DNA of 64,000 bases. Origin: Deltaproteobacteria bacterium (GTDB lineage: Bacteria; Desulfobacterota; Binatia; HRBIN30; JACQVA1). How positions within the stretch are numbered: the stretch's first letter is position 1; every line of letters starts with the position of its first letter. Below the pieces are notes generated by a model that was given only the letters and a program-made list of their open reading frames with translations, did not search any database and was not told the DNA's origin. Location of the stretch: the NCBI GenBank assembly GCA_016178705.1, contig JACOST010000028.1:378951-442950 (forward strand), given 5' to 3'. The translations under genes and the position numbers were made by a program. Shown here piece by piece: positions 1 through 64,000 of this stretch.

Positions 1-260
1 AGGTAGACTTCAGCGCGCTTGGTGGAGAACAGCGGAGAGATGGTCCCGTAGCCGCCATTGATGAGGCCGAGGAAGCGACCGCTGTCGAGGTCCACGAGCG
101 CGATTCGTTCGAGGATCAAGTCGCCAACCCACACCCAATGCGCGCTGAACGGTTGCGTCAGCTTCTCGCTGCGCCCCGGCGATTCGGTCGGAACGTCGGC
201 CCGTGCCACCAGTGACGCGGTCAGGACGAGTAGTGCCAGACTCCAGGTTCGCAGTTTCAC
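1..260 (-). CDS. Amine dehydrogenase large-subunit-like protein, N-terminal part
   Basis: The window edge cuts this gene after about 86 codons. I chose the GTG at 260 because a GGAG lies 6 nt upstream (267-270) and because it opens a clear signal peptide: basic start KLRTW, hydrophobic core LALLVLTASLV, cleavage after ARA. The exported part contains WVWVGDLILERIALVD and SGRFLGLINGGYG. These resemble the first blade of the beta-propeller heavy chain of methylamine/aromatic-amine dehydrogenases, a periplasmic enzyme family. No cofactor or active-site residue is visible in this fragment. It is divergently transcribed from the hydrolase at 395, so 261-394 should hold both promoters. The family call rests on a short resemblance; a generic secreted beta-propeller is the alternative. 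Confidence 0.5.
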   Translation of the reverse strand, partial: MKLRTWSLALLVLTASLVARADVPTESPGRSEKLTQPFSAHWVWVGDLILERIALVDLDSGRFLGLINGGYGTISPLFSTKRAEVY

Positions 261-394
261 TCGATGCTCCGTCGTCGACGCTGAGGAATGCGCAAACAGT
301 GAGCGGCGACTACCACGGAGCGACCAATCGCTGCAACCGTCTTGCGCGGGTGCCCGGTCGTCTCGACTCGCCGAGAGTGCTACACACCAGCACC

Positions 395-1285
395 ATGCCG
401 GAATACAGCGAGCGATTTTTCCGCAGCGGCACGCTGCGCATTCACTTCCGCGATTGGGGCAACGCCGACGCACCGCCGCTGATCATCGTGCACGGGATGC
501 GCGATCACTCGCATTCGTTCGACGATCTCGCGCGCGGCCTGTTGGATCAGTACCACGTCCTCGCCCTCGATCTGCGCGGGCACGGCGATAGCGAGACGAC
601 GCCGTACTACAGCTTCGGGCACTTCGTGCTCGATCTGCACAACATGGTGCGCGCGCTGCGTTTGGAGCGGCCGGTGTTGATCGGCCATTCGATGGGCGGG
701 GAGGTGGTCGGCCATTTCAGCGGGTGCTTTCCCGACGTGCCGTCGCGCCTCGTCATCATCGAGGGTCTCGGTCCGCCGCCGTCCGACATGGAGGAAGAAG
801 TCCGCTGGACGATCGACGGCTTTGCGCGCACCGACCGCGCCTTTGCCGGCCATCCTGGTCTCAAGGACTTGGATGCCGCATATCGCCGGCTGCGCGAACG
901 CAACCCGCGGCTGCTCGAGGCCAAGGCGCGCGAGTTGGCGCTGCTGGGCACGCGAGCGCGCGAAGACGGGACGCTGGAGTGGAAATTCGACTCGATGCTG
1001 ACCACGATGTCGCTGACCGGGCCGTACAACCTCGCGTACCACATGGCGCTATGGCAGCGCATCACCGCTCCGGCGCTACTCATCCACGGGGCAGAGTCGG
1101 GTGAGTTCTGGCGCGAGAAACCGGGCGCGATCTACCTTGAGCCGGACGATCTGCAACGTCGACTCGGCTGCTTTCACGATGCGCGCTTCGTAGAGATCGC
1201 GGGCGCCGGACATATGGTCCACTTCGACCGTCCGCGCGAGTTAGTCACCGCCATTCGCCAGTTCGTCTTGGGCGACAAGGCGTGA
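395..1285 (+). CDS. Alpha/beta hydrolase
   Basis: A 296-residue single-domain alpha/beta hydrolase. The oxyanion-loop region HGMRDHS is near residue 33. The nucleophile elbow GHSMGG places the catalytic Ser at about residue 99. The catalytic His lies in GAGHMVHFDRP near the C-terminus, and an acid candidate follows LLIHGAESG. The frame is open further upstream (to 203), but the ATG at 395 starts exactly where the family's N-terminal strand pattern begins (RFFRSGTLRIHFRDWG). There is no signal peptide, so it is probably cytoplasmic. The substrate cannot be told; epoxide, ester and C-C hydrolases share this fold. The cap domain between strands 6 and 7 is short and alpha-helical. Confidence 0.85.
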   Translation: MPEYSERFFRSGTLRIHFRDWGNADAPPLIIVHGMRDHSHSFDDLARGLLDQYHVLALDLRGHGDSETTPYYSFGHFVLDLHNMVRALRLERPVLIGHSMGGEVVGHFSGCFPDVPSRLVIIEGLGPPPSDMEEEVRWTIDGFARTDRAFAGHPGLKDLDAAYRRLRERNPRLLEAKARELALLGTRAREDGTLEWKFDSMLTTMSLTGPYNLAYHMALWQRITAPALLIHGAESGEFWREKPGAIYLEPDDLQRRLGCFHDARFVEIAGAGHMVHFDRPRELVTAIRQFVLGDKA

Positions 1286-1326
1286 GCTCGGAATTCTTGA
1301 TCGAGGGCCTTGCGCAAGGAGCGCCC

Positions 1327-1427
1327 CTCGATACGAAGCCTTCGGCTTCTACTCGGGGAAACGGATCTCTCTTCGAAGTCTTCAAGAATCCGTTTGCCCG
1401 AGTAGTGAGCGAAGCGAACGTATCGAG
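1327..1427. repeat. Imperfect palindromic element (~100 bp)
   Basis: The ends CTCGATACG (1327-1335) and CGTATCGAG (1419-1427) are exact reverse complements. Inside, TACTCGGG and AAACGGAT (about 1350-1366) pair with ATCCGTTT and CCCGAGTA (about 1388-1403), so the whole stretch can fold into one long hairpin. It sits in the gap between convergent genes. It resembles the TATCGAG/ACTCGGG palindromes I recall as scattered elements in many uncultured soil bacteria. That is recall only, and no second copy was seen in this window. Confidence 0.6.
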
Positions 1428-1459
1428 TGCCGTCCTGTACAGATGCGGCGCGGGGGAGC

Positions 1460-1927
1460 CTATTGCTTCATGAGCGCGGCGTAGCGTTTTCCCAGTTCCT
1501 CGGGTGACACGTCTTCCTTGTGGGTGGCGATCATCCAGCGATGGCCAAAGGGGTCCGCCAACGTGCCGGAGCGGTCGCCGTAGAACTGATCCTCCAATGG
1601 GCGCACGAGTGTCGCGCCCGCGGCGACGGCTTGCTTGGTCAGCGCATCCACGTCGGGTACGTAGAGATGAATCATCACCGGCGAGCCGCCGAACGACAGT
1701 GGACTGCGGACGTCCATCTCGGGGTATTCGTCGGAGAGCATGATCGGGGCGTCGCCGATTTTGATCTCCGCGTGCCCGATCCGGCCGCTGGGTTCGGCTA
1801 GCCGCATCGTTTCAATTGCGCCAAATGCCTTCTTGTAGAACTCGATGGCGCCCGCGGCGTCCTTGCAACACAAGTACGGGGTCGCACGCTGAAGGCCGTC
1901 CGGAATCGGTTTCGCTGTCGTGGCCAT
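1460..1927 (-). CDS. VOC family (PhnB-like) protein
   Basis: A 155-residue vicinal-oxygen-chelate fold protein. Characteristic pieces are ATPYLCCKDAAGAIEFYKKA at the first beta-alpha-beta unit, GHAEIKIGDAPIMLSDE in the middle, and DPFGHRWMIATH on the last strand, followed by a helical tail SPEELGKRYAAL. The ATG at 1927 is preceded by a strong GGAGGA (about 1935-1940). It is closely similar to the first VOC domain of the four-domain protein at 2677-4557, including the DQFYGDR motif and the EDVSPEE tail, so the two are likely paralogues. Members may bind small molecules, metals or antibiotics; no function can be assigned. It is the last gene of a minus-strand VOC series. Confidence 0.88.
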   Translation of the reverse strand: MATTAKPIPDGLQRATPYLCCKDAAGAIEFYKKAFGAIETMRLAEPSGRIGHAEIKIGDAPIMLSDEYPEMDVRSPLSFGGSPVMIHLYVPDVDALTKQAVAAGATLVRPLEDQFYGDRSGTLADPFGHRWMIATHKEDVSPEELGKRYAALMKQ

Positions 1928-2018
1928 AGGTCATCTCCTCCTTTTTTCTGACACGGACGAATCAACGTTCTTGGTGCGCTTCACCGACGCTATGCCCACA
2001 GCCGCCGAGCCACGCAAG

Positions 2019-2126
2019 TCATGCGCGCGCTCCCTCGATCACACACACGCGCGCCGGCGTCGGAACCACTTGAGTCAGCCGGAAACCCGAGGTTGCGAAG
2101 AGATCGCGGAACTCCGCCTCTGACAT
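2019..2126 (-). pseudogene. C-terminal remnant of a SAM-dependent O-methyltransferase
   Basis: A 35-codon open frame reads MSEAEFRDLFATSGFRLTQ, then a segment ending in VCVIEGARA and a stop. This matches the usual last helix and strand of acetylserotonin-type O-methyltransferases (pattern: E-E-F-R-x-L-h-x-x-x-G-F-x-L-x-x-V-x-P-T...IE). Nothing upstream in the same frame looks like the Rossmann domain. The VOC gene at 2156 ends immediately upstream on the same strand. It is read as a leftover of a deleted gene; translation as a micro-ORF cannot be excluded. Confidence 0.4.
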
Positions 2127-2155
2127 GGGGCCGGAGCCTCGCTCTAACCCACCTC

Positions 2156-2605
2156 TCAGAGCGCGGGCCCTGCACTTCTCCTCGCCGGATCGAGAGGACT
2201 CATGAGGCCGACATGGTTACCGTCAGGATCCTCGATCACGGCGTAGCGGGCGCCCCAGAATGTGTCGTACGGCGGTTGACGGCCGGTGTAACCTGTAGCA
2301 ACGAGATCAGCGTAGCGATCGTCGACGGCCTCCCGCGATGATACGGAGAATCCTATGATGGTCCTCGTTCCGGTGGCGGCCTGCTCCGGCCAGCCTCGGT
2401 TGAAGCTCTTCGCCAGTGCGACGCTGTCGAAGTGGAGGTGGAACCCGTTTGGCAAATCCAGGTTGACGTGGTGGGCGCCGCTGGCGGTGCGCCAGACTGC
2501 GCTGTCCGGGATCTCCAGGCCGAGGCGTCGATAGAAGGCCAGCGTGGCATCCATGTCGCGAACGACGAGGTCCAACAGGCCGAGCACCGGTTGTTGGTTG
2601 GTCAT
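2156..2605 (-). CDS. VOC family protein
   Basis: A 149-residue glyoxalase/bleomycin-resistance-fold protein with paired beta-alpha-beta-beta-beta modules. Visible pieces are LLDLVVRDMDATLAFYRRLG at the first module, HHVNLDLPNGFHLHFD as the central strand pair, and YAVIEDPDGNHVGLMSP as the final strand with the typical D-P-D-G-N motif. H and E residues in these strands could bind a metal, as in true extradiol or glyoxalase members. The start at 2605 has a GAAAGGA box about 10 nt upstream. It is only distantly related to the PhnB-like neighbours. Substrate unknown. Confidence 0.85.
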   Translation of the reverse strand: MTNQQPVLGLLDLVVRDMDATLAFYRRLGLEIPDSAVWRTASGAHHVNLDLPNGFHLHFDSVALAKSFNRGWPEQAATGTRTIIGFSVSSREAVDDRYADLVATGYTGRQPPYDTFWGARYAVIEDPDGNHVGLMSPLDPARRSAGPAL

Positions 2606-2676
2606 CGCAAGGGTTTCCTTTCTCGGTCGTCAGTCGCTTCGCTTTGCACTGAGATTCGCACAGCCGGCCAACCCGT

Positions 2677-4557
2677 TTAGTGCTGTCCGTCCTTTTTCTG
2701 CGCGGCGATGAACCACGAGTTGCCGAGGGCGTCCTTGACGTGCGCCATGCGGTCGCCCCACGGTTTGTCCTGCGGCGCTTCCATCGACGTCAGGCCGGCT
2801 TTGAGGGCGCGCCGATACACTACGTCGGCATCGTCAACCTGCAAATAGAAAGCGGCAGACGTGGGTTCGAATCCGGGGATCGTTTCGCCCATCATCACCA
2901 TCGAGTCGCCGATGCGCAGGTCGGCGTGGTCGTGCGGCGGGTCGCCGCCGCGATCGAAGGTGATCACCTCGGCACCGAACGCCTCCTTCAAGAAGTCGAT
3001 CGCCGTGCTCACGTCGCGCACCTGAAGAAATGGCGTGACGCTGCGAAACTCCGGGGGGCTCGCCGCGACCGCGATCGGCGCGGACGGAGCAGCGCTCTCC
3101 AGGGCGGTGACTTTCTGGATGGGGGTGTTGATCCACCACTGATTACCGCCCGGATCCTGCACGCCAGCGTTGCGGAAACCCCACGGCTGGTTCGCCGGCT
3201 CGCTCAGCGAGAGCGCGCCGGCAGCGAGCGCTCGTCGGTACGCGGCGTCGGTCTCGTTCACGTACAAGTGGAAGACCGACGGCATCGGCTGATAGGGGCC
3301 GTGCGCCTCGCCCATCTCGACGATGGATTCGCCGATCCGAATCTTGGCGTGATGAACCGTGCCGTCGGGACCTTGCGCGCGGAAGACCTCCTCCGCCTCG
3401 AAGGCGCGCTTCAGGAAGTCGATCAGGTCAGGCGCCCCGTGCGGATGCAGATATGGCGTGGCGACGTGCAAGCCCTGCGGGATGTGGGTCGCGCCCGCGC
3501 GGGCGTGGGCTCCCATGTAAGTGGCGATGTACCAATGATTGCCGAACGGGTCGCGCACGCCCGCGCTGCGTTCGCCATAGTCCTGATCCGCTGGTTCTTC
3601 CATCGATGTGGAGCCCGCGCGCAGCGCGCGCAGGTACACCGCATCGGTATCGGGAACGTAGAGATGAATGGCGGTCGGCATCGGCTCGATTTCCGCCGAG
3701 TCGCCGGTCGAGATCAGCGAATCGCCGATCCTGACCTCGGCGTGCGCGATCGTGCCGTCCGGCCGCAGATCGCGCGAGGTCTCTTCCGCTCCGAATGCCT
3801 GTTGGAGGAAGTCGATCAGTCTGGCCGCGCCGCGCACCGGAAAGTATGGCTCGACGGTGTACGAGGGCTTGGCTTGCTCGGCGCCGGCTTCCGCGGCTGG
3901 CGGTTGTTGCGTCGACGCTTGCATTCGTCTCTGCATTTCTTCAGGCGAGACGTCTTCGGTGTGCGTCGAGACAATCCAAATGTGGCCAAACGGATCCGCC
4001 AATCGACCGCAGCGGTCGCCGTAGAACTGATCGGCGATGGGGAAGATCATTTTCGCACCGCCGGCGATTGCTCGGTCGGCGAGCGCATCGACGTCGTCGA
4101 CGTAGAGCGACATGATTACTGGCGAGCCACCGAGCGACTGCGGGCTGTAGTTGCCCCACTCCTCGACTTCGTCCGCGATCGCGATCCGCGAATCGCCGAC
4201 CTGGATTTCCGCGTGCAGGATCGTTCCATTGGGGTCGGCGTGGCGGGTTAGTTCCATCGCTCCGAACGCCTGCTTGTAGAATTCGATCGCGCGGGCCGCG
4301 TCCCGGATGACCAAACACGGCGTCGCGGTGTGATAGCCCTCGGGGACCGGCTTCACTTTGCCGGGTGTTGATCCGCTGGTCTGGAGATCGTTCTTGAGAC
4401 GCGCTTTGAAATCCTCGCGCGGCAGATCACGCAGATCGGCGGCGATGCGCAACAACGCGGCCAGACTCGCATCGACGCGCGGCAGCGGGCTATCGGGGGC
4501 AGCCATGGTCGCCTCCAGGGCCTCGTCGAGTTGTTCGCTCAGGCTTCGCTTAGCCAT
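2677..4557 (-). CDS. Four-domain VOC (PhnB-like) fusion protein with N-terminal helical domain
   Basis: 626 residues. Residues 1-60 are a helical domain (SLSEQLDEALEATM...LLRIAADLRDLPREDFKARL). Four PhnB-like VOC domains follow at about 72-203, 232-348, 359-478 and 502-620, joined by Pro/Ala-rich linkers. Each repeats an I(D/E)F(Y/L)K(Q/R/E)AFGA-type motif, a HAE/HAKIRIGDS strand and a DPFGN(HIW) end. Domain 1 is the closest to the separate protein at 1460. The gene's ATG overlaps the stop of the upstream sigma factor by 8 nt (ATGGCTAA), so translation should be coupled. From memory, similar short helical domains occur in sigma-factor-linked proteins of Acidobacteria. A role in sensing or binding a ligand for the sigma factor is inference. 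Single VOC proteins are about 130-150 residues, so four in tandem is unusual. Confidence 0.9.
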   Translation of the reverse strand: MAKRSLSEQLDEALEATMAAPDSPLPRVDASLAALLRIAADLRDLPREDFKARLKNDLQTSGSTPGKVKPVPEGYHTATPCLVIRDAARAIEFYKQAFGAMELTRHADPNGTILHAEIQVGDSRIAIADEVEEWGNYSPQSLGGSPVIMSLYVDDVDALADRAIAGGAKMIFPIADQFYGDRCGRLADPFGHIWIVSTHTEDVSPEEMQRRMQASTQQPPAAEAGAEQAKPSYTVEPYFPVRGAARLIDFLQQAFGAEETSRDLRPDGTIAHAEVRIGDSLISTGDSAEIEPMPTAIHLYVPDTDAVYLRALRAGSTSMEEPADQDYGERSAGVRDPFGNHWYIATYMGAHARAGATHIPQGLHVATPYLHPHGAPDLIDFLKRAFEAEEVFRAQGPDGTVHHAKIRIGESIVEMGEAHGPYQPMPSVFHLYVNETDAAYRRALAAGALSLSEPANQPWGFRNAGVQDPGGNQWWINTPIQKVTALESAAPSAPIAVAASPPEFRSVTPFLQVRDVSTAIDFLKEAFGAEVITFDRGGDPPHDHADLRIGDSMVMMGETIPGFEPTSAAFYLQVDDADVVYRRALKAGLTSMEAPQDKPWGDRMAHVKDALGNSWFIAAQKKDGQH

Positions 4558-5110
4558 TGTCTTTACCTATGCGCGCGCGCAGATTCTGCAGCGCGCGAAA
4601 CTGCAACTGCTTGACGGCGCCTTCGCTACGCCCGAGCTCGCGCGCGATTTCGCCAATCTTCTTCTCCGCAGCGAAACGCATGACGATGACGCGGCGCTGC
4701 TCCGCCGGGAGTAGGTCAACCAGCCGGAAGAGCCGCGCGCGGTGTTCGATCTCTTCGAGGCCGACTGGCTCTGGACCATCATCGAGCGGTGCGATCGTGC
4801 GCGCCTTGGCCGCACGCTGTGCTCGATCGGCGATGGCGTTTGAAGCGATGCGGAACAACCAGGCGGCGAATGGCACGCCGCGCCACTCGAAGTGTCCGAG
4901 ATTGGCGAGCGCCCGATGGAAGACGTCGGAGGTCAGGTCCTGGGCTTCGTCGCGGTCGCCGACGCGGCGCGCGATGAAGGCGTACACGCGTTCGAAGTTG
5001 TTCTCGTAAAGTTCCGCGAACCGGCTGGGGTCATTTTGCGCGGCCTCGATCGCGACCCGTTCAGCCGATTCTGGTGCGCGAACCTTCAATGCAACGTCTC
5101 CCGCAGCCAT
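4550..5110 (-). CDS. ECF-type RNA polymerase sigma factor
   Basis: 186 residues with the two-domain architecture of group IV sigma factors. Sigma region 2 lies at about 31-98, with FERVYAFIARRVGDRDEAQD and the -10-reading helix AAWLFRIASNAIADRAQR. Region 4 lies at about 125-180, with LLPAEQRRVIVMRF and the helix-turn-helix IGEIARELGRSEGAVKQLQ. There is no region 3 or C-terminal extension. It is the first gene of a two-gene unit with the four-VOC protein, which it overlaps by 8 nt. No classical anti-sigma factor is next to it. The ATG at 5110 has only a weak purine stretch upstream. ECF systems often autoregulate, but I could not identify its promoter motif with confidence. Confidence 0.93.
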   Translation of the reverse strand: MAAGDVALKVRAPESAERVAIEAAQNDPSRFAELYENNFERVYAFIARRVGDRDEAQDLTSDVFHRALANLGHFEWRGVPFAAWLFRIASNAIADRAQRAAKARTIAPLDDGPEPVGLEEIEHRARLFRLVDLLPAEQRRVIVMRFAAEKKIGEIARELGRSEGAVKQLQFRALQNLRARIGKDNG

Positions 5111-5192
5111 GGTCTTCTACCGTTACAACCAGCCAAGGTGCAAAAGGGTTACGGTGGTGAGCTCACTTTGTCGGTCTGAGATAAGAAAATGG

Positions 5193-5353
5193 CTTCACCG
5201 CGGAGAACGCGAGGGCGCAGGGCCCGTGCGAGAGTAAGAATTCGCCCTTCATTGCAAATCCCATCGGGGATGAGGTTGGATCGCTGGGGCGGTGATGCGC
5301 GGTGGTGTGATGGGTCGAACCTCTCTGCGGTCTTGGCGATCTCGGCGGTGAGT
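5193..5353. repeat. Inverted-repeat module (ACCGC-GAGA-CGC family)
   Basis: The arm at 5193-5221 reads CACCGCGGAGAACGC then GAGGGCGCAG. The reverse complement of 5320-5353 reads CACCGCCGAGATCGCC then AAGACCGCAGAG. The two arms match at roughly 70% and enclose about 100 bp with no recognisable gene. The same kind of repeat, in an ACGCAGAG version, is at 19769-19901. An open frame on the minus strand across it looks fortuitous. It lies between the sigma-factor promoter and the next VOC gene. Confidence 0.45.
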
Positions 5354-5385
5354 TCGTCTTGTGACCTCAGGGCCAATTCGGAGGG

Positions 5386-5763
5386 TTAGCCAGCGCTCCG
5401 CTTGCGGCAGACTGCCTCGATGTTGTGCCCGTCGGGATCAAGCACGAACGCGGCGTAGTAATCGGGATCGTAGTGCGGCCGGATTCCAGGGGGACCGTTG
5501 GCTTGCGCTCCGAGCGATGTGGCAGCTTCGAAAAATCCGTCAACCGCAACCCGGCTGCCGGCGGTGAACGCGAGATGCAAACTTGGAAACGGTGTCAGCG
5601 TTGCGACGATGCCAAACCGCCACGTGTCCGTTCCGAACCCGACGGCGTCGCCATCCTGCATGAGAAATTGAAACCCCAGCGGTGCTAGCACGCGCTCGTA
5701 GAAGCGGCGGCTGCGCGCAAGATCGCTGACCGGAAGATTGAAGTGATCGATCATGGGAGTCAC
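5386..5763 (-). CDS. VOC family protein
   Basis: A 125-residue single VOC domain. It starts IDHFNLPVSDLARSRRFYER, with central strands GFGTDTWRFGIVATL and a final strand AAFVLDPDGHNIEAVCR. The N-terminal H and C-terminal E positions match the metal-ligand positions of glyoxalase I-like and fosfomycin-resistance-like members, so this copy may bind a metal. A P-L-G-F step after FYERVLAPLG is typical of the group annotated as VOC/glyoxalase in soil bacteria. It is not part of the PhnB-like series and is more distant in sequence. Substrate unknown. Confidence 0.88.
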   Translation of the reverse strand: MTPMIDHFNLPVSDLARSRRFYERVLAPLGFQFLMQDGDAVGFGTDTWRFGIVATLTPFPSLHLAFTAGSRVAVDGFFEAATSLGAQANGPPGIRPHYDPDYYAAFVLDPDGHNIEAVCRKRSAG

Positions 5764-5796
5764 TAGGTGCTGGCCAAACGCTCAGGCGTTCAGCCC

Positions 5797-6108
5797 TCAG
5801 CCGCGGCGCGCTTTTCGCCGTCCGCTGGATACCTTTGATAGGCGTGGTGCCGACGATCGCGGTGCCGGTGCTCCGCGTAGCAAGCCCTCGGTGCTGAGAT
5901 CCTCGTCGAGGTCCGGCCAATGGATGCCGTACCCGGCTGCGCAAGGTTGCCAGTTGGCTCGTTGCTTCGATGTGCCAGCAGCCAACCTGGGATACCACAG
6001 CAGCGGCACAGAGATAGTACGGCCATCCATCAAGTCGACCGTCAGCGTGTCTGCGGAAACTCGGACATCTCGGACTCTCTCATCAGCGCTGAGCGCGAGG
6101 ATACCCAT
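5797..6108 (-). CDS. DUF2442 domain protein
   Basis: A 103-residue small protein. Its first half carries the DUF2442 pattern: VRDVRVSADTLTVDLMDGRT, then ISVPLLWYPRL, then the acidic IHWPDLDEDLSTEGLL. The tail after residue 80 is basic and probably disordered. It overlaps the upstream DUF4160 gene by 26 nt, so the two are co-translated. DUF4160 and DUF2442 genes are commonly found as a pair; a toxin-antitoxin-like role has been suggested for such pairs but is not established here. I see no catalytic residues. Confidence 0.8.
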   Translation of the reverse strand: MGILALSADERVRDVRVSADTLTVDLMDGRTISVPLLWYPRLAAGTSKQRANWQPCAAGYGIHWPDLDEDLSTEGLLRGAPAPRSSAPRLSKVSSGRRKARRG

Positions 6109-6325
6109 GCCATGCCTCCAGCAGTTTGTCGCAAATGTTCTCGATCAAGGTCTTCACCTTCCGCAGTTCGTTGGGCGGGAAGCCAAAGTTCCGCGCCAAG
6201 GCGAGCGGCTGCAACCAGAACTTGGCGGAGCAGTCATCGCGGTCCACATGCACGTGCGCCGGTTCGTTCGGCTCATGGCTGAAGAAATACACGCGATACG
6301 GCCCGTTTCTCAAGAGCGTCGGCAT
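6083..6325 (-). CDS. DUF4160 domain protein
   Basis: An 80-residue protein that fits DUF4160 along its full length: MPTLLRNGPYRVYFFSHE, then the conserved EPAHVHVDRDD, then AKFWLQPLALARN and the C-terminal ENICDKLLEAWHGY. The HVHV-D segment is the hallmark of the family. It is first in a two-gene unit with DUF2442 (26-nt overlap). The pair sits in a small-gene region next to an integrase remnant, which suits the mobile-cargo habit of these genes. Biochemical activity is unknown. Confidence 0.85.
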   Translation of the reverse strand: MPTLLRNGPYRVYFFSHEPNEPAHVHVDRDDCSAKFWLQPLALARNFGFPPNELRKVKTLIENICDKLLEAWHGYPRAQR

Positions 6326-6374
6326 GACAGGGGATACGCCTAAGGCCGCATCGGGCTTGACTCGACTTCTACTT

Positions 6375-7055
6375 CTAAGGCCAAGGACGATCCCTCAGCG
6401 CCGCGAGGGCATCGAACTCTACCCGATCAATCACCATCGCGACGTCGTGAATCGATCTGTCAAGCGGCATGCTCGCGAACGCTTTCGCTGCTGAAGTCAT
6501 CGCCGCTATGATGACCACGGGATCGGACGGGCTTCCCCACAGCTGCGCGACATTGTGCGAAAGCTTGCCGAACAGAGACTCCTTCTCAAATGGTTTGTCC
6601 TTCAGCATAAGAACCCGACACTCAGAGTAATCAACTTCGGCATCATTGACCTTCTTGAGGAAATCGTGCGCGATTCGCTTCTTCAACTCGGCAGGCCAAT
6701 GCCTGCAGAAGGTGTCTACCGCCGTTTGGGACAACTGAGGGCCCATATAGCCTTGAAGCTTCGATATCTGTGTTTCAGTCAACCCCTGCTTTGCGGCGGT
6801 CCTGAACGTGACATGAATGAAGAAGTAGAGGAGCTCGTAGAAGACCAGCATTTGCTGTTCGGTCGGTTGCCCCTCGATCGAAAACTGCAATGAGCTAGCA
6901 AAATCCTGATAGGAATCCCACGCCGCTCTCACGATCGCGAGAGACAAGTCGCCCAAGGGGCCGTAAACTTCTGAGGTTTCCGCCTTGGCTTTCTTCAGAA
7001 GGTCCCTTGCGTTGCGTTCTTCCGGAGTGCCGAAAATTCTACCCAACATGCTCAT
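6375..7055 (-). CDS. Conserved-looking hypothetical protein
   Basis: 226 residues, soluble, mostly helical by composition, with no signal peptide or membrane segment. The start region MSMLGRIFGTPEERNARDLLKKAK is charged. A stretch with several aromatics (QQMLVFYELLYFFIHVTFRTA) forms a hydrophobic helix, followed by TETQISKLQGYMGPQLSQTA. The codon use is less GC-skewed than the neighbours (more A/T at third positions, e.g. 6600-6800), which may indicate transfer. I do not recognise a family. It lies directly upstream of the DUF4160/DUF2442 pair on the same strand, 49 nt away, and could be co-transcribed with it. Confidence 0.7.
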   Translation of the reverse strand: MSMLGRIFGTPEERNARDLLKKAKAETSEVYGPLGDLSLAIVRAAWDSYQDFASSLQFSIEGQPTEQQMLVFYELLYFFIHVTFRTAAKQGLTETQISKLQGYMGPQLSQTAVDTFCRHWPAELKKRIAHDFLKKVNDAEVDYSECRVLMLKDKPFEKESLFGKLSHNVAQLWGSPSDPVVIIAAMTSAAKAFASMPLDRSIHDVAMVIDRVEFDALAALRDRPWP

Positions 7056-7430
7056 GGGAGTTCGCTCCTGTGTGAAGTTCCCCCGCTTTGGTGGACAGCA
7101 TAACTATGCCACACGTCGTTTGGTCGTGGAACGCAATTCGAACGCGATGAGGTTGGGATAGCCGATTGCGTCGAGGATCTCGTTCAGCTTGTCTGTAGAA
7201 CGCGTGCCCCGGCGGCCGCGCCACCCACATGCTTATTGATCACCCTCGCGTCGTCCCATCGCCATCCGCGGTCCCCCCAGCCCAGGCGCGCCCTGGTGGG
7301 ATTCCTATATCAGTTCTCGCCGCACCTATGCGGACTTTTTCATCGGGCTGCTAACGCAGGCGGTCAGGCACGCGGCGGTCCTTTCGCCGCGTCCGTTGGA
7401 AAGACTGAGATCGGTGGCGACGACTCTCTG
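7056..7430. other. 375-bp gap with a possible C-terminal gene fragment
   Basis: No complete gene is visible. On the minus strand, 7104-7232 is open for 43 codons and ends TDKLNEILDAIGYPNLIAFE... then a stop. This reads like the end of a real protein but has no start, and I do not recognise it. At 7320-7340 a short hairpin (CCGCA CCTA TGCGG) followed by ACTTTTT could terminate plus-strand transcripts, but no plus-strand gene lies upstream, so it may be chance. Confidence 0.35.
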
Positions 7431-7664
7431 TTAGTCACGCGGCAGCCAACCCTTGGCATTTCGCTTTGGAACGGGCAAGCCCCTTTCCTTCAGATGAGCG
7501 AGCAAAGCGCCTTCGCAGTGCGGCGCCCAACCATCCCAGTTGCCGCGCCAGCAAGGATCGCAGCAGAAGATGTCGCCATAAAGTTCCAATTTGTGGCCTT
7601 CGTAAAGACCTGGCCCGTGCTGGTATGGTTTTCCACAGACGGCGCACTTGAACATGAACTCCAT
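7431..7664 (-). CDS. Small cysteine-rich protein
   Basis: 77 residues from the ATG at 7664, chosen over the TTG at 7676 because GAGG lies about 6 nt upstream. Two cysteine pairs, CAVCGKPY near the N-terminus and CCDPCWRGNW in the middle, suggest a zinc-ribbon or treble-clef fold. Many aromatic residues follow (WDGWAPHCEG). The C-terminal part is basic. No family is recognised. It stands alone between the hypothetical gene at 6375 and an integrase remnant, in a region with signs of past mobile-element activity. Confidence 0.6.
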   Translation of the reverse strand: MEFMFKCAVCGKPYQHGPGLYEGHKLELYGDIFCCDPCWRGNWDGWAPHCEGALLAHLKERGLPVPKRNAKGWLPRD

Positions 7665-8208
7665 GACGTACCTCAACGCTCAACTTTGAACTAGCAACGA
7701 ATCCGACAACCCACGCCAGAATTCGTGGGTCAACGCCGGTGCACTCATGGGTGCCTCTTACTCCAGAGTTCGCTACCAACTCAAGGAACTGTGGAACGCG
7801 CACTCATGTACAATCGGGCCCGTTGACCCGCCGCTCGGCGAGCCAACGCAGCAACGTCCAGACCGCCATCACGGGCGATCCGCCGGGCTGACCACGCCGT
7901 GACCACCGCGAGCTATTGAGCACGTGCGTGTAAATCATCGTCGTGGCGATGATGGGCGAGTCGTGGGCAGTCCGACCGCTCGTGCCGCTTCTGCCCTTCG
8001 CGCTGATGCGCGACGGTCCGCGCAAGCGGACCCTACTGACTGAGCGGATGCGCGACGTTGTCGCCAGCGCGAGAGCGCCATGTGGATCGCGCGCGTGGAA
8101 ACCACTTGCTTGACCAGGCGGGGGGTTATTGGTACCCACTACCGGCTAACTGCTCTGGCGTTTTGGTGGTCCGATAACTGCCGACTGCGAGCGGGAGGAG
8201 TGTGATAC
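7665..8208. other. 544-bp gap with integrase remnant, otherwise no gene
   Basis: Apart from the integrase tail at 7869-7960 and the tRNA that follows, I see no coding pattern. The open frames here have no recognisable product. A stretch around 8168-8190 (AACTGCCGACTGCGAG) resembles the CTGCCGACTGCC microrepeats at 29628-29661. No integron attC sites could be made out. Confidence 0.4.
7869..7960 (-). pseudogene. Remnant of an integron-type tyrosine recombinase (C-terminus)
   Basis: Read on the minus strand, the sequence gives IIATTMIYTHVLN. After a one-base frame change around 7918 it gives GGHGVVSPADRP and a stop. Intact integron integrases end TTMIYTHVLNRGG-x-GV-x-SP-D. The Tyr in IYTHVL is the catalytic nucleophile of the family. 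Only the last ~30 residues survive, and the LGH motif before them is already changed to AHDS. There is no catalytic domain upstream. It lies 250 bp from tRNA-Val, an ordinary integration target. Confidence 0.65.
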
Positions 8209-8280
8209 AGGCACGTAGCTCAGTGGGAGAGCGCTTCCTTGACACGGAAGAGGTCGGCGGTTCAATCCCGCCCGTGCCTA
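8209..8280 (+). tRNA. tRNA-Val (anticodon GAC)
   Basis: A full cloverleaf of 72 nt. The acceptor AGGCACG pairs with CGTGCCT. The D arm is GCTC/GAGC with loop AGTGGGA. The anticodon arm is CTTCC/GGAAG with loop TTGACAC (anticodon GAC). The variable loop is AGGTC, and the T arm is GGCGG/CCGCC with loop TTCAATC. The discriminator is A at 8280 and CCA is not encoded. It precedes thrS by 129 bp. Confidence 0.95.
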
Positions 8281-8409
8281 TTCTGACGGTGCGCCGTCGG
8301 CGCGGGTAACGCGCGATATCACCGCGACACTTCCGGACTCGTCATCAGCCGTGCGGGGCTTGCCCTGCCGCACCTACTCTCAAATTGATCGCCTGCATTC
8401 CCCATCACG

Positions 8410-10359
8410 ATGGCTGACATCACGATCACATACCCCGACGGCGAACGTCGCGAACTCGCCAGCGGCATCACTGCCGCCGACGCGTTGCGGGTGCACAAGC
8501 TGCTGACGAAGGACAACCGCGTCGTCGCGGCCAAAGCCGGCGATACGATCATCGATCTCTCGCGCCTGCTAACGGAAGACTGCACGCTCACGCCGGTCGA
8601 CAACGAATCGCCCGACGGCCTCGAAGTGCTGCGGCATTCCTGCGCACATTTGATGGCGCAAGCGGTGAAGCGTTTGTGGCCCGACACGCAGGTCACGATC
8701 GGCCCGGTGATCGACAACGGCTTCTTCTACGACTTCAAGAAGGAAGGCGGCTTCACGCCCGAAGATCTGCCGAAGATCGAAGCTACGATGAAGGAGATCG
8801 TCAAGGCCGACTTTCGGGTCACGCGCGAAGAGCTTCCTAAAGCCGAGGCCATCGCGATGTTCCGCGGTATGGGCGAAGCGTACAAGGTCGAGATCATCGA
8901 AGGCATCGAAGGCGATCACGTGTCGCTCTATCGCCAGGGCGAGTTCGTCGATCTGTGTCGCGGCCCGCATGTGCCCTCCACCTCGCGGCTTAAGGCCTTC
9001 AAGCTCACCAGCCTCGCCGGCGCGTACTGGCGCGGCGACGAACACAACGAGATGCTGCAACGCATCTACGGCACCGCGTGGGCGAACGGCAAGGACCTCG
9101 AGGCGTATCTCAAGCGCATCGAAGAGGCGAAGCAACGCGATCATCGCCGTCTTGGCCCCGCGCTCGATCTCTTCACGTTGCATCCGATCGCACCCGGGTC
9201 GCCGTTCTTCCATCCCAAAGGCGCGACGGTTTACAACCTGCTGGTGGAGTACATCCGCAGCCTCTACGGTCGCTACGGTTACACCGAAGTGATCACGCCG
9301 CTGATCTACAAGACCGAGCTGTACAAGACCTCGGGGCACTACGACCTCTTTCGCAGCGATATGTTTCTTATGGCGGTCGACGAAGAGGAGTACGGCGTCA
9401 AGCCGATGAACTGCCCGGGGCATTGCTACCTCTATAACACGCAGAAGCATTCGTACCGCGATCTGCCGGTACGCTTCGCCGACTTCAGCCGGCTGCATCG
9501 CTTCGAGCCGTCGGGCACGTTGTCCGGCCTCACGCGCGTGCGCTCAATGGCGCAGGACGATGCGCACATCTACTGCACGCCGGAGCAACTCGACGACGAG
9601 CTCGACCGTTTTGTCTCCATGACGCGCGAAGTCTACGACGCCTTCGGCTTCGACCGCGTCGAGGTGTCGCTGCAAACCCGTCCGGAGAAATTCCTCGGCC
9701 GCGTCGAGTTGTGGGACTCCGCCGAAGCCGCATTGCGGCGCGTGGTCGACAAGCTGGGCTATCCGCTCACCGTGCTGGCCGGGGAGGGCGCCTTCTACGG
9801 CCCGAAGATCGGCTTCGACTTCCGCGACGTGTTGGAGCGGTCGTGGACGTTGGCGACGGTGCAGATCGACTGCGCTATGCCGGAGCGCTTCGGTCTGACC
9901 TACGTGACGGCGGACAATGCCGAAGCGACGCCGGTGATGTTGCACCGCGCCGTGCTCGGCTCGCTCGAACGCTTCATTGCAATCCTGCTCGAACAGACCG
10001 CCGGCAAGCTTCCGCTGTGGCTGGCGCCGGTTCAGGCGCGCGTGCTGACGCTCACCGAGCGCCAGGAATCATATGGCCGCGAGGTCGTCGCGCAGCTTAA
10101 GCAAGCCGGCGTCCGTGTCGAACTGGACGAGCGCAACGAGAAGCTCGGCCTCAAGATTCGCGAAGCGCAGTTGGAGAAGCTGCCGTACATGCTCGTGGTC
10201 GGCTACAAGGAAGCCGAGAGCCAGACGGTTGCGCCACGGGCGCGAAGCGGGGAGAATCTGCCGCCCATGACTGTCGACGCGTTCATTGCCAAGCTCACTG
10301 CCGAAGCCAAGATCGGCGCCACTGCAGAGTCCACTCACAACCAACAGACAGGAAGCTGA
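8410..10359 (+). CDS. thrS: Threonyl-tRNA synthetase
   Basis: 649 residues, the normal full length. It charges tRNA-Thr with threonine in the cytoplasm. Order of domains: TGS domain 1-62 ([11 protein letters not shown]...); second additional (editing) domain with HSCAH at 76-80 and CRGPH at 183-187, the zinc-site-like residues that remove mischarged Ser; class II catalytic core with MNCPGHC (zinc ligand Cys335), motif 2 [20 protein letters not shown] and motif 3 [17 protein letters not shown]-terminal anticodon-binding domain ([20 protein letters not shown]). The ATG at 8410 has no good ribosome-binding site, but the TGS domain begins right after it. rpmI starts 1 nt after the stop; the usual infC between them is missing. 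Confidence 0.98.
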
Positions 10360-10360
10360 T

Positions 10361-10558
10361 ATGCCAAAGATCAAGACCAGTCGGGGAACGGCGAAACGTT
10401 TCAAAGTGACGGGGACAGGCAAGGTGCGCCGCCGCAAGGCGTTCCTGCGCCACCAATTGACGTGCAAGACGGCCAAACAGAAGCGCCAACTGCGCCACGG
10501 CGGCATCGTCCACCCCTCCAACGAGCGCGCGATCAAGCGGTTGATTCCGTACATGTAG
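10361..10558 (+). CDS. rpmI: Ribosomal protein L35
   Basis: A 65-residue bL35 with the canonical start [20 protein letters not shown], the basic core [20 protein letters not shown] and the end [10 protein letters not shown]. The ATG at 10361 is preceded by CAGGAAG inside the end of thrS, one base after the thrS stop, so the two are probably co-translated. It is part of the 50S subunit. An open frame reaches upstream into thrS (10286), but those residues are not L35. Confidence 0.98.
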
Positions 10559-10627
10559 CTTGTGTGGCAAGGGCGCGGATGCTAAACGCCGACGCGCACT
10601 AGTCGCACGAGTAAGGAGAACCGGAGC

Positions 10628-10987
10628 ATGCCCCGAGTAAAGCGCGGGACCAAAGGGAAGGCCCGTCACAAGAAGATCCTCAAGCTGGCGAAAGGCAACG
10701 TCGGTGGCCGGCGCAAGCAGTATCGCCAAGCGCGCGAGACGGTCGAGCGCGGCCTCGTCTACGCCTACCGCGATCGCAAGGTGAAGAAGCGCGAGTTCCG
10801 CAGCCTGTGGGTGATGCGTATTAACGCGGCCGCGCGCCAACTCGGGTTGTCGTACAGTCGGTTAATGAATGGCTTGAAGAAAGGCGGCATCACGATCGAT
10901 CGCAAGATGCTGGCCGATCTCGCCGCGCGCGATCTCGCGGGTTTTGCGGAAGTCGCCAACCTCGCGAAGTCGCACCTCGCCGCCTAG
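10628..10987 (+). CDS. rplT: Ribosomal protein L20
   Basis: A 119-residue bL20 with the classic [19 protein letters not shown] start, the long basic helix [20 protein letters not shown] and the globular C-terminal half ([19 protein letters not shown]). It binds 23S rRNA early in 50S assembly. In many bacteria L20 also represses its own operon. The start is supported by AAGGAG 9 nt upstream (10613-10618). It sits 69 nt after rpmI and just before a strong hairpin leading into pheS. Confidence 0.98.
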
Positions 10988-11016
10988 GCGGCCTCACGTA
11001 GTTCCAACATTGCACA

Positions 11017-11052
11017 ACAAACCATGAGGTCCGCGCGGGCCTCGTGGTTTGT
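11017..11052 (+). promoter_or_regulatory. Strong hairpin in the pheS leader
   Basis: ACAAACCATGAGGTCC (11017-11032) pairs along all 16 positions, two as G-U, with GGGCCTCGTGGTTTGT (11037-11052) around a GCGC loop. No T-run follows, so it is not a classic terminator. The pheS ATG starts 13 nt later. A 14-codon frame begins at the ATG in the left arm (11024) and runs through TGG TTT GTC GTT TGT; its TGA overlaps the pheS ATG as ATGA. This could be a translated leader or a translational coupling device. Function is inference. Confidence 0.5.
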
Positions 11053-11064
11053 CGTTTGTGGGGA

Positions 11065-12087
11065 ATGAAAGAGACGCTCGAACAGATCCGCAGCGCAGCA
11101 CTCGCCGCGTTGGCCATCGCGAAGACCGATGCCGAGATCGAGCTATTGCGTGTCCAGTACCTCGGTCGCAAGGGTGAACTCACCCTGGTCGTGCGCCAGA
11201 TGCGCGACGTAGCGCCCGAGGACCGCCCTGCGATGGGCGTGGTGCTCAACGCGATCAAGGACGAACTCGAAACCCGCATCACACAGACGCTCGTCGATTT
11301 GCGGGCGGCCGAACGCGCGCGCCGCGCGTCCGAGGAGCGCGTCGACATCACCTTGCCCGGCCGCCGTCGCTTGCCCGGCAGCCTCCACCCGCTGACGCAA
11401 GTGATGGAGGAACTGATCGCGGTGTTCGGCGGGCTGGGCTTCTCCGTGGTCGAAGGACCCGATGTCGAGGACGACTACCACAACTTCGAGGCGCTCAACA
11501 TTCCGCACGACCATCCGGCGCGCGACATGCAAGACACGCTGTTCGTCAGCGACGAGTTAGTGTTGCGCACGCACACGTCGCCCGTGCAGATCCGTGTCAT
11601 GGAGGCGCAGCCCCCGCCGCTGCGGGTGATCGTGCCGGGCGCCGCCTATCGCCACGACTACGACATGACGCACTCGCCGATGTTTCATCAGATCGAAGGC
11701 CTGATGGTCGACAAGCGCGTCACCTTCGCCGATCTCAAAGGCGTGCTGACGCTGGCGCTGCAGCGCCTGTTCGGCAGCGCGACGCGCGTGCGCTTCCGGC
11801 CGTCGTTCTTTCAATTCACCGAACCGAGCGCGGAAGTCGACATCGAGTGTTTCCAATGCGGCGGTCGCGATACGACATGCCGGCTCTGTAAAGCCACCGG
11901 CTGGCTCGAAATCCTGGGCTGCGGTTTGGTCGATCCGAACGTGTTTCGCTTCGTCGGCTACGATCCCGAGCAAGTGTCGGGCTTCGCCTTCGGCATCGGC
12001 ATCGAACGGGTGGCGATGTTGAAGTACGAGATCACCGACATCCGACTACTCTACGGCAGCGACCTGCGCTTCCTGCGCCAGTTCTGA
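11065..12087 (+). CDS. pheS: Phenylalanyl-tRNA synthetase alpha subunit
   Basis: 340 residues from the ATG at 11065; a GTG seven codons upstream is the alternative. It is the catalytic subunit of the alpha2-beta2 enzyme. An N-terminal coiled coil (1-90) binds tRNA, followed by class II motifs: motif 1 LHPLTQVMEELIAVFGGLGF, motif 2 region PGAAYRHDYDMTHSPMFHQI with FRPSFFQFTEPSAEVDI, and motif 3 GFAFGIGIERVAMLKYEI. A four-Cys knuckle CFQCGGRDTTCRLC (about residues 264-277) is typical of many bacterial PheS proteins. Its leader carries a 16-bp hairpin. pheT follows after 9 nt. Confidence 0.98.
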   Translation: MKETLEQIRSAALAALAIAKTDAEIELLRVQYLGRKGELTLVVRQMRDVAPEDRPAMGVVLNAIKDELETRITQTLVDLRAAERARRASEERVDITLPGRRRLPGSLHPLTQVMEELIAVFGGLGFSVVEGPDVEDDYHNFEALNIPHDHPARDMQDTLFVSDELVLRTHTSPVQIRVMEAQPPPLRVIVPGAAYRHDYDMTHSPMFHQIEGLMVDKRVTFADLKGVLTLALQRLFGSATRVRFRPSFFQFTEPSAEVDIECFQCGGRDTTCRLCKATGWLEILGCGLVDPNVFRFVGYDPEQVSGFAFGIGIERVAMLKYEITDIRLLYGSDLRFLRQF

Positions 12088-12096
12088 GCGACAGCG

Positions 12097-14502
12097 ATGA
12101 AAGTTCCGTTGAGTTGGTTACGCGAGTTCGTCGACATCACGGTGTCGGCGGCAGAGTTGGCGGAGCGGCTGACGCTCGCCGGCATTGAAGTCGAGCGCAT
12201 CGAAGAGCGCGGTCGCGAGTTGGACGGCGTGGTGGTTGGCGAAGTGGTTTCATTCGAGCGTCATCCGCAGGCGGATCGGCTGAGTCTGTGCCGCGTGCGC
12301 GGCATCGGGAACGAGTTGCATCAGGTCGTGTGCGGCGCGTCGAACGTGCAAGCGGGATTGCGCGTGCCCTATGCAACGCCAGGAACGAAACTGCCCGACG
12401 GCCGACGGATAGAGGTTGCGGAAGTGCGCGGTGTACGATCCGCGGGGATGCTGTGCTCCGAGGTCGAACTCGGTCTCGGTGAAGACGCGAGCGGCTTGCT
12501 GGTGCTCGCGACCGACGCCGAGCCGGGCGTGCCGTTGGCGCGCCATCTCGGGATTGAGGAGACCATTCTCGAAGTGGCGCCGACGCCGAATCGCGGCGAT
12601 TGCCTGAGCATCCTCGGGTTGGCGCGCGAAATCGCCGCGCTCTACGAGGTGAAGTTGCGCCAGCCGGCGTTCCGGCTGCGCGAGCGCGGCGAACCCGCGG
12701 TAGCGCGCATTGCGGTGCGGATCGATGATCCGGCGGGGTGCGCACGCTACGCGGCGCGCTACATCGCCGACGTGCAGATCGGGCCGTCGCCGCCGTGGTT
12801 GCAGCGCCGGTTGATCGCGGCCGATCTGCGGCCGATCAACAACATCGTCGATGTCACCAACTACGTGATGCTGGAGCGCGGGCAACCGCTGCACGCGTTC
12901 GACTACGATAGCCTACCGCGTCGCGAGATCGTCGTGCGCCGCGCCGGCCGCGATCGCCGCATGCGCACGCTCGATGACCGCGAGCGCGAACTTGACTCGA
13001 ACGATCTCCTGATCAGCACCGGTGCGGACGCGGTGGCGATCGCGGGCGTGATGGGTGGTGCGAACTCCGAAGTCACGGCGCAGACGCGAAACATTTTGCT
13101 CGAAAGTGCGCGCTTCGATCCCGCGTCGGTGCGGCGGACGGCCAAGCGCATGGGATTGCGCAGCGAGGCGTCGTATCGGTTCGAGCGCGGCGTCGATGTC
13201 GAAGGAGTCGTTCCGGCGATCGACCGCGCGGCAGCGCTGATCGCGGAGCTGGCCCACGGCCAGATCGCGCCGGGCGTTGTCGAAGCCTGTCCCGCCCCGC
13301 GACCGCGCACGACGATCGACCTGCGCGTGCCGCGCATCGAGTTCATGTTGGGCGTGCCGGTGTCGCGCGCCGAGGCTACCAGCGCGCTGCGGCGTCTCGG
13401 CGCGGCCGTGAAGGGGAAGTCGGCGCAGGTGTTGGCGGTTGCGGTGCCTTCGTACCGTCACGATCTCGAACGCGAGATCGATCTCATCGAAGAAGTGATC
13501 CGAGTCCTGGGATACGATCGCATACCGGTGGCGTTGCCGACGGTCGAGTTGCTCGGCGGTGGACGACCGGTAGTGAGCGAGTGGGAGGCGGAACTGCGCC
13601 GCATGTTGGCGGCGCAGGGTTTCAACGAGATGGTGATGTGGAGCTTCACCTCGACGCGACTGAATCAACTGTTCCGTGGCGTCGGTGTGCCGGCCGCCGA
13701 GCCGGTGCGCGTGCTCAATCCCATCATCACCGACGAGCCCGAGCTGCGATTCAGCTTGTGCCCGAGTTTGGTGCTCGCCGCGCGGACGAATCACAACGTC
13801 GGCGAAATCGATGTCGCCGCCTTTGCCGTCGGCAAGGCATTTTGGATGACCGACAAACCGGCGGAAGGGCACCGGCTCGCGGCAGTAATGTCCGGCAAGC
13901 TCCCTAGCGCCGGTCTCGGCGGGCCGCGCACCGCGGTCGAGTTCGTCGATGCCAAGGGTGCGTTGGAGAGCGTGCTGGGGCGATTGCGCATTCTCGATCG
14001 CGTGCGCTGGGAGCGTCCTGGCGAAGGGCAGCGCGCGTTTCATCCCGGCAAGTCAGCGCTGGCGATGATCGACGCGGTGCCGATCGCGATCGTCGGCGCG
14101 CTGCACCCCGAGACCGAAGCTGAGTTGGGACTGGATCAGCCATGTTGGCTTTTTGAACTTGACTTGGACCAAGCCCTTGAGTATCTTCCGCCCCGCTCTG
14201 TTTTCGCGGATTTGCCACGATTTCCAGCGGTTGTGCGTGATGTGGCGGTGGTGGCCGAGGCCGACTTCGCATCCGAGCGGGTTGTTCGCTTCGTGCACCA
14301 GTGGAACCCTCAGATGGTGGAGCGGGTTGTGCTGTTCGACGAATACACAGGACCACCGATCCCAGAAGGCGAGAAAAGTTTGGCGTATTCGATCGCCTAT
14401 CGAGTCGCCGACCGCACGCTGACCGACGACGAGGTCAATCGCCTCCATCAACAACTGATCGCGGACCTAAGCGCCGCGTTGCCCATCGAGTTCCGCCGCT
14501 AA
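12097..14502 (+). CDS. pheT: Phenylalanyl-tRNA synthetase beta subunit
   Basis: 801 residues, normal length. An N-terminal MKVPLSWLREFVDI segment and an OB-fold EMAP-type tRNA-binding domain span about 40-150 (VVVGEVVSFERHPQADRLS). The B3/B4 editing domain follows (RPINNIVDVTNYVMLERGQP, then the RTLDDRERELDSNDLLI region). The B5 domain is next, then a catalytic-like class II fold, and the FDX-ACB anticodon-binding domain is at about 708-801 (FADLPRFPAVVRDVAVVAE...). It forms the heterotetramer with PheS and hydrolyses Tyr-tRNA-Phe. It starts 9 nt after the pheS stop. Confidence 0.98.
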   Translation: MKVPLSWLREFVDITVSAAELAERLTLAGIEVERIEERGRELDGVVVGEVVSFERHPQADRLSLCRVRGIGNELHQVVCGASNVQAGLRVPYATPGTKLPDGRRIEVAEVRGVRSAGMLCSEVELGLGEDASGLLVLATDAEPGVPLARHLGIEETILEVAPTPNRGDCLSILGLAREIAALYEVKLRQPAFRLRERGEPAVARIAVRIDDPAGCARYAARYIADVQIGPSPPWLQRRLIAADLRPINNIVDVTNYVMLERGQPLHAFDYDSLPRREIVVRRAGRDRRMRTLDDRERELDSNDLLISTGADAVAIAGVMGGANSEVTAQTRNILLESARFDPASVRRTAKRMGLRSEASYRFERGVDVEGVVPAIDRAAALIAELAHGQIAPGVVEACPAPRPRTTIDLRVPRIEFMLGVPVSRAEATSALRRLGAAVKGKSAQVLAVAVPSYRHDLEREIDLIEEVIRVLGYDRIPVALPTVELLGGGRPVVSEWEAELRRMLAAQGFNEMVMWSFTSTRLNQLFRGVGVPAAEPVRVLNPIITDEPELRFSLCPSLVLAARTNHNVGEIDVAAFAVGKAFWMTDKPAEGHRLAAVMSGKLPSAGLGGPRTAVEFVDAKGALESVLGRLRILDRVRWERPGEGQRAFHPGKSALAMIDAVPIAIVGALHPETEAELGLDQPCWLFELDLDQALEYLPPRSVFADLPRFPAVVRDVAVVAEADFASERVVRFVHQWNPQMVERVVLFDEYTGPPIPEGEKSLAYSIAYRVADRTLTDDEVNRLHQQLIADLSAALPIEFRR

Positions 14503-14535
14503 CGGGTAGCTGGCACGCTGCCGGGAGGACGCGCC

Positions 14536-14820
14536 GTGACGATGACGAAGGGCGATATCGTGGAGCGCATTTACGAACGCGTCGGCTTTTCGAAGAAGGA
14601 AGCCAGCGACGTCGTCGAGTCGATCTTCGAGCTGATCAAGGGTCGCCTCGAACGCGGCGAGAAGGTCAAGATCTCCGGCTTCGGCAACTTCGTCGTCCAT
14701 CACAAGCGCCCCCGCAAAGGCCGCAATCCGCAAACCGGCGATGAGATCATCATCACCGAGCGCAAGGTGCTCACCTTCAAGGCCAGCCCGGTCTTGAAGA
14801 AGTCGATGAATCCCGACTGA
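14536..14820 (+). CDS. ihfA: Integration host factor alpha subunit
   Basis: 94 residues. A HU/IHF-family DNA-bending protein with [20 protein letters not shown] at the N-terminal helices, [14 protein letters not shown] at the saddle and [14 protein letters not shown] as the DNA-intercalating arm (Pro in NPQTG). The GTG at 14536 is preferred because GGGAGGA lies 6 nt upstream; an ATG at 14542 is possible. Position directly after pheT is the conserved location of ihfA in proteobacteria. The partner IHF-beta is not in the window. Confidence 0.93.
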
Positions 14821-14827
14821 GGGAGTT

Positions 14828-15205
14828 GTGCCCACCGCCAAGGCGCAAGTTCCCGACAAGCTTTACTACAAGATCGGCGAGGTCGCCGGCATCGTCGGCG
14901 TGAAGCCGTACGTCTTGCGTTACTGGGAGACCGAGTTCAGCGTTCTCAAGCCGACCAAGACCCGCGCCAAGCATCGCCTCTATCGTCGGCGCGATGTGGA
15001 GACGTTGCTCGAAATCAAGCGCCTGCTGCACCAGGAGCGCTTCACTATTGAAGGGGCGAAGAAGCGGCTCAAGGCTCAGCCGGCGACTGAACCACGCCCA
15101 GAGCCGCGCCAGCAAATGGCGCTGCCGCTCGGCGAGCGCACGTATCGCAACGCGCTGATCAAGATCAAAAAGGACCTCGAGTCGCTCTACAAGCTGCTGA
15201 GCTGA
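14828..15205 (+). CDS. MerR-family transcriptional regulator
   Basis: 125 residues from the GTG at 14828, preceded by GGGAG. The N-terminal winged helix has the MerR pattern [20 protein letters not shown] then WETEF, with the recognition-helix Arg-Tyr-Trp, followed by [19 protein letters not shown]. The C-terminal part is a short helix pair with no cysteines or known effector domain, so this is a mini-MerR of the ihfA-linked type seen in many deltaproteobacteria. It is 7 nt after ihfA in the same operon. Target genes are unknown. Confidence 0.93.
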
Positions 15206-15330
15206 GCGTGCGCGTCAGCTTTTTGGCGAGCTGTACCCAAAATCGTGCGGAAGGGTGCCCGTCAGGTCGGCGTCCGCGTGGAATTGCTGGCATAGGCGTT
15301 GCTCTCTTCGTGTCGGTGAAGGGAGACCGA

Positions 15331-15606
15331 ATGCTCGATGCCGTGGTGCGAGAACGTGGTGGTCCGGAAGTCGCCTTTGCGTTGTTGCGGTTTCTGACGA
15401 TGGGGTACTGCCTGTGGGGCGTGGAGTGCGACGTGAGTCTGGCCGAGCTGCCGCGAGTCGTGCGTGCGGCGAGTGCGAATCTCGCGCGGGCGATCATCGA
15501 GCTGTGGGATCTGAACTTGGTGCTGCTCGATCAGCGGCGTCACACGATTCGCTTGAGTCCGCACGCGGTGGAGCAACTGATTGCGCGGCGGGCGCCGCTT
15601 TCTTGA
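15331..15606 (+). CDS. Small hypothetical protein
   Basis: 91 residues from the ATG at 15331, chosen because GGGAGA lies 4 nt upstream; the frame is open back to 15208, but that part looks non-coding. It is mainly helical, with a possible winged-helix-like centre (LAELPRVVRAASANLARAII). An aromatic/Cys segment YCLWGVECDV lies near residue 33. I do not recognise a family. It lies between the merR-like gene and tRNA-Pro on the same strand. Confidence 0.5.
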   Translation: MLDAVVRERGGPEVAFALLRFLTMGYCLWGVECDVSLAELPRVVRAASANLARAIIELWDLNLVLLDQRRHTIRLSPHAVEQLIARRAPLS

Positions 15607-15643
15607 ATGCGTAGGAAGCGCGTGGTAGCTCTGCGCCACTAGA

Positions 15644-15717
15644 CGGGGCGTGGCGCAGCCTGGTAGCGCACTCGCTTGGGGTGCGAGTGGTCGCCGGTTC
15701 AAATCCGGCCGCCCCGA
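15644..15717 (+). tRNA. tRNA-Pro (anticodon GGG)
   Basis: A 74-nt cloverleaf. The acceptor CGGGGCG pairs with CGCCCCG, with discriminator A at 15717. The D arm is GCGC with loop AGCCTGGTA. The anticodon arm is CTCGC/GCGAG with loop TTGGGGT (anticodon GGG). The T arm is GCCGG/CCGGC with loop TTCAAAT. CCA is not encoded. It closes the translation-gene region. Confidence 0.95.
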
Positions 15718-15867
15718 TTCTTTCTTCGCCATTTCAAGTCGAGAGTGTTTTTCGTCGCCGTCGCGGGGATGATGTAGAAACATGCGCTGAGCCCTAAGAC
15801 CAAACGCCCATTTGCCTTGACAGAGTCCCGCGGCGAACCGTACACCGTCGCTCATCACGGAGGTCTG

Positions 15868-18800
15868 ATGCGGCGGGAGATCGTCTTCGGTTGGTTGATG
15901 CTGTGGAGCGTGCTGGCGACCGCTGCCCGGGCGCAACGGCCGGCGTACCTGGTCAAGGACATCAATCCCACGCCGGCCTACCATTCGGATTCCAATCCCT
16001 ACAACTTCGTGACGATTGATGGGATCTCCTACTTCTCTGCCGACGATGGCATTCACGGCCGCGAGCTGTGGCGGACCGACGGAACGAGTGCGGGTACGTA
16101 CTTGGTCAAAGATGTTTGGCTTGGCGATGAAGGCTCCGAACCCCTGAGTTTGACGGACGTCGATGGGAGGCTCTTCTTCGTCGCCGCGAGCGGAGGCGAT
16201 CACTGCGGACTCTGGCGCAGCGATGGTACGAACGACAGGACAACGTTGGTGCGCGAGTTTCGAGGCACGACCATTGGTTGCCGCGGACTCCACGGCTATC
16301 TGGGACCGCGGCAGTTCACGGCGGTAAACGGGACGCTCTTTTTCGTCGCCGACGATGATATCCATGGCTTCGAACTGTGGAAGAGCGATGGCACGCCCGA
16401 GGGCACGGTGATGCTGCGCGACATTCGTGAGGGCGAGGAAGGGTCGGATGCCGAGGGGCTGACAGCCGTCGATGGGCTGCTGTTCTTCTTTGCCGACGAC
16501 GGCATTCACGGGCAAGAACTCTGGCGCAGTGATGGCACCAGCTCTGGGACGGTGATGGTCAAAGACATCCAACCCGGGCCGCTGGGTTCGACGGTGGTTG
16601 GATTTCCGACGATCGAAACCGCATCGATAGGCGGGACGTTCTTCTTCTTTGCGAACGGATCTCAGCTTTGGCGAAGCGATGGAAGCGAAATCGGGACGGT
16701 GGCCGTGAAGGATATTCCGCTGCCTCAGTTTCCTTCGGGGGCAACGTTTGCAGGACTCACTAATGTCAATGATCGGCTGTTCTTCCTTGGCGGTTTCGAA
16801 TTGTGGACAAGCGATGGGACGGAAGCGGAAACTCGTATGGTGTCGAAGTTCCCAATTACGGGCGACTCCCTCCGGTTTCCGCCACAGAGCTTTGTGCCTT
16901 TCGGCGACCTGCTCGCATTTGCCGCCGTGGGGTCAAACGGTGGCCCCGCGCTCTGGATCAGTGACGGGACCGCGCCGGGCACGCGCCCAATCAAAGATCT
17001 CTCCTTCCGGGACAGCGTGTATGAAGGAAACGCGCTGGTCCCGGCTGGCGGGAGACTCTTCTTTGCCGCCGATGATGGACAGCACGGCTGCGAACTGTGG
17101 CAGAGCGATGGCACCGAGTCCGGCACGCGGTTGGTGAAGGACATCGAGCCTGGAACGGAACCGTGCTTCGACTACACTGGCCCGATCATCCGCGGCGCGC
17201 TGGGTGATGAGATCCTCTTCAGCGCAGATGATGGGACGCATGGGCGCGAACTCTTTCGCAGCGATGGAACCGAAGCCGGCACCGTGCTCGTCAAGGACAT
17301 CAATCCGGTGCTCAACGCCACTGGCGATGCCTTTGGCAGTGCGTTTTCCTCCGCGGCGCCGTGGGTAGACAGCGTGAACGGAACCTTGTTGTTCACAGCG
17401 AATGACGGCAGCGGATCGAAGCTCTGGCGCACGGACGGCAGAGCGGCAGGTACGACGCTCATGCCCAACATTTCAATTGGAGAGCGAGCGCACATTCATG
17501 ACGGCCTCCTGTTCGCTTCCTACGATCCAGCAATCGGAGTCGAACTCTGGCGCACCGATGGCACCGTTGGCGGTACGCGGCCACTGAAGGACCTGAATCC
17601 CGGTCCGATGGGATCGGACCCCGGCGACTTCATCGTGATCGATGGCCTCGTCTACTTCTTTGCGACGAATGCGCAAGGCCGTCGCCAGTTGTGCCGCAGC
17701 GACGGCAGTGCGGAAGGGACAACGTTCGTCGGTGACGGGACCACCGGCCTCCCGCCGCGCCGCGGCCCGATCGTCAATGTTGACGGTACGCTCTTCTTTG
17801 GCTGCGAGGAACTCTCGACCAGCATTGCCCTATGGAAGGTCGACACTCGCACCGGCGTGGCGAGCAAGGTGAGCAGTGTCAAACTCGGTCGTGGAGACTT
17901 GTCTCCACCAGAACTCCAAGTCGTCGGTGGCATGGTGTTCTTCTCCGCCTGCACAGCTCGCTCGGGATGTGAGCTGTGGCGGAGCGACGGCACCGAGGGC
18001 GGAACGGTGATGGTGAAGGACATCAACCCGGGTGCCGGCGATTCATTTCCATCGGAACTCACAGAATCGCAGGGGCGACTGCTCTTCCGCGCCTGCCGGC
18101 CGCAGCACGGATGCGAGATCTGGACGAGCGATGGGACTTCCGAAGGCACGCGTATGCTTCAAGAGCTCGTCTCGGGGGTCGCAAGCTCCTACGCCTTTAG
18201 GAATCCGTTCTCCATGGGCGACCGCCTCCTGTTCTCCGCGTGTATAGCCGATGCGGGATGTCGGATCTTGCGCATGGACGGAACCGAAGGCGGCCCGCAA
18301 TTGGTCGCGAACGCCACTCTCGAAGAAGAAGTTCAGGCGGGCGACAAATTCTTCTTCTCGCAAGAAGAGGGCGCGGGCGGAGCGGCGCTGTGGGTCAGCG
18401 ATGGCACGCAGGCAGGGACGCATCGGCTCAAGATCGTCGATCCACGGCCGCTTGAGTCGATTGAGAAACGAAGACTGGGCCTCACGGCCGTCGCGGGATA
18501 CGTCATGTTCGACGGCTACGATCCCGAGCACGGATTCGAACCCTGGGTCAGCGACGGCACCGAGGGCGGTACGAAGATGGCTGCGGACATCGCCACTGGA
18601 TCTCGCTCGTCCCTGTACGATCTCGCCTTGCAACAGCAATTCTTCGCCAGCGGCGGAAACGTCTACTTCCTTGCCAACGACCACCAGCACGGCATCGAGC
18701 TGTGGGCGATCCCGCTGGCGGCGCTGTCGTCATCGTGCACCGGCGACTGTGATGGCTTCGACGGCGTCACGGTCGACGAGCTCATCAAGGGCGTGAACAT

Positions 18801-18921
18801 CGCGCTCGGCATCGCGCCGCTCAGTGCCTGCCCCGTCTTCGACATAACCCACGACGACAGCGTCACCGTCGACGAACTCGTCGCGGCGGTGAATGACGCG
18901 CTGAATAGTTGCGGCGGATGA
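15868..18921 (+). CDS. Secreted ELWxSDGT-repeat protein with C-terminal CxGDC module
   Basis: 1017 residues from the ATG at 15868 (GGAGGT just upstream), which gives a signal peptide: MRREIVFGWLMLWSVLATA, cut near ARA-Q. The body consists of about 17 repeats of roughly 50 residues, each ending in a variant of ELWRSDGT-x-x-GT, e.g. ELWKSDGTPEGT, ELWQSDGTESGT and EPWVSDGTEGGT. These ELWxxDGTxxGT repeats likely form beta-propeller blades. The C-terminus is a paired dockerin-like module: CTGDCDGFDGVTVDELIKGV then DITHDDSVTVDELVAAVNDA. The module recurs at the ends of two other proteins in this window. It is exported, probably surface or periplasmic. Substrate unknown. Its stop overlaps the dapF start. 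Confidence 0.85.
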   Translation: MRREIVFGWLMLWSVLATAARAQRPAYLVKDINPTPAYHSDSNPYNFVTIDGISYFSADDGIHGRELWRTDGTSAGTYLVKDVWLGDEGSEPLSLTDVDGRLFFVAASGGDHCGLWRSDGTNDRTTLVREFRGTTIGCRGLHGYLGPRQFTAVNGTLFFVADDDIHGFELWKSDGTPEGTVMLRDIREGEEGSDAEGLTAVDGLLFFFADDGIHGQELWRSDGTSSGTVMVKDIQPGPLGSTVVGFPTIETASIGGTFFFFANGSQLWRSDGSEIGTVAVKDIPLPQFPSGATFAGLTNVNDRLFFLGGFELWTSDGTEAETRMVSKFPITGDSLRFPPQSFVPFGDLLAFAAVGSNGGPALWISDGTAPGTRPIKDLSFRDSVYEGNALVPAGGRLFFAADDGQHGCELWQSDGTESGTRLVKDIEPGTEPCFDYTGPIIRGALGDEILFSADDGTHGRELFRSDGTEAGTVLVKDINPVLNATGDAFGSAFSSAAPWVDSVNGTLLFTANDGSGSKLWRTDGRAAGTTLMPNISIGERAHIHDGLLFASYDPAIGVELWRTDGTVGGTRPLKDLNPGPMGSDPGDFIVIDGLVYFFATNAQGRRQLCRSDGSAEGTTFVGDGTTGLPPRRGPIVNVDGTLFFGCEELSTSIALWKVDTRTGVASKVSSVKLGRGDLSPPELQVVGGMVFFSACTARSGCELWRSDGTEGGTVMVKDINPGAGDSFPSELTESQGRLLFRACRPQHGCEIWTSDGTSEGTRMLQELVSGVASSYAFRNPFSMGDRLLFSACIADAGCRILRMDGTEGGPQLVANATLEEEVQAGDKFFFSQEEGAGGAALWVSDGTQAGTHRLKIVDPRPLESIEKRRLGLTAVAGYVMFDGYDPEHGFEPWVSDGTEGGTKMAADIATGSRSSLYDLALQQQFFASGGNVYFLANDHQHGIELWAIPLAALSSSCTGDCDGFDGVTVDELIKGVNIALGIAPLSACPVFDITHDDSVTVDELVAAVNDALNSCGG

Positions 18922-19751
18922 TGTCCGACTTCGTCCGATCGCACGGGCTCGGCAACGACTACCTCGTCGTTGATGCGACGACTCTCGGGTTCGAGCTGAC
19001 ACCGGAACGCGTGCGATTGATCTGCGATCGGCATACCGGTGTCGGTTCGGATGGCATTCTCGTAGTCGTTGACACTACCGAAGCCGACTTCGGTCTGCGC
19101 ATCTTCAACCCGGACGGCTCGGAGGCGGAGAAGAGCGGCAACGGTCTACGCATCGCGGCGAGGTATCTCTACGACCACGGCTACACGAAGCGCACCGAGT
19201 TCGCCATTCACACGCTTGGCGGCATCGTGCAGGTGCAATTGCTGCTGGAGGATGGACGTGTCACCGCCGTGCGCGTCGAGATGGGTCTAGCGGTGATCGA
19301 CCGCGCCCTCACGCAACTGACCGTCGACGGCCAAACCTTCCGCGTCGTCGCACTGTCCGTCGGCAACCCGCACTGCGTCATCATCGTCGATGATCTCGCA
19401 CGGGTTGATCTGCTTCGACTCGGTCCGCTCATCGAGCGTCACGCGGCATTCCCAAACCGCACCAACGTGCAATTTGCACAGGTGCTCTCGCGCGCTGAGA
19501 TTCGCGCGGTCATCTGGGAGCGCGGTGCTGGCCACACCCTCGCGTCCGGCTCAAGCTCGTGCGCGATTGCCGCGGCGTGCCGCGACCGCGGACTGGTTGA
19601 CGATCGGGTCAGCGTGCACATGGAAGGCGGCGACCTCGTGATTGATGTCGATGCCAAGCTCAACCTGGTGATGACGGGGCCGGTGGAAGAACTCTGTAGC
19701 GGCACGCTCAGCGAGGACTTGCGACGTCGACTGCAACTGGCGGGTCGCTAG
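18918..19751 (+). CDS. dapF: Diaminopimelate epimerase-like protein
   Basis: 277 residues with the duplicated PLP-independent epimerase fold: SHGLGNDYLVVDA at the N-terminus, TGVGSDGILVV, IFNPDGSEAEKSGNG, SVGNPHCVII and ERGAGHTLASGSSSCA. DapF converts LL- to meso-diaminopimelate for lysine and peptidoglycan. The two catalytic cysteines of standard DapF (E-C-GNG and L-A-C-GTG) are both Ser here, at residues 73 and 210. I believe a Ser/Ser subgroup is annotated as DapF elsewhere, but cannot verify it. The start ATG at 18918 overlaps the upstream stop (ATGA); ATG 18921 is the alternative. Fold certain, exact reaction less so. Confidence 0.8.
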   Translation: MMSDFVRSHGLGNDYLVVDATTLGFELTPERVRLICDRHTGVGSDGILVVVDTTEADFGLRIFNPDGSEAEKSGNGLRIAARYLYDHGYTKRTEFAIHTLGGIVQVQLLLEDGRVTAVRVEMGLAVIDRALTQLTVDGQTFRVVALSVGNPHCVIIVDDLARVDLLRLGPLIERHAAFPNRTNVQFAQVLSRAEIRAVIWERGAGHTLASGSSSCAIAAACRDRGLVDDRVSVHMEGGDLVIDVDAKLNLVMTGPVEELCSGTLSEDLRRRLQLAGR

Positions 19752-19768
19752 TGTCGATCAGGGAAAGA

Positions 19769-19901
19769 GTTTCAACGCAGAGACACAGAGACGCTGAGAA
19801 GGAGGAGAAGGCGATTCGGTAAGGCGAGTCGGAACCAGCTCGTTCAGCCGATTTGAAACCTTCCCGCTGATGCTTTCTTCCTCCTCTGCGCCTCTGCCTT
19901 G
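19769..19901. repeat. Inverted-repeat module (ACGCAGAGACACAGAG family)
   Basis: The plus strand at 19769-19810 carries TTTCAACGCAGAGACACAGA followed by GACGCTGAGAAGGAGGAGA. The reverse complement of 19873-19901 reads AAGGCAGAGGCGCAGAGGAG then GAAGAAAGC. The arms are purine-rich degenerate repeats of an ACGCAGAG unit in inverted orientation, enclosing about 60 bp. It fills the convergent gap between dapF and the thioesterase gene and may form a hairpin acting as a bidirectional terminator. Confidence 0.5.
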
Positions 19902-19913
19902 ATCCTTTTTCTG

Positions 19914-20357
19914 TCACCCGTTGGCTTTCGGCGCCACGATCAAAACGGTGCCCTGCGCGATGCAGGCGAGCTGGCCTTCGTTGGTGACATCGATGCGGAC
20001 AACAGCGGTGCGTTTGGTCATCGCCAACACGGTGGCCTCGGCGATGATCGCACCAGTCCGGACCGCCGCCAGGTAGTTCACTTTGAACTCGGTGGTCGCC
20101 GCCCAGTAGCCGCGCGGCATCAGCGGATACATCACGCAGCCGAGGACGTGGTCGACCAGCGCCGCCATCACGCCGCCGTGCAACGTGCCGAGTGGCGTGA
20201 TGAGGTCGGGACGCACAGACACCGTTGCGGTGAGATGCCCTGCGGTCACCGCGGTGATCTGGGCGCCCAGAAATTGCGGAAGCCCAGTGATCGCGCTGTT
20301 GGCTTTGATCAGCCCGTCGGCAATGCGTTGATCGAAGTGTTCGAATTGTTGCGCCAT
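19914..20357 (-). CDS. PaaI/hotdog-fold thioesterase
   Basis: 147 residues from the ATG at 20357 (AAGGAAGG upstream). Single hotdog domain of the PaaI/YbgC type. The signature LITPLGTLHGGVMAALVDHV has the conserved G-x-x-H-G-G followed by the helix with the catalytic Asp (VDHVLG). The strand TTEFKVNYLAAVRTG is the usual hexamer-interface motif. It hydrolyses acyl-CoA or aryl-CoA thioesters; chain preference is unknown. It lies downstream of a D-aminoacylase-like gene, separated by a REP-like repeat, in a region with other CoA enzymes. Confidence 0.9.
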   Translation of the reverse strand: MAQQFEHFDQRIADGLIKANSAITGLPQFLGAQITAVTAGHLTATVSVRPDLITPLGTLHGGVMAALVDHVLGCVMYPLMPRGYWAATTEFKVNYLAAVRTGAIIAEATVLAMTKRTAVVRIDVTNEGQLACIAQGTVLIVAPKANG

Positions 20358-20376
20358 CGCATGGTCCTTCCTTAAT

Positions 20377-20480
20377 TCTCCCTCTCCCGGATGGGAGAGG
20401 GCTGGGGTGAGGGTGATCAAACACGCGCCTCGTCATCTCTTCGCCCTCACCCTGACCCTCTCCCATCCGGGAGAGGGAAG
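20377..20480. repeat. REP-like pair of CCCTCTCCC palindromes in inverted orientation
   Basis: The left copy at 20379-20415 reads CCCTCTCCCGGATGGGAGAG then GGCTGGGGTGAGGGTGA. The right copy at 20442-20477 is its near reverse complement (CGCCCTCACCCTGACCCTCT then CCCATCCGGGAGAGGG). Each copy is itself a hairpin (CTCTCCCGGATGGGAGAG) and the two together form a larger one. Related single copies are at 31037 and 31814. The family resembles the CTCTCCC...GGGAGAGGG palindromes common in many genomes. Confidence 0.75.
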
Positions 20481-20483
20481 TCA

Positions 20484-22178
20484 CTATCGTTCGCGCGCCG
20501 CGCCGTTGCGCAGCAACTTGCCGGGCAGCGATCCGTTTGGATCCACCGCATCGGTCCCGTTGCGGCGGATGATGCGTCCGTTGACGATCACTGCGTCGAT
20601 GCCGGTGGCGTCGGCGACCAATCGATCGGCGCCAGCCGGCATGTCGCGCACGCGCCGCAGCTTACTGGCACCGACCGTCGTGGAATCGAACACCACTACA
20701 TCGGCGGGCACACCAACCGCCAGGCGGCCGCGATCGCTGATACCGAACACCTCGGCGGGGCGCGAGGTGAGCATCTGCACCGCGCGCTCTAGCGTCAGGA
20801 CTTTCTTCTCGCGCACCCAATGACCGAGCAGATGGGTCGAGAAGCAGGCATCGCACAACTGGCTCGCGTGCGCGCCGGCGTCGGACAATCCCAACACAGT
20901 ACGCTCGTCGCTCAGCAGCTCCGCGACTTCGTCGTCGTTGTTGTTCATCACCGCCATGCGGAAGCGGGCCTTCAGATCGGTTTCGACCGCAAGATCGAGC
21001 ATGCAATCGACCGCATCGATGCCCGCCGCACGGGCCACATCGGCGACCGTGCGGTCCTCCAGTTCGGGACGGTTCGGGCTGGACGAAATCTCCATCCGAC
21101 TGCACGCGCCGGTAAACGGTCCGGCCATGCTCGAGGCAAAGGTGTCCTTCACCGTCTGGCGGAAGGCCGGGTCGCGATACAGCCGCATCTTCCCCGCGAA
21201 GTCGGCGGCCGAGATGGGTTTGAACGCCGGCAGACTCTCGAAGGCGAAGGGCTCTTTGAAGTCGAAGTCGAACATCAGCGGCCGGCAGCTCACCTGCGGA
21301 ATGATCGGCAAGCCTTCGCGGACCAACTCGATCGAGCGATCGAGCAACATGCGATGCGAACCGGGTCCGAGCATGCCGGCGAGCAGGGCGGTCCACGTCA
21401 CCGGCCGTTTGATCTCGCGCGCCAGTTCGGCGAATTCGCCGAAGAACAGGCCGGGTCCAACGGTGGCCTGCACGACGCCGCGGCCAGCGTCGGCGAGCGC
21501 GCCGGCAATGGTTTTGATTTCGTCGAACTCCGCCACACGGCTGGGCACCGGCCGACCGCCATAGCCGACATGCGAAGGTGCCTTCGAGGTGGCAAAGCCG
21601 ACCGCGCCGGCGTCGATTCCAGCGCGGACGATCGCGCGCATCTGCGCGATCTCGTCAGCGGTCGCCGCGCGTTCGGTGGCGGCCTCGCCCATCACGTACA
21701 AGCGCACCGGCGTGTGGCCGATCAATACGCCGACGTTGATCGCCATGCCGCGCCGCTCGATCGCATCGAGGTACTGCGGGAAGGTCTCGAACGGCCACTC
21801 GCCGCCGATGCCGGCTTCGAGCGCTTCGAGGCTCATGCCCTCGACCTTCTCCAACGTCCGCAGAATTAGTCCGCGATGCGCCGGCCGCGTCGGCGCGACG
21901 CCGAAGCCGCAATTGCCCATCACCACCGTCGTGACCCCGTGCCACGGTGAGATCGTCAGCATGCGATCCCACAGCACCTGCGCATCGTAGTGGGTGTGGA
22001 TGTCGACGAATCCGGGCGCAACGACGCGATCGCGCGCGTCGATCGTCTGCGCCGCGCCGCCGTCGACACGCCCGAGGGCAACAACCTTACCGCCGCGAAC
22101 GCCGACATCGCCGACGAAACCGGGCGAGCCGGTGCCGTCGATGATCGTGCCGTTGGTGATTTTCAGATCGAGTTCCAT
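20484..22178 (-). CDS. N-acyl-D-amino-acid deacylase family amidohydrolase
   Basis: 564 residues from the ATG at 22178 (GGAGAAG just upstream); the longer frame to 22208 lacks support. D-aminoacylase/dihydroorotase-like fold: a small beta-sandwich (LKITNGTIIDGTGSPGFVGD) flanks a TIM barrel. The first metal motif is GFVDIHTHYDAQVLWD (H-x-H). The middle HTPVRLYVMG and GFATSKAPSHVGYGG regions match D-aminoacylases, and the C-terminal metal Asp lies in GLSDAGAHASQLCD. The end RPAEVFGISDRGRLAVG...DVVVFD is typical of the family. It probably hydrolyses an N-acyl amino acid or cyclic amide. It is the terminal gene after the GxxExxY insertion. Confidence 0.9.
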   Translation of the reverse strand: MELDLKITNGTIIDGTGSPGFVGDVGVRGGKVVALGRVDGGAAQTIDARDRVVAPGFVDIHTHYDAQVLWDRMLTISPWHGVTTVVMGNCGFGVAPTRPAHRGLILRTLEKVEGMSLEALEAGIGGEWPFETFPQYLDAIERRGMAINVGVLIGHTPVRLYVMGEAATERAATADEIAQMRAIVRAGIDAGAVGFATSKAPSHVGYGGRPVPSRVAEFDEIKTIAGALADAGRGVVQATVGPGLFFGEFAELAREIKRPVTWTALLAGMLGPGSHRMLLDRSIELVREGLPIIPQVSCRPLMFDFDFKEPFAFESLPAFKPISAADFAGKMRLYRDPAFRQTVKDTFASSMAGPFTGACSRMEISSSPNRPELEDRTVADVARAAGIDAVDCMLDLAVETDLKARFRMAVMNNNDDEVAELLSDERTVLGLSDAGAHASQLCDACFSTHLLGHWVREKKVLTLERAVQMLTSRPAEVFGISDRGRLAVGVPADVVVFDSTTVGASKLRRVRDMPAGADRLVADATGIDAVIVNGRIIRRNGTDAVDPNGSLPGKLLRNGAARER

Positions 22179-22192
22179 TTCTTCTCCAATTC

Positions 22193-22610
22193 GAAACCGC
22201 CGATGCACGCCGATGGACGCCGATCAGAACTGATTCATGATTCGTTTCACTTCAACTCGCGGAGCACCGAAGTTGATCAGCAGGGCAACGTGCAGGGAGG
22301 TTGCCTTCAGATAGTTCAAGCATTGAGCCACATGAATGGCGTCCAAAACCTTTGCGACCTTCAACTCAACTACGACGATTCCCTCGACCAACAGATCTGC
22401 GACATACTCGCCCACGACGGCGCCGTCGTAGCGAACTTGAAGGGGCCACTGTTGGTCGACTTGGATCCCGTTCTTTCGCAAATCATGGGCGAGCGCGTTC
22501 TCGTATACCTTCTCCAAGAATCCAAATCCCAGCCCATTCGCGACCGCATAGGCACACCCGATGATCCGCTCGGTCAAGCCGTCCAGAGATCGGCGTTCAT
22601 CGGCGGTTTC
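22193..22610. repeat. Inverted repeats bracketing the GxxExxY gene
   Basis: Plus-strand 22193-22214 reads GAAACCGCCGATG, one variable base, then CGCCGAT after an A. The minus strand of 22589-22610 reads the same 22 nt with a single mismatch (C versus A at position 14). On the left an extra GGACGCCGAT unit follows (22215-22224). The repeats enclose 374 bp containing almost the whole GxxExxY gene. The right copy encodes the first residues of that protein (TETADERRS). Confidence 0.75.
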
Positions 22611-22616
22611 AGTCAT
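22224..22616 (-). CDS. GxxExxY protein
   Basis: 130 residues. The family name motif is present as GFLEKVYENAL (G-x-x-E-x-x-Y), followed by the PD-(D/E)XK-like core VRYDGAVVGEYVADLLVEG and VVVELKVAKVLDAIH, where D and E-x-K match nuclease-fold active-site positions. The C-terminal end is INFGAPRVEVKRI. The family's function is not established; a nuclease-like or repeat-associated role is often guessed. Its start overlaps the upstream amidohydrolase stop by 8 nt. It is bracketed by 22-bp inverted repeats, unlike any neighbour. Confidence 0.93.
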   Translation of the reverse strand: MTETADERRSLDGLTERIIGCAYAVANGLGFGFLEKVYENALAHDLRKNGIQVDQQWPLQVRYDGAVVGEYVADLLVEGIVVVELKVAKVLDAIHVAQCLNYLKATSLHVALLINFGAPRVEVKRIMNQF

Positions 22617-23700
22617 TCAACCCGTACAGCTCCGCGACGTTGTCGTGCAGGATGAGGCGGCGATGCTCTTCGCTGAGCCGGGACGCGTGCTCCTTCAGCA
22701 CGTCCTGCGACCACGGCCAGGTGGAATCGCTGTGCGGGAAATCGTTGGCCCACATCAGGCGGTGCGGATTGACCATGTCGAGCATGCGGAACGCGACCCA
22801 ATCGTCTTGGAACGTGAGGTAGATGTTCTCGCGCATGTAGTCGCTGGGGAGCTTCTGGAGTTCCTTGCCGTGCAGCGAGTGTCGATGACGGGTGTAGTAG
22901 TGGTCCATGCGGTACATGTAATGCGGCACCCAGCCGGCATCGGCTTCGACGCAGATGATCTTCAGCTTCGGATGGCGATCGAACACTCCCCCATAGATGA
23001 GCATCGCGATGATGTCCTGATTGGCGCGAATGATCGTCACCGCGTGGTTGAGCACCGGGCCGCGCACGTCGCGCGCATTGCGAGTGGTGAGGATATGAAA
23101 CGACAGCGGCAGGGCGAGATCGATCGCAGCGTCCCAAAACTCGCCGTAGATCTCACTGTCGTAGTCGGCTTGGCCGGGTTGTCCCGGCAGCATCACTCCC
23201 TTGAGGCCGAGGTCCTTGATGCGCCGCAGGTCGGCGACGCCGTCTTGCGGCGTGCGCATCGCGGTCTGGCCGATGCCGAGGAGGCGGTCGGGATGGGCGC
23301 TGCAATACTCGGCGATCCACAAGTTGTAGGCGTCGAAGCAGGCCTTCTTGTAGTCGAGGTCCTCGTGATTGCAGAGCGGCATGCCGATGGTGGGATAGAG
23401 AATCTCGGCATTGACGCCGTCGCGATCCTGATCGGCCAGGCGCGCGTGCGGATCCCAACCGCCGCGGTGCCAGTCTTCGAAACGGCCGACGAGCGAAATG
23501 TCCTCCGGCCGCTTGCCGGCCGCGGCGACCAGACCCATCGGGATCGGCCGCGACATGCCGGGGATCACGAACAGATCGCCGCCGTTATCGGCGCGCACCA
23601 GGTGCGGTGCGCGATCGCGAAACGCGGGATCGATGTGTTTGCTGTAGGTGTCCGGTGGTTCAGTAATGTGCGAGTCCGCGGAGATGATCGTGTGGGCCAT
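22609..23700 (-). CDS. Amidohydrolase family 2 (metal-dependent TIM-barrel) protein
   Basis: 363 residues, single amidohydrolase-2 domain. ISADSHITEPPDTY carries the N-terminal D-x-H metal motif. LSFHILTTRN holds a barrel His. ICVEADAGWVPHYMYRMDHY and the C-terminal MWANDFPHSDSTWP give the final Asp and His ligands. This group includes ACMSD/5-carboxyvanillate-like decarboxylases and hydrolases; the substrate is unknown. The ATG at 23700 has AGGAGG 6 nt upstream. It is a relative of the tandem genes at 31875 and 33046, but clearly diverged. Confidence 0.9.
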   Translation of the reverse strand: MAHTIISADSHITEPPDTYSKHIDPAFRDRAPHLVRADNGGDLFVIPGMSRPIPMGLVAAAGKRPEDISLVGRFEDWHRGGWDPHARLADQDRDGVNAEILYPTIGMPLCNHEDLDYKKACFDAYNLWIAEYCSAHPDRLLGIGQTAMRTPQDGVADLRRIKDLGLKGVMLPGQPGQADYDSEIYGEFWDAAIDLALPLSFHILTTRNARDVRGPVLNHAVTIIRANQDIIAMLIYGGVFDRHPKLKIICVEADAGWVPHYMYRMDHYYTRHRHSLHGKELQKLPSDYMRENIYLTFQDDWVAFRMLDMVNPHRLMWANDFPHSDSTWPWSQDVLKEHASRLSEEHRRLILHDNVAELYGLND

Positions 23701-23739
23701 GAGAACCTCCTCCTATGCTCGGTGCCAAGCGCCGCGGGG

Positions 23740-23988
23740 TCAGGCCGCCGCTTGGGCGCGCTTCTCGTTCTTGATGACAACGCTCGGGTCTGGATTGGCG
23801 GACGGGATCGCAAGCCCTTGCTCACGGAGCAACTGAACGTGCTCTTCGACGCCCCAGCGCGCCTTGTACAAGCAGTCTTCGATGGAATGCCCAACGCCGG
23901 TGAATCCAGTCAGATCGGGAGAATAGAATCCGAAGAAGTTGGGGTCTTCCGTGGCTTCGATCACCAGCGAGTACTTGAGGTCGATCAT
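23740..23988 (-). CDS. hicB: HicB-family antitoxin
   Basis: 82 residues with the HicB partial RNase-H-like fold: LKYSLVIEATEDPNFFGFYS, then the conserved P-D-L-x-G-(C/F) segment PDLTGFTGVGHSIEDCLYKA, and a helix VEEHVQLLREQGLAIP-P. The C-terminal DNA-binding domain is not evident; the tail is short and basic. It begins 2 nt after the hicA stop on the same strand. It should neutralise the HicA toxin and may repress the pair. Confidence 0.85.
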   Translation of the reverse strand: MIDLKYSLVIEATEDPNFFGFYSPDLTGFTGVGHSIEDCLYKARWGVEEHVQLLREQGLAIPSANPDPSVVIKNEKRAQAAA

Positions 23989-23989
23989 G

Positions 23990-24184
23990 TCACCTCCCCT
24001 GTGTGATGCCTGCCGCCTTCAAGATCGCGGCACAGGTACCGGTCGGCACCTCTTTGGCTCCGTGGTAGTCGATGCGCACCAAACCAGTCAACCCAGGCTT
24101 CGCGTAGTACCGGATAGATCCCTTCTCGCGCAGGAGGCGAAAGCCGTGCTGCTCCAACAGGCGCACCAGCTCGCTGAACTTCAC
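23990..24184 (-). CDS. hicA: HicA-family toxin (YcfA-like)
   Basis: 64 residues from a GTG at 24184. dsRBD-like HicA fold: MKFSELVRLLEQHGFRLLRE, KGSIRYYAKPG, then IDYHGAKEVPTGTCAAILKA. HicA is an mRNA interferase whose catalytic His normally follows G-S (GSH); here the position is Ile (GSIRYY), while the later His (DYHG) is kept. This GSIRYY form may belong to a known subgroup. The order hicA-hicB with a 1-nt gap is standard. Confidence 0.82.
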   Translation of the reverse strand: MKFSELVRLLEQHGFRLLREKGSIRYYAKPGLTGLVRIDYHGAKEVPTGTCAAILKAAGITQGR

Positions 24185-24268
24185 ACGTCGGGGTGTACTG
24201 CCCTCAGCACCCCAAGTCCAGCGCGACGTTCCGACTCAGGCGTCTGTCTAGTGCCCTCTCTCTACTGC

Positions 24269-25771
24269 CTACTGCAGTTCAAACAGATTCGATCCATTCG
24301 CGGACGAGACGGTACCGCGGCGACCGACCCCTTCGCTTGCCATCAACGATTCGAGGGTGGCGAGGTCGGCTGGTGTGTTGGCGAGGAAGCGGCGGCCGTC
24401 GGCGAGACGGCCGATGATGATGCCGCGAATCGGATTGCCGTCGCGGTCATGCGCGACCGTGTAGGTTTCGATCGTGCCGTTGCCGCTCGGCTCGGTAGCC
24501 AGCGCCGGATGCGGTTCGGCGTCAATCTGCGCTTGATAGTTCTTTGGATCTTCGCGCACGAACGGACGATCGGGCGGCGTCGCGCTGTAAATGCCCGCCG
24601 AGTGCTTGGTGACGTACCAGCCCAGACCCGTGACTAACCCTTTGCTGTCAGGCTTTGCGCGCAGCTTGGCCATCATCGTCGCGATCGAGTGCATGACGAA
24701 GTTGTTGCCCGGACCGCCGTGGTAGGGCAGGCCGCCGGTGACCGTCAGCGGGCGCGGATCAGCCAAGGGAATCCCGAGCATGTCGCGCCCGAGTTGCATG
24801 GCGCTGGGAAAACAACTGTAGAGATCGAAGTAGTCGATGTTGTCGATGCCGAGTCCAGCCATCGCCAGTGCCTTCTGTCCCGCCATGCGAATCGCCGGCG
24901 AGGTGAAGTAATTCACGCGCTCGGAGACGAACCAGTGATCGTGCGCATCGCCGCAACCCCAGAGATACACCCAGCGCGATGGATCGATGCCGAGCGCGCG
25001 CGCGTGACCGACCGAGGTCATCAGCACCGCGGCCGATTGATCGACGTCCAGGATCGCGTTCATGTACTTGGGATACGGAAAGCCGATCATGCGGTTCTGC
25101 GGCGTGACCGTGGTGATCTCCTCGGCGCTGCGCCGTTGCGGGAACCATGCATACGGATTGGCGGCCGCCACTTCGGTGAAGCGGCTACACAGATCGCCCA
25201 GGCGCGCGCGATGTTGCGCCAGACTCAGGCCGTAGTGCGCGCGCAACGCGTTCTCGAACGCCGGATAGATCGTCGTCGGCAACATCAGGCCGTGCGTGGT
25301 CTCGTAGTCGTTGGTGCCCTGGCGCGCATCGCCGACGATCGTCGGCGTACCTTCAGCACCGGACGACCACGGCAATGTGATCCCGGCGCGCCGGGCGCGG
25401 GCGACGGTGTACACGGCTTCAGAACCGGCGAGCAGCGCCAGTCGCGTCTTGCCCGCGGCGATTTGCGCCGCCGTCTCGTTCACCAACCATTGCGGCGTGT
25501 TGCCGCCGAGCGACGTGTAGATCTCGCGGCTGGGATGGGCGCCGAGCTGCTCCGCCAGCGCGCGCGGCGGATTGCCGTAGTGCCAGCCGAAGATGTTGAC
25601 CACCGAAACGTTGTCGAGTGTGGCCAGCAGCCGTTCGTCCGCGCTGGCGTCGGCCGCCGCGCGGCGCGCGCACTCGGCCATCGTCAGCAGCGGCTCCTTC
25701 GCCTGCGCCGTATCGACGTCCTTCTGAGTGTACTGTCCGGCGCCGATGAGGATGGGGGTGAGATCGTGCAT
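24269..25771 (-). CDS. Thiolase-like acetyl-CoA acetyltransferase family protein
   Basis: 500 residues. Thiolase-superfamily fold with an extra C-terminal domain of about 100 residues (ETYTVAHDRDGNPIRGIIIG...) typical of the group annotated acetyl-CoA acetyltransferase in actinobacteria and soil deltaproteobacteria. The region of the nucleophilic Cys reads YTSLGGNTPQWLVNE and has no Cys. The C-terminal site reads GGLPYHGGPGNNFVMHSIAT in place of C-x-G-x-P-x-G. It may act as a CoA-thioester-binding or lyase enzyme rather than a true thiolase. Its last codons (CTG CAG TAG) run into a CAGTAGGCAGTAG microrepeat. Confidence 0.85.
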   Translation of the reverse strand: MHDLTPILIGAGQYTQKDVDTAQAKEPLLTMAECARRAAADASADERLLATLDNVSVVNIFGWHYGNPPRALAEQLGAHPSREIYTSLGGNTPQWLVNETAAQIAAGKTRLALLAGSEAVYTVARARRAGITLPWSSGAEGTPTIVGDARQGTNDYETTHGLMLPTTIYPAFENALRAHYGLSLAQHRARLGDLCSRFTEVAAANPYAWFPQRRSAEEITTVTPQNRMIGFPYPKYMNAILDVDQSAAVLMTSVGHARALGIDPSRWVYLWGCGDAHDHWFVSERVNYFTSPAIRMAGQKALAMAGLGIDNIDYFDLYSCFPSAMQLGRDMLGIPLADPRPLTVTGGLPYHGGPGNNFVMHSIATMMAKLRAKPDSKGLVTGLGWYVTKHSAGIYSATPPDRPFVREDPKNYQAQIDAEPHPALATEPSGNGTIETYTVAHDRDGNPIRGIIIGRLADGRRFLANTPADLATLESLMASEGVGRRGTVSSANGSNLFELQ

Positions 25772-25957
25772 GGTCGTGAGTCGTGAAGCGTGAGTCGGGA
25801 GTCGTTAGTCGTGAAGCGTGTTCGTGACTCGTGCTCGTGACTCGGATTCGGTCAATCGGGGCAACGCGGTTCTCTCCATCTCAATTCCACAATCCGCAAT
25901 CGCCATTCCGCATTCGGAACATTCCGCAATCCCCAATCCGCAATCTAAAGTCCGCAA
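25772..25957. repeat. Degenerate short repeats: GTGAGTCGTGA units and GCAATCCGCAATC units
   Basis: From 25773 to about 25850, variants of GTGAGTCGTGAAGCGTGAGT recur several times (GTCGGGAGTCGTTAGTCG, GTGACTCGTGCTCGTGACTC). From 25880 to 25957 a second family follows: ACAATCCGCAATCGCCATTC, CGCAATCCCCAATCCGCAAT and AAGTCCGCAATCATC. No gene is present. The second family occurs right before the stop of the ferritin-like gene at 25958. Confidence 0.55.
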
Positions 25958-27028
25958 TCATCCTGGTACCGGTCCGAGCTGCGCGAACTCGGCGAGGATC
26001 TGCGCGCCGTCTGTCCGCGCGGCCAACTCGGTGCGAATCTGATTCATGCGATAGTTGAGCATGCGATCGCGGCGCGGACCGGCGCCTGGGTTGTTCAGGA
26101 TCTTGTTGCAGATCGCATCGATCACCGTCGCACCGGGAATCTCTTTGCCGTCTTGATCGATCACGGTGCGGGCGCGGGTCTCCGCCAGCGCGCACTGCAG
26201 GTAGCTGACGTGGATGGTCTCGTCGGCGGTGATGTAGTCGACCATTCGCGGCGCGAAGTCGGGCGCGGCGGAGCAGTCGGGATCGCTCAACACTTCCTTC
26301 GCCCAGGCAAAGGTGCCGTAGGCGAGCAACTCGATCACCAACAGTTGCGTGAAGACTGACAGCAGCAGCTCGAACATCGGATTGAGAGTGGGGAAGAGGA
26401 ACTTCATCTCGCCGACGCCGATCGCGTCGGGTGACGGCTTGGCCGGACCCGAGTAACCCGGCGGCGGAGCGATCGGCAGATTCTCGTACATGTCGGGCGT
26501 CACGGGCGGATTGTTCAACGCGGCGTCGCGGATCGCGTACCACATCTGGTCGTGCCCCGCTTCGGTCGCGCTGCCCGCCTCGTCGTTGCCGTGAGCGTCG
26601 AGCAGACCTTTGGAGAGATGCGCCAGGCAGGTGTTCTCGATCGACTCCTTGAAGAGCGGTTGCCAGTCTGGACGCGGCAGTCCGCGGAGGCCGTCGTTGC
26701 CGAACCCCTCGGTGATGCCAATGAGCGTGAGGATACGCGTCATTGCGCTGCGCGCGCCGTGGCGGAGCAACACTTTCGTCTGCGCTACGTTAGGGAAGAA
26801 GCGCAGATCGAGCTGTTCGAAGCGAATGACTTGCGTCGGATGCCCCTGCGCGGCGAGTTGTTCAGTCCACGCCTTGATCGCGTCGAGCCGATGCCGCGAA
26901 CGTGGCGGGACGTAGCGGCCCTGTTGATCGAGGCCGCCATGGAACAGCACCTCGCCGCGGCGGATGCGCGAGGCGAAGTCGCATTCGGCGACAATCTCGT
27001 CATAGGTGTAGCTGAGCTTGGCACTCAT
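25958..27028 (-). CDS. Ferritin-like/diiron-type protein of unknown function
   Basis: 356 residues from the ATG at 27028, which has AAGGAG 9 nt upstream; the frame continues to 27142 but inside the TetR gene. The residue pattern suggests a four-helix diiron site: Glu131 (ESIENTCLAHL), Glu156-x-x-His159 (TEAGHDQMWYAIRD), Glu233 (VIELLAYGTF) and Glu270-x-x-His273 (ADETIHVSYLQ). That is two E-x-x-H pairs plus two single Glu on separate helices. I do not recognise a named family. Its start overlaps the TetR regulator's stop (ATGA), so regulator and enzyme form one unit. An oxidase or oxygenase role is inference from the metal pattern. Confidence 0.65.
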   Translation of the reverse strand: MSAKLSYTYDEIVAECDFASRIRRGEVLFHGGLDQQGRYVPPRSRHRLDAIKAWTEQLAAQGHPTQVIRFEQLDLRFFPNVAQTKVLLRHGARSAMTRILTLIGITEGFGNDGLRGLPRPDWQPLFKESIENTCLAHLSKGLLDAHGNDEAGSATEAGHDQMWYAIRDAALNNPPVTPDMYENLPIAPPPGYSGPAKPSPDAIGVGEMKFLFPTLNPMFELLLSVFTQLLVIELLAYGTFAWAKEVLSDPDCSAAPDFAPRMVDYITADETIHVSYLQCALAETRARTVIDQDGKEIPGATVIDAICNKILNNPGAGPRRDRMLNYRMNQIRTELAARTDGAQILAEFAQLGPVPG

Positions 27029-27720
27029 GGTTTGCTCCTTCCAATGTTTACCCCGAGGCGACGAGCGCGGAGGGTTATCTGCCGACGGCCAGCGGTCGGT
27101 TTCTTGACCGCTGCGGCCATCTCCGGCCAGCGCTCGGGGCACATGACGCCATAGAGCAGCAGGCGCTTCAATTCACGGGTGAAGCGGCGTGTTGCCGCCG
27201 CGCTGCCGCCCTCATCTTTGGTTCCACTCCGTCCACGCAGCGACCACACCAGAATGGCCGCAAGTAAAATGTGACCCAGCATCTCGGGATCGATGCCAGG
27301 TTGCGTGCGATCGCTGCTTGCCAACGTCTGCATCGCCTTCATATAGCGCGTCCAGCCGACGCGGTTCGGCAACTGGATGTTCGCCAGCATCTGGAACATC
27401 CACAGCCGCGCGATCTCGGGATGCTGCAAGAAATACTCGACCATGTGATCGATGCGGTCGCCGGGCGCGATGTCGGCGGTGAGCATGCGGCTGGTCTCGT
27501 CGGCCAGCCGCGCCATCACCGCACCGACGAGATCGTCGCGGGTGCGGAAGTGTTGATACGCGGTGGTGCGGTTGACGCCGGCGCGATGGGCGACGTCGGA
27601 GACCGTCAACGCTTCGGGGCCGCGTTCCGCCATCATCGCCCGCGCCGCAGCCACGATCTCTTCGTACGTGCCTTCCGGATCGCGTCGCCGGCGCGCGCCG
27701 AGCCGAACCACCTGAGCCAT
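27025..27720 (-). CDS. TetR/AcrR-family transcriptional regulator
   Basis: 231 residues from the ATG at 27720 (frame open to 27759). The N-terminal helix-turn-helix is clear: EEIVAAARAMMAERGPEALT, then VSDVAHRAGVNRTTAYQHF and RTRDDLVGAVM. The C-terminal ligand/dimer domain is family-typical (HMVEYFLQHPEIARLWMFQM). It sits first in a unit with the diiron-like gene (4-nt overlap) and faces the thiolase-like gene at 27986 across a repeat-filled gap, so it could control either. The operator cannot be placed because microrepeats fill the intergenic region. Confidence 0.93.
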   Translation of the reverse strand: MAQVVRLGARRRRDPEGTYEEIVAAARAMMAERGPEALTVSDVAHRAGVNRTTAYQHFRTRDDLVGAVMARLADETSRMLTADIAPGDRIDHMVEYFLQHPEIARLWMFQMLANIQLPNRVGWTRYMKAMQTLASSDRTQPGIDPEMLGHILLAAILVWSLRGRSGTKDEGGSAAATRRFTRELKRLLLYGVMCPERWPEMAAAVKKPTAGRRQITLRARRLGVNIGRSKP

Positions 27721-27776
27721 GCCATCCTGTGTAGTCGAGGTGCAAGGCGTAATCAACAACAGTGTTGTTTATCCTG

Positions 27777-27940
27777 CATCGGGCCAATCTTCACCACGAA
27801 GTCACGAAGCGCGAAGTCTGGGTAGGGGCGCTGCTCGCTGCGCCCCCGCCGGGCCGGGCAAGCGCGGCCCCTACGGCCCCGCCCCTGCGAGTTGTAGGGG
27901 GCGCACGGCGTGCGCCCTCTGTCCATATAGGCAGTTCCAT
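27777..27940. repeat. Composite microrepeats with GGGGCG hairpins
   Basis: 27788-27816 holds CACCACGAAGTCACGAAGCG, as in the module at 60955-61050. It is followed by GTAGGGGCGCTGCTCGCTGC (27822) and a C-rich counterpart GCGGCCCCTAC. A perfect hairpin GGGCGCAC-GGC-GTGCGCCC is at 27899-27917. These look like parts of different repeat families placed end to end in the divergent gap between tetR and the thiolase-like gene. Confidence 0.55.
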
Positions 27941-27985
27941 CTCATCGCCGGATTTGCCAAGCTGCGCTGCGATGCGGAGGCCGAC

Positions 27986-29143
27986 ATGACATCCACGATC
28001 AAAGACCGGACGGCGATTGTTGGAATCGGGCAGACGGCATTCGGCAAAGGACTCGATGCCAGCGAACTATCGCTGGCGTGTCAGGCCATCTCGCTGGCGC
28101 TCGATGATGCCGGACTCGCGCCATCGGAAGTCGATGGTCTGGCGATGTTTTCGATGGAGAGCGGGCGCGAGGTGGAAGTGGCGCGCAACGTCGGCCTCGG
28201 CGACATCACCTACTTCGGCGAGATCGGCTACGGCGGTGGCGCCGGCTGCGGCGCGGTCGGACACGCGGCGATGGCGGTCGCCACCGGGCAGTGTAACGTC
28301 GCGGTGGCGTGGCGCGCCCGCAAGCGCTCGGCGAAGGGCAGCCGCCCGTGGGCCAACGTCAACGCGCGGCTCGGCGGGTCGAACCAATGGACCCGCCCGT
28401 TCGGCTTGCTGCGACCGGTGGACGAGGTTGCCATGCTGGCGCGCCGCTACATGCACGAGTTCGGGTGCACGCGCGACCACCTCGCCAATGTGGCACTGGC
28501 ATTTCGCAAGCACGCCAACCGCAACCCCAACGCGACGATGCACGAGAAGCCGATGACGCGCGCCGACTACATGAAGGCGCGCTGGATCTCCGAGCCGCTG
28601 TGCCTGTTCGATAACTGCCTCGAAACCGACGGCGCGCTCGCGGTCGTGCTCGTGTCGGCGGCGCGCGCCAAGGATCTCAAGCAGCGCCCCGTTTACCTCC
28701 ACGCCTTCGCGCAGAGCATTCCGCGCCAGCACCAGGTGATGACGAACTATTTCACCGACGATCCGCTGCTCGGCCCCTCATGGGCGTGCGCGCGACTGCT
28801 GTGGCAGCACAGTGACTTCGCGCCGCGCGATGTCCGTGTCGCCCAACTCTACGACGCCTTCAGCCCGTTGATTCCGCTCTCCCTCGAAGGCTACGGCTTC
28901 TGTGGTCGCGGCGAAGGGGCGGCGTTCACCAACGACGGCGCGCTCGAATGGCCGAACGGACGCCTGCCCACCAACACCGCCGGTGGTGGCATGTCGGAGG
29001 CCTACGTGCACGGATTCAATTTGGTGTTGGAAGGCGTCCGGCAGATGCGCGGCACGTCGACGAGCCAGGTCGACGGAGCCGAGTCCTGTTTGGTGACCAG
29101 CGGCGAGGGAGTCCCGACCAGTGCGTTGCTGTTACGGAGGTGA
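27986..29143 (+). CDS. SCP2-type thiolase / lipid-transfer protein (Ltp-like)
   Basis: 385 residues from the ATG at 27986 (GCGGAGG upstream). Thiolase fold: DRTAIVGIGQTAFGKGLDAS, GEIGYGGGAGCGAVGHAAMA near residue 82, and the C-terminal NTAGGGMSEAYVHGFNLVLE, where His is the conserved base of the Ltp group. The last motif and the pairing with a DUF35 gene 3 nt downstream match the Ltp2-ChsH2 arrangement of actinobacterial steroid side-chain aldolases. A Cys lies in the GAGCGAV loop; whether it is the thiolase nucleophile is unclear. Likely a retro-aldolase or thiolase acting on a branched or ring acyl-CoA (inference). Confidence 0.85.
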   Translation: MTSTIKDRTAIVGIGQTAFGKGLDASELSLACQAISLALDDAGLAPSEVDGLAMFSMESGREVEVARNVGLGDITYFGEIGYGGGAGCGAVGHAAMAVATGQCNVAVAWRARKRSAKGSRPWANVNARLGGSNQWTRPFGLLRPVDEVAMLARRYMHEFGCTRDHLANVALAFRKHANRNPNATMHEKPMTRADYMKARWISEPLCLFDNCLETDGALAVVLVSAARAKDLKQRPVYLHAFAQSIPRQHQVMTNYFTDDPLLGPSWACARLLWQHSDFAPRDVRVAQLYDAFSPLIPLSLEGYGFCGRGEGAAFTNDGALEWPNGRLPTNTAGGGMSEAYVHGFNLVLEGVRQMRGTSTSQVDGAESCLVTSGEGVPTSALLLRR

Positions 29144-29146
29144 ACG

Positions 29147-29590
29147 ATGGAAAGCGCCTTTCTTCTTCCTGATCCAGATGACGACGACGCCGCGGATTTT
29201 TGGAGAGGCACAGCGCGCGGAGAACTGTTGGTGCAAACCTGCGCGGCATGCGGCCAGCGCCGAATTCCGCCGCGCCCGATGTGCCCCGCGTGTCGTTCGC
29301 TGCAGCACCGATGGGACAAACTGTCGGGATGCGGCACGATCTGGTCGTTCGTGATCGCGCATCCGCCGCTGTTGCCGGCGTATCAGGCGCTCGCCCCGTA
29401 CAACGTGATCACGGTGGCGCTCGACGAAGACCCGAAGCTACGGCTCGTCGGCAACCTGATCGCGCGTCCCGATGGTGCGATCAACGAGATCGACCCGGCA
29501 ACGATCCGCATCGGCGAACCGGTACGCGTGGTGTTTCAGCAGGTGGAGGATGTGTATCTGCCGCGTTGGATAGTTGGCAGGGGGCAGTAG
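29147..29590 (+). CDS. Zn-ribbon / OB-fold DUF35 protein
   Basis: 147 residues. The N-terminal rubredoxin-like zinc ribbon has two Cys pairs, CAACGQRRIPPRPMCPAC (about 31-48). An OB-fold follows, with GTIWSFVIAHPPLLPAYQAL and the acyl-CoA-contact region APYNVITVALDEDPKLRLVG. Such DUF35 proteins bind thiolase-fold partners and complete their active site or substrate channel. GGAGGTGAACG lies directly upstream of the ATG and only 3 nt separate it from the thiolase-like gene, supporting a complex. The last codons (GGG CAG TAG) lie in a CAGTAGGCAGGGG microrepeat. Confidence 0.92.
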   Translation: MESAFLLPDPDDDDAADFWRGTARGELLVQTCAACGQRRIPPRPMCPACRSLQHRWDKLSGCGTIWSFVIAHPPLLPAYQALAPYNVITVALDEDPKLRLVGNLIARPDGAINEIDPATIRIGEPVRVVFQQVEDVYLPRWIVGRGQ

Positions 29591-29661
29591 GCAGGGGACA
29601 TGGGCAACGGGCAACGGGAGAAGATCCGAACTGCCGACTGCCCCCTGCCGACTGCCTACTG
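29572..29661. repeat. CAGTAGGCAGGGGGCAG inverted microrepeat
   Basis: 29572-29597 reads AGTTGGCAGGGGGCAGTAGG then CAGGGG. The reverse complement of 29628-29661 reads CAGTAGGCAGTCGGCAGGGG then GCAGTCGGCAGTTC. The arms form an imperfect hairpin between two convergent genes and overlap the stop codon of the DUF35 gene. A short related copy, CTACTGCCTACTGCAGTTC, overlaps the stop of the gene at 24269. Confidence 0.6.
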
Positions 29662-29664
29662 ATT

Positions 29665-30987
29665 CTAGGGCCAGAACAACCGCCGGGCTGCCGCGTGCAA
29701 CTGTTCGCGGAAATCGGGATGAGCGATCTCGATCAGCGCCAGCGCGCGCTCGCGCTGTGTCAGACCTTGCAGGTTGGTGATGCCGTGCTCGGTGACGACG
29801 AAGTCGACGAAGGTGCGCGGCACGGTGACGACCGTTCCGGGATCGAGTTGCGCCACGATGCGCGACACGCGGCCGCCGCGCGTGGTCGATGGCAGCACGT
29901 GAATCGCGCGGCCACCGTCCGAGTAGAGCGCGCCCATCGTCCATACCAGTTGACCGCCCGGACCGGTGTACATCTGCGAACCGATCGACTCGGACGCCAC
30001 TTGTCCGGTGAGGTCGATCATCGAGGCCTGATTGATCGCGACCAAGTTCTTGATGCCGCTGATGCGCGGCAGGTTGTTGACCCACTCGATCTCGTAGAGC
30101 GCGATGCGCGGATTGTCGGCGCAGTAGTCCATATCGGCGCCGGGTACGATGAACGACGCGGTGGTCACTCCGGGATGGTACGTCTTGTACTTGCCGGTCA
30201 CGGCCCCGGCTTTGATCAACTCGACCGCCGAGGCGACGAGAATTTCTGAATCGATGCCGAGGTCGTGCTTCTCGGTGAGATAGCTACCCATGCACGACGA
30301 CAGAGTTCCCGTGCCGATTTGCAGCGTGTCGCCATCGTTGATCAGCGTCGACACGTAGGCGCCGATGACTTCGGTGACCTCCTGGCGCTCCGCTGTCAGC
30401 TCCGGCACGGTCAGCGCGATTTGGCGCTCCTGTTTCTCGACCAGGAGATCGAACTCGGACAGATGGATGAAATTGTCGCCGCGAGTGCGCAGTCCCTTGC
30501 CGCCGACTTCGGCGATGCTGAGCTTGGCCGCGCGCAGCAACGGTTTGGAGTGCCACAGCGAGTAGCCGAAACTGACGAAGCCGCGTGCGTCGGGCTGGGA
30601 AACCGGCGCCATGAACACGTCCGCCGAGAATCCGTCGCGGCGACCGCCGCGCAGAACCTTGGAGCCGAGACCGTAGTCGACGACGGCAAAGTCGCCGCGG
30701 CGGGCCTCGATCGACGGCCGCACCAGCACCGAGATGAAGTCGGTGACGAACTGAATGTGCTCCTCCCACCCGGGCTCGCCGTTCGCCCACGGATGCGGAT
30801 GCCGCGTCGCACCTTGCAGCACGCGCACCCCGTGCAACTCATCGCGACGGCGCGCCAACGCGTTGAGCAGCGTCACCGGAACGGGGCCCATCGGAAAGCG
30901 CACGAAGTCGCCGTCCTTCACGCGCCGCGCGGCCTCATCGGCGGTGACGAGCTTGTCGCGGAAGCTATCGCGCCAATCGGGATTCAC
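29665..30987 (-). CDS. Acetyl-CoA hydrolase / CoA-transferase family protein
   Basis: 440 residues with both halves of the family I/acetyl-CoA hydrolase fold. The N-terminal half contains FVRFPMGPVPVTLLNALARR and PVSQPDARGFVSFGYSLWHS. The C-terminal half contains DTLQIGTGTLSSCMGSYLTE, LYEIEWVNNLPRISGIKNL (a Glu at the usual catalytic place) and ARTFVDFVVTEHGITNLQG-like text ending RALALIEIAHPDFREQLH. Related to 4-hydroxybutyrate and acetate CoA-transferases. It probably moves CoA between carboxylic acids in the cytoplasm. It faces the thiolase/DUF35 operon convergently. Confidence 0.9.
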   Translation of the reverse strand: MNPDWRDSFRDKLVTADEAARRVKDGDFVRFPMGPVPVTLLNALARRRDELHGVRVLQGATRHPHPWANGEPGWEEHIQFVTDFISVLVRPSIEARRGDFAVVDYGLGSKVLRGGRRDGFSADVFMAPVSQPDARGFVSFGYSLWHSKPLLRAAKLSIAEVGGKGLRTRGDNFIHLSEFDLLVEKQERQIALTVPELTAERQEVTEVIGAYVSTLINDGDTLQIGTGTLSSCMGSYLTEKHDLGIDSEILVASAVELIKAGAVTGKYKTYHPGVTTASFIVPGADMDYCADNPRIALYEIEWVNNLPRISGIKNLVAINQASMIDLTGQVASESIGSQMYTGPGGQLVWTMGALYSDGGRAIHVLPSTTRGGRVSRIVAQLDPGTVVTVPRTFVDFVVTEHGITNLQGLTQRERALALIEIAHPDFREQLHAAARRLFWP

Positions 30988-31034
30988 GATGCAATCTCCG
31001 AGTGTCCGACGAAAGCTGGTGCACGCAATGCGAA

Positions 31035-31079
31035 GCCCTCTCCCGCATCACCAGCGGGAGAGGGTGTGGGTGAGGGCTT
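31035..31079. repeat. REP-like CCCTCTCCC palindrome, copy 3
   Basis: GCCCTCTCCCGCATCACCAG then CGGGAGAGGGTGTGGGTGAG and GGC. The outer CCCTCTCCCGC pairs with GCGGGAGAGGG around ATCACCA. It is the inverted counterpart of the copy at 31806-31853, so the two flank the gene at 31106. It belongs to the same family as the pair at 20377-20480. Confidence 0.75.
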
Positions 31080-31105
31080 CGACAACGAGATGACCGATGC
31101 GCGCT

Positions 31106-31822
31106 TCACTTGTGCCTACTCCTTACGGCGTGCGGGCGGCAGTCGCGCGGCGCTCGGAATTGGCAAGTCTCCGCCTTGAAGCGCTGCAACTCGGTCTCAG
31201 CGTTTTCCGAGTAGTCTACAATCGGGTCGATCTCCATCCCGTTTGATGTCAGGAGCCAGTACCAATCGTATGAACCGCCTGCGAGGAAGTACTTGTGCTT
31301 GATCACGATCAGACACCCGCGGCAGTTTCCTTCGTGGATGACATCGAGCATATTGCCACCGCCGAGCGGCTTCACCCGACCGGTGGTCACGTCCACGTTG
31401 TAGATGCAATTGGAAACCGCTGCACAGTTAGTCATGAAGAATACCGAGCGCCCGTCGAACGCGAACTGGGGATTGGAGAAACTGGCCAGCGAACTCTCCT
31501 GACCCGGTTTGGTGGGGCTAGCCACGAGCCGTCGCGCTCCCCTTCCGTCGCTGCTGATGATCCAAATCTCTTGCGGATAGGCATCATCTCGCCCGGTCCA
31601 TATCTTCGGGCCGTCTAACGTGCGGATGAATGTCACATACTTCTTGTCGGGCGACAGAGTTGGCGCCGCGTCTTTGCCTGACGACGTGAGCTGCTTAGTT
31701 TGTCCCGTCGCGTCAGTGAAGAAGATGTTGCCGTCCTTTTCGAACGTGGTCTGCGCGGCCGCCGACATGGTGAGCAGCGCGGTCGTCAGCAGGGTCACGC
31801 CGAAGGAAGCCCTCACCCTCAC
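31106..31822 (-). CDS. Secreted PD40/TolB-like beta-propeller protein, short
   Basis: About 238 residues if it starts at the GTG at 31822 (another GTG at 31816); both lie in a REP-like repeat, and the frame is open to 31873. The repeat's GAGAGGG acts as a ribosome-binding site. Signal peptide: VRASFGVTLLTTALLTMSAA, cut at AQ. PD40-like blades follow: KDGNIFFTDATGQTKQLTSS, APTLSPDKKYVTFIRTLDGP and NPQFAFDGRSVFFMTNCAAV. It has fewer blades than a full six-bladed TolB domain, so it is either a partner of another chain or truncated. It is flanked on both sides by inverted REP-like copies. Confidence 0.7.
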   Translation of the reverse strand: MRVRASFGVTLLTTALLTMSAAAQTTFEKDGNIFFTDATGQTKQLTSSGKDAAPTLSPDKKYVTFIRTLDGPKIWTGRDDAYPQEIWIISSDGRGARRLVASPTKPGQESSLASFSNPQFAFDGRSVFFMTNCAAVSNCIYNVDVTTGRVKPLGGGNMLDVIHEGNCRGCLIVIKHKYFLAGGSYDWYWLLTSNGMEIDPIVDYSENAETELQRFKAETCQFRAPRDCRPHAVRSRHK

Positions 31823-31853
31823 CCTCTCCCGCTGGTGATGCGGGAGAGGGAAT
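31806..31853. repeat. REP-like CCCTCTCCC palindrome, copy 4
   Basis: AAGCCCTCACCCTCACCCTC then TCCCGCTGGTGATGCGGGAG and AGGG, the reverse complement of copy 3 at 31035 apart from a few bases. It forms a hairpin and covers the start codon region of the gene at 31106, so the gene's first residues (RVRAS) come from the repeat. Confidence 0.75.
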
Positions 31854-31874
31854 GTCTTCCCGCTTGCGTTCACG

Positions 31875-33026
31875 TCAGCTCGGTACGCCGTACACCTTGC
31901 GCACGTTCTCGCCCAACAACTTTGCCCGCGCGGTTGGTGCGCACTTGCCGGCGAGGTCCTCCAACTCGGCGATGTAGTCGCCGGTGTGATCGGGGTGCGG
32001 GAAGTCGGAGGCCCAGAAGAAACGGTCGGTGCCGAAGAGGTCCATCAATGCCGGGATCGTGGTCTCGTCGGGATCGCACGAGATCCAGCACTGGCGGCGG
32101 AAGTAGGCGCTCGGCTTCTCCTTCAGCGGCACGGCGCCGCCGAGCAGCGACGAGGCGTAGCCGTCCATGCGGTCGAGCCAATAGCCGATCCAGCCCGCAC
32201 CGGACTCGAGGATGATGATCTTGAGCCGCGGGAAGCGATCGAAAACGGCGAACTGAAACAACGTGGTGAAGGCGTGGCGCACGGCGTCGGCCGCGGTCAC
32301 ATTGAGAAAGAAGTGATTGCCCTGGAGATTGTCGAAGCGTCCCGGCGTGGCCCACTTGGGTTCAAAGGTTGGATGGATCGCCAGCGGCACGTCGAGATCT
32401 TGCGCCGCGGCGAACAGGACATCGTGATCCGGGTGCCCGTGCGGGCGCTTGGTCATCGTGAACGGCGCGACCCAGCCGCCGCGCGCGCCGGCGCGTACCG
32501 CGCGCTGCAGTTCGATCGCCGCCGCCTGCGGATCGCCGAGCGAGAGATGCGCGATCGGAATCAGCCGCCCGCCGCTGTCGGCGCAGAAGTCGACGATCCA
32601 GCGGTTGTAGGCTCGGGTGTAGGCCTGCGCGATCTCGGCGTCGGTGCACTCCGCCTCCCACAGCACGCCGAGCGTGGGATAGATGAAGGCCGCCGCCAAA
32701 TTTTCCTGATCCAAGCGCTGCAGCCGCTCGCGCGCGTTCATCGCTCCGAACGAGGCGCCGCCGACGTAGGTGTGCTCGGCTGACGGCAAGACATCGGCGA
32801 GCTGCCGACCCATGCCACCGAGCAAGCTCAGCATGCCGCCGCCGACGACCTTGGATGCGGCGCCGTTGATTTCGAGACGCTCCAGACCGTTGCTGTCGCG
32901 GCGAAAGCGCAAGGCGCGCTCGCGATAGCGCGGCTCGAGATAGGTTTCCCACAAATCCGGCGGTTCGAGGATGTGGCCGTCGGCATCTACCGCACCGTCA
33001 TAGGCGAGGCGTCGTATCGCAGTCAT
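31875..33026 (-). CDS. Amidohydrolase family 2 protein, tandem copy A
   Basis: 383 residues from the ATG at 33026 (AGGAG about 8 nt upstream). TIM-barrel metal hydrolase: VDADGHILEPPDLWETYLEP carries D-x-D-x-H, followed by LIPIAHLSLGDPQAAAIELQ, PLAIHPTFEPKWATPG, RLKIIILESGAGWIGYWLDR and FFWASDFPHPDHTGDYIAEL. These match the ACMSD-like group. It is strikingly similar to the gene directly upstream (33046), including the EPPDLWE, CWIS and HPDHTGDYIAELEDLAGK blocks, so it arose by tandem duplication. Only 19 nt separate the genes. Substrate unknown. Confidence 0.9.
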   Translation of the reverse strand: MTAIRRLAYDGAVDADGHILEPPDLWETYLEPRYRERALRFRRDSNGLERLEINGAASKVVGGGMLSLLGGMGRQLADVLPSAEHTYVGGASFGAMNARERLQRLDQENLAAAFIYPTLGVLWEAECTDAEIAQAYTRAYNRWIVDFCADSGGRLIPIAHLSLGDPQAAAIELQRAVRAGARGGWVAPFTMTKRPHGHPDHDVLFAAAQDLDVPLAIHPTFEPKWATPGRFDNLQGNHFFLNVTAADAVRHAFTTLFQFAVFDRFPRLKIIILESGAGWIGYWLDRMDGYASSLLGGAVPLKEKPSAYFRRQCWISCDPDETTIPALMDLFGTDRFFWASDFPHPDHTGDYIAELEDLAGKCAPTARAKLLGENVRKVYGVPS

Positions 33027-33045
33027 CACAATTCTCCTATGCGCG

Positions 33046-34197
33046 TTACACGGCCATGCCGTAGCATCGCCGCACGTTTTCGCCCAGCAACTGCGCGCGG
33101 GCACTGGGCGCGAGTTTGCCGGCGAGGTCCTCCAACTCGGCGATGTAGTCGCCGGTGTGATCGGGGTGCGGGTAGTCGGAGGCCCAGAAAAAGCGGTCGG
33201 CGCCGACCAGATCCATCAGAGCAGGGATGGTCGACTCCTCCGGATCGGCCGAGATCCAACACTGTCGGCGGAAGTAGTCGCTAGGCTTGTGCGTCAGCGG
33301 CAGCGCCGCGTTGGGAACCTTGGCGATGGCGTCCATGCGATCGAGCCAATAGCCGATCCAGCCGGCGCCCGATTCGAGGATGATGATCTTGAGGCGCGGG
33401 AAGCGATCGAAGACGCCGAACTGAAACAGCGTCGTGAAGGCGTGGCGCACCCCTTCGCCGGCCAGCATGTTGAGGTAGAACTGCGCGCGCCGAATGTACT
33501 GCATGTCGAAGCGGCCGGAGAACGCATGCCGTGGCTCGAAGGTTGGATGAATGCCGAGCGGCACGTCGAGGTCTTGCGCCGCGGCGAACAGCGCATCGTG
33601 ATCCGGATGACCGTGCGGCTTCTTGGTGATCGCGAACGGCGCCACCCACGCACCACGGCAGCCGTCCTTCACCGCGCGTGCGAGTTCGTGCGCTGCGGCA
33701 ACTGGATCGCCGAGCGAAAGATGGGCGATCGGGATCAATCGACCGCCCGAGTCGCGGCAGAAGTCGGCGATCCAGCGATTGTAGGCGCGGCAGTAGGCTT
33801 GGGAGATTTCGACGTCGTCGCACTCGGCTTCCCACAGCAGCTCGATGGTCGGATAGAGGAAGGCGCCCTCGAGCCCCTCCGCATCGAGCAATTGCAACCG
33901 CTCCGTTGCGTTCATCGAACCGAACGGCGCACTGCGTAGATATGTCCGCTGCGGGTTAGGAGCGATCTGCTCGCTGCGCTTGCCCATGCCGCCGAGCATG
34001 CCGGGCGATCCGCGCCGGGTCAGTTTCGACGGCGCGCCATTGATCTCGAGATACTCGAGTCCTTCGTCATCAGTGCGCAGCCGCAAGGCGCGATCGCGGT
34101 ACCGGGGTTCCAGATACTGCTCCCACAAGTCCGGCGGTTCGAGGATGTGACCGTCGGCGTCAACGGCACCCGGATAGACTATTCGTCGTGTGGCCAT
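33046..34197 (-). CDS. Amidohydrolase family 2 protein, tandem copy B
   Basis: 383 residues from the ATG at 34197; a longer frame reaches 34248 without a better ribosome-binding site. Same domain order and metal motifs as copy A: VDADGHILEPPDLWEQYLEP, HLSLGDPVAAAHELARAV, IHPTFEPRHAFSGRFDMQYI, LESGAGWIGYWLDRMDAIAK, ASDYPHPDHTGDYIAELEDL. It is probably the first gene of the pair's operon. The most different stretch from copy A is about residues 45-75, near the expected substrate loop, suggesting different substrates. No decarboxylase-specific residue could be singled out. Confidence 0.9.
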   Translation of the reverse strand: MATRRIVYPGAVDADGHILEPPDLWEQYLEPRYRDRALRLRTDDEGLEYLEINGAPSKLTRRGSPGMLGGMGKRSEQIAPNPQRTYLRSAPFGSMNATERLQLLDAEGLEGAFLYPTIELLWEAECDDVEISQAYCRAYNRWIADFCRDSGGRLIPIAHLSLGDPVAAAHELARAVKDGCRGAWVAPFAITKKPHGHPDHDALFAAAQDLDVPLGIHPTFEPRHAFSGRFDMQYIRRAQFYLNMLAGEGVRHAFTTLFQFGVFDRFPRLKIIILESGAGWIGYWLDRMDAIAKVPNAALPLTHKPSDYFRRQCWISADPEESTIPALMDLVGADRFFWASDYPHPDHTGDYIAELEDLAGKLAPSARAQLLGENVRRCYGMAV

Positions 34198-34285
34198 GCT
34201 CAAGGCTCTCGCCCGCTTCTCTTTGCATGCGTCGGATGGGGATCGCAATCGCGGATCGCTAGCATGGCAATGCTCGAACTGTCGT

Positions 34286-35110
34286 TCAGAGTCCCCGGAC
34301 GATTTGCCCCAAACGCCTTTTCGCGCGGCGCGCTAGCTCGATGGCCTGATTGCCAATCGTTTCTGCCGGCATGAGGATGAGACCTTTGAGCCATTCGTCT
34401 GGCCGTGCGCGAAATTCGGTAGAGTAGGCCGGGCCCGTCCAGTCTGGCGGCGGTTGGGTCGTGTAGTAGTACGCCGCGAACGAGTTTCGCGTCATTGCCT
34501 CGGGACAGCCGACCTTCGAGACGCCATGAAAACCCGGCGCTGTGGTCTCGAAAAGCACGCAGCGGTTGAGGATCGGCGCGACCTCGCGGTCGCAGTGCGT
34601 CACCGTGGCATCCCACAGTTGCAAGCCGCCGCCCCACGCGGCGGGCCAGTCGCGATTCAAGAACAGCAGGATGTTCAGACGCCGATACAACCCGCGACGC
34701 GGGATGATGTTGAAATCGGCGTGGAGGTCGAGGCGTGAGTTGGCCGCCATCAGATGCATACCGCCACCGGCGAGCTGTTCATCCGCTAGCAAGGCCGGAA
34801 TGTCGGTGATGTGAGACAGCGTGGCGAGAAACTCGGGGGCGGCAAGGATTTCGTGCAACGTGCGGATCGGTTCGGGAAAGTGCTGGGGATCGCTGATCTG
34901 TACCTTGCCGCGCTCGTTGACGGTGGCGAACGTCTTCCCGACTCGACGCGCTTCCGCAAATGTCGGGTAGGCACGCGCCACTTGCTCAGCGAACTCGGCG
35001 CGCAGCAATCCATCGACACAAATGAAGTGGAACGGCCGGGCGGCTTGGAAGTCCGCGCGCAGCCGCTCGCGGTCGAGCGGATTTAGGTGCGTGTCGAATA
35101 GGGATGACAT
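34286..35110 (-). CDS. 2-oxoglutarate/Fe(II) oxygenase (prolyl-hydroxylase-like)
   Basis: 274 residues from the ATG at 35110 (a TTG at 35116 is alternative). Double-stranded beta-helix: the iron ligands are H-x-D in SRLDLHADFNIIPRRGLYRR and the distal His in FETTAPGFHGVSKVGCPEAM, with basic residues after it for 2-oxoglutarate. The Arg-rich N-terminal part and the sheet RRLNILLFLNRDWPAAWGGG are typical of the 2OG-Fe(II) oxygenase group next to sugar clusters. It is divergent from the polysaccharide operon that begins at 35222, so it may modify a sugar or protein there (inference). Confidence 0.88.
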   Translation of the reverse strand: MSSLFDTHLNPLDRERLRADFQAARPFHFICVDGLLRAEFAEQVARAYPTFAEARRVGKTFATVNERGKVQISDPQHFPEPIRTLHEILAAPEFLATLSHITDIPALLADEQLAGGGMHLMAANSRLDLHADFNIIPRRGLYRRLNILLFLNRDWPAAWGGGLQLWDATVTHCDREVAPILNRCVLFETTAPGFHGVSKVGCPEAMTRNSFAAYYYTTQPPPDWTGPAYSTEFRARPDEWLKGLILMPAETIGNQAIELARRAKRRLGQIVRGL

Positions 35111-35221
35111 GAGCAAGTTGTCGCCGCTCTTAGCCCGACTATCGCGTGCGCTGCAACCGTCCGCCCGTCATCGGTTGTACGTGGGTTGTGCCGGATCGCT
35201 GCCTTGGCCTATGGTCGTGGG

Positions 35222-36544
35222 GTGACGCTGCCTGCGGCGCTTGCGCTCTTCGGTTGGATTCCGTTTGCATTGGTCCTCTTCCGTTTCCTGCCGGCACGAC
35301 GCGCCGTTATCGCCAGCTTCGTCATCGGCTGGCTGTTCCTGCCCAACGCAAGCTATCCGATCCTCGGTTTGCCCGACTACACGAAGATGTTCGCGGTCTG
35401 TCTCGCCCCGCTCTTCGGTGCGATCGTGTTCGACTCCACCCGTGTACTGACACTGCGACCGCGGATGGTCGACGTGGCGATGATCGTCTGGTGCCTCTGT
35501 CCGTTTGCCTCGTCGATGAGCAACGACCTGGGCGCGTACGATGGTCTGTCAGCCGTGTTCGAGCAGAGCGTGACATGGGGCGTGCCCTACGCGATCGGTC
35601 GGATGTACTTCGGCGATCTCGTGGCGTTGAGCGAGCTGGCGCGCGGTATGTTGATCGGCGGCTTGGTGTACGTCCCGCTGTGCCTGATCGAAGTCTTCAT
35701 CGGCCCCCGGCTGCATGCGCTTGTGTACGGCGATCAGCACTATGCATTGTGGAAGGCGTGGCGATTCAGCGGCTGGCGGCCGGCAGTGTTCATGTCGAGC
35801 GGCTTGGCCGTCGCGCTGTGGATGACGGCCACGACGCTCACCGGTGCGTGGCTGTGGTTAACCGGTACGTTGAGTCGAGTCGCAGGTATTCGAGCGCAGT
35901 TCTTGTTGGCGGGCTTGCTCGTGGCGACGCTGCTGACGCGTTCGGTCAACGCCTGGACTTTGTTGCTGCTCGGGAGCGTGGTGTTGGGTTGCGTTTTGCA
36001 GCATCGCCTCACGTTACTCAAGCCTCTGCCGGTTGTTTGCCTCCTGGCGATGGCGCCGACGTATGTGTTGGCGCGCGCCACAGGTCTCTGGTCCGGCGTG
36101 CAGCTCGTGCCGCCGATTGCCGCAGTGCTGAACCTCGATCGCGCGCAGTCGGTCGAATACCGGCTCATCAGCGAGCGAGCGATCGTCGACAAGGCGCAGC
36201 AACAGCCGCTATTGGGATGGGGTCGTTGGGGCCGCGCCGCGATTGAGGCTGAGCCGGGTCAGGTGGGTACGATCCGCGATAGTTTGTGGATCATCGCGTT
36301 CGGCGATAGCGGATTGGTTGGATTGATCGGCGTGATGACCGTGCTTGTGTTGCCACCTGCGTGGTTCTGGTTCCGCTATCCGCTTGAGCGATGGACGGAG
36401 CCCGCGGTCGCATCGGCCGCCGTGCTCGCGATCGTCGTCGTCCTGTACACCATCGACAGTTGCTTCAACGCCATGGTGAACCCGATCTTCATGCTCGCCG
36501 CGGGCGGACTCGTGGACCTCGGCCGCGGACCGGATGCAGCTTGA
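35222..36544 (+). CDS. O-antigen polymerase/ligase-like membrane protein
   Basis: About 440 residues if it starts at the GTG at 35222; a TTG at 35186 is possible and the frame is open to 35108. At least ten hydrophobic segments, e.g. FGWIPFALVLFRFLPARRAV, ASFVIGWLFLPNASYPILGL, MLIGGLVYVPLCLIEVFIGP and VASAAVLAIVVVLYTIDSCF. A periplasmic loop around EYRLISERAIVDKAQQQPLL then GWGRWGRA resembles the Wzy/WaaL loop (G-x-G-R). It probably joins sugar repeat units at the inner membrane. An ATG frame just upstream (35109) in another phase encodes a plausible N-terminus, so a start or frameshift question remains. Confidence 0.72.
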   Translation: MTLPAALALFGWIPFALVLFRFLPARRAVIASFVIGWLFLPNASYPILGLPDYTKMFAVCLAPLFGAIVFDSTRVLTLRPRMVDVAMIVWCLCPFASSMSNDLGAYDGLSAVFEQSVTWGVPYAIGRMYFGDLVALSELARGMLIGGLVYVPLCLIEVFIGPRLHALVYGDQHYALWKAWRFSGWRPAVFMSSGLAVALWMTATTLTGAWLWLTGTLSRVAGIRAQFLLAGLLVATLLTRSVNAWTLLLLGSVVLGCVLQHRLTLLKPLPVVCLLAMAPTYVLARATGLWSGVQLVPPIAAVLNLDRAQSVEYRLISERAIVDKAQQQPLLGWGRWGRAAIEAEPGQVGTIRDSLWIIAFGDSGLVGLIGVMTVLVLPPAWFWFRYPLERWTEPAVASAAVLAIVVVLYTIDSCFNAMVNPIFMLAAGGLVDLGRGPDAA

Positions 36545-36551
36545 GCACTCG

Positions 36552-37532
36552 ATGCGCTTAGCAGTGATCATCGTGAACTATCGCACGCCCGAACTCACGG
36601 TCGATTGCTTGGCGTCGCTGGTCGGCCAATGTGACGCCAACCGCGATCGCGTGTTCGTCGTCGACAACGCCTCGGGCGATGGCTCGACGGCGCGCATCCC
36701 GGACGCGATTGCGGCGAACGGGTGGGGCAGGTGGGTGCAGTTCCAGTCCGCCTCGCTCAACGGCGGATTTGCGGTTGGCAACAACCTTGTCCTCCGCTCT
36801 CTCTTGGCCTCGTCCGATCCGCCGCGCTACGTGTTTCTGCTCAATCCGGACACCATCGTGCAACCGGGTGCGATCGACGCGCTACTGGAGTTCATGGAGC
36901 TGCACCCCGACGTAGGCATTGCGGGCAGCGGCCAGGAGGATGTATCGGGAGCGCCGTTGCGAGCCGCCTTTCGCTTTCCCACCGTTGTGAGCGAGATCGA
37001 AGCCGGCATGCGGCTCGGATACCTGTCGAAGCTGCTGGCGGCCTTCGTCGTTGCGCCGCTGCCGCCGACGCAGCCGAGCCGTACCGATTGGGTAGCAGGC
37101 GCGTGCATGTTGGTGCGCCGCGAAGTCTTCCAACGCGTCGGCTTGCTGGACGAAGGCTTCTTCCTCTGCTTCGAAGATGTCGATTTCTGCCGGCGCGCGG
37201 CCGACGCCGGGTTTCCCTGCTGGTACGTGCCGCAAAGTCGCATCATCCATCTGGTCGGACAAGCCTCAGGTCCGCGGAGGGTAGGAGGTAGGACGCAGCG
37301 CCGCCCCGCGTGTTGGTTCGACGCGCGGCGCCACTATTTCGAGAAGCACTTCGGGGTAGCCTACCGCGTGCTCGCCGACGTGGGTTTCGCGTTCACGTTC
37401 TTGCTGTGGCGCATGCGGCGCGTGGTGCAGCGCAAACCGGATGCGGATCCGCCGTACTTCCTCATCGATTTTCTGCGGCACAGTATTTTCGGCGGACGTC
37501 GCCGCGCCGCTCCCGACATCACACGCTCATGA
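36552..37532 (+). CDS. Glycosyltransferase family 2
   Basis: 326 residues from the ATG at 36552 (ATG 36534 is an alternative overlapping the previous stop). GT-A fold: RLAVIIVNYRTPELTVDCLA at the N-terminal strand, VVDNASGDGST for UDP contact, FLLNPDTIVQPGAIDALLEF with the N-P-D version of the DxD motif, and DWVAGACMLVRREVFQRVGL then FEDVDFCRRAADAGF (the E-D-x-D motif). Rhamnosyltransferase-like group. The C-terminal 80 residues are basic and may touch the membrane. Its stop overlaps the next gene's ATG (ATGA). Confidence 0.92.
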   Translation: MRLAVIIVNYRTPELTVDCLASLVGQCDANRDRVFVVDNASGDGSTARIPDAIAANGWGRWVQFQSASLNGGFAVGNNLVLRSLLASSDPPRYVFLLNPDTIVQPGAIDALLEFMELHPDVGIAGSGQEDVSGAPLRAAFRFPTVVSEIEAGMRLGYLSKLLAAFVVAPLPPTQPSRTDWVAGACMLVRREVFQRVGLLDEGFFLCFEDVDFCRRAADAGFPCWYVPQSRIIHLVGQASGPRRVGGRTQRRPACWFDARRHYFEKHFGVAYRVLADVGFAFTFLLWRMRRVVQRKPDADPPYFLIDFLRHSIFGGRRRAAPDITRS

Positions 37533-38515
37533 GCACCGTCGGCGCAGTGATCATCGGCCGCAACGAAGGCGAGCGTCTGCGCCGCTGCCTCGTCTCCGTG
37601 GTCGGACGGGTGCCGTTCGCGGTGTACGTCGACTCCGGCTCGGCCGACGATAGTGTTCGACTGGCGCGCGAGCTGGGCGTTGATGTCGTCGTTCTCGACG
37701 CCAGCGCACCGTTCACTGCGGCACGCGCGCGCAATGCCGGAACGGCTCGTCTCCTCACCCTCGATCCGGCGATCGAGTTCATCCAGTTCATCGACGGCGA
37801 TTGCGAATTGGTGAGCGGTTGGATCGAGCGGGCGTTGGCTGAGTTCACAACCGCACCGCGTGTGGCGGTGGTGTGCGGACGGCGGCGCGAACGCTCTCCC
37901 GGTGCCTCGATTTACAACACGCTCTGCGACATCGAGTGGGACTCGCCCATCGGCGACGTCAAAGCCTGCGGTGGCGATGCGTTGATGCGCCGTGCTGCAC
38001 TCCGCGAAGTCGGCGGATATACGGCGTCGCTGATCGCGGGCGAGGAACCGGAGCTCTGCGTCCGCCTGCGCGCGCGGGGCTGGATCATCCGGCGCATCGA
38101 TGGCGAGATGTCGGTTCACGATGCGGCGATGATTCGCTTCGATCAGTGGTGGCGCCGGACCCAGCGTACAGGCTACGCCTTCGCGCAGGGCGCCGCCATG
38201 CATGGTCGAGCGCCTGAGCGCCATTGGGTGCACGAGAGCCGTAGCATCTGGTTCTGGGGCGTCGCGCTGCCGTTGCTCACCCTGGCGACCGTGATGCCAA
38301 CGCACGGTGCGAGCGTACTGTTTCTTGCTGGCTATCCCGCCATCGCCGTACGCATCTACCGTCGCATGCGGCGACACGGACTTTTACCATCGACTGCGGG
38401 GCTGTATGCGCTGTTCTGCGTGGCGGGAAAATTCCCGGAGGCAATCGGCCAACTGCGCTTTGTCCGTGAGCGGCTGCGCCGCTCGCCGCGTCTGACCGTT
38501 GTGCCGCGCGCTTGA
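37529..38515 (+). CDS. Glycosyltransferase family 2
   Basis: 328 residues. GT-A fold with VGAVIIGRNEGERLRRCLVS, YVDSGSADDSVRLARELG, FIDGDCELVSGWIERAL (DxD equivalent D-G-D) and the acceptor-side GEEPELCVRLRARGWIIRRI. The C-terminal half has two hydrophobic stretches (WFWGVALPLLTLATVMPTHG and ALFCVAGKFPEAIGQ) that may be membrane-associated. Overlaps the upstream GT2 by 4 nt and is followed by a GT4 after 21 nt. Donor and acceptor unknown. Confidence 0.92.
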   Translation: MSTVGAVIIGRNEGERLRRCLVSVVGRVPFAVYVDSGSADDSVRLARELGVDVVVLDASAPFTAARARNAGTARLLTLDPAIEFIQFIDGDCELVSGWIERALAEFTTAPRVAVVCGRRRERSPGASIYNTLCDIEWDSPIGDVKACGGDALMRRAALREVGGYTASLIAGEEPELCVRLRARGWIIRRIDGEMSVHDAAMIRFDQWWRRTQRTGYAFAQGAAMHGRAPERHWVHESRSIWFWGVALPLLTLATVMPTHGASVLFLAGYPAIAVRIYRRMRRHGLLPSTAGLYALFCVAGKFPEAIGQLRFVRERLRRSPRLTVVPRA

Positions 38516-38536
38516 GTCTCAACTTCCGGAGCCGCT

Positions 38537-39778
38537 GTGAAAATTGCGTATCTCGTCAATCAGTATCCGATGGTGACGCACACCTTCATCCGACGTGAGA
38601 TTGCGGCACTCGAGCGCCACGAGGTCGAGGTCGTGCGCGTGTCGCTTCGGCCGGCTGGCGAGGAGGTGTGTGATGCCGCCGATCACGGCGAAGCCGCACG
38701 CACGCGTGTGGTGCTCGCGCGCGGGGTGCCGGCGCTGCTCGCCACCGCCCTGCGGGTGGCGGTCGAACGCCCGGCCGCGTTCGCCGCGGCGACAACGCTA
38801 GCAATGCGGATCGGATGGACATCGGATCGCGGCGTGATTCGTCATCTGGCGTACGTCATTGAGGCCTGTACGCTGCTGCGATGGTGTGCCGCGGCGTACG
38901 TCACGCACGTGCACGCGCACTTCGGCACCAACCCCGCCGCGGTGGCGTTGTTGTGTCGCGTCCTCGGAGGCCCGCCCTACAGTTTCACTGTGCACGGGCC
39001 CGAGGAGTTCGAGCGGGCCCCTCACCTCGCGCTTGCTGACAAAGTTGCCTCCGCCGCTTTCGTGATCACTGTGAGCGAGTTCGGGCGTCGCGAGCTGTCG
39101 CGGTGGTGCGCGCCCGAGCATGCGACGCGCATTCACGTGGTACGCTGCGGTCTCGACGCGATGTTCCTATCGCAGGTGCCCACGCCGGTGCCGCGCGCGC
39201 CGAAACTGGTATGCGTCGGGCAGCTCTGCCACCGCAAGGGGCAGTTACAATTGCTCGACGCGGTTGCTCGTCTGGCAAGTGCCAATGAGGCCTGCGATCT
39301 CGTGCTCGTTGGCGATGGTCCGGCACGTCACCAGATCGAATCGCGCATTCACGCCCTCGGCCTGCGGGAACGCGTCACGCTCGTCGGATGGGCGACGGGT
39401 GCCGAGGTGCGTCAGCACATCGTTGGCGCGCGTGCGTTGATCCTACCGAGTCTGGCTGAAGGACTGCCGGTGGTCTTGATGGAGGCACTGGCGGTCGGTC
39501 GACCGGTGATTTGCACGGACGTGGCGGGTGTTGCCGAGCTGGTCGAGACCGGCACCTGTGGTTGGTTGGTGTCGCCAGGATCCGTGGACGCGTTGGTGAC
39601 CGCGATGCACGCGGCATTGCGGACGCCGACGGAAGAGTTGGAGCAAATGGGCCGCAACGGTGCGGCGCGGGTCGCCCGTCTGCACAATGCAGAGTTGGCA
39701 GCGGTTACGTTGATCGGCCTGCTGCGCGCGGCGGACGGCAATCCAAGGCTACGCGACCCACATGAGCGGCGGCAATGA
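38537..39778 (+). CDS. Glycosyltransferase family 4
   Basis: 413 residues from a GTG at 38537. GT-B fold. The N-terminal domain has MKIAYLVNQYPMVTHTFIRR, THVHAHFGTNPAAVALLCRV and PYSFTVHGPEEFER. The C-terminal domain has PKLVCVGQLCHRKGQLQLLD, LVLVGDGPARHQIES and LILPSLAEGLPVVLMEALAV, the E-x7-E donor-binding motif. Group members transfer hexoses in capsule or exopolysaccharide assembly. It overlaps the next gene by 4 nt (ATGA). Confidence 0.93.
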   Translation: MKIAYLVNQYPMVTHTFIRREIAALERHEVEVVRVSLRPAGEEVCDAADHGEAARTRVVLARGVPALLATALRVAVERPAAFAAATTLAMRIGWTSDRGVIRHLAYVIEACTLLRWCAAAYVTHVHAHFGTNPAAVALLCRVLGGPPYSFTVHGPEEFERAPHLALADKVASAAFVITVSEFGRRELSRWCAPEHATRIHVVRCGLDAMFLSQVPTPVPRAPKLVCVGQLCHRKGQLQLLDAVARLASANEACDLVLVGDGPARHQIESRIHALGLRERVTLVGWATGAEVRQHIVGARALILPSLAEGLPVVLMEALAVGRPVICTDVAGVAELVETGTCGWLVSPGSVDALVTAMHAALRTPTEELEQMGRNGAARVARLHNAELAAVTLIGLLRAADGNPRLRDPHERRQ

Positions 39779-41751
39779 CGTGGCTCTTGGACGCGATCGT
39801 CTTCGCTGCTTCGCTGGTGCTCCTCACCCCCATCACGGTGGTCTTCGTCGAGTGCATGGCCGCGCTGCTGCCCCTTCGCTCCGCGCGACGCGACCCCTCG
39901 TCAGCGCGCCCACGGCTCGCGGTCCTGGTGCCGGCGCGCAACGAAGCGGCGGGGATCGGTGCCTGTCTTGCCTCGCTGGTCGCGCAACTCGTGCCGGGCG
40001 ACCGCCTGATCGTGATCGCCGACAATTGTGACGACGACACCGCCGAGATCGCCCGCAGAGCCGGTGCATTGGTGCTCGAACGTCACGACCTCGATCACTA
40101 CGGCAAGGGCTACGCACTCGATCTGGGAGTGCGCTGGTTGGACCGCGACCCTCCCGAAGTCGTCGTCATGATCGACGCTGACTGCATCGTGGCTCCCGGC
40201 AGCGTCGACGTTCTCGCGCGTGCTGTCTCCGGCTCGCAGCAGCCGGTACAGGCGTCGAATCTCGTAACCGCGCCGGTCAACATGGAAGAGGGCGGCGATG
40301 TGTCCGCCCTTGCTTTCCTGGTGAAGAACCTGGTGCGGGCGCGCGGGCGACAGCGCATCGGCTTCCCGTGTCTGCTGGCGGGTTCGGGCATGGCGTTTCC
40401 GTGGCGGGTGATTCGAGCGGCATCGCTCGCCGCCGGCGACGCCGCTGAAGATCTCGTGCTGACGGTTCAGCTCGCGCTGTCGGGTCACCTTGCGTCCTAT
40501 TGCGATGAAGCGCGGATTGTCGGGCAGCTCGCGAACGATCGCGAGCGACGACGGGCCCAGCGCAAGCGATGGGAGCATGGACACCTGGACGTGATCCGTA
40601 CATTCGGTCCGCGATTGGTACGTACGGCATTGCGCGAGCGACGGCCTGCTCTGTTCGCGTTGGCGCTCGATTTGTGCGTGCCCCCACTCTCGCTCTTGTT
40701 CCTACTGTGGGGTGCGGTCACTGGTGCAGGCAGCGCGCTTGAAACGAGCAACTTCGCGACCCTGCTCGGGGGGATGCTGCTATTGGCGGCGGTCGGCGTG
40801 GCCTGGGCGGGTTTCGGGCGTGAGACTATCTCGGCCGCCGCGATGCTCACTGCGCCGTTCTACGTGCTGCGAAAGATTCCGCTGTATCTGGCGTTTCTGC
40901 GGCGTCCACAGACTCGCTGGCTGCGACCCGCACAAGCCGGCGATGTGTCCGAGTGTGCGGCGCCATTTGCCGTGGTGCGGATCGGTGGCGTGGCGGTGCA
41001 CGCGATCACTGAACGCCAGTGTATTGCCCACGTGCTCGGCGAGCTGGATGCCGGGCGCGGCGGATGGTTGGTCACGGCCAACGTGGATCACCTGCACCGC
41101 TGCGCGCGCGACACCGCCTATGCCGAGTTGTGCGCTCAGGGGTCGCTCGTTGTTGCCGACGGAATGCCGCTGATCTTCGCGAGCCGTATCCAAGGGACGC
41201 CGCTGCCGGAGCGCATCCCCGGGTCGAACCTCATCTCAAGTCTGACCGCCGCCGCGGCGCAACAAGGCCGATCGATATTCTTGCTCGGCGGCGCGCTGGG
41301 TACCGCCGAGTCCGCGGCCAACGTCTTGCGCGGTCGTCATCCCACACTCCGCGTGGCCGGCACGCGGTGTCCCGCACTGGGCTTCGAACACGACCCGCAC
41401 GAGCTGGCGCGCGTCATCGCGGCGGTGACCGACGCCGCACCGGATATCGTGTACGTTGCGCTGGGCAAGCCCAAGCAAGACCAACTGATCGCGCAGCTTG
41501 CCCCGGCGCTGCCGTGCACGTGGTTCGTCGGCGTCGGCATCAGCTTCAGTTTTCTCTCAGGTGATGTGCGTCGCGCGCCGCTGTGGATGCAACGTGCCGG
41601 GCTGGAATGGCTGCACCGCTTGCGGCAGGAACCATCGCGATTGGCGAAGCGCTACCTCGTGGATGACCTCCCCTATACGCTGCGGTTGTTCGTTGGCGCG
41701 GTGGTGGCGCGGCTGTGGCGCCGCTCGACGACCTCGGCGACGAACTTGTAG
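39775..41751 (+). CDS. Bifunctional GT2 - WecG/TagA/CpsF (GT26) fusion protein
   Basis: 658 residues in two parts. Residues 1-390: a membrane GT2 with an N-terminal anchor (FAASLVLLTPITVVFVECMA), RLAVLVPARNEAAGIGACLA, VVMIDADCIVAPGSVDVLAR (DAD) and QRKRWEHGHLDVI (QxxRW), then three hydrophobic segments. Residues about 400-658: a GT26 domain with GGVAVHAITERQCIAHVLGE, TANVDHLHRCARDTAYAELC, LVVADGMPLIFASRIQGTPL, PERIPGSNLI and ALGKPKQDQL. GT26 enzymes make the second linkage on a lipid carrier (ManNAc or glucose). A single chain with both activities suggests two consecutive sugar additions. It converges on the next gene with a 79-bp overlap. Confidence 0.88.
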   Translation: MTWLLDAIVFAASLVLLTPITVVFVECMAALLPLRSARRDPSSARPRLAVLVPARNEAAGIGACLASLVAQLVPGDRLIVIADNCDDDTAEIARRAGALVLERHDLDHYGKGYALDLGVRWLDRDPPEVVVMIDADCIVAPGSVDVLARAVSGSQQPVQASNLVTAPVNMEEGGDVSALAFLVKNLVRARGRQRIGFPCLLAGSGMAFPWRVIRAASLAAGDAAEDLVLTVQLALSGHLASYCDEARIVGQLANDRERRRAQRKRWEHGHLDVIRTFGPRLVRTALRERRPALFALALDLCVPPLSLLFLLWGAVTGAGSALETSNFATLLGGMLLLAAVGVAWAGFGRETISAAAMLTAPFYVLRKIPLYLAFLRRPQTRWLRPAQAGDVSECAAPFAVVRIGGVAVHAITERQCIAHVLGELDAGRGGWLVTANVDHLHRCARDTAYAELCAQGSLVVADGMPLIFASRIQGTPLPERIPGSNLISSLTAAAAQQGRSIFLLGGALGTAESAANVLRGRHPTLRVAGTRCPALGFEHDPHELARVIAAVTDAAPDIVYVALGKPKQDQLIAQLAPALPCTWFVGVGISFSFLSGDVRRAPLWMQRAGLEWLHRLRQEPSRLAKRYLVDDLPYTLRLFVGAVVARLWRRSTTSATNL

Positions 41752-42803
41752 TAGTCGTGCGCGATCGCCGACCAAGCGAAGCGTCGAGCGAACGCTTGGG
41801 CCGCGGAGGCGGCGACGCGGCTGCCGAGCGCTTGCGTCATCCCGCGGATGACGGCCTCGTCACGCAACACATCGACCAGGACGGCGTCCGCATCGAACAA
41901 CCAGCGAGTCAACTGTCGGTCGTGTGCGACCACCTGCAGTCCGCAGGCGAATGCCTCGACCTGTGTGCTGCCGAACGGTTCGTCCAGGCTCATGTGCAGC
42001 AGCAGGTCCGCGCTGCGATACAGTGCTGGCATATCGGTGTGCGGCACCGTCAGACGCTGAAACCGACCCGGCATGAGCTGCGCCGCACAGGCATCGATGT
42101 CGCGCCGCTGCCAGCCGTCGCCCGCGACCACCAGGTGCAAGTTCGGAATCTGTGCGGCGCAGCGGATGCCGTCGAGGACGCGCTTGGCAGGGATCAATCC
42201 GCTCACCATCAGCGCCACCTTGCGGTCGAGCGGAATGCCGAAGCGGGTTCGGTCGTGCGGACCCGGCCGGAATTGCTCCGGATCGACGCCGTTGGGAATC
42301 AGCGTACTGAACCATCGCGCGCGATTGCGGTCGAAGTACTCGGGACTGGTACACACCAGGCCATCGCAAGAGAAGTAGCGAAACTCGCGGTTGTCCGTCT
42401 GACACGGCCAGTCGCCGTTTTGCGTGACGAATAGGTGCGCCGGCCGCTGGCGCGCGCTCGTCCGCGCCCGCAACACCCAGTTCACGAACGGATACGAGCA
42501 GGTAACGCTCACGTCGTACGCGGCGGGGTTGTAGCTGCGCAGCAGGGCGACGGCAAAGCTGAACTCTTCGTAGCCGACGTCGCCGCGAAACATCGGCAGC
42601 GAAGGGAAACGTTCAAAGCGCTCGCGAGCGAAGCAGGGCACGTGGACGAAGCGATACGGTTCAGCCGGGCGCGCGTGCCCGGAGCCGAACAGCGTGACCT
42701 CGCACGCTGTCTCGCGAACGAGGGCGCGGGCCAGCGCCTCGAAGGCAGTCTCTGCGCCCCGCGCGACGCAGTGGAGTCCGGGAAGAACGAAGGCGATGCG
42801 CAT
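41673..42803 (-). CDS. Glycosyltransferase family 4
   Basis: 376 residues. GT-B enzyme: RIAFVLPGLHCVARGAETAF at the start (G-G-x-E-like glycine loop), RWFSTLIPNGVDPEQFRPG linker, VALMVSGLIPAKRVLDGIRC, LHLVVAGDGWQRRDIDACAA and LLHMSLDEPFGSTQVEAFAC, the donor-site E-x-F-G-x-x-x-x-E motif. It runs opposite to the genes on either side, and its last 26 codons are antisense to the end of the GT2-GT26 fusion. Acceptor unknown. Confidence 0.92.
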   Translation of the reverse strand: MRIAFVLPGLHCVARGAETAFEALARALVRETACEVTLFGSGHARPAEPYRFVHVPCFARERFERFPSLPMFRGDVGYEEFSFAVALLRSYNPAAYDVSVTCSYPFVNWVLRARTSARQRPAHLFVTQNGDWPCQTDNREFRYFSCDGLVCTSPEYFDRNRARWFSTLIPNGVDPEQFRPGPHDRTRFGIPLDRKVALMVSGLIPAKRVLDGIRCAAQIPNLHLVVAGDGWQRRDIDACAAQLMPGRFQRLTVPHTDMPALYRSADLLLHMSLDEPFGSTQVEAFACGLQVVAHDRQLTRWLFDADAVLVDVLRDEAVIRGMTQALGSRVAASAAQAFARRFAWSAIAHDYYKFVAEVVERRHSRATTAPTNNRSV

Positions 42804-42940
42804 GGCGAGCCGGGAGACGAGGTTCAGTGCAGCGGGCGCATTCGCTTTGTCATCGCTGGCGAGTCAACGCTATACACAATCGCATGCCGGCCACAGCATG
42901 CGGCGCGCGAGCGACCGGGGTCAAGCGATGAGGCAGGATC

Positions 42941-44197
42941 ATGAGGCAGGATCAACCACTGCGAATTTTCTACGCCGCCGGCCCGGGTGATGTGGCCAAC
43001 ACCTTCCGTTGTTGGAAGCAGGATCGCGACGATCCATCCTATCTCTCGTGGGCCTACGCACAGCAGTTTTTCGAGATCTGTCGCGAGCTGAACGCACCGG
43101 CCTACGTGCTGGCTTGCTGCGTCAAGCCAGACCTCGTCCGTGACGAGCACTTCACCGTCGAGCATCGGCCCAATCCCTTCGAGTCAACGCGGGGAGCGCG
43201 CTTTCACTTCGGTCGGGTGTCGTACGGACTGCAGATGCTCACCACCGCGCTCCGCTTTCGCGCCTCCGTGGCGGTGGTGCCGATGGGGACGTACTGGTTC
43301 ATGCTGTCGCTCTTTCGTCTCTGTGGCGTGCAGGTGATTCCATCGTTGCACGAAGTCTTGTGGTGCAAGTATGGGCGGATGAAGCTCTCGCACCGGGTGA
43401 TCAAGCGACTGGGGCGACGGCTGTTCGCCCGCCATGCCTTCGCGATTCTGAGCATCTCCGACGACGCGGATCGACAGGTCGCGCAGCTTACGCGCGGCCG
43501 TCATCGCCCGATTGTAGCCTTCTTGCCGTCGTTCCGGTCTGAGAAATTTGAAGGGACGGCGCGCACGCGGCCAGCGCGCCCTCCGTTTCGCGTGGTGTTT
43601 GTTGGACGCATCGAGCGCAACAAAGGCGTCTTCGATTTGCTCGAGGTCGCCCGGGAGCTGATGACGCGAGGGCGGACTGACATCACTTTTGATGTATGGG
43701 GCGGCGGCTCGCAACTCGGCGCTCTACGCTCCGCGGTGGTCACGGCGAAGATGGAGGCCACGTTCCGTTGTCACGGGTACCGCGACGAGATTGAGATGGC
43801 GGCGACGTACGGGAGTGCTCATGTCGTCGTTGTCCCTACCACAACCGAGTTCAGCGAAGGGTTTCCTCGAGTGGTCGCTGAAGCAATGCTGAGCGGATGT
43901 CCGGTCGTCACTTCGGCAGTGTGCCCTGCGGTACGCTACGTCGGCGATGGCGTAGTGGAAGTGCCGCCGGGCGACATCATCGCGTACGCCGACGCCATCG
44001 TGGGTCTGTGCGACGATCACGAACTCTACGAGCGCACGCGGCGCGCGTGCATGGTCGTGGGAGCGCAATTTTGCGATCCGGTTCGCAGTTGGGGTAGCGC
44101 ACTGAAGACCACTCTGCAGGCGTTGCAGAGCGGGCACGATCCGACACCGGTCTCCTGGCTCCCGGGCGCGCCCCACGATAGAGCCGTCACGCCATGA
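42941..44197 (+). CDS. Glycosyltransferase family 4
   Basis: 418 residues. An atypical N-terminal domain (LRIFYAAGPGDVANTFRCWK, then WAYAQQFFEICRELNAPAYV) is followed by a standard GT-B C-terminal domain: FRVVFVGRIERNKGVFDLLE, FDVWGGGSQLGALRSAVVTA, FRCHGYRDEIEMAATYGSAH and VVPTTTEFSEGFPRVVAEAM (E-x7-E). The ATG at 42941 lies in a duplicated ATGAGGCAGGATCA (also at 42929), so the start could be either repeat copy, though only 42941 is in frame. Converges with the FkbM gene, overlapping by 11 bp. Confidence 0.9.
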   Translation: MRQDQPLRIFYAAGPGDVANTFRCWKQDRDDPSYLSWAYAQQFFEICRELNAPAYVLACCVKPDLVRDEHFTVEHRPNPFESTRGARFHFGRVSYGLQMLTTALRFRASVAVVPMGTYWFMLSLFRLCGVQVIPSLHEVLWCKYGRMKLSHRVIKRLGRRLFARHAFAILSISDDADRQVAQLTRGRHRPIVAFLPSFRSEKFEGTARTRPARPPFRVVFVGRIERNKGVFDLLEVARELMTRGRTDITFDVWGGGSQLGALRSAVVTAKMEATFRCHGYRDEIEMAATYGSAHVVVVPTTTEFSEGFPRVVAEAMLSGCPVVTSAVCPAVRYVGDGVVEVPPGDIIAYADAIVGLCDDHELYERTRRACMVVGAQFCDPVRSWGSALKTTLQALQSGHDPTPVSWLPGAPHDRAVTP

Positions 44198-45110
44198 AGG
44201 GGCTCAATATGGAGTGGCGTGGGTCCCGCGCGTGAATCCAGAGCACGTCATTTGCCGGCAACCCAGTTGGGTCGGCGACCGAAGCGAGCCGCAGGCGATG
44301 GCGAACGAAATTGCGGTGCGTCGATAGAGCGTAGCCGCGATATCTGTGGCCGTGCATGAGGTCGAACAACTCGAGCGGCGTCGATCCCGCCCGTTGTAGC
44401 CACGCGGGTACGACCTCGGTGATCACGAGCGGATGCCAGCGCGCCAACGTGCGCGCCATGCCACGCAGAACGCGACATTCGAACCCCTCGGCGTCGATCT
44501 TGATGGCGGTCACGGGTGCCGCGTCCGTTTCGATCACCTCGTCGCCGCAAACCACCGGCACGGTGAAACGCGCGGAGACCAGATGCTGGTCGGGCTCAGG
44601 GACCCTCGCCAGTGTTCCCAACCCAGAATGCGACGTCAGCACACTGAGTGTCAGCTGCATCGCGCTGTCGGCGAAGCCGACGCGATGGACGCGCACGTGA
44701 CGGATCGCGTTCAACTCGAGGCATCGGTCAAGACGGTCACAGCATTCGGGATTTGGCTCGACGGCGTCGACGGTGCCAGCGGGAGCAACCAAGCGCGCAG
44801 CCAATAGCGTGATCATGCCGATGTTGGCGCCGACATCGACGAAACGATCGCCCGGCTTGAGGTACAATCGCAGCACCAGTTGGGCGGGCAGATCGTAGTA
44901 GCGGCCGAGAAAGTATGTTTGTCGTTCTGACCAATTCGAGAGTCGCAGTTCCATCCGATAGCCGTGCCACTTACCGCGGCACGTGCGACTCGTGGCATCA
45001 GCCCAGGCGGAATCGTCGCTCCCTCCAACCCAAGCGAACAACCGTCCCCAGCTCGGTAACTCGAATCGTGTATAGGGGACGATGAACGGCGCGAGTCGCC
45101 GGTAAGGCAT
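44187..45110 (-). CDS. FkbM-family methyltransferase
   Basis: 307 residues. Rossmann SAM-binding core: GDRFVDVGANIGMITLLAAR (motif I), TVDAVEPNPECCDRLDRCLE (motif II), and AIKIDAEGFECRVLRGMART, the FkbM hallmark I-K-I-D-x-E-G. The N-terminal 75 residues (FIVPYTRFELPSWGRLFAWV...) and the last 40 are outside the core. FkbM enzymes O-methylate sugars or other hydroxyls, fitting a role in methylating the polysaccharide made here. It precedes the phosphoglycosyl transferase gene on the other side, 48 nt apart on the same strand. Confidence 0.92.
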   Translation of the reverse strand: MPYRRLAPFIVPYTRFELPSWGRLFAWVGGSDDSAWADATSRTCRGKWHGYRMELRLSNWSERQTYFLGRYYDLPAQLVLRLYLKPGDRFVDVGANIGMITLLAARLVAPAGTVDAVEPNPECCDRLDRCLELNAIRHVRVHRVGFADSAMQLTLSVLTSHSGLGTLARVPEPDQHLVSARFTVPVVCGDEVIETDAAPVTAIKIDAEGFECRVLRGMARTLARWHPLVITEVVPAWLQRAGSTPLELFDLMHGHRYRGYALSTHRNFVRHRLRLASVADPTGLPANDVLWIHARDPRHSILSPFMA

Positions 45111-45158
45111 GCCAGTTTGTCGTCTCGGTGGTGGTCGTCCGCCTGGCGGCGCGCGCGG

Positions 45159-45878
45159 CTACCAGGCGCCGCGGCAGGACAACACAGCGGGAACCGTGAG
45201 CAGCAACAGTTTGAGATCGAGCGCTAGACTGTGGTTGTCGATGTATTCGAGGTCGAGTGCGAGCTGATGCGCAAACGGAATCGTGCTGCGCCCGCTGACC
45301 TGCCAGAGCCCGGTCAATCCCGGCCGTACTTCCAGCCGGCGATGCGCTAGCGGGGTGTACCGCGCGACTTCCTTTGGCAATGGCGGACGTGGGCCGACCA
45401 TCGACATGTCGCCCTTCATCACGCACCACAACTGCGGCAGTTCGTCGAGACTGAGTGTGCGGATGATGCGCCCAATCGGCGTCATGCGCGGGTCGTGCCG
45501 CATTTTGAACGTGATCGCGTCCTGATCGTCCTGCTCGCTCACCATGATGTCATGCATGTGCTCGGCGCCGACGTGCATGGAGCGAAACTTGGGAAACCAA
45601 AACGTGCAGCCGGCTTGCCCGACCCGACGCTGCCAGAAGATCACTGGCCCACCGTCGGCGAGCTTGATCGCGAGCGCGACCAGCAGACCAATCGGCAACA
45701 GGGCCATCAGCAGGACCGCCGCGATGCCGATGTCGAGGAGACGCTTGAACGCGGTTGCGTCGCGCAAGATCGCGCGCGGCAGGGCAAGTTCGGTTTGTCG
45801 ATGTGGCTCCATCAGTGCGTCAGGGCCGTCCTCGGATCGAAACGATTCGCCGTTAGTGCTCGTGACCGTCGCCGACAT
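45159..45878 (-). CDS. Sugar transferase (monotopic phosphoglycosyl transferase)
   Basis: 239 residues. The PglC/WbaP catalytic domain: a membrane re-entrant helix at about 47-72 (RLLDIGIAAVLLMALLPIGL...), GPVIFWQRRVGQAGCTFWFP, KFRSMHVGAEHMHD, IRTLSLDELPQLWCVMKGDM (the catalytic Asp-Glu pair LDELPQ) and MVGPRPPLPKEVARYTPLAH. It lacks the N-terminal multi-TM domain of WbaP, so it is the short form. It starts repeat-unit synthesis by moving a sugar-1-phosphate to undecaprenyl phosphate. It is the initiating enzyme of this cluster. Confidence 0.95.
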   Translation of the reverse strand: MSATVTSTNGESFRSEDGPDALMEPHRQTELALPRAILRDATAFKRLLDIGIAAVLLMALLPIGLLVALAIKLADGGPVIFWQRRVGQAGCTFWFPKFRSMHVGAEHMHDIMVSEQDDQDAITFKMRHDPRMTPIGRIIRTLSLDELPQLWCVMKGDMSMVGPRPPLPKEVARYTPLAHRRLEVRPGLTGLWQVSGRSTIPFAHQLALDLEYIDNHSLALDLKLLLLTVPAVLSCRGAW

Positions 45879-45927
45879 CGCCTCGCCCCCCCACTCGCGC
45901 TCATATGACGGCCCCTATGCACCCCTG

Positions 45928-47181
45928 TCAAGGGGACAGCGGCGCTCGGCCGGGCGGTTGCGCCGCCAGCCCTTCGAACCGCAGACTCAGCGCCACGGCG
46001 ATGTAGAGTACCCAGCCGATGTCGTACTGTACGAGATCGCTCTCGGTGAAATTGCGCAAAGCAAAGAAGATGAGAAACGTGATCGACCACAAGTCGAGGG
46101 GCGCGCGGTTCGCCAGTGCCAGGCGAAAGCTGCGCCATAGGCACCAGCCGTACGGAATGATGAAGGCGGCGAGGCCAACGACGCCGAGGTCCAACGTGAG
46201 ATCCAAGAACCCATTGTGCCCATGGCCGGGGTTGCCCAGGTACACAGCAAGGAGATTTCGAGATCCGTGGTGGTCGGGCCGCCAGAACGCGGCGTAGCCG
46301 TCACCGAGCCATGGGCGCGTGCGGACTTGATCAAACAACGCGCCCCAAATGTCGGTGCGGCGATTGAGCGTGCGGTCGCTGCCGAGCCAGCTCAGTATCG
46401 CGTCGACCTGATAGGCGGCGACGGCGGCAACGAGCACCACTACAGCCGTGGCGACGATGAATCCGCTTGTCCGCCGTTGACGGGGAAGGCGTTGCAGCGC
46501 AGCCAGTAGCGCTGCTCCGGTAACACAGACGACTGCGACCACCAGCGCCGTGCGCGACCGCGACATCACAACCAGTCCCATAGAGACAACCAGACCGATC
46601 AAAGCCAGCGTCCGCTTGCGTGCCGCAAGCGCCAGCAGCGTGCACGCGGGCGGGGCGAGCGCGATCACGCCGCCGAACACGTTTTTGTGGGCGAACACGC
46701 CCTGCCACGCACCGGCGTGCACGCCCGTCATCACTCCATAGCGGGGGAAGAACACCGCCACGGCGGCGCTGGCGATGCCGGCGATCGCCAATGTCAGCGT
46801 CACCAACTCGATCTGTTGACGATAGCTGAAACGGAGCGCGAGAAAGAGACCGAACAGCGTTGAGGCCGTCAGCATCTCGGTTGCCCGCAATGTCAGGTCA
46901 ACGTCCGCCGACCACAGCAGCGAGCTGAGCGCGAGTAGTGGGATCAGAAGCACGGGCCAGACGCATTTGACGACCGATCGCAACGCCGGCGGATCGAGCG
47001 CGAGAAGCAGGATCACCGCAATCGATCCGCCGAGGCCGACCGAACGCCCCGGCGTGCGCCCAATGAAATGCGTGAGGACGAGATCGAGTGCCTGGCTGAG
47101 CCACAGCAGATAGCTCAACGCGAAGGCCCACTCGGCGATCCGACGCGGCGGAGTGGCCCGCGCGGCGGTCAGGTTCGACAT
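45928..47181 (-). CDS. O-antigen ligase/polymerase family protein
   Basis: 417 residues with about eleven hydrophobic segments, e.g. VGLGGSIAVILLLALDPPAL, LTLAIAGIASAAVAVFFPRY, GFIVATAVVVLVAAVAAYQV and YDIGWVLYIAVALSLRFEGL. The Wzy_C-type periplasmic loop is present: RTDIWGALFDQVRTRPWLGD then GYAAFWRP and GHGHNGFLDLTLDLGVVGLA (H-N-x-x-L motif). It probably polymerises or ligates the repeat unit. It is the second such protein in the cluster. Its start overlaps the end of a truncated hydrolase remnant by 13 bp. Confidence 0.92.
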   Translation of the reverse strand: MSNLTAARATPPRRIAEWAFALSYLLWLSQALDLVLTHFIGRTPGRSVGLGGSIAVILLLALDPPALRSVVKCVWPVLLIPLLALSSLLWSADVDLTLRATEMLTASTLFGLFLALRFSYRQQIELVTLTLAIAGIASAAVAVFFPRYGVMTGVHAGAWQGVFAHKNVFGGVIALAPPACTLLALAARKRTLALIGLVVSMGLVVMSRSRTALVVAVVCVTGAALLAALQRLPRQRRTSGFIVATAVVVLVAAVAAYQVDAILSWLGSDRTLNRRTDIWGALFDQVRTRPWLGDGYAAFWRPDHHGSRNLLAVYLGNPGHGHNGFLDLTLDLGVVGLAAFIIPYGWCLWRSFRLALANRAPLDLWSITFLIFFALRNFTESDLVQYDIGWVLYIAVALSLRFEGLAAQPPGRAPLSP

Positions 47182-47351
47182 TGATTCAGTCTATCGCACG
47201 CGACGCGTCTGCGCTGTGCGAGGGCGGGTGCAAGTTGGTCCCAGATATCGAGCGCATCGGCGAGTCCGTGCAAGCAGACGAAATGCAACGGTTCGGCGCC
47301 GCTGCCTTGCACGCGCAGGGTATGCCCACCGGGGTCAACGCGCACGCACAC
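47169..47351 (-). pseudogene. Truncated alpha/beta hydrolase, N-terminus only
   Basis: From a GTG at 47351: HTLRVQGSGAEPLHFVCLHG then LADALDIWDQLAPALAQRRR, the first two strands and oxyanion HG of an alpha/beta hydrolase of the VCLHGL-D-x-x-x-I-W-D-x-L type. After RRRVACD the reading leaves the family and stops at 47169, inside the start of the O-antigen ligase gene. The nucleophile elbow and everything beyond are missing. It marks the boundary where the polysaccharide cluster replaced the rest of the gene. Confidence 0.6.
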
Positions 47352-47353
47352 TC

Positions 47354-48082
47354 CTACGCAACGAGGCCGAGCACCTCGCGCAACGTCGCGGCCAAATCGC
47401 GCAGCGCGCGTTCGCCGTCGCCGACAAAACTCGATCCGTGCATGAGCGCGAGGGTGCGCGGTTTGAGGTCGGCGATCTCGTTGAGGATGCGCTCCGTGTG
47501 CGGCGTGAACGGATAGGCATTGGCGAGAGGCCCCGCCTCGTCTTGCTCAAGGCCGCGGCGGGCGCGCTCGACCACATCGGCCGTGGTGACCGCTTCCACG
47601 TCGCCGCCGTGGGTGAAGAGATCCGAGCACAGCAACGTGCCGGTGGTCTCCTCGAACAGCAGCGACGCTTCCCAACAGTGCGGCACGTGCGGCGTCTTGA
47701 GGAAACGGAAACGCTTCCGCCCGGTCGTGAAGGTCTCGTGATGCTCCATGGCGTGCGCCGGCCGAATCGCGAAGTCGTTGACGCTGACGAGAGCGCCGAC
47801 CAGCGTACACATCGCTTGCGCCTGTGGCGCGAGCGCGAGCCACTCGTTCAGCGCGCCGCACTCGTCCGATTCGAAGTGACTGAATCCGATCCAGCGCAGC
47901 CGCGCGGGATCGATCAGTGACGCAACGCCTTCGCGGACGACCGGAAACATCCCCTTCATGCCGGTGTGGAACAGCAACGGCTCGTCGTCACGCACAAGGA
48001 ACTGATTGAACTGGAGGTTGAACTCCGGAACGAACGTCGAGATGCGGAAGATGTCCGATGCGATTTCAGTGATGGTTGGCAT
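47354..48082 (-). CDS. MBL-fold metallohydrolase, oxygen-binding diiron (FDP/ODP-like) group
   Basis: 242 residues from the ATG at 48082; the frame is open to 48706 but that part is a shadow of the dehydrogenase gene. Metallo-beta-lactamase fold with the H-x-E-x-D ligand motif of flavodiiron-like domains rather than H-x-H-x-D-H: [20 protein letters not shown], then [30 protein letters not shown] and [13 protein letters not shown] for the remaining His and Asp ligands. No flavodoxin domain follows, so it is a stand-alone ODP protein. Possible O2/NO sensor or hydrolase. It lies 23 nt downstream of an alcohol dehydrogenase on the same strand. Confidence 0.88.
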
Positions 48083-48105
48083 GGGTAACCACAATCCTCG
48101 TTTCG

Positions 48106-49212
48106 CTATGGCCGATTGGGTAGTAGGCAAGAGTGAATGCTCGATTCGCCGGGCACTTCGCCGGCGAGCATTTGGATTGCGCGCTCGGCGCCGGCGAGTT
48201 CGAAGTCGTGCGTGTGCATCTTGGCCACCGGGATGCGGCCCGACTCGATCAACCGAATCGCGGACCGATACGACTTGCTGGTGACGCCAAACGCACCCTT
48301 GATCGTGATCTCTTTGGCGACGATCAGGTCGCTGATGAAGTCGGGCACGGGTTTGAAGCCCTTGACCCCGGCAAGCACGACGCGCGCCCCCATTGCGGCA
48401 TAGTACAGCGCTTCGGCGACCGGCTCCGGGGCGTAGGCGGAAACCTCCACGATCACGTCGGCGCCGTGGCCGTTGGTCAGCTCGCGCACGTGCCGGCGCG
48501 CGTCCTCGGCTTCGATGTCGATGGTGTGATCGGCGCCGAGTTCGCGCGCCAGGGCGAGCTTCGCGGCGTCGCGCCCCAGGCCGGTGACGATGATCTGGTC
48601 CACGCCGGCGGCACGCGCGGCGATCACGCTCGCCAGACCGCGTTGCCCAGGACCGAGGATCAGCACGATGTCGCCCGGACCGGCGTCGGGAATCTCCACC
48701 GCCCATCGAAAGCCGGCACCGAGCGGGTTGAACATGACGGCGATGCTGGCGGGAGTCTCCTTGCGCATCGGATGCACGAGCGAGTGCGGGTCGAGGTACA
48801 TGTAGTCAGCGTAGGCTCCCCACAACCCCGGTGGATGCGACAGCGGCACGTACGAGTAGCCAAACATGCCGGCGCCGCGTCCCCGGCAGACTTGATAGCG
48901 GCCGTCGATGCACGCGCGGCAGTGCCCGCACGGGATGAGCACCTCGACCGCGACGCGATCGCCGGCGTTGACTCCCCAACGCTTGGCGGCGCGGTCGCCG
49001 ATCTGCTCGATGATGCCGAGCGGTTCGTGGCCCGGAATCAACGGCCAGCGCGCGGGCAGCGTGCCGGTGTACTGCTCGACATCGCTGCCGCAGATGCCAC
49101 AAGCCTCGACGCGCAGCAGCGCGCTGTCGTCGTCGATGGCGGGAATCGGCAACTCGCGCAGTTCGAGTTGCCGGGGGCCGGTTTGCACGATGGCGCGGGT
49201 CGTCGCTGGCAT
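48106..49212 (-). CDS. Zinc-dependent alcohol dehydrogenase
   Basis: 368 residues of the medium-chain dehydrogenase family. The catalytic zinc site shows as [20 protein letters not shown] then [14 protein letters not shown] (Cys, His, Glu). The structural zinc motif is [19 protein letters not shown] (four Cys). The Rossmann motif is [20 protein letters not shown], with GQRG in place of the common GxGxxG, and NAD(P) Asp/Thr at [18 protein letters not shown]. It oxidises an alcohol or polyol; the substrate is not determined. It is the first gene of a pair with the MBL-fold protein. Confidence 0.93.
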
Positions 49213-49390
49213 GGTCTCTGTCTCGTGCGCTCCCTCAACGCGATCGATTCAGCCCTAGCGGAAGGGAAACTTTGTTGTCAATGCGAGGCGCGCACGGATA
49301 GCGAACGCGGCGTTCTGCGATAGGGCGCTGGTCCGTCCACAGCGATCATGCTAGCCACTATCTCGCTGCGTGCAGAAGAAATGAGATGCG

Positions 49391-50299
49391 ATGCGAGAAA
49401 GTAGGATGACACCCGAAGCCGTCACCCATCCCGAGGTTCCGCGTCACGATGTGCCGCGCGGCGGGCGCAGCGGTTTTACGCTCATCGATGACCGGCAGGT
49501 TCACTATCTCGAATGGGGCCCCGCCGGAGCGCCGGCGGTGTTGGCGCTGCACGGTGGCGGACAGACGGCGTACATGTACGAAGAACTCGGCGCCGCGTTG
49601 TGCGAACGGTATCACGTATTGGCGCCGGATCTGCCCGATCATGGTGATTCCGATCCGATGTCCGAGGCCGGTCGCCACGCGATTGCGGCGACGCTTCCCG
49701 GGCTGTGCACGCACTTTGGCTTGCGACGCTTCGCCATGATCGGGGCGTCGCTCGGCGGCATCGTCTCGATCACCTACGCGGCGGTGCACCGCGACAACGT
49801 CAGCGCCATTGTGCTGATCGACGTCGGGCACAAGCTCGAAGAGCAGGGCGTGATGAAGATCATGGAGTTCATGCGCGCGCACGAATCGTTTGCGTCGCTC
49901 GCTGAAGCCGCCGCCGAAATTGCCCCCTATCTTCCGCACCGCAAGGCGGTACGTCCCGAGCGTCTGAGCCGCAACCTGCGCCAGCGCAGCGACGGCCGCT
50001 GGGTATGGAAACACGGCTACAACCGCCGTCTGCGCGCCGAAGGGGATCAAGCCGGCCGCAACTGGAGCCACGTCATCGACGGACTCGACGACGACTGCGC
50101 CAAGCTGCGCTGCCCGGTGCTGATCCTGCGCGGCTCCGCCAGTGACGTGCTGTCGCGCGAAGGTGCGGAGGAAGTCGCTGCATTGATTCCGAACGCACGC
50201 TTGGCGACGGTTCACAACGCCGGTCACCTGGCCGCCGGCGACAATTCCGAATCGACGGTGAGTTTGGTGTCGGCGTTTCTGGCCACGGTGGCGTGGTAG
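49391..50299 (+). CDS. Alpha/beta hydrolase
   Basis: 302 residues; the ATG at 49406 is the alternative start and the ribosome-binding sites do not decide. Oxyanion region LALHGGGQTAYMYEE, LAPDLPDHGDSDPMS, nucleophile elbow MIGASLGGIVSITYAAVHRD with G-A-S-L-G, an acid at GSASDVLSREGAEEV, and the catalytic His in HNAGHLAAGDN. A short lid between about 165 and 215 is Arg-rich. Reaction unknown. It is divergent from the dehydrogenase gene and followed by a large repeat-filled gap. Confidence 0.9.
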   Translation: MRESRMTPEAVTHPEVPRHDVPRGGRSGFTLIDDRQVHYLEWGPAGAPAVLALHGGGQTAYMYEELGAALCERYHVLAPDLPDHGDSDPMSEAGRHAIAATLPGLCTHFGLRRFAMIGASLGGIVSITYAAVHRDNVSAIVLIDVGHKLEEQGVMKIMEFMRAHESFASLAEAAAEIAPYLPHRKAVRPERLSRNLRQRSDGRWVWKHGYNRRLRAEGDQAGRNWSHVIDGLDDDCAKLRCPVLILRGSASDVLSREGAEEVAALIPNARLATVHNAGHLAAGDNSESTVSLVSAFLATVAW

Positions 50300-50382
50300 G
50301 CATTCGACCGATTGATCGTCCGGCGCAGCCGACCCGATCGATCCCTCCCGCTATCCCAAGTATCCCGCGCTTAGTCACGTTC

Positions 50383-50478
50383 GACCCGGAGCGAGAGAAA
50401 ACCGACGGCGCGGTTTTCTCTCGCGCTCTCTTTCGCGCCCGCTGCGCTCGGCTATTGGCGCTGCTTTCCGAGTCGGCC
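50383..50478. repeat. Hairpin-containing repeat, copy A
   Basis: The core is a perfect 14-bp stem: GCGAGAGAAAACCG (50391-50404), loop ACGGCG, CGGTTTTCTCTCGC (50411-50424). It is followed by TTTCGCGCCCGCTGCGCTCG and TTCCGAGTCGGCC. It matches copy B at 50898-50992 over about 95 bp with few changes. A weaker match continues for another ~90 bp (CTGCGATGCCAATGATGCGC versus CTGCGATACCAATGAGGCGC). Confidence 0.75.
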
Positions 50479-50897
50479 GCCGCAGTCAGACGGGAACGAC
50501 AACGCGCTGCGATGCCAATGATGCGCTTCTGAACACCACCGGTGGCCTCGGTGCGTTGTAGATCCATCGCCGCACGTTCCTCCGAAGACCTGTCTTCGAT
50601 TTCCCTCTTGCCGGGCATCCGACACGAACGGGGAACACACGTAGGATCTTCCCGACATCTTCGCAGAGGCCATCGGTTGATCGCGCACGCGCATCCTCGC
50701 GTAACCCGTTCGTTGCGCAGTAGCATGATCGACGGGCGTGGCCGGACTCACAAGGACGCAACCCATTGCCCGGCTCCGCGGCCGGAGAGTGGAGCGCGAG
50801 GAGAGAACCAGGCCGCTGGTGCTCTCCTCGCAGGGTGCAGGGGTGAAGCCCCGCCACGGATGGTTCGAGAGATTTGCGCACTCAGCTTCATGCGATC

Positions 50898-50992
50898 GAC
50901 GCGGAGCGAGAGAAAACCGACGGCGCGGTTTTCTCTCGCGCGCTCTTTCGCGCCCGCTGCGCTCGGCAATCGGCGCTGCCTTCCGAGTCGGC
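50898..50992. repeat. Hairpin-containing repeat, copy B
   Basis: The same 14-bp stem as copy A (50906-50919 and 50926-50939) with the identical ACGGCG loop, and the same downstream CGCCCGCTGCGCTCGG and TTCCGAGTCGGCC. It lies in direct orientation 515 bp from copy A. Conservation of the stem and loop exceeds that of the flanks, which suggests a structured element. Confidence 0.75.
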
Positions 50993-51165
50993 CTCACGCT
51001 GAGGGCACACGTGAACGGCAAGGGGCTGCGATACCAATGAGGCGCTGCGGAGTGTATTCGGCGGCCTCTGCGTTTCGTAGAGGTGCGCGGTCTCTCCACC
51101 GAGAAACTGTGGACGTGATGCGCAACCTTTGCGCGCGTCGCCAGTTCCAGCTAGGCAGGCATCGC

Positions 51166-52224
51166 ATGGCCGCCGTCGGCATCGAACCCCGCGATTCGTT
51201 TCTGCGTGTCCGCTTCGCTGACGGCACACATGCCGACTTCCACTATTTCTGGCTCCGCCACAACTGCGAGTGCTGCCGTCATCCGCAAACCGGGGAACGC
51301 ATCATCTGCTCGTCGAATGTGCCGATGGCGATTCGACCGGAATCCGTTTCGCTGAACGCCGACGCGACCGAGGTCACTGCGCGCTGGAACGATGCGGACG
51401 GACATCGCAGTGTGTTCGCGCTGCCGTGGTTGCATACGCACGCGTATGCACTAAACCGTGAGGACGTGCTCCCGCCGTCGAGCGATCTCGGCGCAATCGA
51501 GGTTGACTTCGCGGCGCTTGGCGCGGCGGCGCTCGATCGCTGTGATGATGCCGTGCGATGTTTTGGTGCGATCATCGTGCGCGGTCGTGGCAACGATACC
51601 GAAGCGATCATCGATGATTTCGCGCAACGCGGCTTGCAGGTGATCGGCACGCACTTCGGCCGTATCGAGGATCTGCGGACCGACAACACCACCAACGACA
51701 ACACCGATCAGCTCGGCTACACCGACGCACCGGTGGATCTCCATACCGATCAGCCGTTTCTCGACCAACCGCCGCGCTATCAGATGTTGCACTGCATGCA
51801 GCCGGCCGAGAGTGGCGGTGAGAACGTCGTCGTCGATGCCTGGCAGGCGGCGCGGTACCTCCGCAATCTCGATGCGCATGCCTTCGAGTTGTTGACGCGC
51901 ATCGGGGTGCGTTTCCATCGCCAGCAGAAGAAGTTCGAGCGGCTGGTGGTCTCGCCGGTCATCGAGATCGACGGCGAGACGATCGTGCGCATCCGTTCGA
52001 GTTACTTCACCATGGCGCCGCATCGGGTGCCGTTCGAGCAGATGGAAGAATGGTACCGCGCCTACAACCGCTTCGCGGAGATTGTGAACGACCCGCGCCA
52101 CCAGTATCGCTTTCTGCTGCGGGCCGGCGACTTCCTGCTCTACGACAACTACCGGATGCTGCACGCGCGCACCGGTTTCACCGGCGCGCGCTGGCTGCGC
52201 GGCGTGTATTTCAATCGAGAGTAG
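51166..52224 (+). CDS. Gamma-butyrobetaine hydroxylase-like (TauD/TfdA) dioxygenase
   Basis: 352 residues from the ATG at 51166; the open frame to 50542 runs through repeats and is rejected. An N-terminal DUF971-type domain (1-95) has the zinc-binding LRHNCECCRHPQTGERI. The catalytic domain has iron ligands H-x-D in VDLHTDQPFLDQPP and a distal His in YRMLHARTGFTGARWLRGVY, where the following Arg residues bind 2-oxoglutarate. The layout matches gamma-butyrobetaine and trimethyllysine hydroxylases of carnitine synthesis, but the trimethylammonium-binding aromatic cage cannot be confirmed. It converges with gltA, 6 nt apart. Confidence 0.9.
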   Translation: MAAVGIEPRDSFLRVRFADGTHADFHYFWLRHNCECCRHPQTGERIICSSNVPMAIRPESVSLNADATEVTARWNDADGHRSVFALPWLHTHAYALNREDVLPPSSDLGAIEVDFAALGAAALDRCDDAVRCFGAIIVRGRGNDTEAIIDDFAQRGLQVIGTHFGRIEDLRTDNTTNDNTDQLGYTDAPVDLHTDQPFLDQPPRYQMLHCMQPAESGGENVVVDAWQAARYLRNLDAHAFELLTRIGVRFHRQQKKFERLVVSPVIEIDGETIVRIRSSYFTMAPHRVPFEQMEEWYRAYNRFAEIVNDPRHQYRFLLRAGDFLLYDNYRMLHARTGFTGARWLRGVYFNRE

Positions 52225-52230
52225 GGCGCG

Positions 52231-53556
52231 TCAGATCTTCTCGCTGACGGCGTCCTCACGCATCGATGGCGCCTGGCGCTGCTCGATCGCTACGAACGCG
52301 CGCGGGCCTTCGCCGAGATAGATCTGGCGCGGGCGGGCGATCGACTGTTCGGGGTCGCGCACCAATTCGGCCCAGTGCGCCATCCACCCAGCCGTGCGCG
52401 CGATCGCGAACAACACTGGGAACATGGTGATCGGTAGCCCCATCGCTTGGTAGACCAGTCCGGAGAAGAATTCGAGATTGGGGTACAGCCGGCGCGACAT
52501 GAAGTAGTCGTCCTGCAGCGCGACGCGTTCCAGTTCGAGCGCGATGTCGATCAGCGGACTCTTGCGGGTCGAGAGCGCGACTTCGATCGCCAGTTGCTTG
52601 GCGATCTTGGCGCGCGGATCGTAGCTGCGATAGACCGGGTGGCCGAAGCCGAACAGCTCGCGGCCGTCCTTTACTTGCTTGATGAACGCCGGGACTTTCG
52701 CGACCGAGCCGATTTCTTCGAGCAGCGCGATCACCCGCTCACTGGCGCCGCCGTAGCGCGGGCCGTAGAGAGCCGCCACACCGGCGGCCACGGCGGAAAA
52801 GGGATCGGCCTGTGAACTCGCCACACAGCGCAACGCGTTGGTCGAGGTCGCCACTTCGTGGTCGGCATGCAGGATGAACATCACGTCGAGGGCGTGCTCG
52901 AACACCGGATCGGGCTGGTACTGCAGCTCGGTCATACGAAACAGCATCGAGAGAAAGTTCCCGGTGTAGCTCAAGTCGTTGTCGGGATAGATGTAGGGCA
53001 GGCCGCGTGTGCGGCGATAGGCGAAGGCCGCCAAGGTCGGCAGCTTGCCGATGAGGCGGCGCGTTTGCAGCCGGCGCGACTCGAGATCGACGACATTCTT
53101 CGCGTCGGGATAGAAGGTCGATAGCGCGCCGACCGTGCCGACCAGCACGCCGAGCGGCTCGGCGTCGTAGCGAAAGCCGTCCATGAACTTCTTGACGTTC
53201 TCGTGCACCATCGAGTGGACGGTGATGTTCTGCTTCCACATCGCGAAGTGGCGCGAATCGGGCAGCTCGCCCTTGACGATGAGGTAGGCCGTTTCGAGGA
53301 AATTGCTGCGCGCCGCGAGGTCTTCGATGGCGTAGCCGCGGTAGTGCAGCGTCCCCTTCTCGCCGTCGATGAAACTGATGCGGCTCTTGCACGGGGCGGT
53401 GTTGGTGAACGCCGGATCGTACGAGACGAGGCCCGGGTCATCTGTGGAGACCTTGATGGCGGACAAGTCAGTCGCTCGGATTGCCCCGTGTTCGATCCGG
53501 AGTTCGTACTGCTTGCCGGTCCGCTGATCGGTGACGGTGAGCACATCGCGCGCCAT
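52231..53556 (-). CDS. Citrate synthase homologue (catalytic residues altered)
   Basis: 441 residues from the ATG at 53556 (frame open to 53910 but not conserved). Type II bacterial citrate synthase along the whole length, including the N-terminal domain (LTVTDQRTGKQYELRIEHGA) and the C-terminal IARPRQIYLGEG. The signature regions differ. HADHEVATST replaces HADHEQNAST. GPRYGGASERV has Tyr268 where GltA has the catalytic His264. GFGHPVYRSYDPRA keeps the second His (306). NLEFFSGLVY has Glu362 in place of the catalytic Asp. In a normal enzyme all three act in condensing oxaloacetate with acetyl-CoA. It may be a diverged CS with another substrate. Confidence 0.85.
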   Translation of the reverse strand: MARDVLTVTDQRTGKQYELRIEHGAIRATDLSAIKVSTDDPGLVSYDPAFTNTAPCKSRISFIDGEKGTLHYRGYAIEDLAARSNFLETAYLIVKGELPDSRHFAMWKQNITVHSMVHENVKKFMDGFRYDAEPLGVLVGTVGALSTFYPDAKNVVDLESRRLQTRRLIGKLPTLAAFAYRRTRGLPYIYPDNDLSYTGNFLSMLFRMTELQYQPDPVFEHALDVMFILHADHEVATSTNALRCVASSQADPFSAVAAGVAALYGPRYGGASERVIALLEEIGSVAKVPAFIKQVKDGRELFGFGHPVYRSYDPRAKIAKQLAIEVALSTRKSPLIDIALELERVALQDDYFMSRRLYPNLEFFSGLVYQAMGLPITMFPVLFAIARTAGWMAHWAELVRDPEQSIARPRQIYLGEGPRAFVAIEQRQAPSMREDAVSEKI

Positions 53557-53703
53557 AGTGCGTCCTCGCTTTCGCCTGAGCCGTGTTGCTCGTTGGTTAG
53601 CAGGATGCGCGAAAAACGCCAGACCCCACGGTAGCGACTGAGGGGCTGCGAGTGACTCGATACCTTGCGAGGCGCACTCCGGCGCTGTAATCAACGGCAT
53701 TGT

Positions 53704-55890
53704 ATGGAAGCGAAGGCTGCCGCGAATACTACTACCGAGCTCGAACCCAAGGATGGGCGGCGCGACCGCGCGCGCGCGATCACCGAGTTGGCCGAGCGGT
53801 TGCCAGGACCGCTGCTGCCGTTGGCGCGCTTGGTCTACAACTACCGCTGGGCGTGGATGGTCGGCGGCGGCTCGTTGTTCCATGACATCGATCCCGCCGG
53901 CTGGCGTCACAGCGGATGCAACCCACGCGCCGTGCTCGAAGCCGCGCCGCCGCGTCGCCTAAACGAGTTGGCGCGCGATGCTGAGTTTGTCGAACGCGTC
54001 GAACACTTCGCCGCGCGAGTCGACGCCGACGCGCAGCGACCCGATGCCGATTTCGGGATCGCAACCGCGCACCCAATCGCCTACTTCTGTTCCGAGTTCG
54101 GCATTCACTGCTCGCTGCCGCTCTACGGCGGCGGTCTCGGTGTGCTCGCCGGCGATATGCTCAAGGCGGCCTCCGACCTCGCGCTGCCGATGATCGGTGT
54201 GGGCTTGCTCTATCGCGAAGGTTATTTTCATCAGCGACTCGATACGCAGGGCTGGCAGCACGAGTACTGGACCCCCACCGACTTCGCGCGCCTGCCCGCG
54301 GTGCTCGTCACCGGGCCGGATCAAGAACCGTTGACCGTCGAGGTGACGATTCGCGATCGCCGGGTCCGCATCCAGATCTGGCGCGTCGATGCCGGGCGCA
54401 CGCGATTGTACTTGCTCGATACCGACCGTGAGGACAACCACGTCATCGATCGCTGGATCACCTCACGCCTCTACATCGGCGACCGTTGCACCCGCCTGGC
54501 ACAGTACGCCGTGCTCGGCATCGGCGGCGTGCGCGCGCTCGCCGCCATGGGGATCGAGCCGTCGTTGGTTCATCTCAACGAGGGACACGCAGCGTTCGGC
54601 AGCTTCGAGCGCTTGCGGCGCTCGCTGGCGAGTGGGCGGCCATTTGGAGAAGCACTTGCTGCTGTACGCCGCGAGACCGTCTTTACTACGCACACTCCTG
54701 TCGCCGCCGGCAATGAGGGATACGGTCGCGATGAACTGGAGCCGGTGCTGGGCGACTTCATCGATCAGCTCGGCGTCCCGCGCCCCACGTTCTACGATCT
54801 CGGGCGTTTGTCTCCAGGCAACGAAAGCGAGCCGGCCAGCATTACGCCGCTGGCGCTGCGGACCAGCCGCGCGTCGAACGGCGTGTCGCGCCGTCACGGT
54901 GAAGTGGCGCGCAGCATGTGGCAGCCGTTGTGGCCGGATCGGTCGGTCGAAGGTGTGCCGATCGGCCATGTCACCAACGGTGTGCACGTCAGCACGTGGA
55001 TGGCGGGGCCGATGCAAGAGTTGCTCGATCGGCATCTCGGAGAAGAGTGGCGGCGGTCCGCTCCCGACGCGGCGCTGTGGGAGCGCGTCGCGGCGATTCC
55101 GGACGACGAGCTGTGGGCGGTGCGCTGCGCCTTGCGCGAGCGATTGGTGGACTACGTGCGCGAGCAATCGGTGCGCGACCGGCTCGGCCGTGGCGAGCCG
55201 TCGGACTACGTCGAGGCGGCGGCGCGGGTGTTCGATCCCGCCGTGCTGACCGTCGGCTTCGCGCGCCGCGTGGTGGCGTACAAGCGCCTCTACCTGCTCG
55301 CGCGTCTACCCGACAACGGACTGCTGCACTTGCTCGCCGATCGCCCGACGCCGCTGCAGGTGGTGTTGGCCGGTAAGGCGCATCCGCAGGATCAGGAAGC
55401 CAAGGAAGCCTTACGCGGACGCTTCGAGTTGAAGCACGCACCACTGGTGTCGAGCCGCGTGGTGTTTCTCGAAGACTACGATCTCCACATGGCGCCGCGG
55501 ATCGTGGCGGGCGTCGACGTGTGGCTGAATCTCCCGCGCCCGCCGCTCGAAGCCAGCGGCACCAGCGGGATGAAGGTTGCCATGAACGGCGGGCTGAATC
55601 TCAGCGTGCTCGACGGCTGGTGGGCGGAAGCCTACGACGGCGAGAACGGCTGGGCGATCGCGACGCCAGACGCCGATCCGCATACACAAGACGAGCACGA
55701 CGCGCGGGCGCTCTTCGAGTTGCTCGAACACCAAGTGCTGCCGCTCTTCTACACGCGCGATGCCGACGGCATCCCGCGCGGGTGGCTGCAGCGCGTGAAG
55801 GCCGCCATGCGGTCGCTCATTCCGCGCTTCACTGCCGAGCGCATGCTGCGCGAGTACGTCCGGACGATGTACGTCAACGGCTCGCCGTGA
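53704..55890 (+). CDS. glgP: Alpha-glucan phosphorylase
   Basis: 728 residues from the ATG at 53704. GT35 fold of the shorter AlgP-type: LARLVYNYRWAWMVGG (a DUF3417-like N-terminus), AYFCSEFGIHCSLPLYGGGL, LVHLNEGHAAFGSFERLRRS, TVFTTHTPVAAGNEGYG, GHVTNGVHVSTWMAGPMQEL, and the phosphate/PLP region LEASGTSGMKVAMNGGLNLS, whose Lys binds pyridoxal phosphate. It releases glucose-1-phosphate from glycogen or starch-like glucans. It is divergent from gltA (147-bp gap) and overlaps the HAD gene by 17 bp. Confidence 0.95.
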   Translation: MEAKAAANTTTELEPKDGRRDRARAITELAERLPGPLLPLARLVYNYRWAWMVGGGSLFHDIDPAGWRHSGCNPRAVLEAAPPRRLNELARDAEFVERVEHFAARVDADAQRPDADFGIATAHPIAYFCSEFGIHCSLPLYGGGLGVLAGDMLKAASDLALPMIGVGLLYREGYFHQRLDTQGWQHEYWTPTDFARLPAVLVTGPDQEPLTVEVTIRDRRVRIQIWRVDAGRTRLYLLDTDREDNHVIDRWITSRLYIGDRCTRLAQYAVLGIGGVRALAAMGIEPSLVHLNEGHAAFGSFERLRRSLASGRPFGEALAAVRRETVFTTHTPVAAGNEGYGRDELEPVLGDFIDQLGVPRPTFYDLGRLSPGNESEPASITPLALRTSRASNGVSRRHGEVARSMWQPLWPDRSVEGVPIGHVTNGVHVSTWMAGPMQELLDRHLGEEWRRSAPDAALWERVAAIPDDELWAVRCALRERLVDYVREQSVRDRLGRGEPSDYVEAAARVFDPAVLTVGFARRVVAYKRLYLLARLPDNGLLHLLADRPTPLQVVLAGKAHPQDQEAKEALRGRFELKHAPLVSSRVVFLEDYDLHMAPRIVAGVDVWLNLPRPPLEASGTSGMKVAMNGGLNLSVLDGWWAEAYDGENGWAIATPDADPHTQDEHDARALFELLEHQVLPLFYTRDADGIPRGWLQRVKAAMRSLIPRFTAERMLREYVRTMYVNGSP

Positions 55891-56500
55891 GGTCGGCGAG
55901 CTGATTTCGTAACTCGTGCAACTGTTGCACGCGCCGCGTCGTCCACGGCGTGTCGCCGACTCCGACGAAGTGTACACCGGCCGCCGTGGCGGCGGCGAGA
56001 TCGCTCTCGGCATCGCCGACGTAGACCGCAGCACCGGGTGCCACGTCGAAGTGGGAGAGACATTTCTCGATCATGTCCGGATGCGGCTTCGGCCGCGCGA
56101 CATCGAGCACGCCCACCGCAAGGTCGAGATAGGCGTCGAGCTTGAAGCGTCGCATGACTTCCTGCACGGTCGTGCCGCGATTGCTCGCCATCGCTAGACG
56201 ATACGATCGCTTCAACGATGCCAACAGCGGATACAATCCCGGTGCCGGTTCCATCAGGTCATAGAACGGACCGTAGTCGATCGCGCGCGCAATCTGCCGC
56301 GCCTGCTGCAACGTGGCGGGATCGTCGGCGAACAACTGATCGAACACTTGCGACGACGCCATGAAGTGCGCGCGCTTCTCCCACTCGGCGGAGAGCGGCG
56401 GCAGATCCATCTGGCGCAGCACGGCATTGTAGTAGGCGACGTTGGCGCGCCACGAGTCGAACAGCACGCCATCGCAATCGAAGATCACCGCCCGCAGCAT
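55874..56500 (-). CDS. HAD-superfamily hydrolase (phosphatase)
   Basis: 208 residues. HAD motif I LRAVIFDCDGVLFDSWRANV (D-x-D, nucleophile Asp 8), motif II SNRGTTVQ, motif III Lys in ARPKPHPDMIEKCLSH, and motif IV YVGDAESDLAAATAAGV. The cap is a four-helix C1 type, as in phosphoglycolate phosphatase or beta-phosphoglucomutase. It likely dephosphorylates a small phosphate ester. It overlaps the end of the phosphorylase gene by 17 bp in convergent orientation. Confidence 0.92.
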   Translation of the reverse strand: MLRAVIFDCDGVLFDSWRANVAYYNAVLRQMDLPPLSAEWEKRAHFMASSQVFDQLFADDPATLQQARQIARAIDYGPFYDLMEPAPGLYPLLASLKRSYRLAMASNRGTTVQEVMRRFKLDAYLDLAVGVLDVARPKPHPDMIEKCLSHFDVAPGAAVYVGDAESDLAAATAAGVHFVGVGDTPWTTRRVQQLHELRNQLADLTASR

Positions 56501-56558
56501 CGCGGTAGAGAAGCAGAGCGGTGGCGAAAAGGGAAGGTGGTTCGGGGGCGATGCGCGG

Positions 56559-56849
56559 TTATTTTGGACAGCCCTCTAGCGCGTTGGGGAAAACGAAGAG
56601 AGTGGCGTCGCACACTACACCACTGAGGTGCCACCCGCTGCACGGATCACAGCTCGCGAGGTTCGGGCAGGCACTCAGCGGCTTGAGTCCGCGTGCGATA
56701 TCGACCAGCAAAACCAATTCATCAACCGTAACCTGGACGTCGTCATTGCAGTCACCGGCGCAACACGGTGCCGTCTGGGCCGCCAAGGGCACAACCCGAA
56801 GCCAGGGAATCATCGCCACTACGATCACTGCGAGGAATCGCCGCGCCAT
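56559..56849 (-). CDS. Small secreted protein with CxGDC module
   Basis: 96 residues from the ATG at 56849 (frame open to 56858). Signal peptide MARRFLAVIVVAMIPWLRVV, cut near LAAQ. The mature protein is essentially the repeat-protein tail module: CCAGDCNDDVQVTVDELVLL then VDIARGLKPLSACPNLASCD and a Cys-rich end SGWHLSGVVCDATLFVFPNA. The same module ends the proteins at 15868 and 58782. With only one calcium-loop-like half, it may be a fragment or a free ligand. Confidence 0.6.
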   Translation of the reverse strand: MARRFLAVIVVAMIPWLRVVPLAAQTAPCCAGDCNDDVQVTVDELVLLVDIARGLKPLSACPNLASCDPCSGWHLSGVVCDATLFVFPNALEGCPK

Positions 56850-56898
56850 TGAGCGCAAGAATAGTCCAGGTCAGTTTCCAGCTCAAACTGACCACCCA

Positions 56899-57600
56899 CT
56901 ACCCGCGGGCGGCGACTCCGAGTGTGTGGAGGAGCGCGGTGAACGGCTTGAGCGTGGCAACGTCGATCGCGCGCAGGCCGGCGGCGCGCGCACCGGCGAT
57001 GTCGTGCTCAGCGTCGTCGCCGACGTACGCCGCTTCGGACTCGACGACATCGAGCTGAGAGAGGGCGACGCGAAAGATTCGCGCATCGGGTTTTAGCGCA
57101 CCGGCATCCGCCGGCAGTACGAGCACATCGAGCAGCGCGCGCAGACCAAGGCCGTCGAGGATAGACTTCAAGCGATGGTCGAAGTTCGAGACAATTCCCG
57201 TGCGTAGCCCGCGCCCGCGCAAAGCGGCGAGCACCTCGACCGCGTCGGGAATGACCTGCCAGCTCGACGGCTGCGCGAAGTGGGCGAAGAGCAGATTGAA
57301 GTATTGCTCGAAGTCGGAAAACTCCGCCGACTCGTCGGCGATGCGGAACGTCGTCGCCACCACTTTGCGCCACCACGCCCGTTCCAGTTCTATGATGCGC
57401 TCGGGCGACGCACTGGGGAACAGCATCGGCGGCATCTGCTGCCAGGCAGCGCGGAACGCTGGCTCGATGCGGTTTGCCGTTGTGTTCACGCCAAACGTTC
57501 GCGCCAGCCGCGCATAGGTGTCGCCAACCGGCTCGCGCAGCCGGAGCAACGTGCCGGCGGCATCGAACAGCACCGCTTGCACTGGCGTCGACACGTTCAC
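56899..57600 (-). CDS. HAD-superfamily hydrolase
   Basis: 233 residues from a GTG at 57600. Motif I is QAVLFDAAGTLLRLREPVGD; it reads D-A-A-G, so the usual second Asp is Ala, a change also seen in the HDHD3-like group. Motif II SNFDHRLKSILDGLGL, motif III ALKPDARIFRVALSQL, motif IV YVGDDAEHDIAGARAAGL. Its start overlaps the upstream reductase gene stop (GTGA). Substrate unknown; the missing Asp suggests altered chemistry. Confidence 0.85.
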   Translation of the reverse strand: MNVSTPVQAVLFDAAGTLLRLREPVGDTYARLARTFGVNTTANRIEPAFRAAWQQMPPMLFPSASPERIIELERAWWRKVVATTFRIADESAEFSDFEQYFNLLFAHFAQPSSWQVIPDAVEVLAALRGRGLRTGIVSNFDHRLKSILDGLGLRALLDVLVLPADAGALKPDARIFRVALSQLDVVESEAAYVGDDAEHDIAGARAAGLRAIDVATLKPFTALLHTLGVAARG

Positions 57601-58022
57601 AGCGGGCTGAGCTCGACGATCGGAATCACCCGGGTCGTCTTCTTCTGATACGAATCGTAGGGCGGGTACATCGCCTTCAGCTTCGGCCACAGCGGTGCGG
57701 CTTCTTCCGGGTTGAGCGAGCGCGCGCGGTAGCCACGGGTCGCTCCGCCGAGTTCGACCTTCACGTCTGGGTGGACGAGCAGATTGCGGTACCAATGCGG
57801 TGGCGTGTCGCTACCGCCGAACGACGCGACGATGTAGAGCCGCTCGCCCTCGGCGATGTAGAGCAGCGGTGTCGGCACTTCGCGTCCGGTCTTGCGTCCG
57901 CGAGTGGTAACAATCAGCGTGTTCTTGCCCAGCAGCCCTTTGCCTCCCACCACGCGGTAGAGCGTGGCGTGGAGGCGAGTGACGCCGCGCACGACGTTGG
58001 CCAGGATCGGATTCCATTGCAT
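57597..58022 (-). CDS. Nitroreductase/quinone-reductase family (DDN-like, deazaflavin-type) protein
   Basis: 141 residues from the ATG at 58022 (GGAGG about 10 nt upstream). Split-barrel fold: ATLYRVVGGKGLLGKNTLIV, TTRGRKTGREVPTPLLYIA, then YIVASFGGSDTPPHWYRNLL and VHPDVKVELGGATRGYRARS. These are the hallmark blocks of the DDN/AclJ group that uses F420 or a flavin; K-T-G-x-x-R-x-x-P-L binds the cofactor phosphate. F420 use cannot be decided from sequence. Linked to the HAD gene by a GTGA overlap. Confidence 0.9.
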   Translation of the reverse strand: MQWNPILANVVRGVTRLHATLYRVVGGKGLLGKNTLIVTTRGRKTGREVPTPLLYIAEGERLYIVASFGGSDTPPHWYRNLLVHPDVKVELGGATRGYRARSLNPEEAAPLWPKLKAMYPPYDSYQKKTTRVIPIVELSPL

Positions 58023-58109
58023 GACGCTCACCCTCCGTATTCCATCGATCATCCCACAGCCGAGCCGAGCGGGGAAGTAGTGAGCGCCGATCTGTGTTCG
58101 TGCGACTCC

Positions 58110-58556
58110 CTACAACGAATCGGTCCGTGTTGCTGACCAGCCTTGCGGCGCGCGGCCATCGACGCGCACGCGGCGATGACGAAACAGCCAGCGTTCGCCA
58201 ACCTGCACGAGTTGATCGCGGTAGCGCCCCCAGTGGTCCGGACCACGATGAGTGATGGCGAGGAAGTAGCTCGCCGCGCTGGCGGTGTCGGTGTTCGCGA
58301 TGTCGATTCGGATGCTGGAGAGGTGATGGCGGATGAACGGCTGGGTCTCGCCGGTGGCGAGGCTGGTCTTGGTGCTGGTGAGAAAGGTGAGAATCGCCGC
58401 GCGCCCCGCGAGCGGCGCACGGCCATCGATCTCCAGCACGCCATCTTCGGTGAACAGTTCCACCAACTCAGCGAAGCGCCCGCTGTCGGCGCAGTGCGCG
58501 TAGCGCGCCAGCGTGTCGCGGATGCCTTCGCGTGCGCTCAGTTGCCATAGCTCCAT
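58110..58556 (-). CDS. SnoaL-like (NTF2-fold) protein
   Basis: 148 residues from the ATG at 58556 (GGGAGGCGG upstream). Cone-shaped NTF2-fold: AREGIRDTLARYAHCADSGR at the first helix, FAELVELFTEDGVLEIDGRA, GRAAILTFLTSTKTSLATG, PFIRHHLSSIRIDIANTDTA and RDQLVQVGERWLFRHRRVRV. This group includes small cyclases, dehydratases and isomerases; H-H in IRHHLSS may sit in the pocket. Function unknown. It precedes the reductase gene. Confidence 0.88.
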   Translation of the reverse strand: MELWQLSAREGIRDTLARYAHCADSGRFAELVELFTEDGVLEIDGRAPLAGRAAILTFLTSTKTSLATGETQPFIRHHLSSIRIDIANTDTASAASYFLAITHRGPDHWGRYRDQLVQVGERWLFRHRRVRVDGRAPQGWSATRTDSL

Positions 58557-58781
58557 GTCGCCGCCTCCCTTCGTGTGGAGACCTCCGTAGTGCAAGAGCG
58601 CGGCGCGTTGCAAGGTCTCTCGCTCAGCTACGTACGCCCCTCTCAACTTGTTTCCATTCCGAAGCAGCTTCCACTATCACGGGCTCCGATGTGGCGCGCT
58701 CTGAACAATACGGATGAGCGAAGATCGAAACGATGGCGCGTTCCAACGTTTCGGCCCGGGTCAGCCTCGCCCGCATCGTGG

Positions 58782-60945
58782 ATGTCTTCGGCACTTATGT
58801 GCGCCATGGTTTTCGTCGCGAGCGCGCGCACCGCTCCGGCCGGTACAAATGTTTGGACGAGTCACGGGCCAGGGGGCGGGTCTATCCACGCGCTCGCCAT
58901 CGATCCGACCACGCCGAGCACGCTCTACGCTGCGACGGGTTTCATCGCCATCAGCGGTGACGCCCTTGGTGGCGGCGTCTTCAAGAGCATCGACGGCGCC
59001 AAGAGTTGGCGGGACACGGGCCTGCCACCTGACACTTCCGTCGACGCGCTGGCGATCGACCCGAGCACACCCGGCACGCTGTATGCCGCTACGCTTGATC
59101 GGGGCGTGTTCAAGAGCACCGACAGCGCCACCAACTGGTATGCGGTGAACACGGGCCTGCCCGATGCTGGCGTCGTCGCCATCGCGATTGATCCCACTAC
59201 GCCCAGCGCTCTACGCTGCGACGGCCGCCGGGGTGTTCAAGAGCACGGATCGTGGCACCATCTGGCGGGCTGCCAACACCGGCCTGCCGAGTCCGCGAAT
59301 CGCCGCGCTTGCGATCGATCCCACTACTCCCTCCACGCTCTACGCCGCCGCGCTGTCGGATTACGGTGGGCCGCCGGGCGGCGTGTACAAGAGCACCGAT
59401 GGCGCCGCCACCTGGCAGGCTGGTAACGTTGGCCTGCCCCCCAACACTATCGCGAACGTACTCGCCATCGATCCAACCACACCCGGCACACTCTACGCCG
59501 GGACACAGTACAGCGGTGTGTTCAAGACCACCGACGGCGCCACCAGTTGGCAGGCGTTCGGCGCTGCCCTGCCTCCCGAGTCCATCCTCAACGCACTCGT
59601 CATTGATCCCGGCACGCCTAGCGCCCTCTACGCCGCGACCGGCTCCTTCGTCTCCGACGGTTCCGGTGGTGGCGTGTTCAAGACCACGGACGGTGCCGCT
59701 AGCTGGCAGGCTGTCAGCACCGGCCTTCCCACGAACACTATTGTCAACACGTTCGCCATCGATCCCGCCTTGCCCGGGACGCTCTACGCCGGGACGGACT
59801 ATCGGGGCGTGTTCAAGAGCGCCGATGGTGCCGCTAGCTGGGACGCTGCCAGTGTGGGTCTGCCTCCAGGTGTTGTCGTCAACGCGCTAGCTATCGATCC
59901 GGCTACGCCCACTACACTGTACGCGGGAACGTCGCACGTCGGCGTCTTCAAGAGTACGGATGGTGCCGCGAGTTGGCAAGACACAGGCCTGATCGCTGAC
60001 TTCGTTAACGCCCTCGCCGTTGATCCAACCACGCCGAGCACGCTCTACGCCGCGGCGGCCGGTGTCTTCAAAAGCACCGACGGCGCCAGCACCTGGCGCG
60101 ATGCCAGCACCGGCCTGATCGACAATGCAGCCGTCTCCGTGCTCGCCATCGATCCCGCCACGCCCAGTGTGCTCTACGCCGGGGCGGGGTACGGTGGCCT
60201 GTTCAAGAGCAGCGACGGTGCCCGTAGCTGGCACGATGTCACCGGCGAAATGTTTGCGGTTGATAGCGTCGAGTCGCTCGCGATCGACCCGAACACGCCC
60301 ACCACGCTCTACGTTGGAACACTCAGGGGAGGCGTGTTCAAGAGTACGGACGGTGCCGCCAACTGGTACGCCGTGAACAGCGGTCTGACCCACCTCATCA
60401 GAACAGACTTCGGGGTCTCCGTGCTTGCCATCGATCCTGTCACGCCCAGCACGTTGTACGCAACGACGGGGTATGGCGGTGTCTTCAAGACCACCGACGG
60501 CGCCACAACCTGGCACCCAGCCAGCGCTGGCTTGGTAGATCCCTTCCGCTTCGCGCTCGCCGTTGATCCTGTTACCCCCAGCACGCTTTATGTCGGGACG
60601 GGCGGGCGCGTGTTCAAGAGCACCGACGGCGCCGCCAGTTGGCACGCTGTGAACGCCGACCCAATCCTCTATGCTGCCTTTGCACTCGCCATCGATCCCA
60701 CCAAGTCCATGAAGCTCTACGCCGGAACGTACGGTCGGGGCGTGTTCGAGATCGAGCAGGTCTGCGCCGGCGACTGTCATGAAGATGGGCAAGTGACGGT
60801 CGACGAACTAGTGACCCTGGTGAACACGGCCCTCGACAACGGCTCCGTGTCGGCGTGCAGCAACGGCGACATGGATCACGACGGCCACATCACGATCGAT
60901 GAGATCATGATGGCCGTGAACTTCGCGCTGGAAGGCTGCCTGTAG
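58782..60945 (+). pseudogene. Secreted 14-repeat beta-propeller protein, frame-shifted near 59210
   Basis: The N-terminal frame (signal peptide MSSALMCAMVFVASARTAPA from the ATG at 58782; ATG 58689 is alternative) encodes repeats 1-3. The remainder, through the stop at 60945, is in another frame. The break is in GCGCTCTACGC (about 59206-59216), where GCTCTCTACGC would restore the frame: a CT pair seems lost. In all, 14 blades of about 43 residues with LAIDPTTPSTLYAAT and GVFKSTDGAASW fit two seven-bladed propellers like those of sialidase or sortilin-like proteins. The C-terminus has the CxGDC module (CAGDCHEDGQVTVDELVTLV then DHDGHITIDEIMM). Real decay or a sequence error cannot be told apart. 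Confidence 0.7.
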
Positions 60946-60954
60946 ATCAGGAGC

Positions 60955-61050
60955 ATCACGACATCACGAGAGGTTGAAAGCACGAAGATAGCGCACGTTC
61001 GACAAGCCCATCTCTCGTTTCGTGGTGTCGTCCCCTCGTGCTTTCGTGAT
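60955..61050. repeat. Inverted-repeat module (ATCACGA / AAGCACGA)
   Basis: Left arm ATCACGACATCACGAGAGGT then TGAAAGCACGAAG (60955-60987). The right arm at 61013-61050, reverse complemented, reads ATCACGAAAGCACGAGGGGA then CGACACCACGAAACGAGAG. The arms are built from the same ATCACGA/GCACGA/CACGAA units in inverted order around about 25 bp. It is related to 27788-27816. It lies between the propeller gene and the MaoC gene. Confidence 0.5.
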
Positions 61051-61115
61051 TCTCCATGATCGAGCGATCGTCCGGGGCTTGACTTGAGCGCGAACTTTCC
61101 TGACAAGGAGCGCCC

Positions 61116-61961
61116 ATGGGCAAAGCAATCTCAAGTGATCTGGTTGGCATGACGTTCGAGCCGGTTCCCTTCAAGTGGGATTCGAAGGACGTGATGCTGT
61201 ATGCGGTCGGGGTCGGGGCCAAGCCGGAGGGCGAACTGGAGTTCGTCTATGAAGGCAAAGGTCCCAAAGTGTTGCCGACCTTTGCGGTGATTCCCGGCAT
61301 GTTCTCGATGGGCGGCCTGGTCTCGAACGTCGACATCGATCTCGCCATGCTGTTGCACGGCGAGCAATCGATCACGTTGCATCGGGAGATTCCGCCCGAC
61401 GCCAGCGTGCGCGTCACCGGCCGCGTCAGTGAAGTGTGGGACAAGGGCAAGGCCGCGGTGATCGGTTCCGAAGGCATCGTCGAGGACGATCAGGGTCTCT
61501 TGCTGACTACGAAGGCGACGCTGTTCATTCGCGGCGCCGGCGGCTTTGGCGGCGAGCGGGGCCCGTCGACACAGGGCGTGAACGTGGTGCCCGAGCGCAA
61601 ACCCGATCATGTGATCGAAGAGCCGACGCGGCCGGAGCAGGGCGCGATCTATCGTCTGTCCGGCGACCGCAACCCGATCCACATCGATCCCGACTTCGCC
61701 ACGATGGCCGGCTTCCAGAAGCCGTTCATGCACGGGCTGTGTACCTACGGCATCGTCGGCCGTGCGATCCTGCGCGCGCTGTGCGGTGGCGATCCGGCGC
61801 GCTTCAAGTCGTTCGAGGCCCGCTTCGCCGATCAGGTCTACTTCGGTGACGTGATCATCACGAAGATGTGGGTGACCGGCAAAGGCGAGTCGATCGTGCA
61901 AGCGGAGACGCAGAAGGGCAACGTCGTGTTGTCGCAAGCGCGCACGACGTTCAAGTCGTAA
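61116..61961 (+). CDS. MaoC-like enoyl-CoA hydratase (MFE-2 hydratase-2 type)
   Basis: 281 residues with AAGGAG 9 nt before the ATG. Two hotdog halves. The N-terminal domain is substrate-binding (FVYEGKGPKVLPTFAVIPGM, HGEQSITLHREIPPDASVRV). The C-terminal MaoC domain has the hydratase-2 motif IYRLSGDRNPIHIDPDFATM then AGFQKPFMHGLCTYGIVGRA, with the catalytic Asp and His. Like the peroxisomal MFE-2 domain, it hydrates trans-2-enoyl-CoA to (R)-3-hydroxyacyl-CoA, often of branched or steroid chains. It fits with the Ltp/DUF35 and amidohydrolase genes. Confidence 0.93.
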   Translation: MGKAISSDLVGMTFEPVPFKWDSKDVMLYAVGVGAKPEGELEFVYEGKGPKVLPTFAVIPGMFSMGGLVSNVDIDLAMLLHGEQSITLHREIPPDASVRVTGRVSEVWDKGKAAVIGSEGIVEDDQGLLLTTKATLFIRGAGGFGGERGPSTQGVNVVPERKPDHVIEEPTRPEQGAIYRLSGDRNPIHIDPDFATMAGFQKPFMHGLCTYGIVGRAILRALCGGDPARFKSFEARFADQVYFGDVIITKMWVTGKGESIVQAETQKGNVVLSQARTTFKS

Positions 61962-62002
61962 GCGCGCATGAGAAAGAGAGCGCCCCACGCGCTCTTCTAC
62001 TT

Positions 62003-62758
62003 ATGCCTAGTCCCTCCGCACCGCACCTCTCCGTCGTCATCCCGGCGTACAACGAAGCGCGGCGATTGCCGCGCACGCTCGACGATGTTGTGAGTTATCT
62101 CGCGCGCCAGTCGTACGCCGCGGAAGTCCTCGTCGTCGACGACGGTTGCCAGGACGGCACCGCCAACCTCGTGCGCACGCGCGCCGCCGGCACCGCGTTG
62201 CCAATCGAAGTGATCGAACAACCCGACCAGCGCAATCACGGTAAAGGTGCCGCGGTTCGCCGCGGCATGTTGGCGGCGCGCGGCTCCCATCGCTTGTTCA
62301 TGGACGCCGACAACTCGACGACGATCGATCACGTCGAAACATTCTGGCCGGCCATCGAGGCTGGCTTCGATGTCGTGATCGGCTCGCGCGACGTGCCGGG
62401 TGCCGACGTGCACGTGCATCAGGCCTGGTACCGCGAGCTGGCCGGTAAGCTCGGCAATCGGGTCATCCAACTGTTGGCCGTGCCCGGCATTCACGACACC
62501 CAGACGGGTTTCAAGATGGTGACCGCGGCGTGCGTGGAGCGCGTGTTCCCGCTGCTCACCATCGACCGCTGGGGCTTCGACGTGGAAATCCTCGCGGTGG
62601 CGCGCGCGCTGGGCTTTCGCATCAAAGAACTGCCCGTGCGCTGGGTGGACCAACCCGACAGCAAGCTGAAGGCGACGAGTTATCTCGAAGTGCTGCGCGA
62701 AGTCTGGCAAGTGCGCCGCAATCTGCGCGCTGGACGCTATCGATCACTCGATTCGTGA
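62003..62758 (+). CDS. Glycosyltransferase family 2 (dolichyl-phosphate glucosyltransferase-like)
   Basis: 251 residues from the ATG at 62003; the frame is open to 61868 inside the MaoC gene. GT-A fold: LSVVIPAYNEARRLPRTLDD, EVLVVDDGCQDGT, GKGAAVRRGMLAARGSHRLF, MDADNSTTIDHVETFWPAI (DAD), DTQTGFKMV and WGFDVEILAVARALGFRIKE. These are typical of the group that transfers glucose or mannose to polyprenyl phosphate. No membrane segment. It is 41 nt after the MaoC gene, and is followed by a repeat- and hairpin-rich gap before the pilins. Confidence 0.92.
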   Translation: MPSPSAPHLSVVIPAYNEARRLPRTLDDVVSYLARQSYAAEVLVVDDGCQDGTANLVRTRAAGTALPIEVIEQPDQRNHGKGAAVRRGMLAARGSHRLFMDADNSTTIDHVETFWPAIEAGFDVVIGSRDVPGADVHVHQAWYRELAGKLGNRVIQLLAVPGIHDTQTGFKMVTAACVERVFPLLTIDRWGFDVEILAVARALGFRIKELPVRWVDQPDSKLKATSYLEVLREVWQVRRNLRAGRYRSLDS

Positions 62759-62867
62759 CAACCGAAGAGTTGTCGCGCTGCGCCTGACGCTCCGACACCT
62801 TAAGAAGGACCGGATCAAAGAAGGTGCTATGCGCTTCGCTGCGATTGAACGACATTCCACGTCGGCT

Positions 62868-62884
62868 GTGGTTGCCGCTTTGCG
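62868..62884 (+). promoter_or_regulatory. Possible sigma-54 (-24/-12) promoter before the pilins
   Basis: TGG at 62869-62871, ten bases, then TTGC/GC at 62880-62883 gives the GG-N10-GC core with TTTGC at the -12 side. The -24 element is TGGTTG rather than TGGCAC. Sigma-54 promoters commonly drive pilA in proteobacteria. Short GC-rich matches occur by chance, so this is a candidate only. It overlaps the hairpin TGCCGC-TTT-GCGGCA (62873-62887). Confidence 0.25.
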
Positions 62885-62914
62885 GCACCGTGTGCTGAGT
62901 TCCTGACGAGGTTC

Positions 62915-62940
62915 GAGGCGCGCCGTTTGCGGCGCGCCTC
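62915..62940 (+). promoter_or_regulatory. Perfect 10-bp hairpin upstream of the first pilin
   Basis: GAGGCGCGCC (62915-62924), loop GTTTGC, GGCGCGCCTC (62931-62940). No T-run follows on either side, so it is not a clear terminator. It would lie in the 5' untranslated region of the pilin transcript, 64 nt before the ATG, and could stabilise the mRNA. Confidence 0.45.
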
Positions 62941-63003
62941 AAACCCAAGAGAGCTTTGCCGAACGCAATCATGGCGTGCTTCGTGCTTTGCGAGGCGAGT
63001 GCG

Positions 63004-63414
63004 ATGAATGAGGGGATATTGAAACTGCCGGTGTCATCGAAGGGGTTCACGCTGATTGAGTTGCTGGTCGTGGTCGCCATCATCGGCATTCTGGCTGCCG
63101 TCGCTATCCCGCAGTTCACCGCCTACCGTCAGCGCGGCTTCGATGCGCGAGCCAACTCTGATCTGCGCAACGCGGCGACGTCGGAGGAGGCGTACTACGC
63201 GACGTATCGCGTCTATGTGTCCGAGGATTTGAACGGACCAGCGACTGCGACGACTCTGCCAGGACTAGCGATCTCGGATACCGTTCACGTTGCTGTGTAC
63301 CCTGTGGGGAACACCGACGGCTTCAGCGGCTATAGCTACTCCTTCAACGGTACCATGCAGTTCAACTGGGACAGTACGAACGGTGGCATGCAGCCAGCTT
63401 CCCCCCAGACCTGA
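63004..63414 (+). CDS. Type IV pilin / prepilin (PilA-like), copy 1
   Basis: 136 residues from the ATG at 63004. The class III leader LPVSSKG is cut before FTLIELLVVVAIIGILAAVA (Glu5 conserved), so the peptidase PilD-type site is intact. The body after IPQFTAYRQRGFDARANSDL is about 100 residues: NAATSEEAYYATYRVYVSED and TVHVAVYPVGNTDGFSGYS. There are no cysteines, so no D-loop disulphide. A structural subunit of type IV pili or a pseudopilin; short pilins of this sort occur in deltaproteobacteria. It is a tandem paralogue of the gene at 63474. Confidence 0.93.
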   Translation: MNEGILKLPVSSKGFTLIELLVVVAIIGILAAVAIPQFTAYRQRGFDARANSDLRNAATSEEAYYATYRVYVSEDLNGPATATTLPGLAISDTVHVAVYPVGNTDGFSGYSYSFNGTMQFNWDSTNGGMQPASPQT

Positions 63415-63416
63415 GC

Positions 63417-63455
63417 CCTCTGACCACGTGGCGCAAGCGTAGATAGCCTCAACGG
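63417..63455 (-). pseudogene. Relic of an outer-membrane-protein C-terminus between the pilins
   Basis: On the minus strand, 63420-63452 reads GAGGCTATCTACGCTTGCGC then CACGTGGTC. The end of the downstream outer-membrane gene (63914-63946) reads GAAGGCTATCTGCGGTTGCG then CTACGTGTTCTGA. GYLRLRYVF of the intact gene becomes GYLRLRHVV here, and the stop is lost. It is a piece of the neighbour copied along with the pilin. Confidence 0.6.
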
Positions 63456-63473
63456 CCTGCAAGGGAGGGAATT

Positions 63474-63908
63474 GTGAAACTGTCGGTATCATCCAAAGGG
63501 TTCACGTTGATCGAGTTACTGGTCGTAGTCGCCATCATCGGTATCTTGGCCGCCGTCGCCATCCCGCAGTTCACCGCGTACCGCCAGCGGGGATTCGATG
63601 CGAGGGCCAACTCGGATCTGCGCAACGCGGCGACGTCGGAGGAGGCGTACTACGCGACGTATCAAGTCTATGCGTCAGAGTCGTTGGACGGACCAGCGAC
63701 CTCGACCACTCTCCCGGGATTGATGGTTTCGGATACCGTTCACGTTGAAGTCTACCCAGGGGGGCTATCTGTCATTTCGAATTTGGGGAGCTCAAACGAA
63801 GGCTTCCAGGGCCGAAGCTACTCCTACAATGGCACGAAGGAGTTCCGCTGGGATAGCACGAATGGTGGCATGCAGTCAGATGCCGGCACTACCTTCACGG
63901 CGGCCTGA
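63474..63908 (+). CDS. Type IV pilin / prepilin (PilA-like), copy 2
   Basis: 144 residues from a GTG at 63474 with AAGGGAGGGAA just upstream. Leader KLSVSSKG then FTLIELLVVVAIIGILAAVA, identical through IPQFTAYRQRGFDARANSDL and NAATSEEAYYATY to copy 1. The C-terminal third differs: an insertion GGLSVISNLGSSNEGFQGRS and an extended tail SDAGTTFTAA. This divergence pattern fits a fresh tandem duplication with selection or recombination at the exposed C-terminal region. It is probably co-transcribed with copy 1, 59 nt upstream. Confidence 0.93.
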   Translation: MKLSVSSKGFTLIELLVVVAIIGILAAVAIPQFTAYRQRGFDARANSDLRNAATSEEAYYATYQVYASESLDGPATSTTLPGLMVSDTVHVEVYPGGLSVISNLGSSNEGFQGRSYSYNGTKEFRWDSTNGGMQSDAGTTFTAA

Positions 63909-63913
63909 GCAAC

Positions 63914-64000
63914 TCAGAACACGTAGCGCAACCGCAGATAGCCTTCGTCATTGCGCTTGTACTGGCCGCCGACCGATTGGCTGCGACCGGCGATGAAGAG
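63914..64000 (-). CDS. Outer-membrane beta-barrel protein, C-terminal end
   Basis: Only the last 28 codons are inside the window: LFIAGRSQSVGGQYKRNDEG then YLRLRYVF and the stop at 63914. Alternating hydrophobic residues ending in an aromatic Phe are the classic last-strand signature recognised by the BAM complex. Family cannot be determined from this piece. It converges with the pilin genes. Confidence 0.65.
   Translation of the reverse strand, partial: LFIAGRSQSVGGQYKRNDEGYLRLRYVF

Follow-up and report, generated by a model that had tools for sequence, protein, structure and literature searches.

The window, which is the whole 64,000-nucleotide stretch of DNA that was analysed, contains a small GxxExxY gene enclosed by inverted arms and placed between two amidohydrolase genes. 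The features at this locus are as follows.

22193..22610, unstranded: repeat-bracketed cassette of 418 bp, which fills the gap from an amidohydrolase stop codon to the next amidohydrolase start
22196..22224, + strand: left arm, three tandem units at 10-bp spacing, ACCGCCGATG C ACGCCGATG G ACGCCGAT, reading inward
22589..22610, - strand: right arm, made of two units (GAAACCGCCGATGAACGCCGAT as read on the - strand) that run opposite to those of the left arm and fall within the coding start
22224..22616, - strand: GxxExxY gene, 130 aa, PD-(D/E)XK nuclease superfamily
22609..23700, - strand: upstream neighbour, a gene of the Amidohydro_2 family, the stop codon of which is overlapped by the right arm
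20484..22178, - strand: downstream neighbour, a gene of the Amidohydro_3 family, with the ATG at 22178 read as its start

An earlier note on this DNA had described the same 22 nt in opposite orientation at both ends of a 418-bp unit, with the right copy inside the coding start (TETADERRS) and the unit abutting an amidohydrolase stop codon. Our analysis agreed on each of these points. The two 22-nt arms, at 22193-22214 and 22589-22610, are 95% complementary and have 374 nt between them. The stop codon of GxxExxY touches the left arm, and because the gene starts at the right arm's outer edge, this arm is translated, as MTETADERRS. When up to three mismatches were allowed, ACCGCCGATGNACGCCGAT matched the window three times, all at the cassette and twice with no mismatch, against 0.33 matches expected; three matches were obtained in 1 of 100 shuffles. 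The earlier description of paired 22-nt arms stood, but it had missed their composition from tandem units at 10-bp spacing, three in the left arm and two in the right (22589-22607). The left arm fits a three-unit consensus, which we wrote ourselves, at 24 of 24 specified positions. With the Amidohydro_3 start at 22178, this arm lies 14 nt upstream of the gene, while an alternative earlier GTG at 22208 falls inside it. When an empty counterpart of the window site was sought, the best matches of the two neighbour genes in relatives were mostly ~67-75% identical. The amidohydrolase pair (20484-23700) is also adjacent in four relatives (G044, G005, G007 and G021), but in the reverse order.

The window protein scored above the curated cut-off of TIGR04256 (140.5 bits; cut-off 35) and matched PF13366, PDDEXK_3 (137.2; cut-off 22), which was the sole family match of the cassette gene. 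Residues G32, E35, Y38, D74, E84-x-K86 and Q98 (window numbering) were invariant in 19 of 19 aligned diverse members. The earlier note had mentioned PD-(D/E)XK-like residues in GxxExxY proteins, and the PD-(D/E)XK active site of the window protein is, judging from its sequence, intact. The GxxExxY motif and the D...E-x-K residues presumably have a catalytic role; the name GxxExxY itself reflects the motif only. An AlphaFold2 model of the protein (pLDDT 95.5, pTM 0.88) had as its nearest solved folds, by Foldseek, 4ic1 (titled SSO0001; E 3.4e-4), a Cas4, and lambda-type exonucleases. In the VIA comparison, 4ic1 aligned to the model with Z 9.6 and rmsd 3.9 over 101 aligned positions, and the restriction-endonuclease-like protein 3ijm with Z 8.0; rows under Z 8 were left out of the interpretation. 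A sequence search for a PDB relative found none at E 1. GxxExxY is like Cas4, lambda exonuclease and RecB-like nucleases in its fold and in having D...E-x-K with an upstream E, but differs from them in being a protein of 130 aa encoded by a lone gene within repeats. The literature searched, some of it available in part and with most subscription journals outside its scope, described no function for GxxExxY. Carriage by viruses or plasmids was considered and set aside: GxxExxY was found in 0 of 50,697 phage records, in 8 of 72,556 plasmids and at 2 loci in viral contigs. Since they are rare or absent in these replicons, GxxExxY genes look like chromosomal elements.

The repeat recurs elsewhere in the genome of the window. 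In this 6.1-Mb genome, CNCNGATGNACNCNGATG matched 28 times (overlaps counted), as compared to 0 for the reversed pattern. The 28 matches fall into approximately 19 places, 11 of which, the window included, had an inverted pair in a half-site search, and the ten gene-less pairs span 97-361 bp. Eleven chosen gene-less copies, consisting of eight of these ten pairs and three places with a decayed second arm, aligned with a common interior and with ~25 nt conserved beyond one end; not included in this alignment were two copies with inserts, C27 and C30a, and the other single arms. As in MITEs, the gene-less elements are short and dispersed, with terminal inverted repeats and a common interior. The gene-less copies are thus a MITE-like family, with the window copy as a gene-bearing form. 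A second dispersed repeat (TCATACCGGCGAAAGCCGGTATC-like) is nested in a gene-less copy and occurs elsewhere in the genome (L026:1499-1726, L011).

The genome carries four GxxExxY genes, each with its own unit wording and each with a score of at least 18.5 in the inverted-arm test described below. Across its class, GxxExxY was found in 22 of 118 genomes. All seven genomes with at least five matches to the repeat pattern carried GxxExxY, as did eight of the nine with at least three. The co-occurrence was significant at either cut-off (Fisher p ~3e-6, 118 class genomes), although the nine genomes are not independent because all belong to one order. The reversed pattern matched at most once per class genome, and five of the 118 had such a match.

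To compare loci more widely, we scanned a collection with one genome for each species (described as covering 84,980 species) with the protein and used the best 80 of at least 579 loci, a set that is skewed to relatives of the window's subfamily and comes mostly from MAGs, in which the assigned phylum may be mistaken. Arms were sought in a motif-free manner, by comparing 250 nt on the upstream side with the reverse-complemented 250 nt on the downstream side, and a score of at least 14 was counted as positive. Inverted arms were present at 58 of 74 testable GxxExxY genes from many phyla (six of the 80 loci were too short). In the same loci, placements of equal size gave 4 of 400 and the other ORFs 5 of 256; three of these five ORFs were themselves such repeats by inspection. 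Inverted arms were also present at 24 of 31 testable genes in the class sample (32 loci) and at 29 of 30 loci, one per genome, in Geothrix, the control placements being drawn from the 80-locus set only and not from the class or Geothrix sets. By these counts, most GxxExxY genes have flanking repeats and other genes have them far less often, so that neither of the refuting outcomes named in the earlier note applies. The particular repeat that had been proposed fared less well, as exact ACCGCCGATGnACGCCGAT was just one of many unit types, and a search for it would therefore miss most cases. A degenerate form of the noted sequence was found at 5 of 32 class loci, versus 24 of 31 by the motif-free test, and searching by that sequence alone was rejected. 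No scoring inverted pair was observed at 16 of the 74 loci, some of which have direct arms; arms that are direct, not inverted, surround GxxExxY at L105, L141, L151 and L159.

Most arms consist of three 8-10-bp units in a short tandem array, with regular spacing within each type. GAT-type units were spaced by 10 bp in 124 of 138 cases and AAT units in 25 of 25, AGGAT units by 9 bp in 17 of 18, and AAG units by 8-9 bp in 18 of 19. Inward-facing tandem cores, which were written after the arms of these loci had been inspected, were found at both ends in 37 of 74 loci versus 1 of 2299 controls. By our reading of the table, the same unit type stood at both ends in all 37. A tree of 81 proteins required 8 changes of unit type, as compared to 17.4 with shuffled labels (0 of 200 shuffles as low), with types assigned by eye and 13 of the 81 rows untyped. 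A Mantel test that used no typing gave a correlation between arm and protein similarity of r 0.50 over the 55 loci with a score of at least 16, which 0 of 2000 permutations reached; for the 1095 pairs from different phyla, r was 0.485 (again 0 of 2000). AAG-type ends were common to Chloroflexota and Thermodesulfobacteriota, and AGGAT-type ends to Verrucomicrobiota, Myxococcota and Planctomycetota. Two MAGs, one of a Brocadiaceae bacterium and the other of a Methanosarcinales archaeon, formed a GAT-type pair. Arm wording and protein lineage are, as the sequences indicate, inherited together across phyla. This co-inheritance is consistent with elements that are transferred as units, and falls short of proof of recognition or binding.

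In whole genomes, the GAT-type pattern was found in 37 of 50 checked from the 80 loci, and the reversed pattern in 0 of 50. It was present in 27 of 29 genomes typed as GAT with 10-bp spacing and in 3 of 5 of the 9-bp GAT group, and also in 7 of the 16 assigned to types AAT, AGGAT or AAG, two AGGAT-type genomes having 18 and 29 matches. Type specificity at the level of the genome is therefore imperfect.

Orthologous sites with and without the element were found in relatives of other GxxExxY carriers, in collections with a single genome for each species. One intergenic site was searched for in 47 genomes of the genus that includes Geothrix paludis, giving 30 loci, 26 of which were resolved with both anchors. 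Twelve of these 26 were empty, ten held a gene-less repeat element, and four held a GxxExxY cassette, so that this Geothrix cassette has empty counterparts in relatives. In the empty sites the anchors are 80-81 nt apart, with a stop codon 9-10 nt before the next start. The gene-less copies, which are extragenic at this site, have several unit types, and two of them (L309 and L302) are decayed or complex; the four cassettes carry GTGATG-type units. Because several unit types occur there, the site may be a hotspot or an old converted site. A GxxExxY match was found in 40 of the 47 genomes. Gene-less elements persist in three of the seven without a match (G211, G219 and G224, the last perhaps incomplete since it comprises just 1.7 Mb), which fits non-autonomous remnants and also fits another driver.

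A site in Spirosoma varies likewise, with repeat elements in L252-L255 and L259 and none in L257, L258 and L260. In place of the repeat cassette, L256, L261, L262 and L264 have at this site a different sequence of comparable length, which by reading seems to be a small gene. Such presence and absence at orthologous sites in Geothrix and Spirosoma resembles that of MITEs and DNA transposons. At an orthologous site in genus g4, three species have GxxExxY, while in a fourth, similar arms surround unrelated sequence with no gene. With regard to target duplications, one Geothrix copy, G244, is flanked by a perfect 12-bp duplication. Over 14 filled sites, the mean flank match was 8.2 for own pairs versus 7.7 for cross pairs, so that own pairs had no clear advantage. 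Direct matches of at least 10 nt were seen in 5 of 62 cases versus 0.9% of control pairs, with a nominal p of 2e-4 and irregular distances.

The arm counts relative to controls and the empty orthologous sites in Geothrix support the earlier proposal of a minimal mobile unit. We consider it probable that the window unit is a minimal mobile element, in which the GxxExxY nuclease would act on the tandem-unit ends and gene-less copies would be moved in trans. That GxxExxY works on these repeats, and that the element moves at all, we infer from the sequence comparisons. In one possible mechanism, the ends would fold to form a hairpin or cruciform to which GxxExxY binds. The protein might do so as an oligomer that places a protomer on each unit, a spacing of 10 bp being close to one turn of the helix. 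It would then nick or cut at the arms, the element would be copied or pasted into intergenic DNA, and host repair would complete the move. Gene-less hairpin copies may be moved in trans in the manner of REPINs, which are thought to be moved by RAYTs.

Two known systems resemble this element in their general plan. The first, REPIN/RAYT, has inverted doublets, predicted hairpins, dispersed copies and repeat groups tied to specific enzymes, according to PMC3116915. The GxxExxY element is similar in its dispersed inverted doublets, which are predicted hairpins, its gene-less copies and its dedicated enzyme. It differs in that the enzyme is of the PD-(D/E)XK type and not a Y1 HUH transposase, and that its arms each repeat an 8-10-bp unit in tandem, where a REP is one palindrome. 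Moreover, the Y1 genes examined in the window's genome have different repeats: four of its six Y1_Tnp matches (L342-L345; the two weakest were left out) have their own REP-like inverted flanks, and the triple-unit motif was found at none of these four RAYT-like genes. Because it has no Y1 enzyme, the GxxExxY element is not a REPIN/RAYT system. Movement of the element by the RAYTs of the genome is unsupported, as the repeats at these four of the six matches are unrelated to the GxxExxY arms.

The second system is the intervening sequence (IVS) of 23S rRNA. The Coxiella IVS, as described in PMC4990558, is 428 nt long, has terminal inverted repeats with a 28-bp stem, is excised by RNase III, and contains a single S23p ORF with three tandem heptamers upstream. 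The two are alike in several respects: both are ~430 nt, with terminal inverted repeats, tandem short units and a single small ORF. Unlike the IVS, which is in 23S rRNA, the window unit has protein-coding genes on both sides, and so does the Geothrix site used for comparison; the cassette ORF belongs to PF13366, with a fold unrelated to the S23p four-helix bundle, and the units are of 8-10 bp where the IVS has heptamers. The GxxExxY element is therefore not an IVS, being outside rRNA and without S23p; the IVS plan is a precedent for one gene between inverted short-unit arms, without this enzyme, these units or this placement.

The arm plan is not exclusive to GxxExxY, an idea that we rejected on examining four-helix-bundle genes (PF05635, 23S rRNA IVP). 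Inverted tandem-unit arms were found at 25 of 30 of these loci, which had no control placements of their own, and part of the high scores stems from long low-complexity arrays. Their arms (L222-L251) consist of units such as GTTCAAAGTTCAAAG or GCTTGAGGCTTGAG, often ~7 bp. As the plan is thus shared, there may be drivers other than GxxExxY. Accounting for both, hairpin repeat pairs might be moved by another agent, with the GxxExxY and four-helix-bundle genes as passengers caught between the arms. The gene-less elements in Geothrix genomes that have no GxxExxY match, and the genus g4 site where similar arms persist minus the gene, agree with such a history. However, arm wording tracks the GxxExxY lineage across phyla, which is not required of a passenger, the unit vocabularies of the GxxExxY and four-helix-bundle arms differ, and repeats and GxxExxY co-occur at the level of the genome. 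We consider passenger status unlikely.

A process at the level of RNA, similar to that of an IVS, is more doubtful still. Here the arms would pair in the transcript, RNase III or GxxExxY would excise the RNA, and the element would spread through an RNA intermediate. Besides the similar plan of the Coxiella IVS, two observations point in this direction. Six of the ten gene-less Geothrix copies are strong predicted hairpins, which fold at least 4 SD below mononucleotide shuffles. In addition, among the 59 of 80 loci with both neighbours, oriented from simple ORF calls, GxxExxY ran in the same direction as both flanking ORFs in 38, ran opposite to both in 4, and was in a convergent or divergent arrangement in 17. 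This bias may mean that antisense copies are selected against, that host transcripts are used, or that RNA is involved; it can also arise without RNA, if antisense insertions are selected against or the gene relies on host promoters. The fold, which is nearest to 4ic1, lambda exonuclease and the restriction-endonuclease-like 3ijm, also speaks against a process at the level of RNA. No known RNA family was recovered either, since 14 loci searched against Rfam, rRNA models included, gave no match at the gathering score.

The arms could also be operator or terminator sites that regulate GxxExxY without any mobility, as they lie close to the gene and hairpins could end transcription. This is very improbable, given the dispersed gene-less copies in the genome and an orthologous Geothrix site that is empty in some relatives and holds gene-less copies in others. 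Spurious inverted repeats arising by chance in GC-rich DNA can practically be dismissed: GATG-like motifs are short and the reversed pattern matched once in each of five of the 118 class genomes, but in the window's own genome it gave 0 matches, versus 28 for the forward pattern, it gave 0 in the 50 genomes checked from the 80 loci, and same-locus controls gave 4 of 400.

With a minimal mobile element as the preferred reading of the window unit, a broader proposal can be made, which we advance tentatively. Single-gene elements with inverted short-tandem-unit ends, encoding a PD-(D/E)XK nuclease and with a four-helix-bundle sister group, may constitute an unrecognised class of prokaryotic mobile DNA, present in bacteria and archaea, that is a source of many unexplained intergenic repeats. 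The nuclease alone, without a known transposase or recombinase domain, would drive movement through a lineage-specific code of 3 x 8-10 bp. No description of a GxxExxY repeat element was found in the literature searched, most subscription journals being outside its scope. We rate the element family as new, with a general plan that resembles REPIN/RAYT and the IVS and with movement and catalysis as predictions. If the proposal is correct, GxxExxY would be the enzyme of a minimal mobile element in many phyla and both prokaryotic domains, and would provide dozens of natural nuclease-repeat pairs with specificity readable from sequence. Families of gene-less intergenic repeats would be explained, and a route to DNA mobility by PD-(D/E)XK only would be added. 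The question would also be raised whether the IVS elements of 23S rRNA share this architectural class.

Some individual loci had arms or contexts of other kinds. In the class sample, the high-scoring locus L048 is a purine-rich array with a different look. A Gemmataceae GxxExxY (L153:3750-4600) has on both flanks a ~60-bp unit with approximately three repeats and CACGGA-type cores. In a Methanosarcinales MAG (L111:2021-5787), the GxxExxY cassette lies between hsdM-like and hsdS-like genes of type I restriction, named by reading, and a further inverted arm pair brackets the hsdM-like gene.
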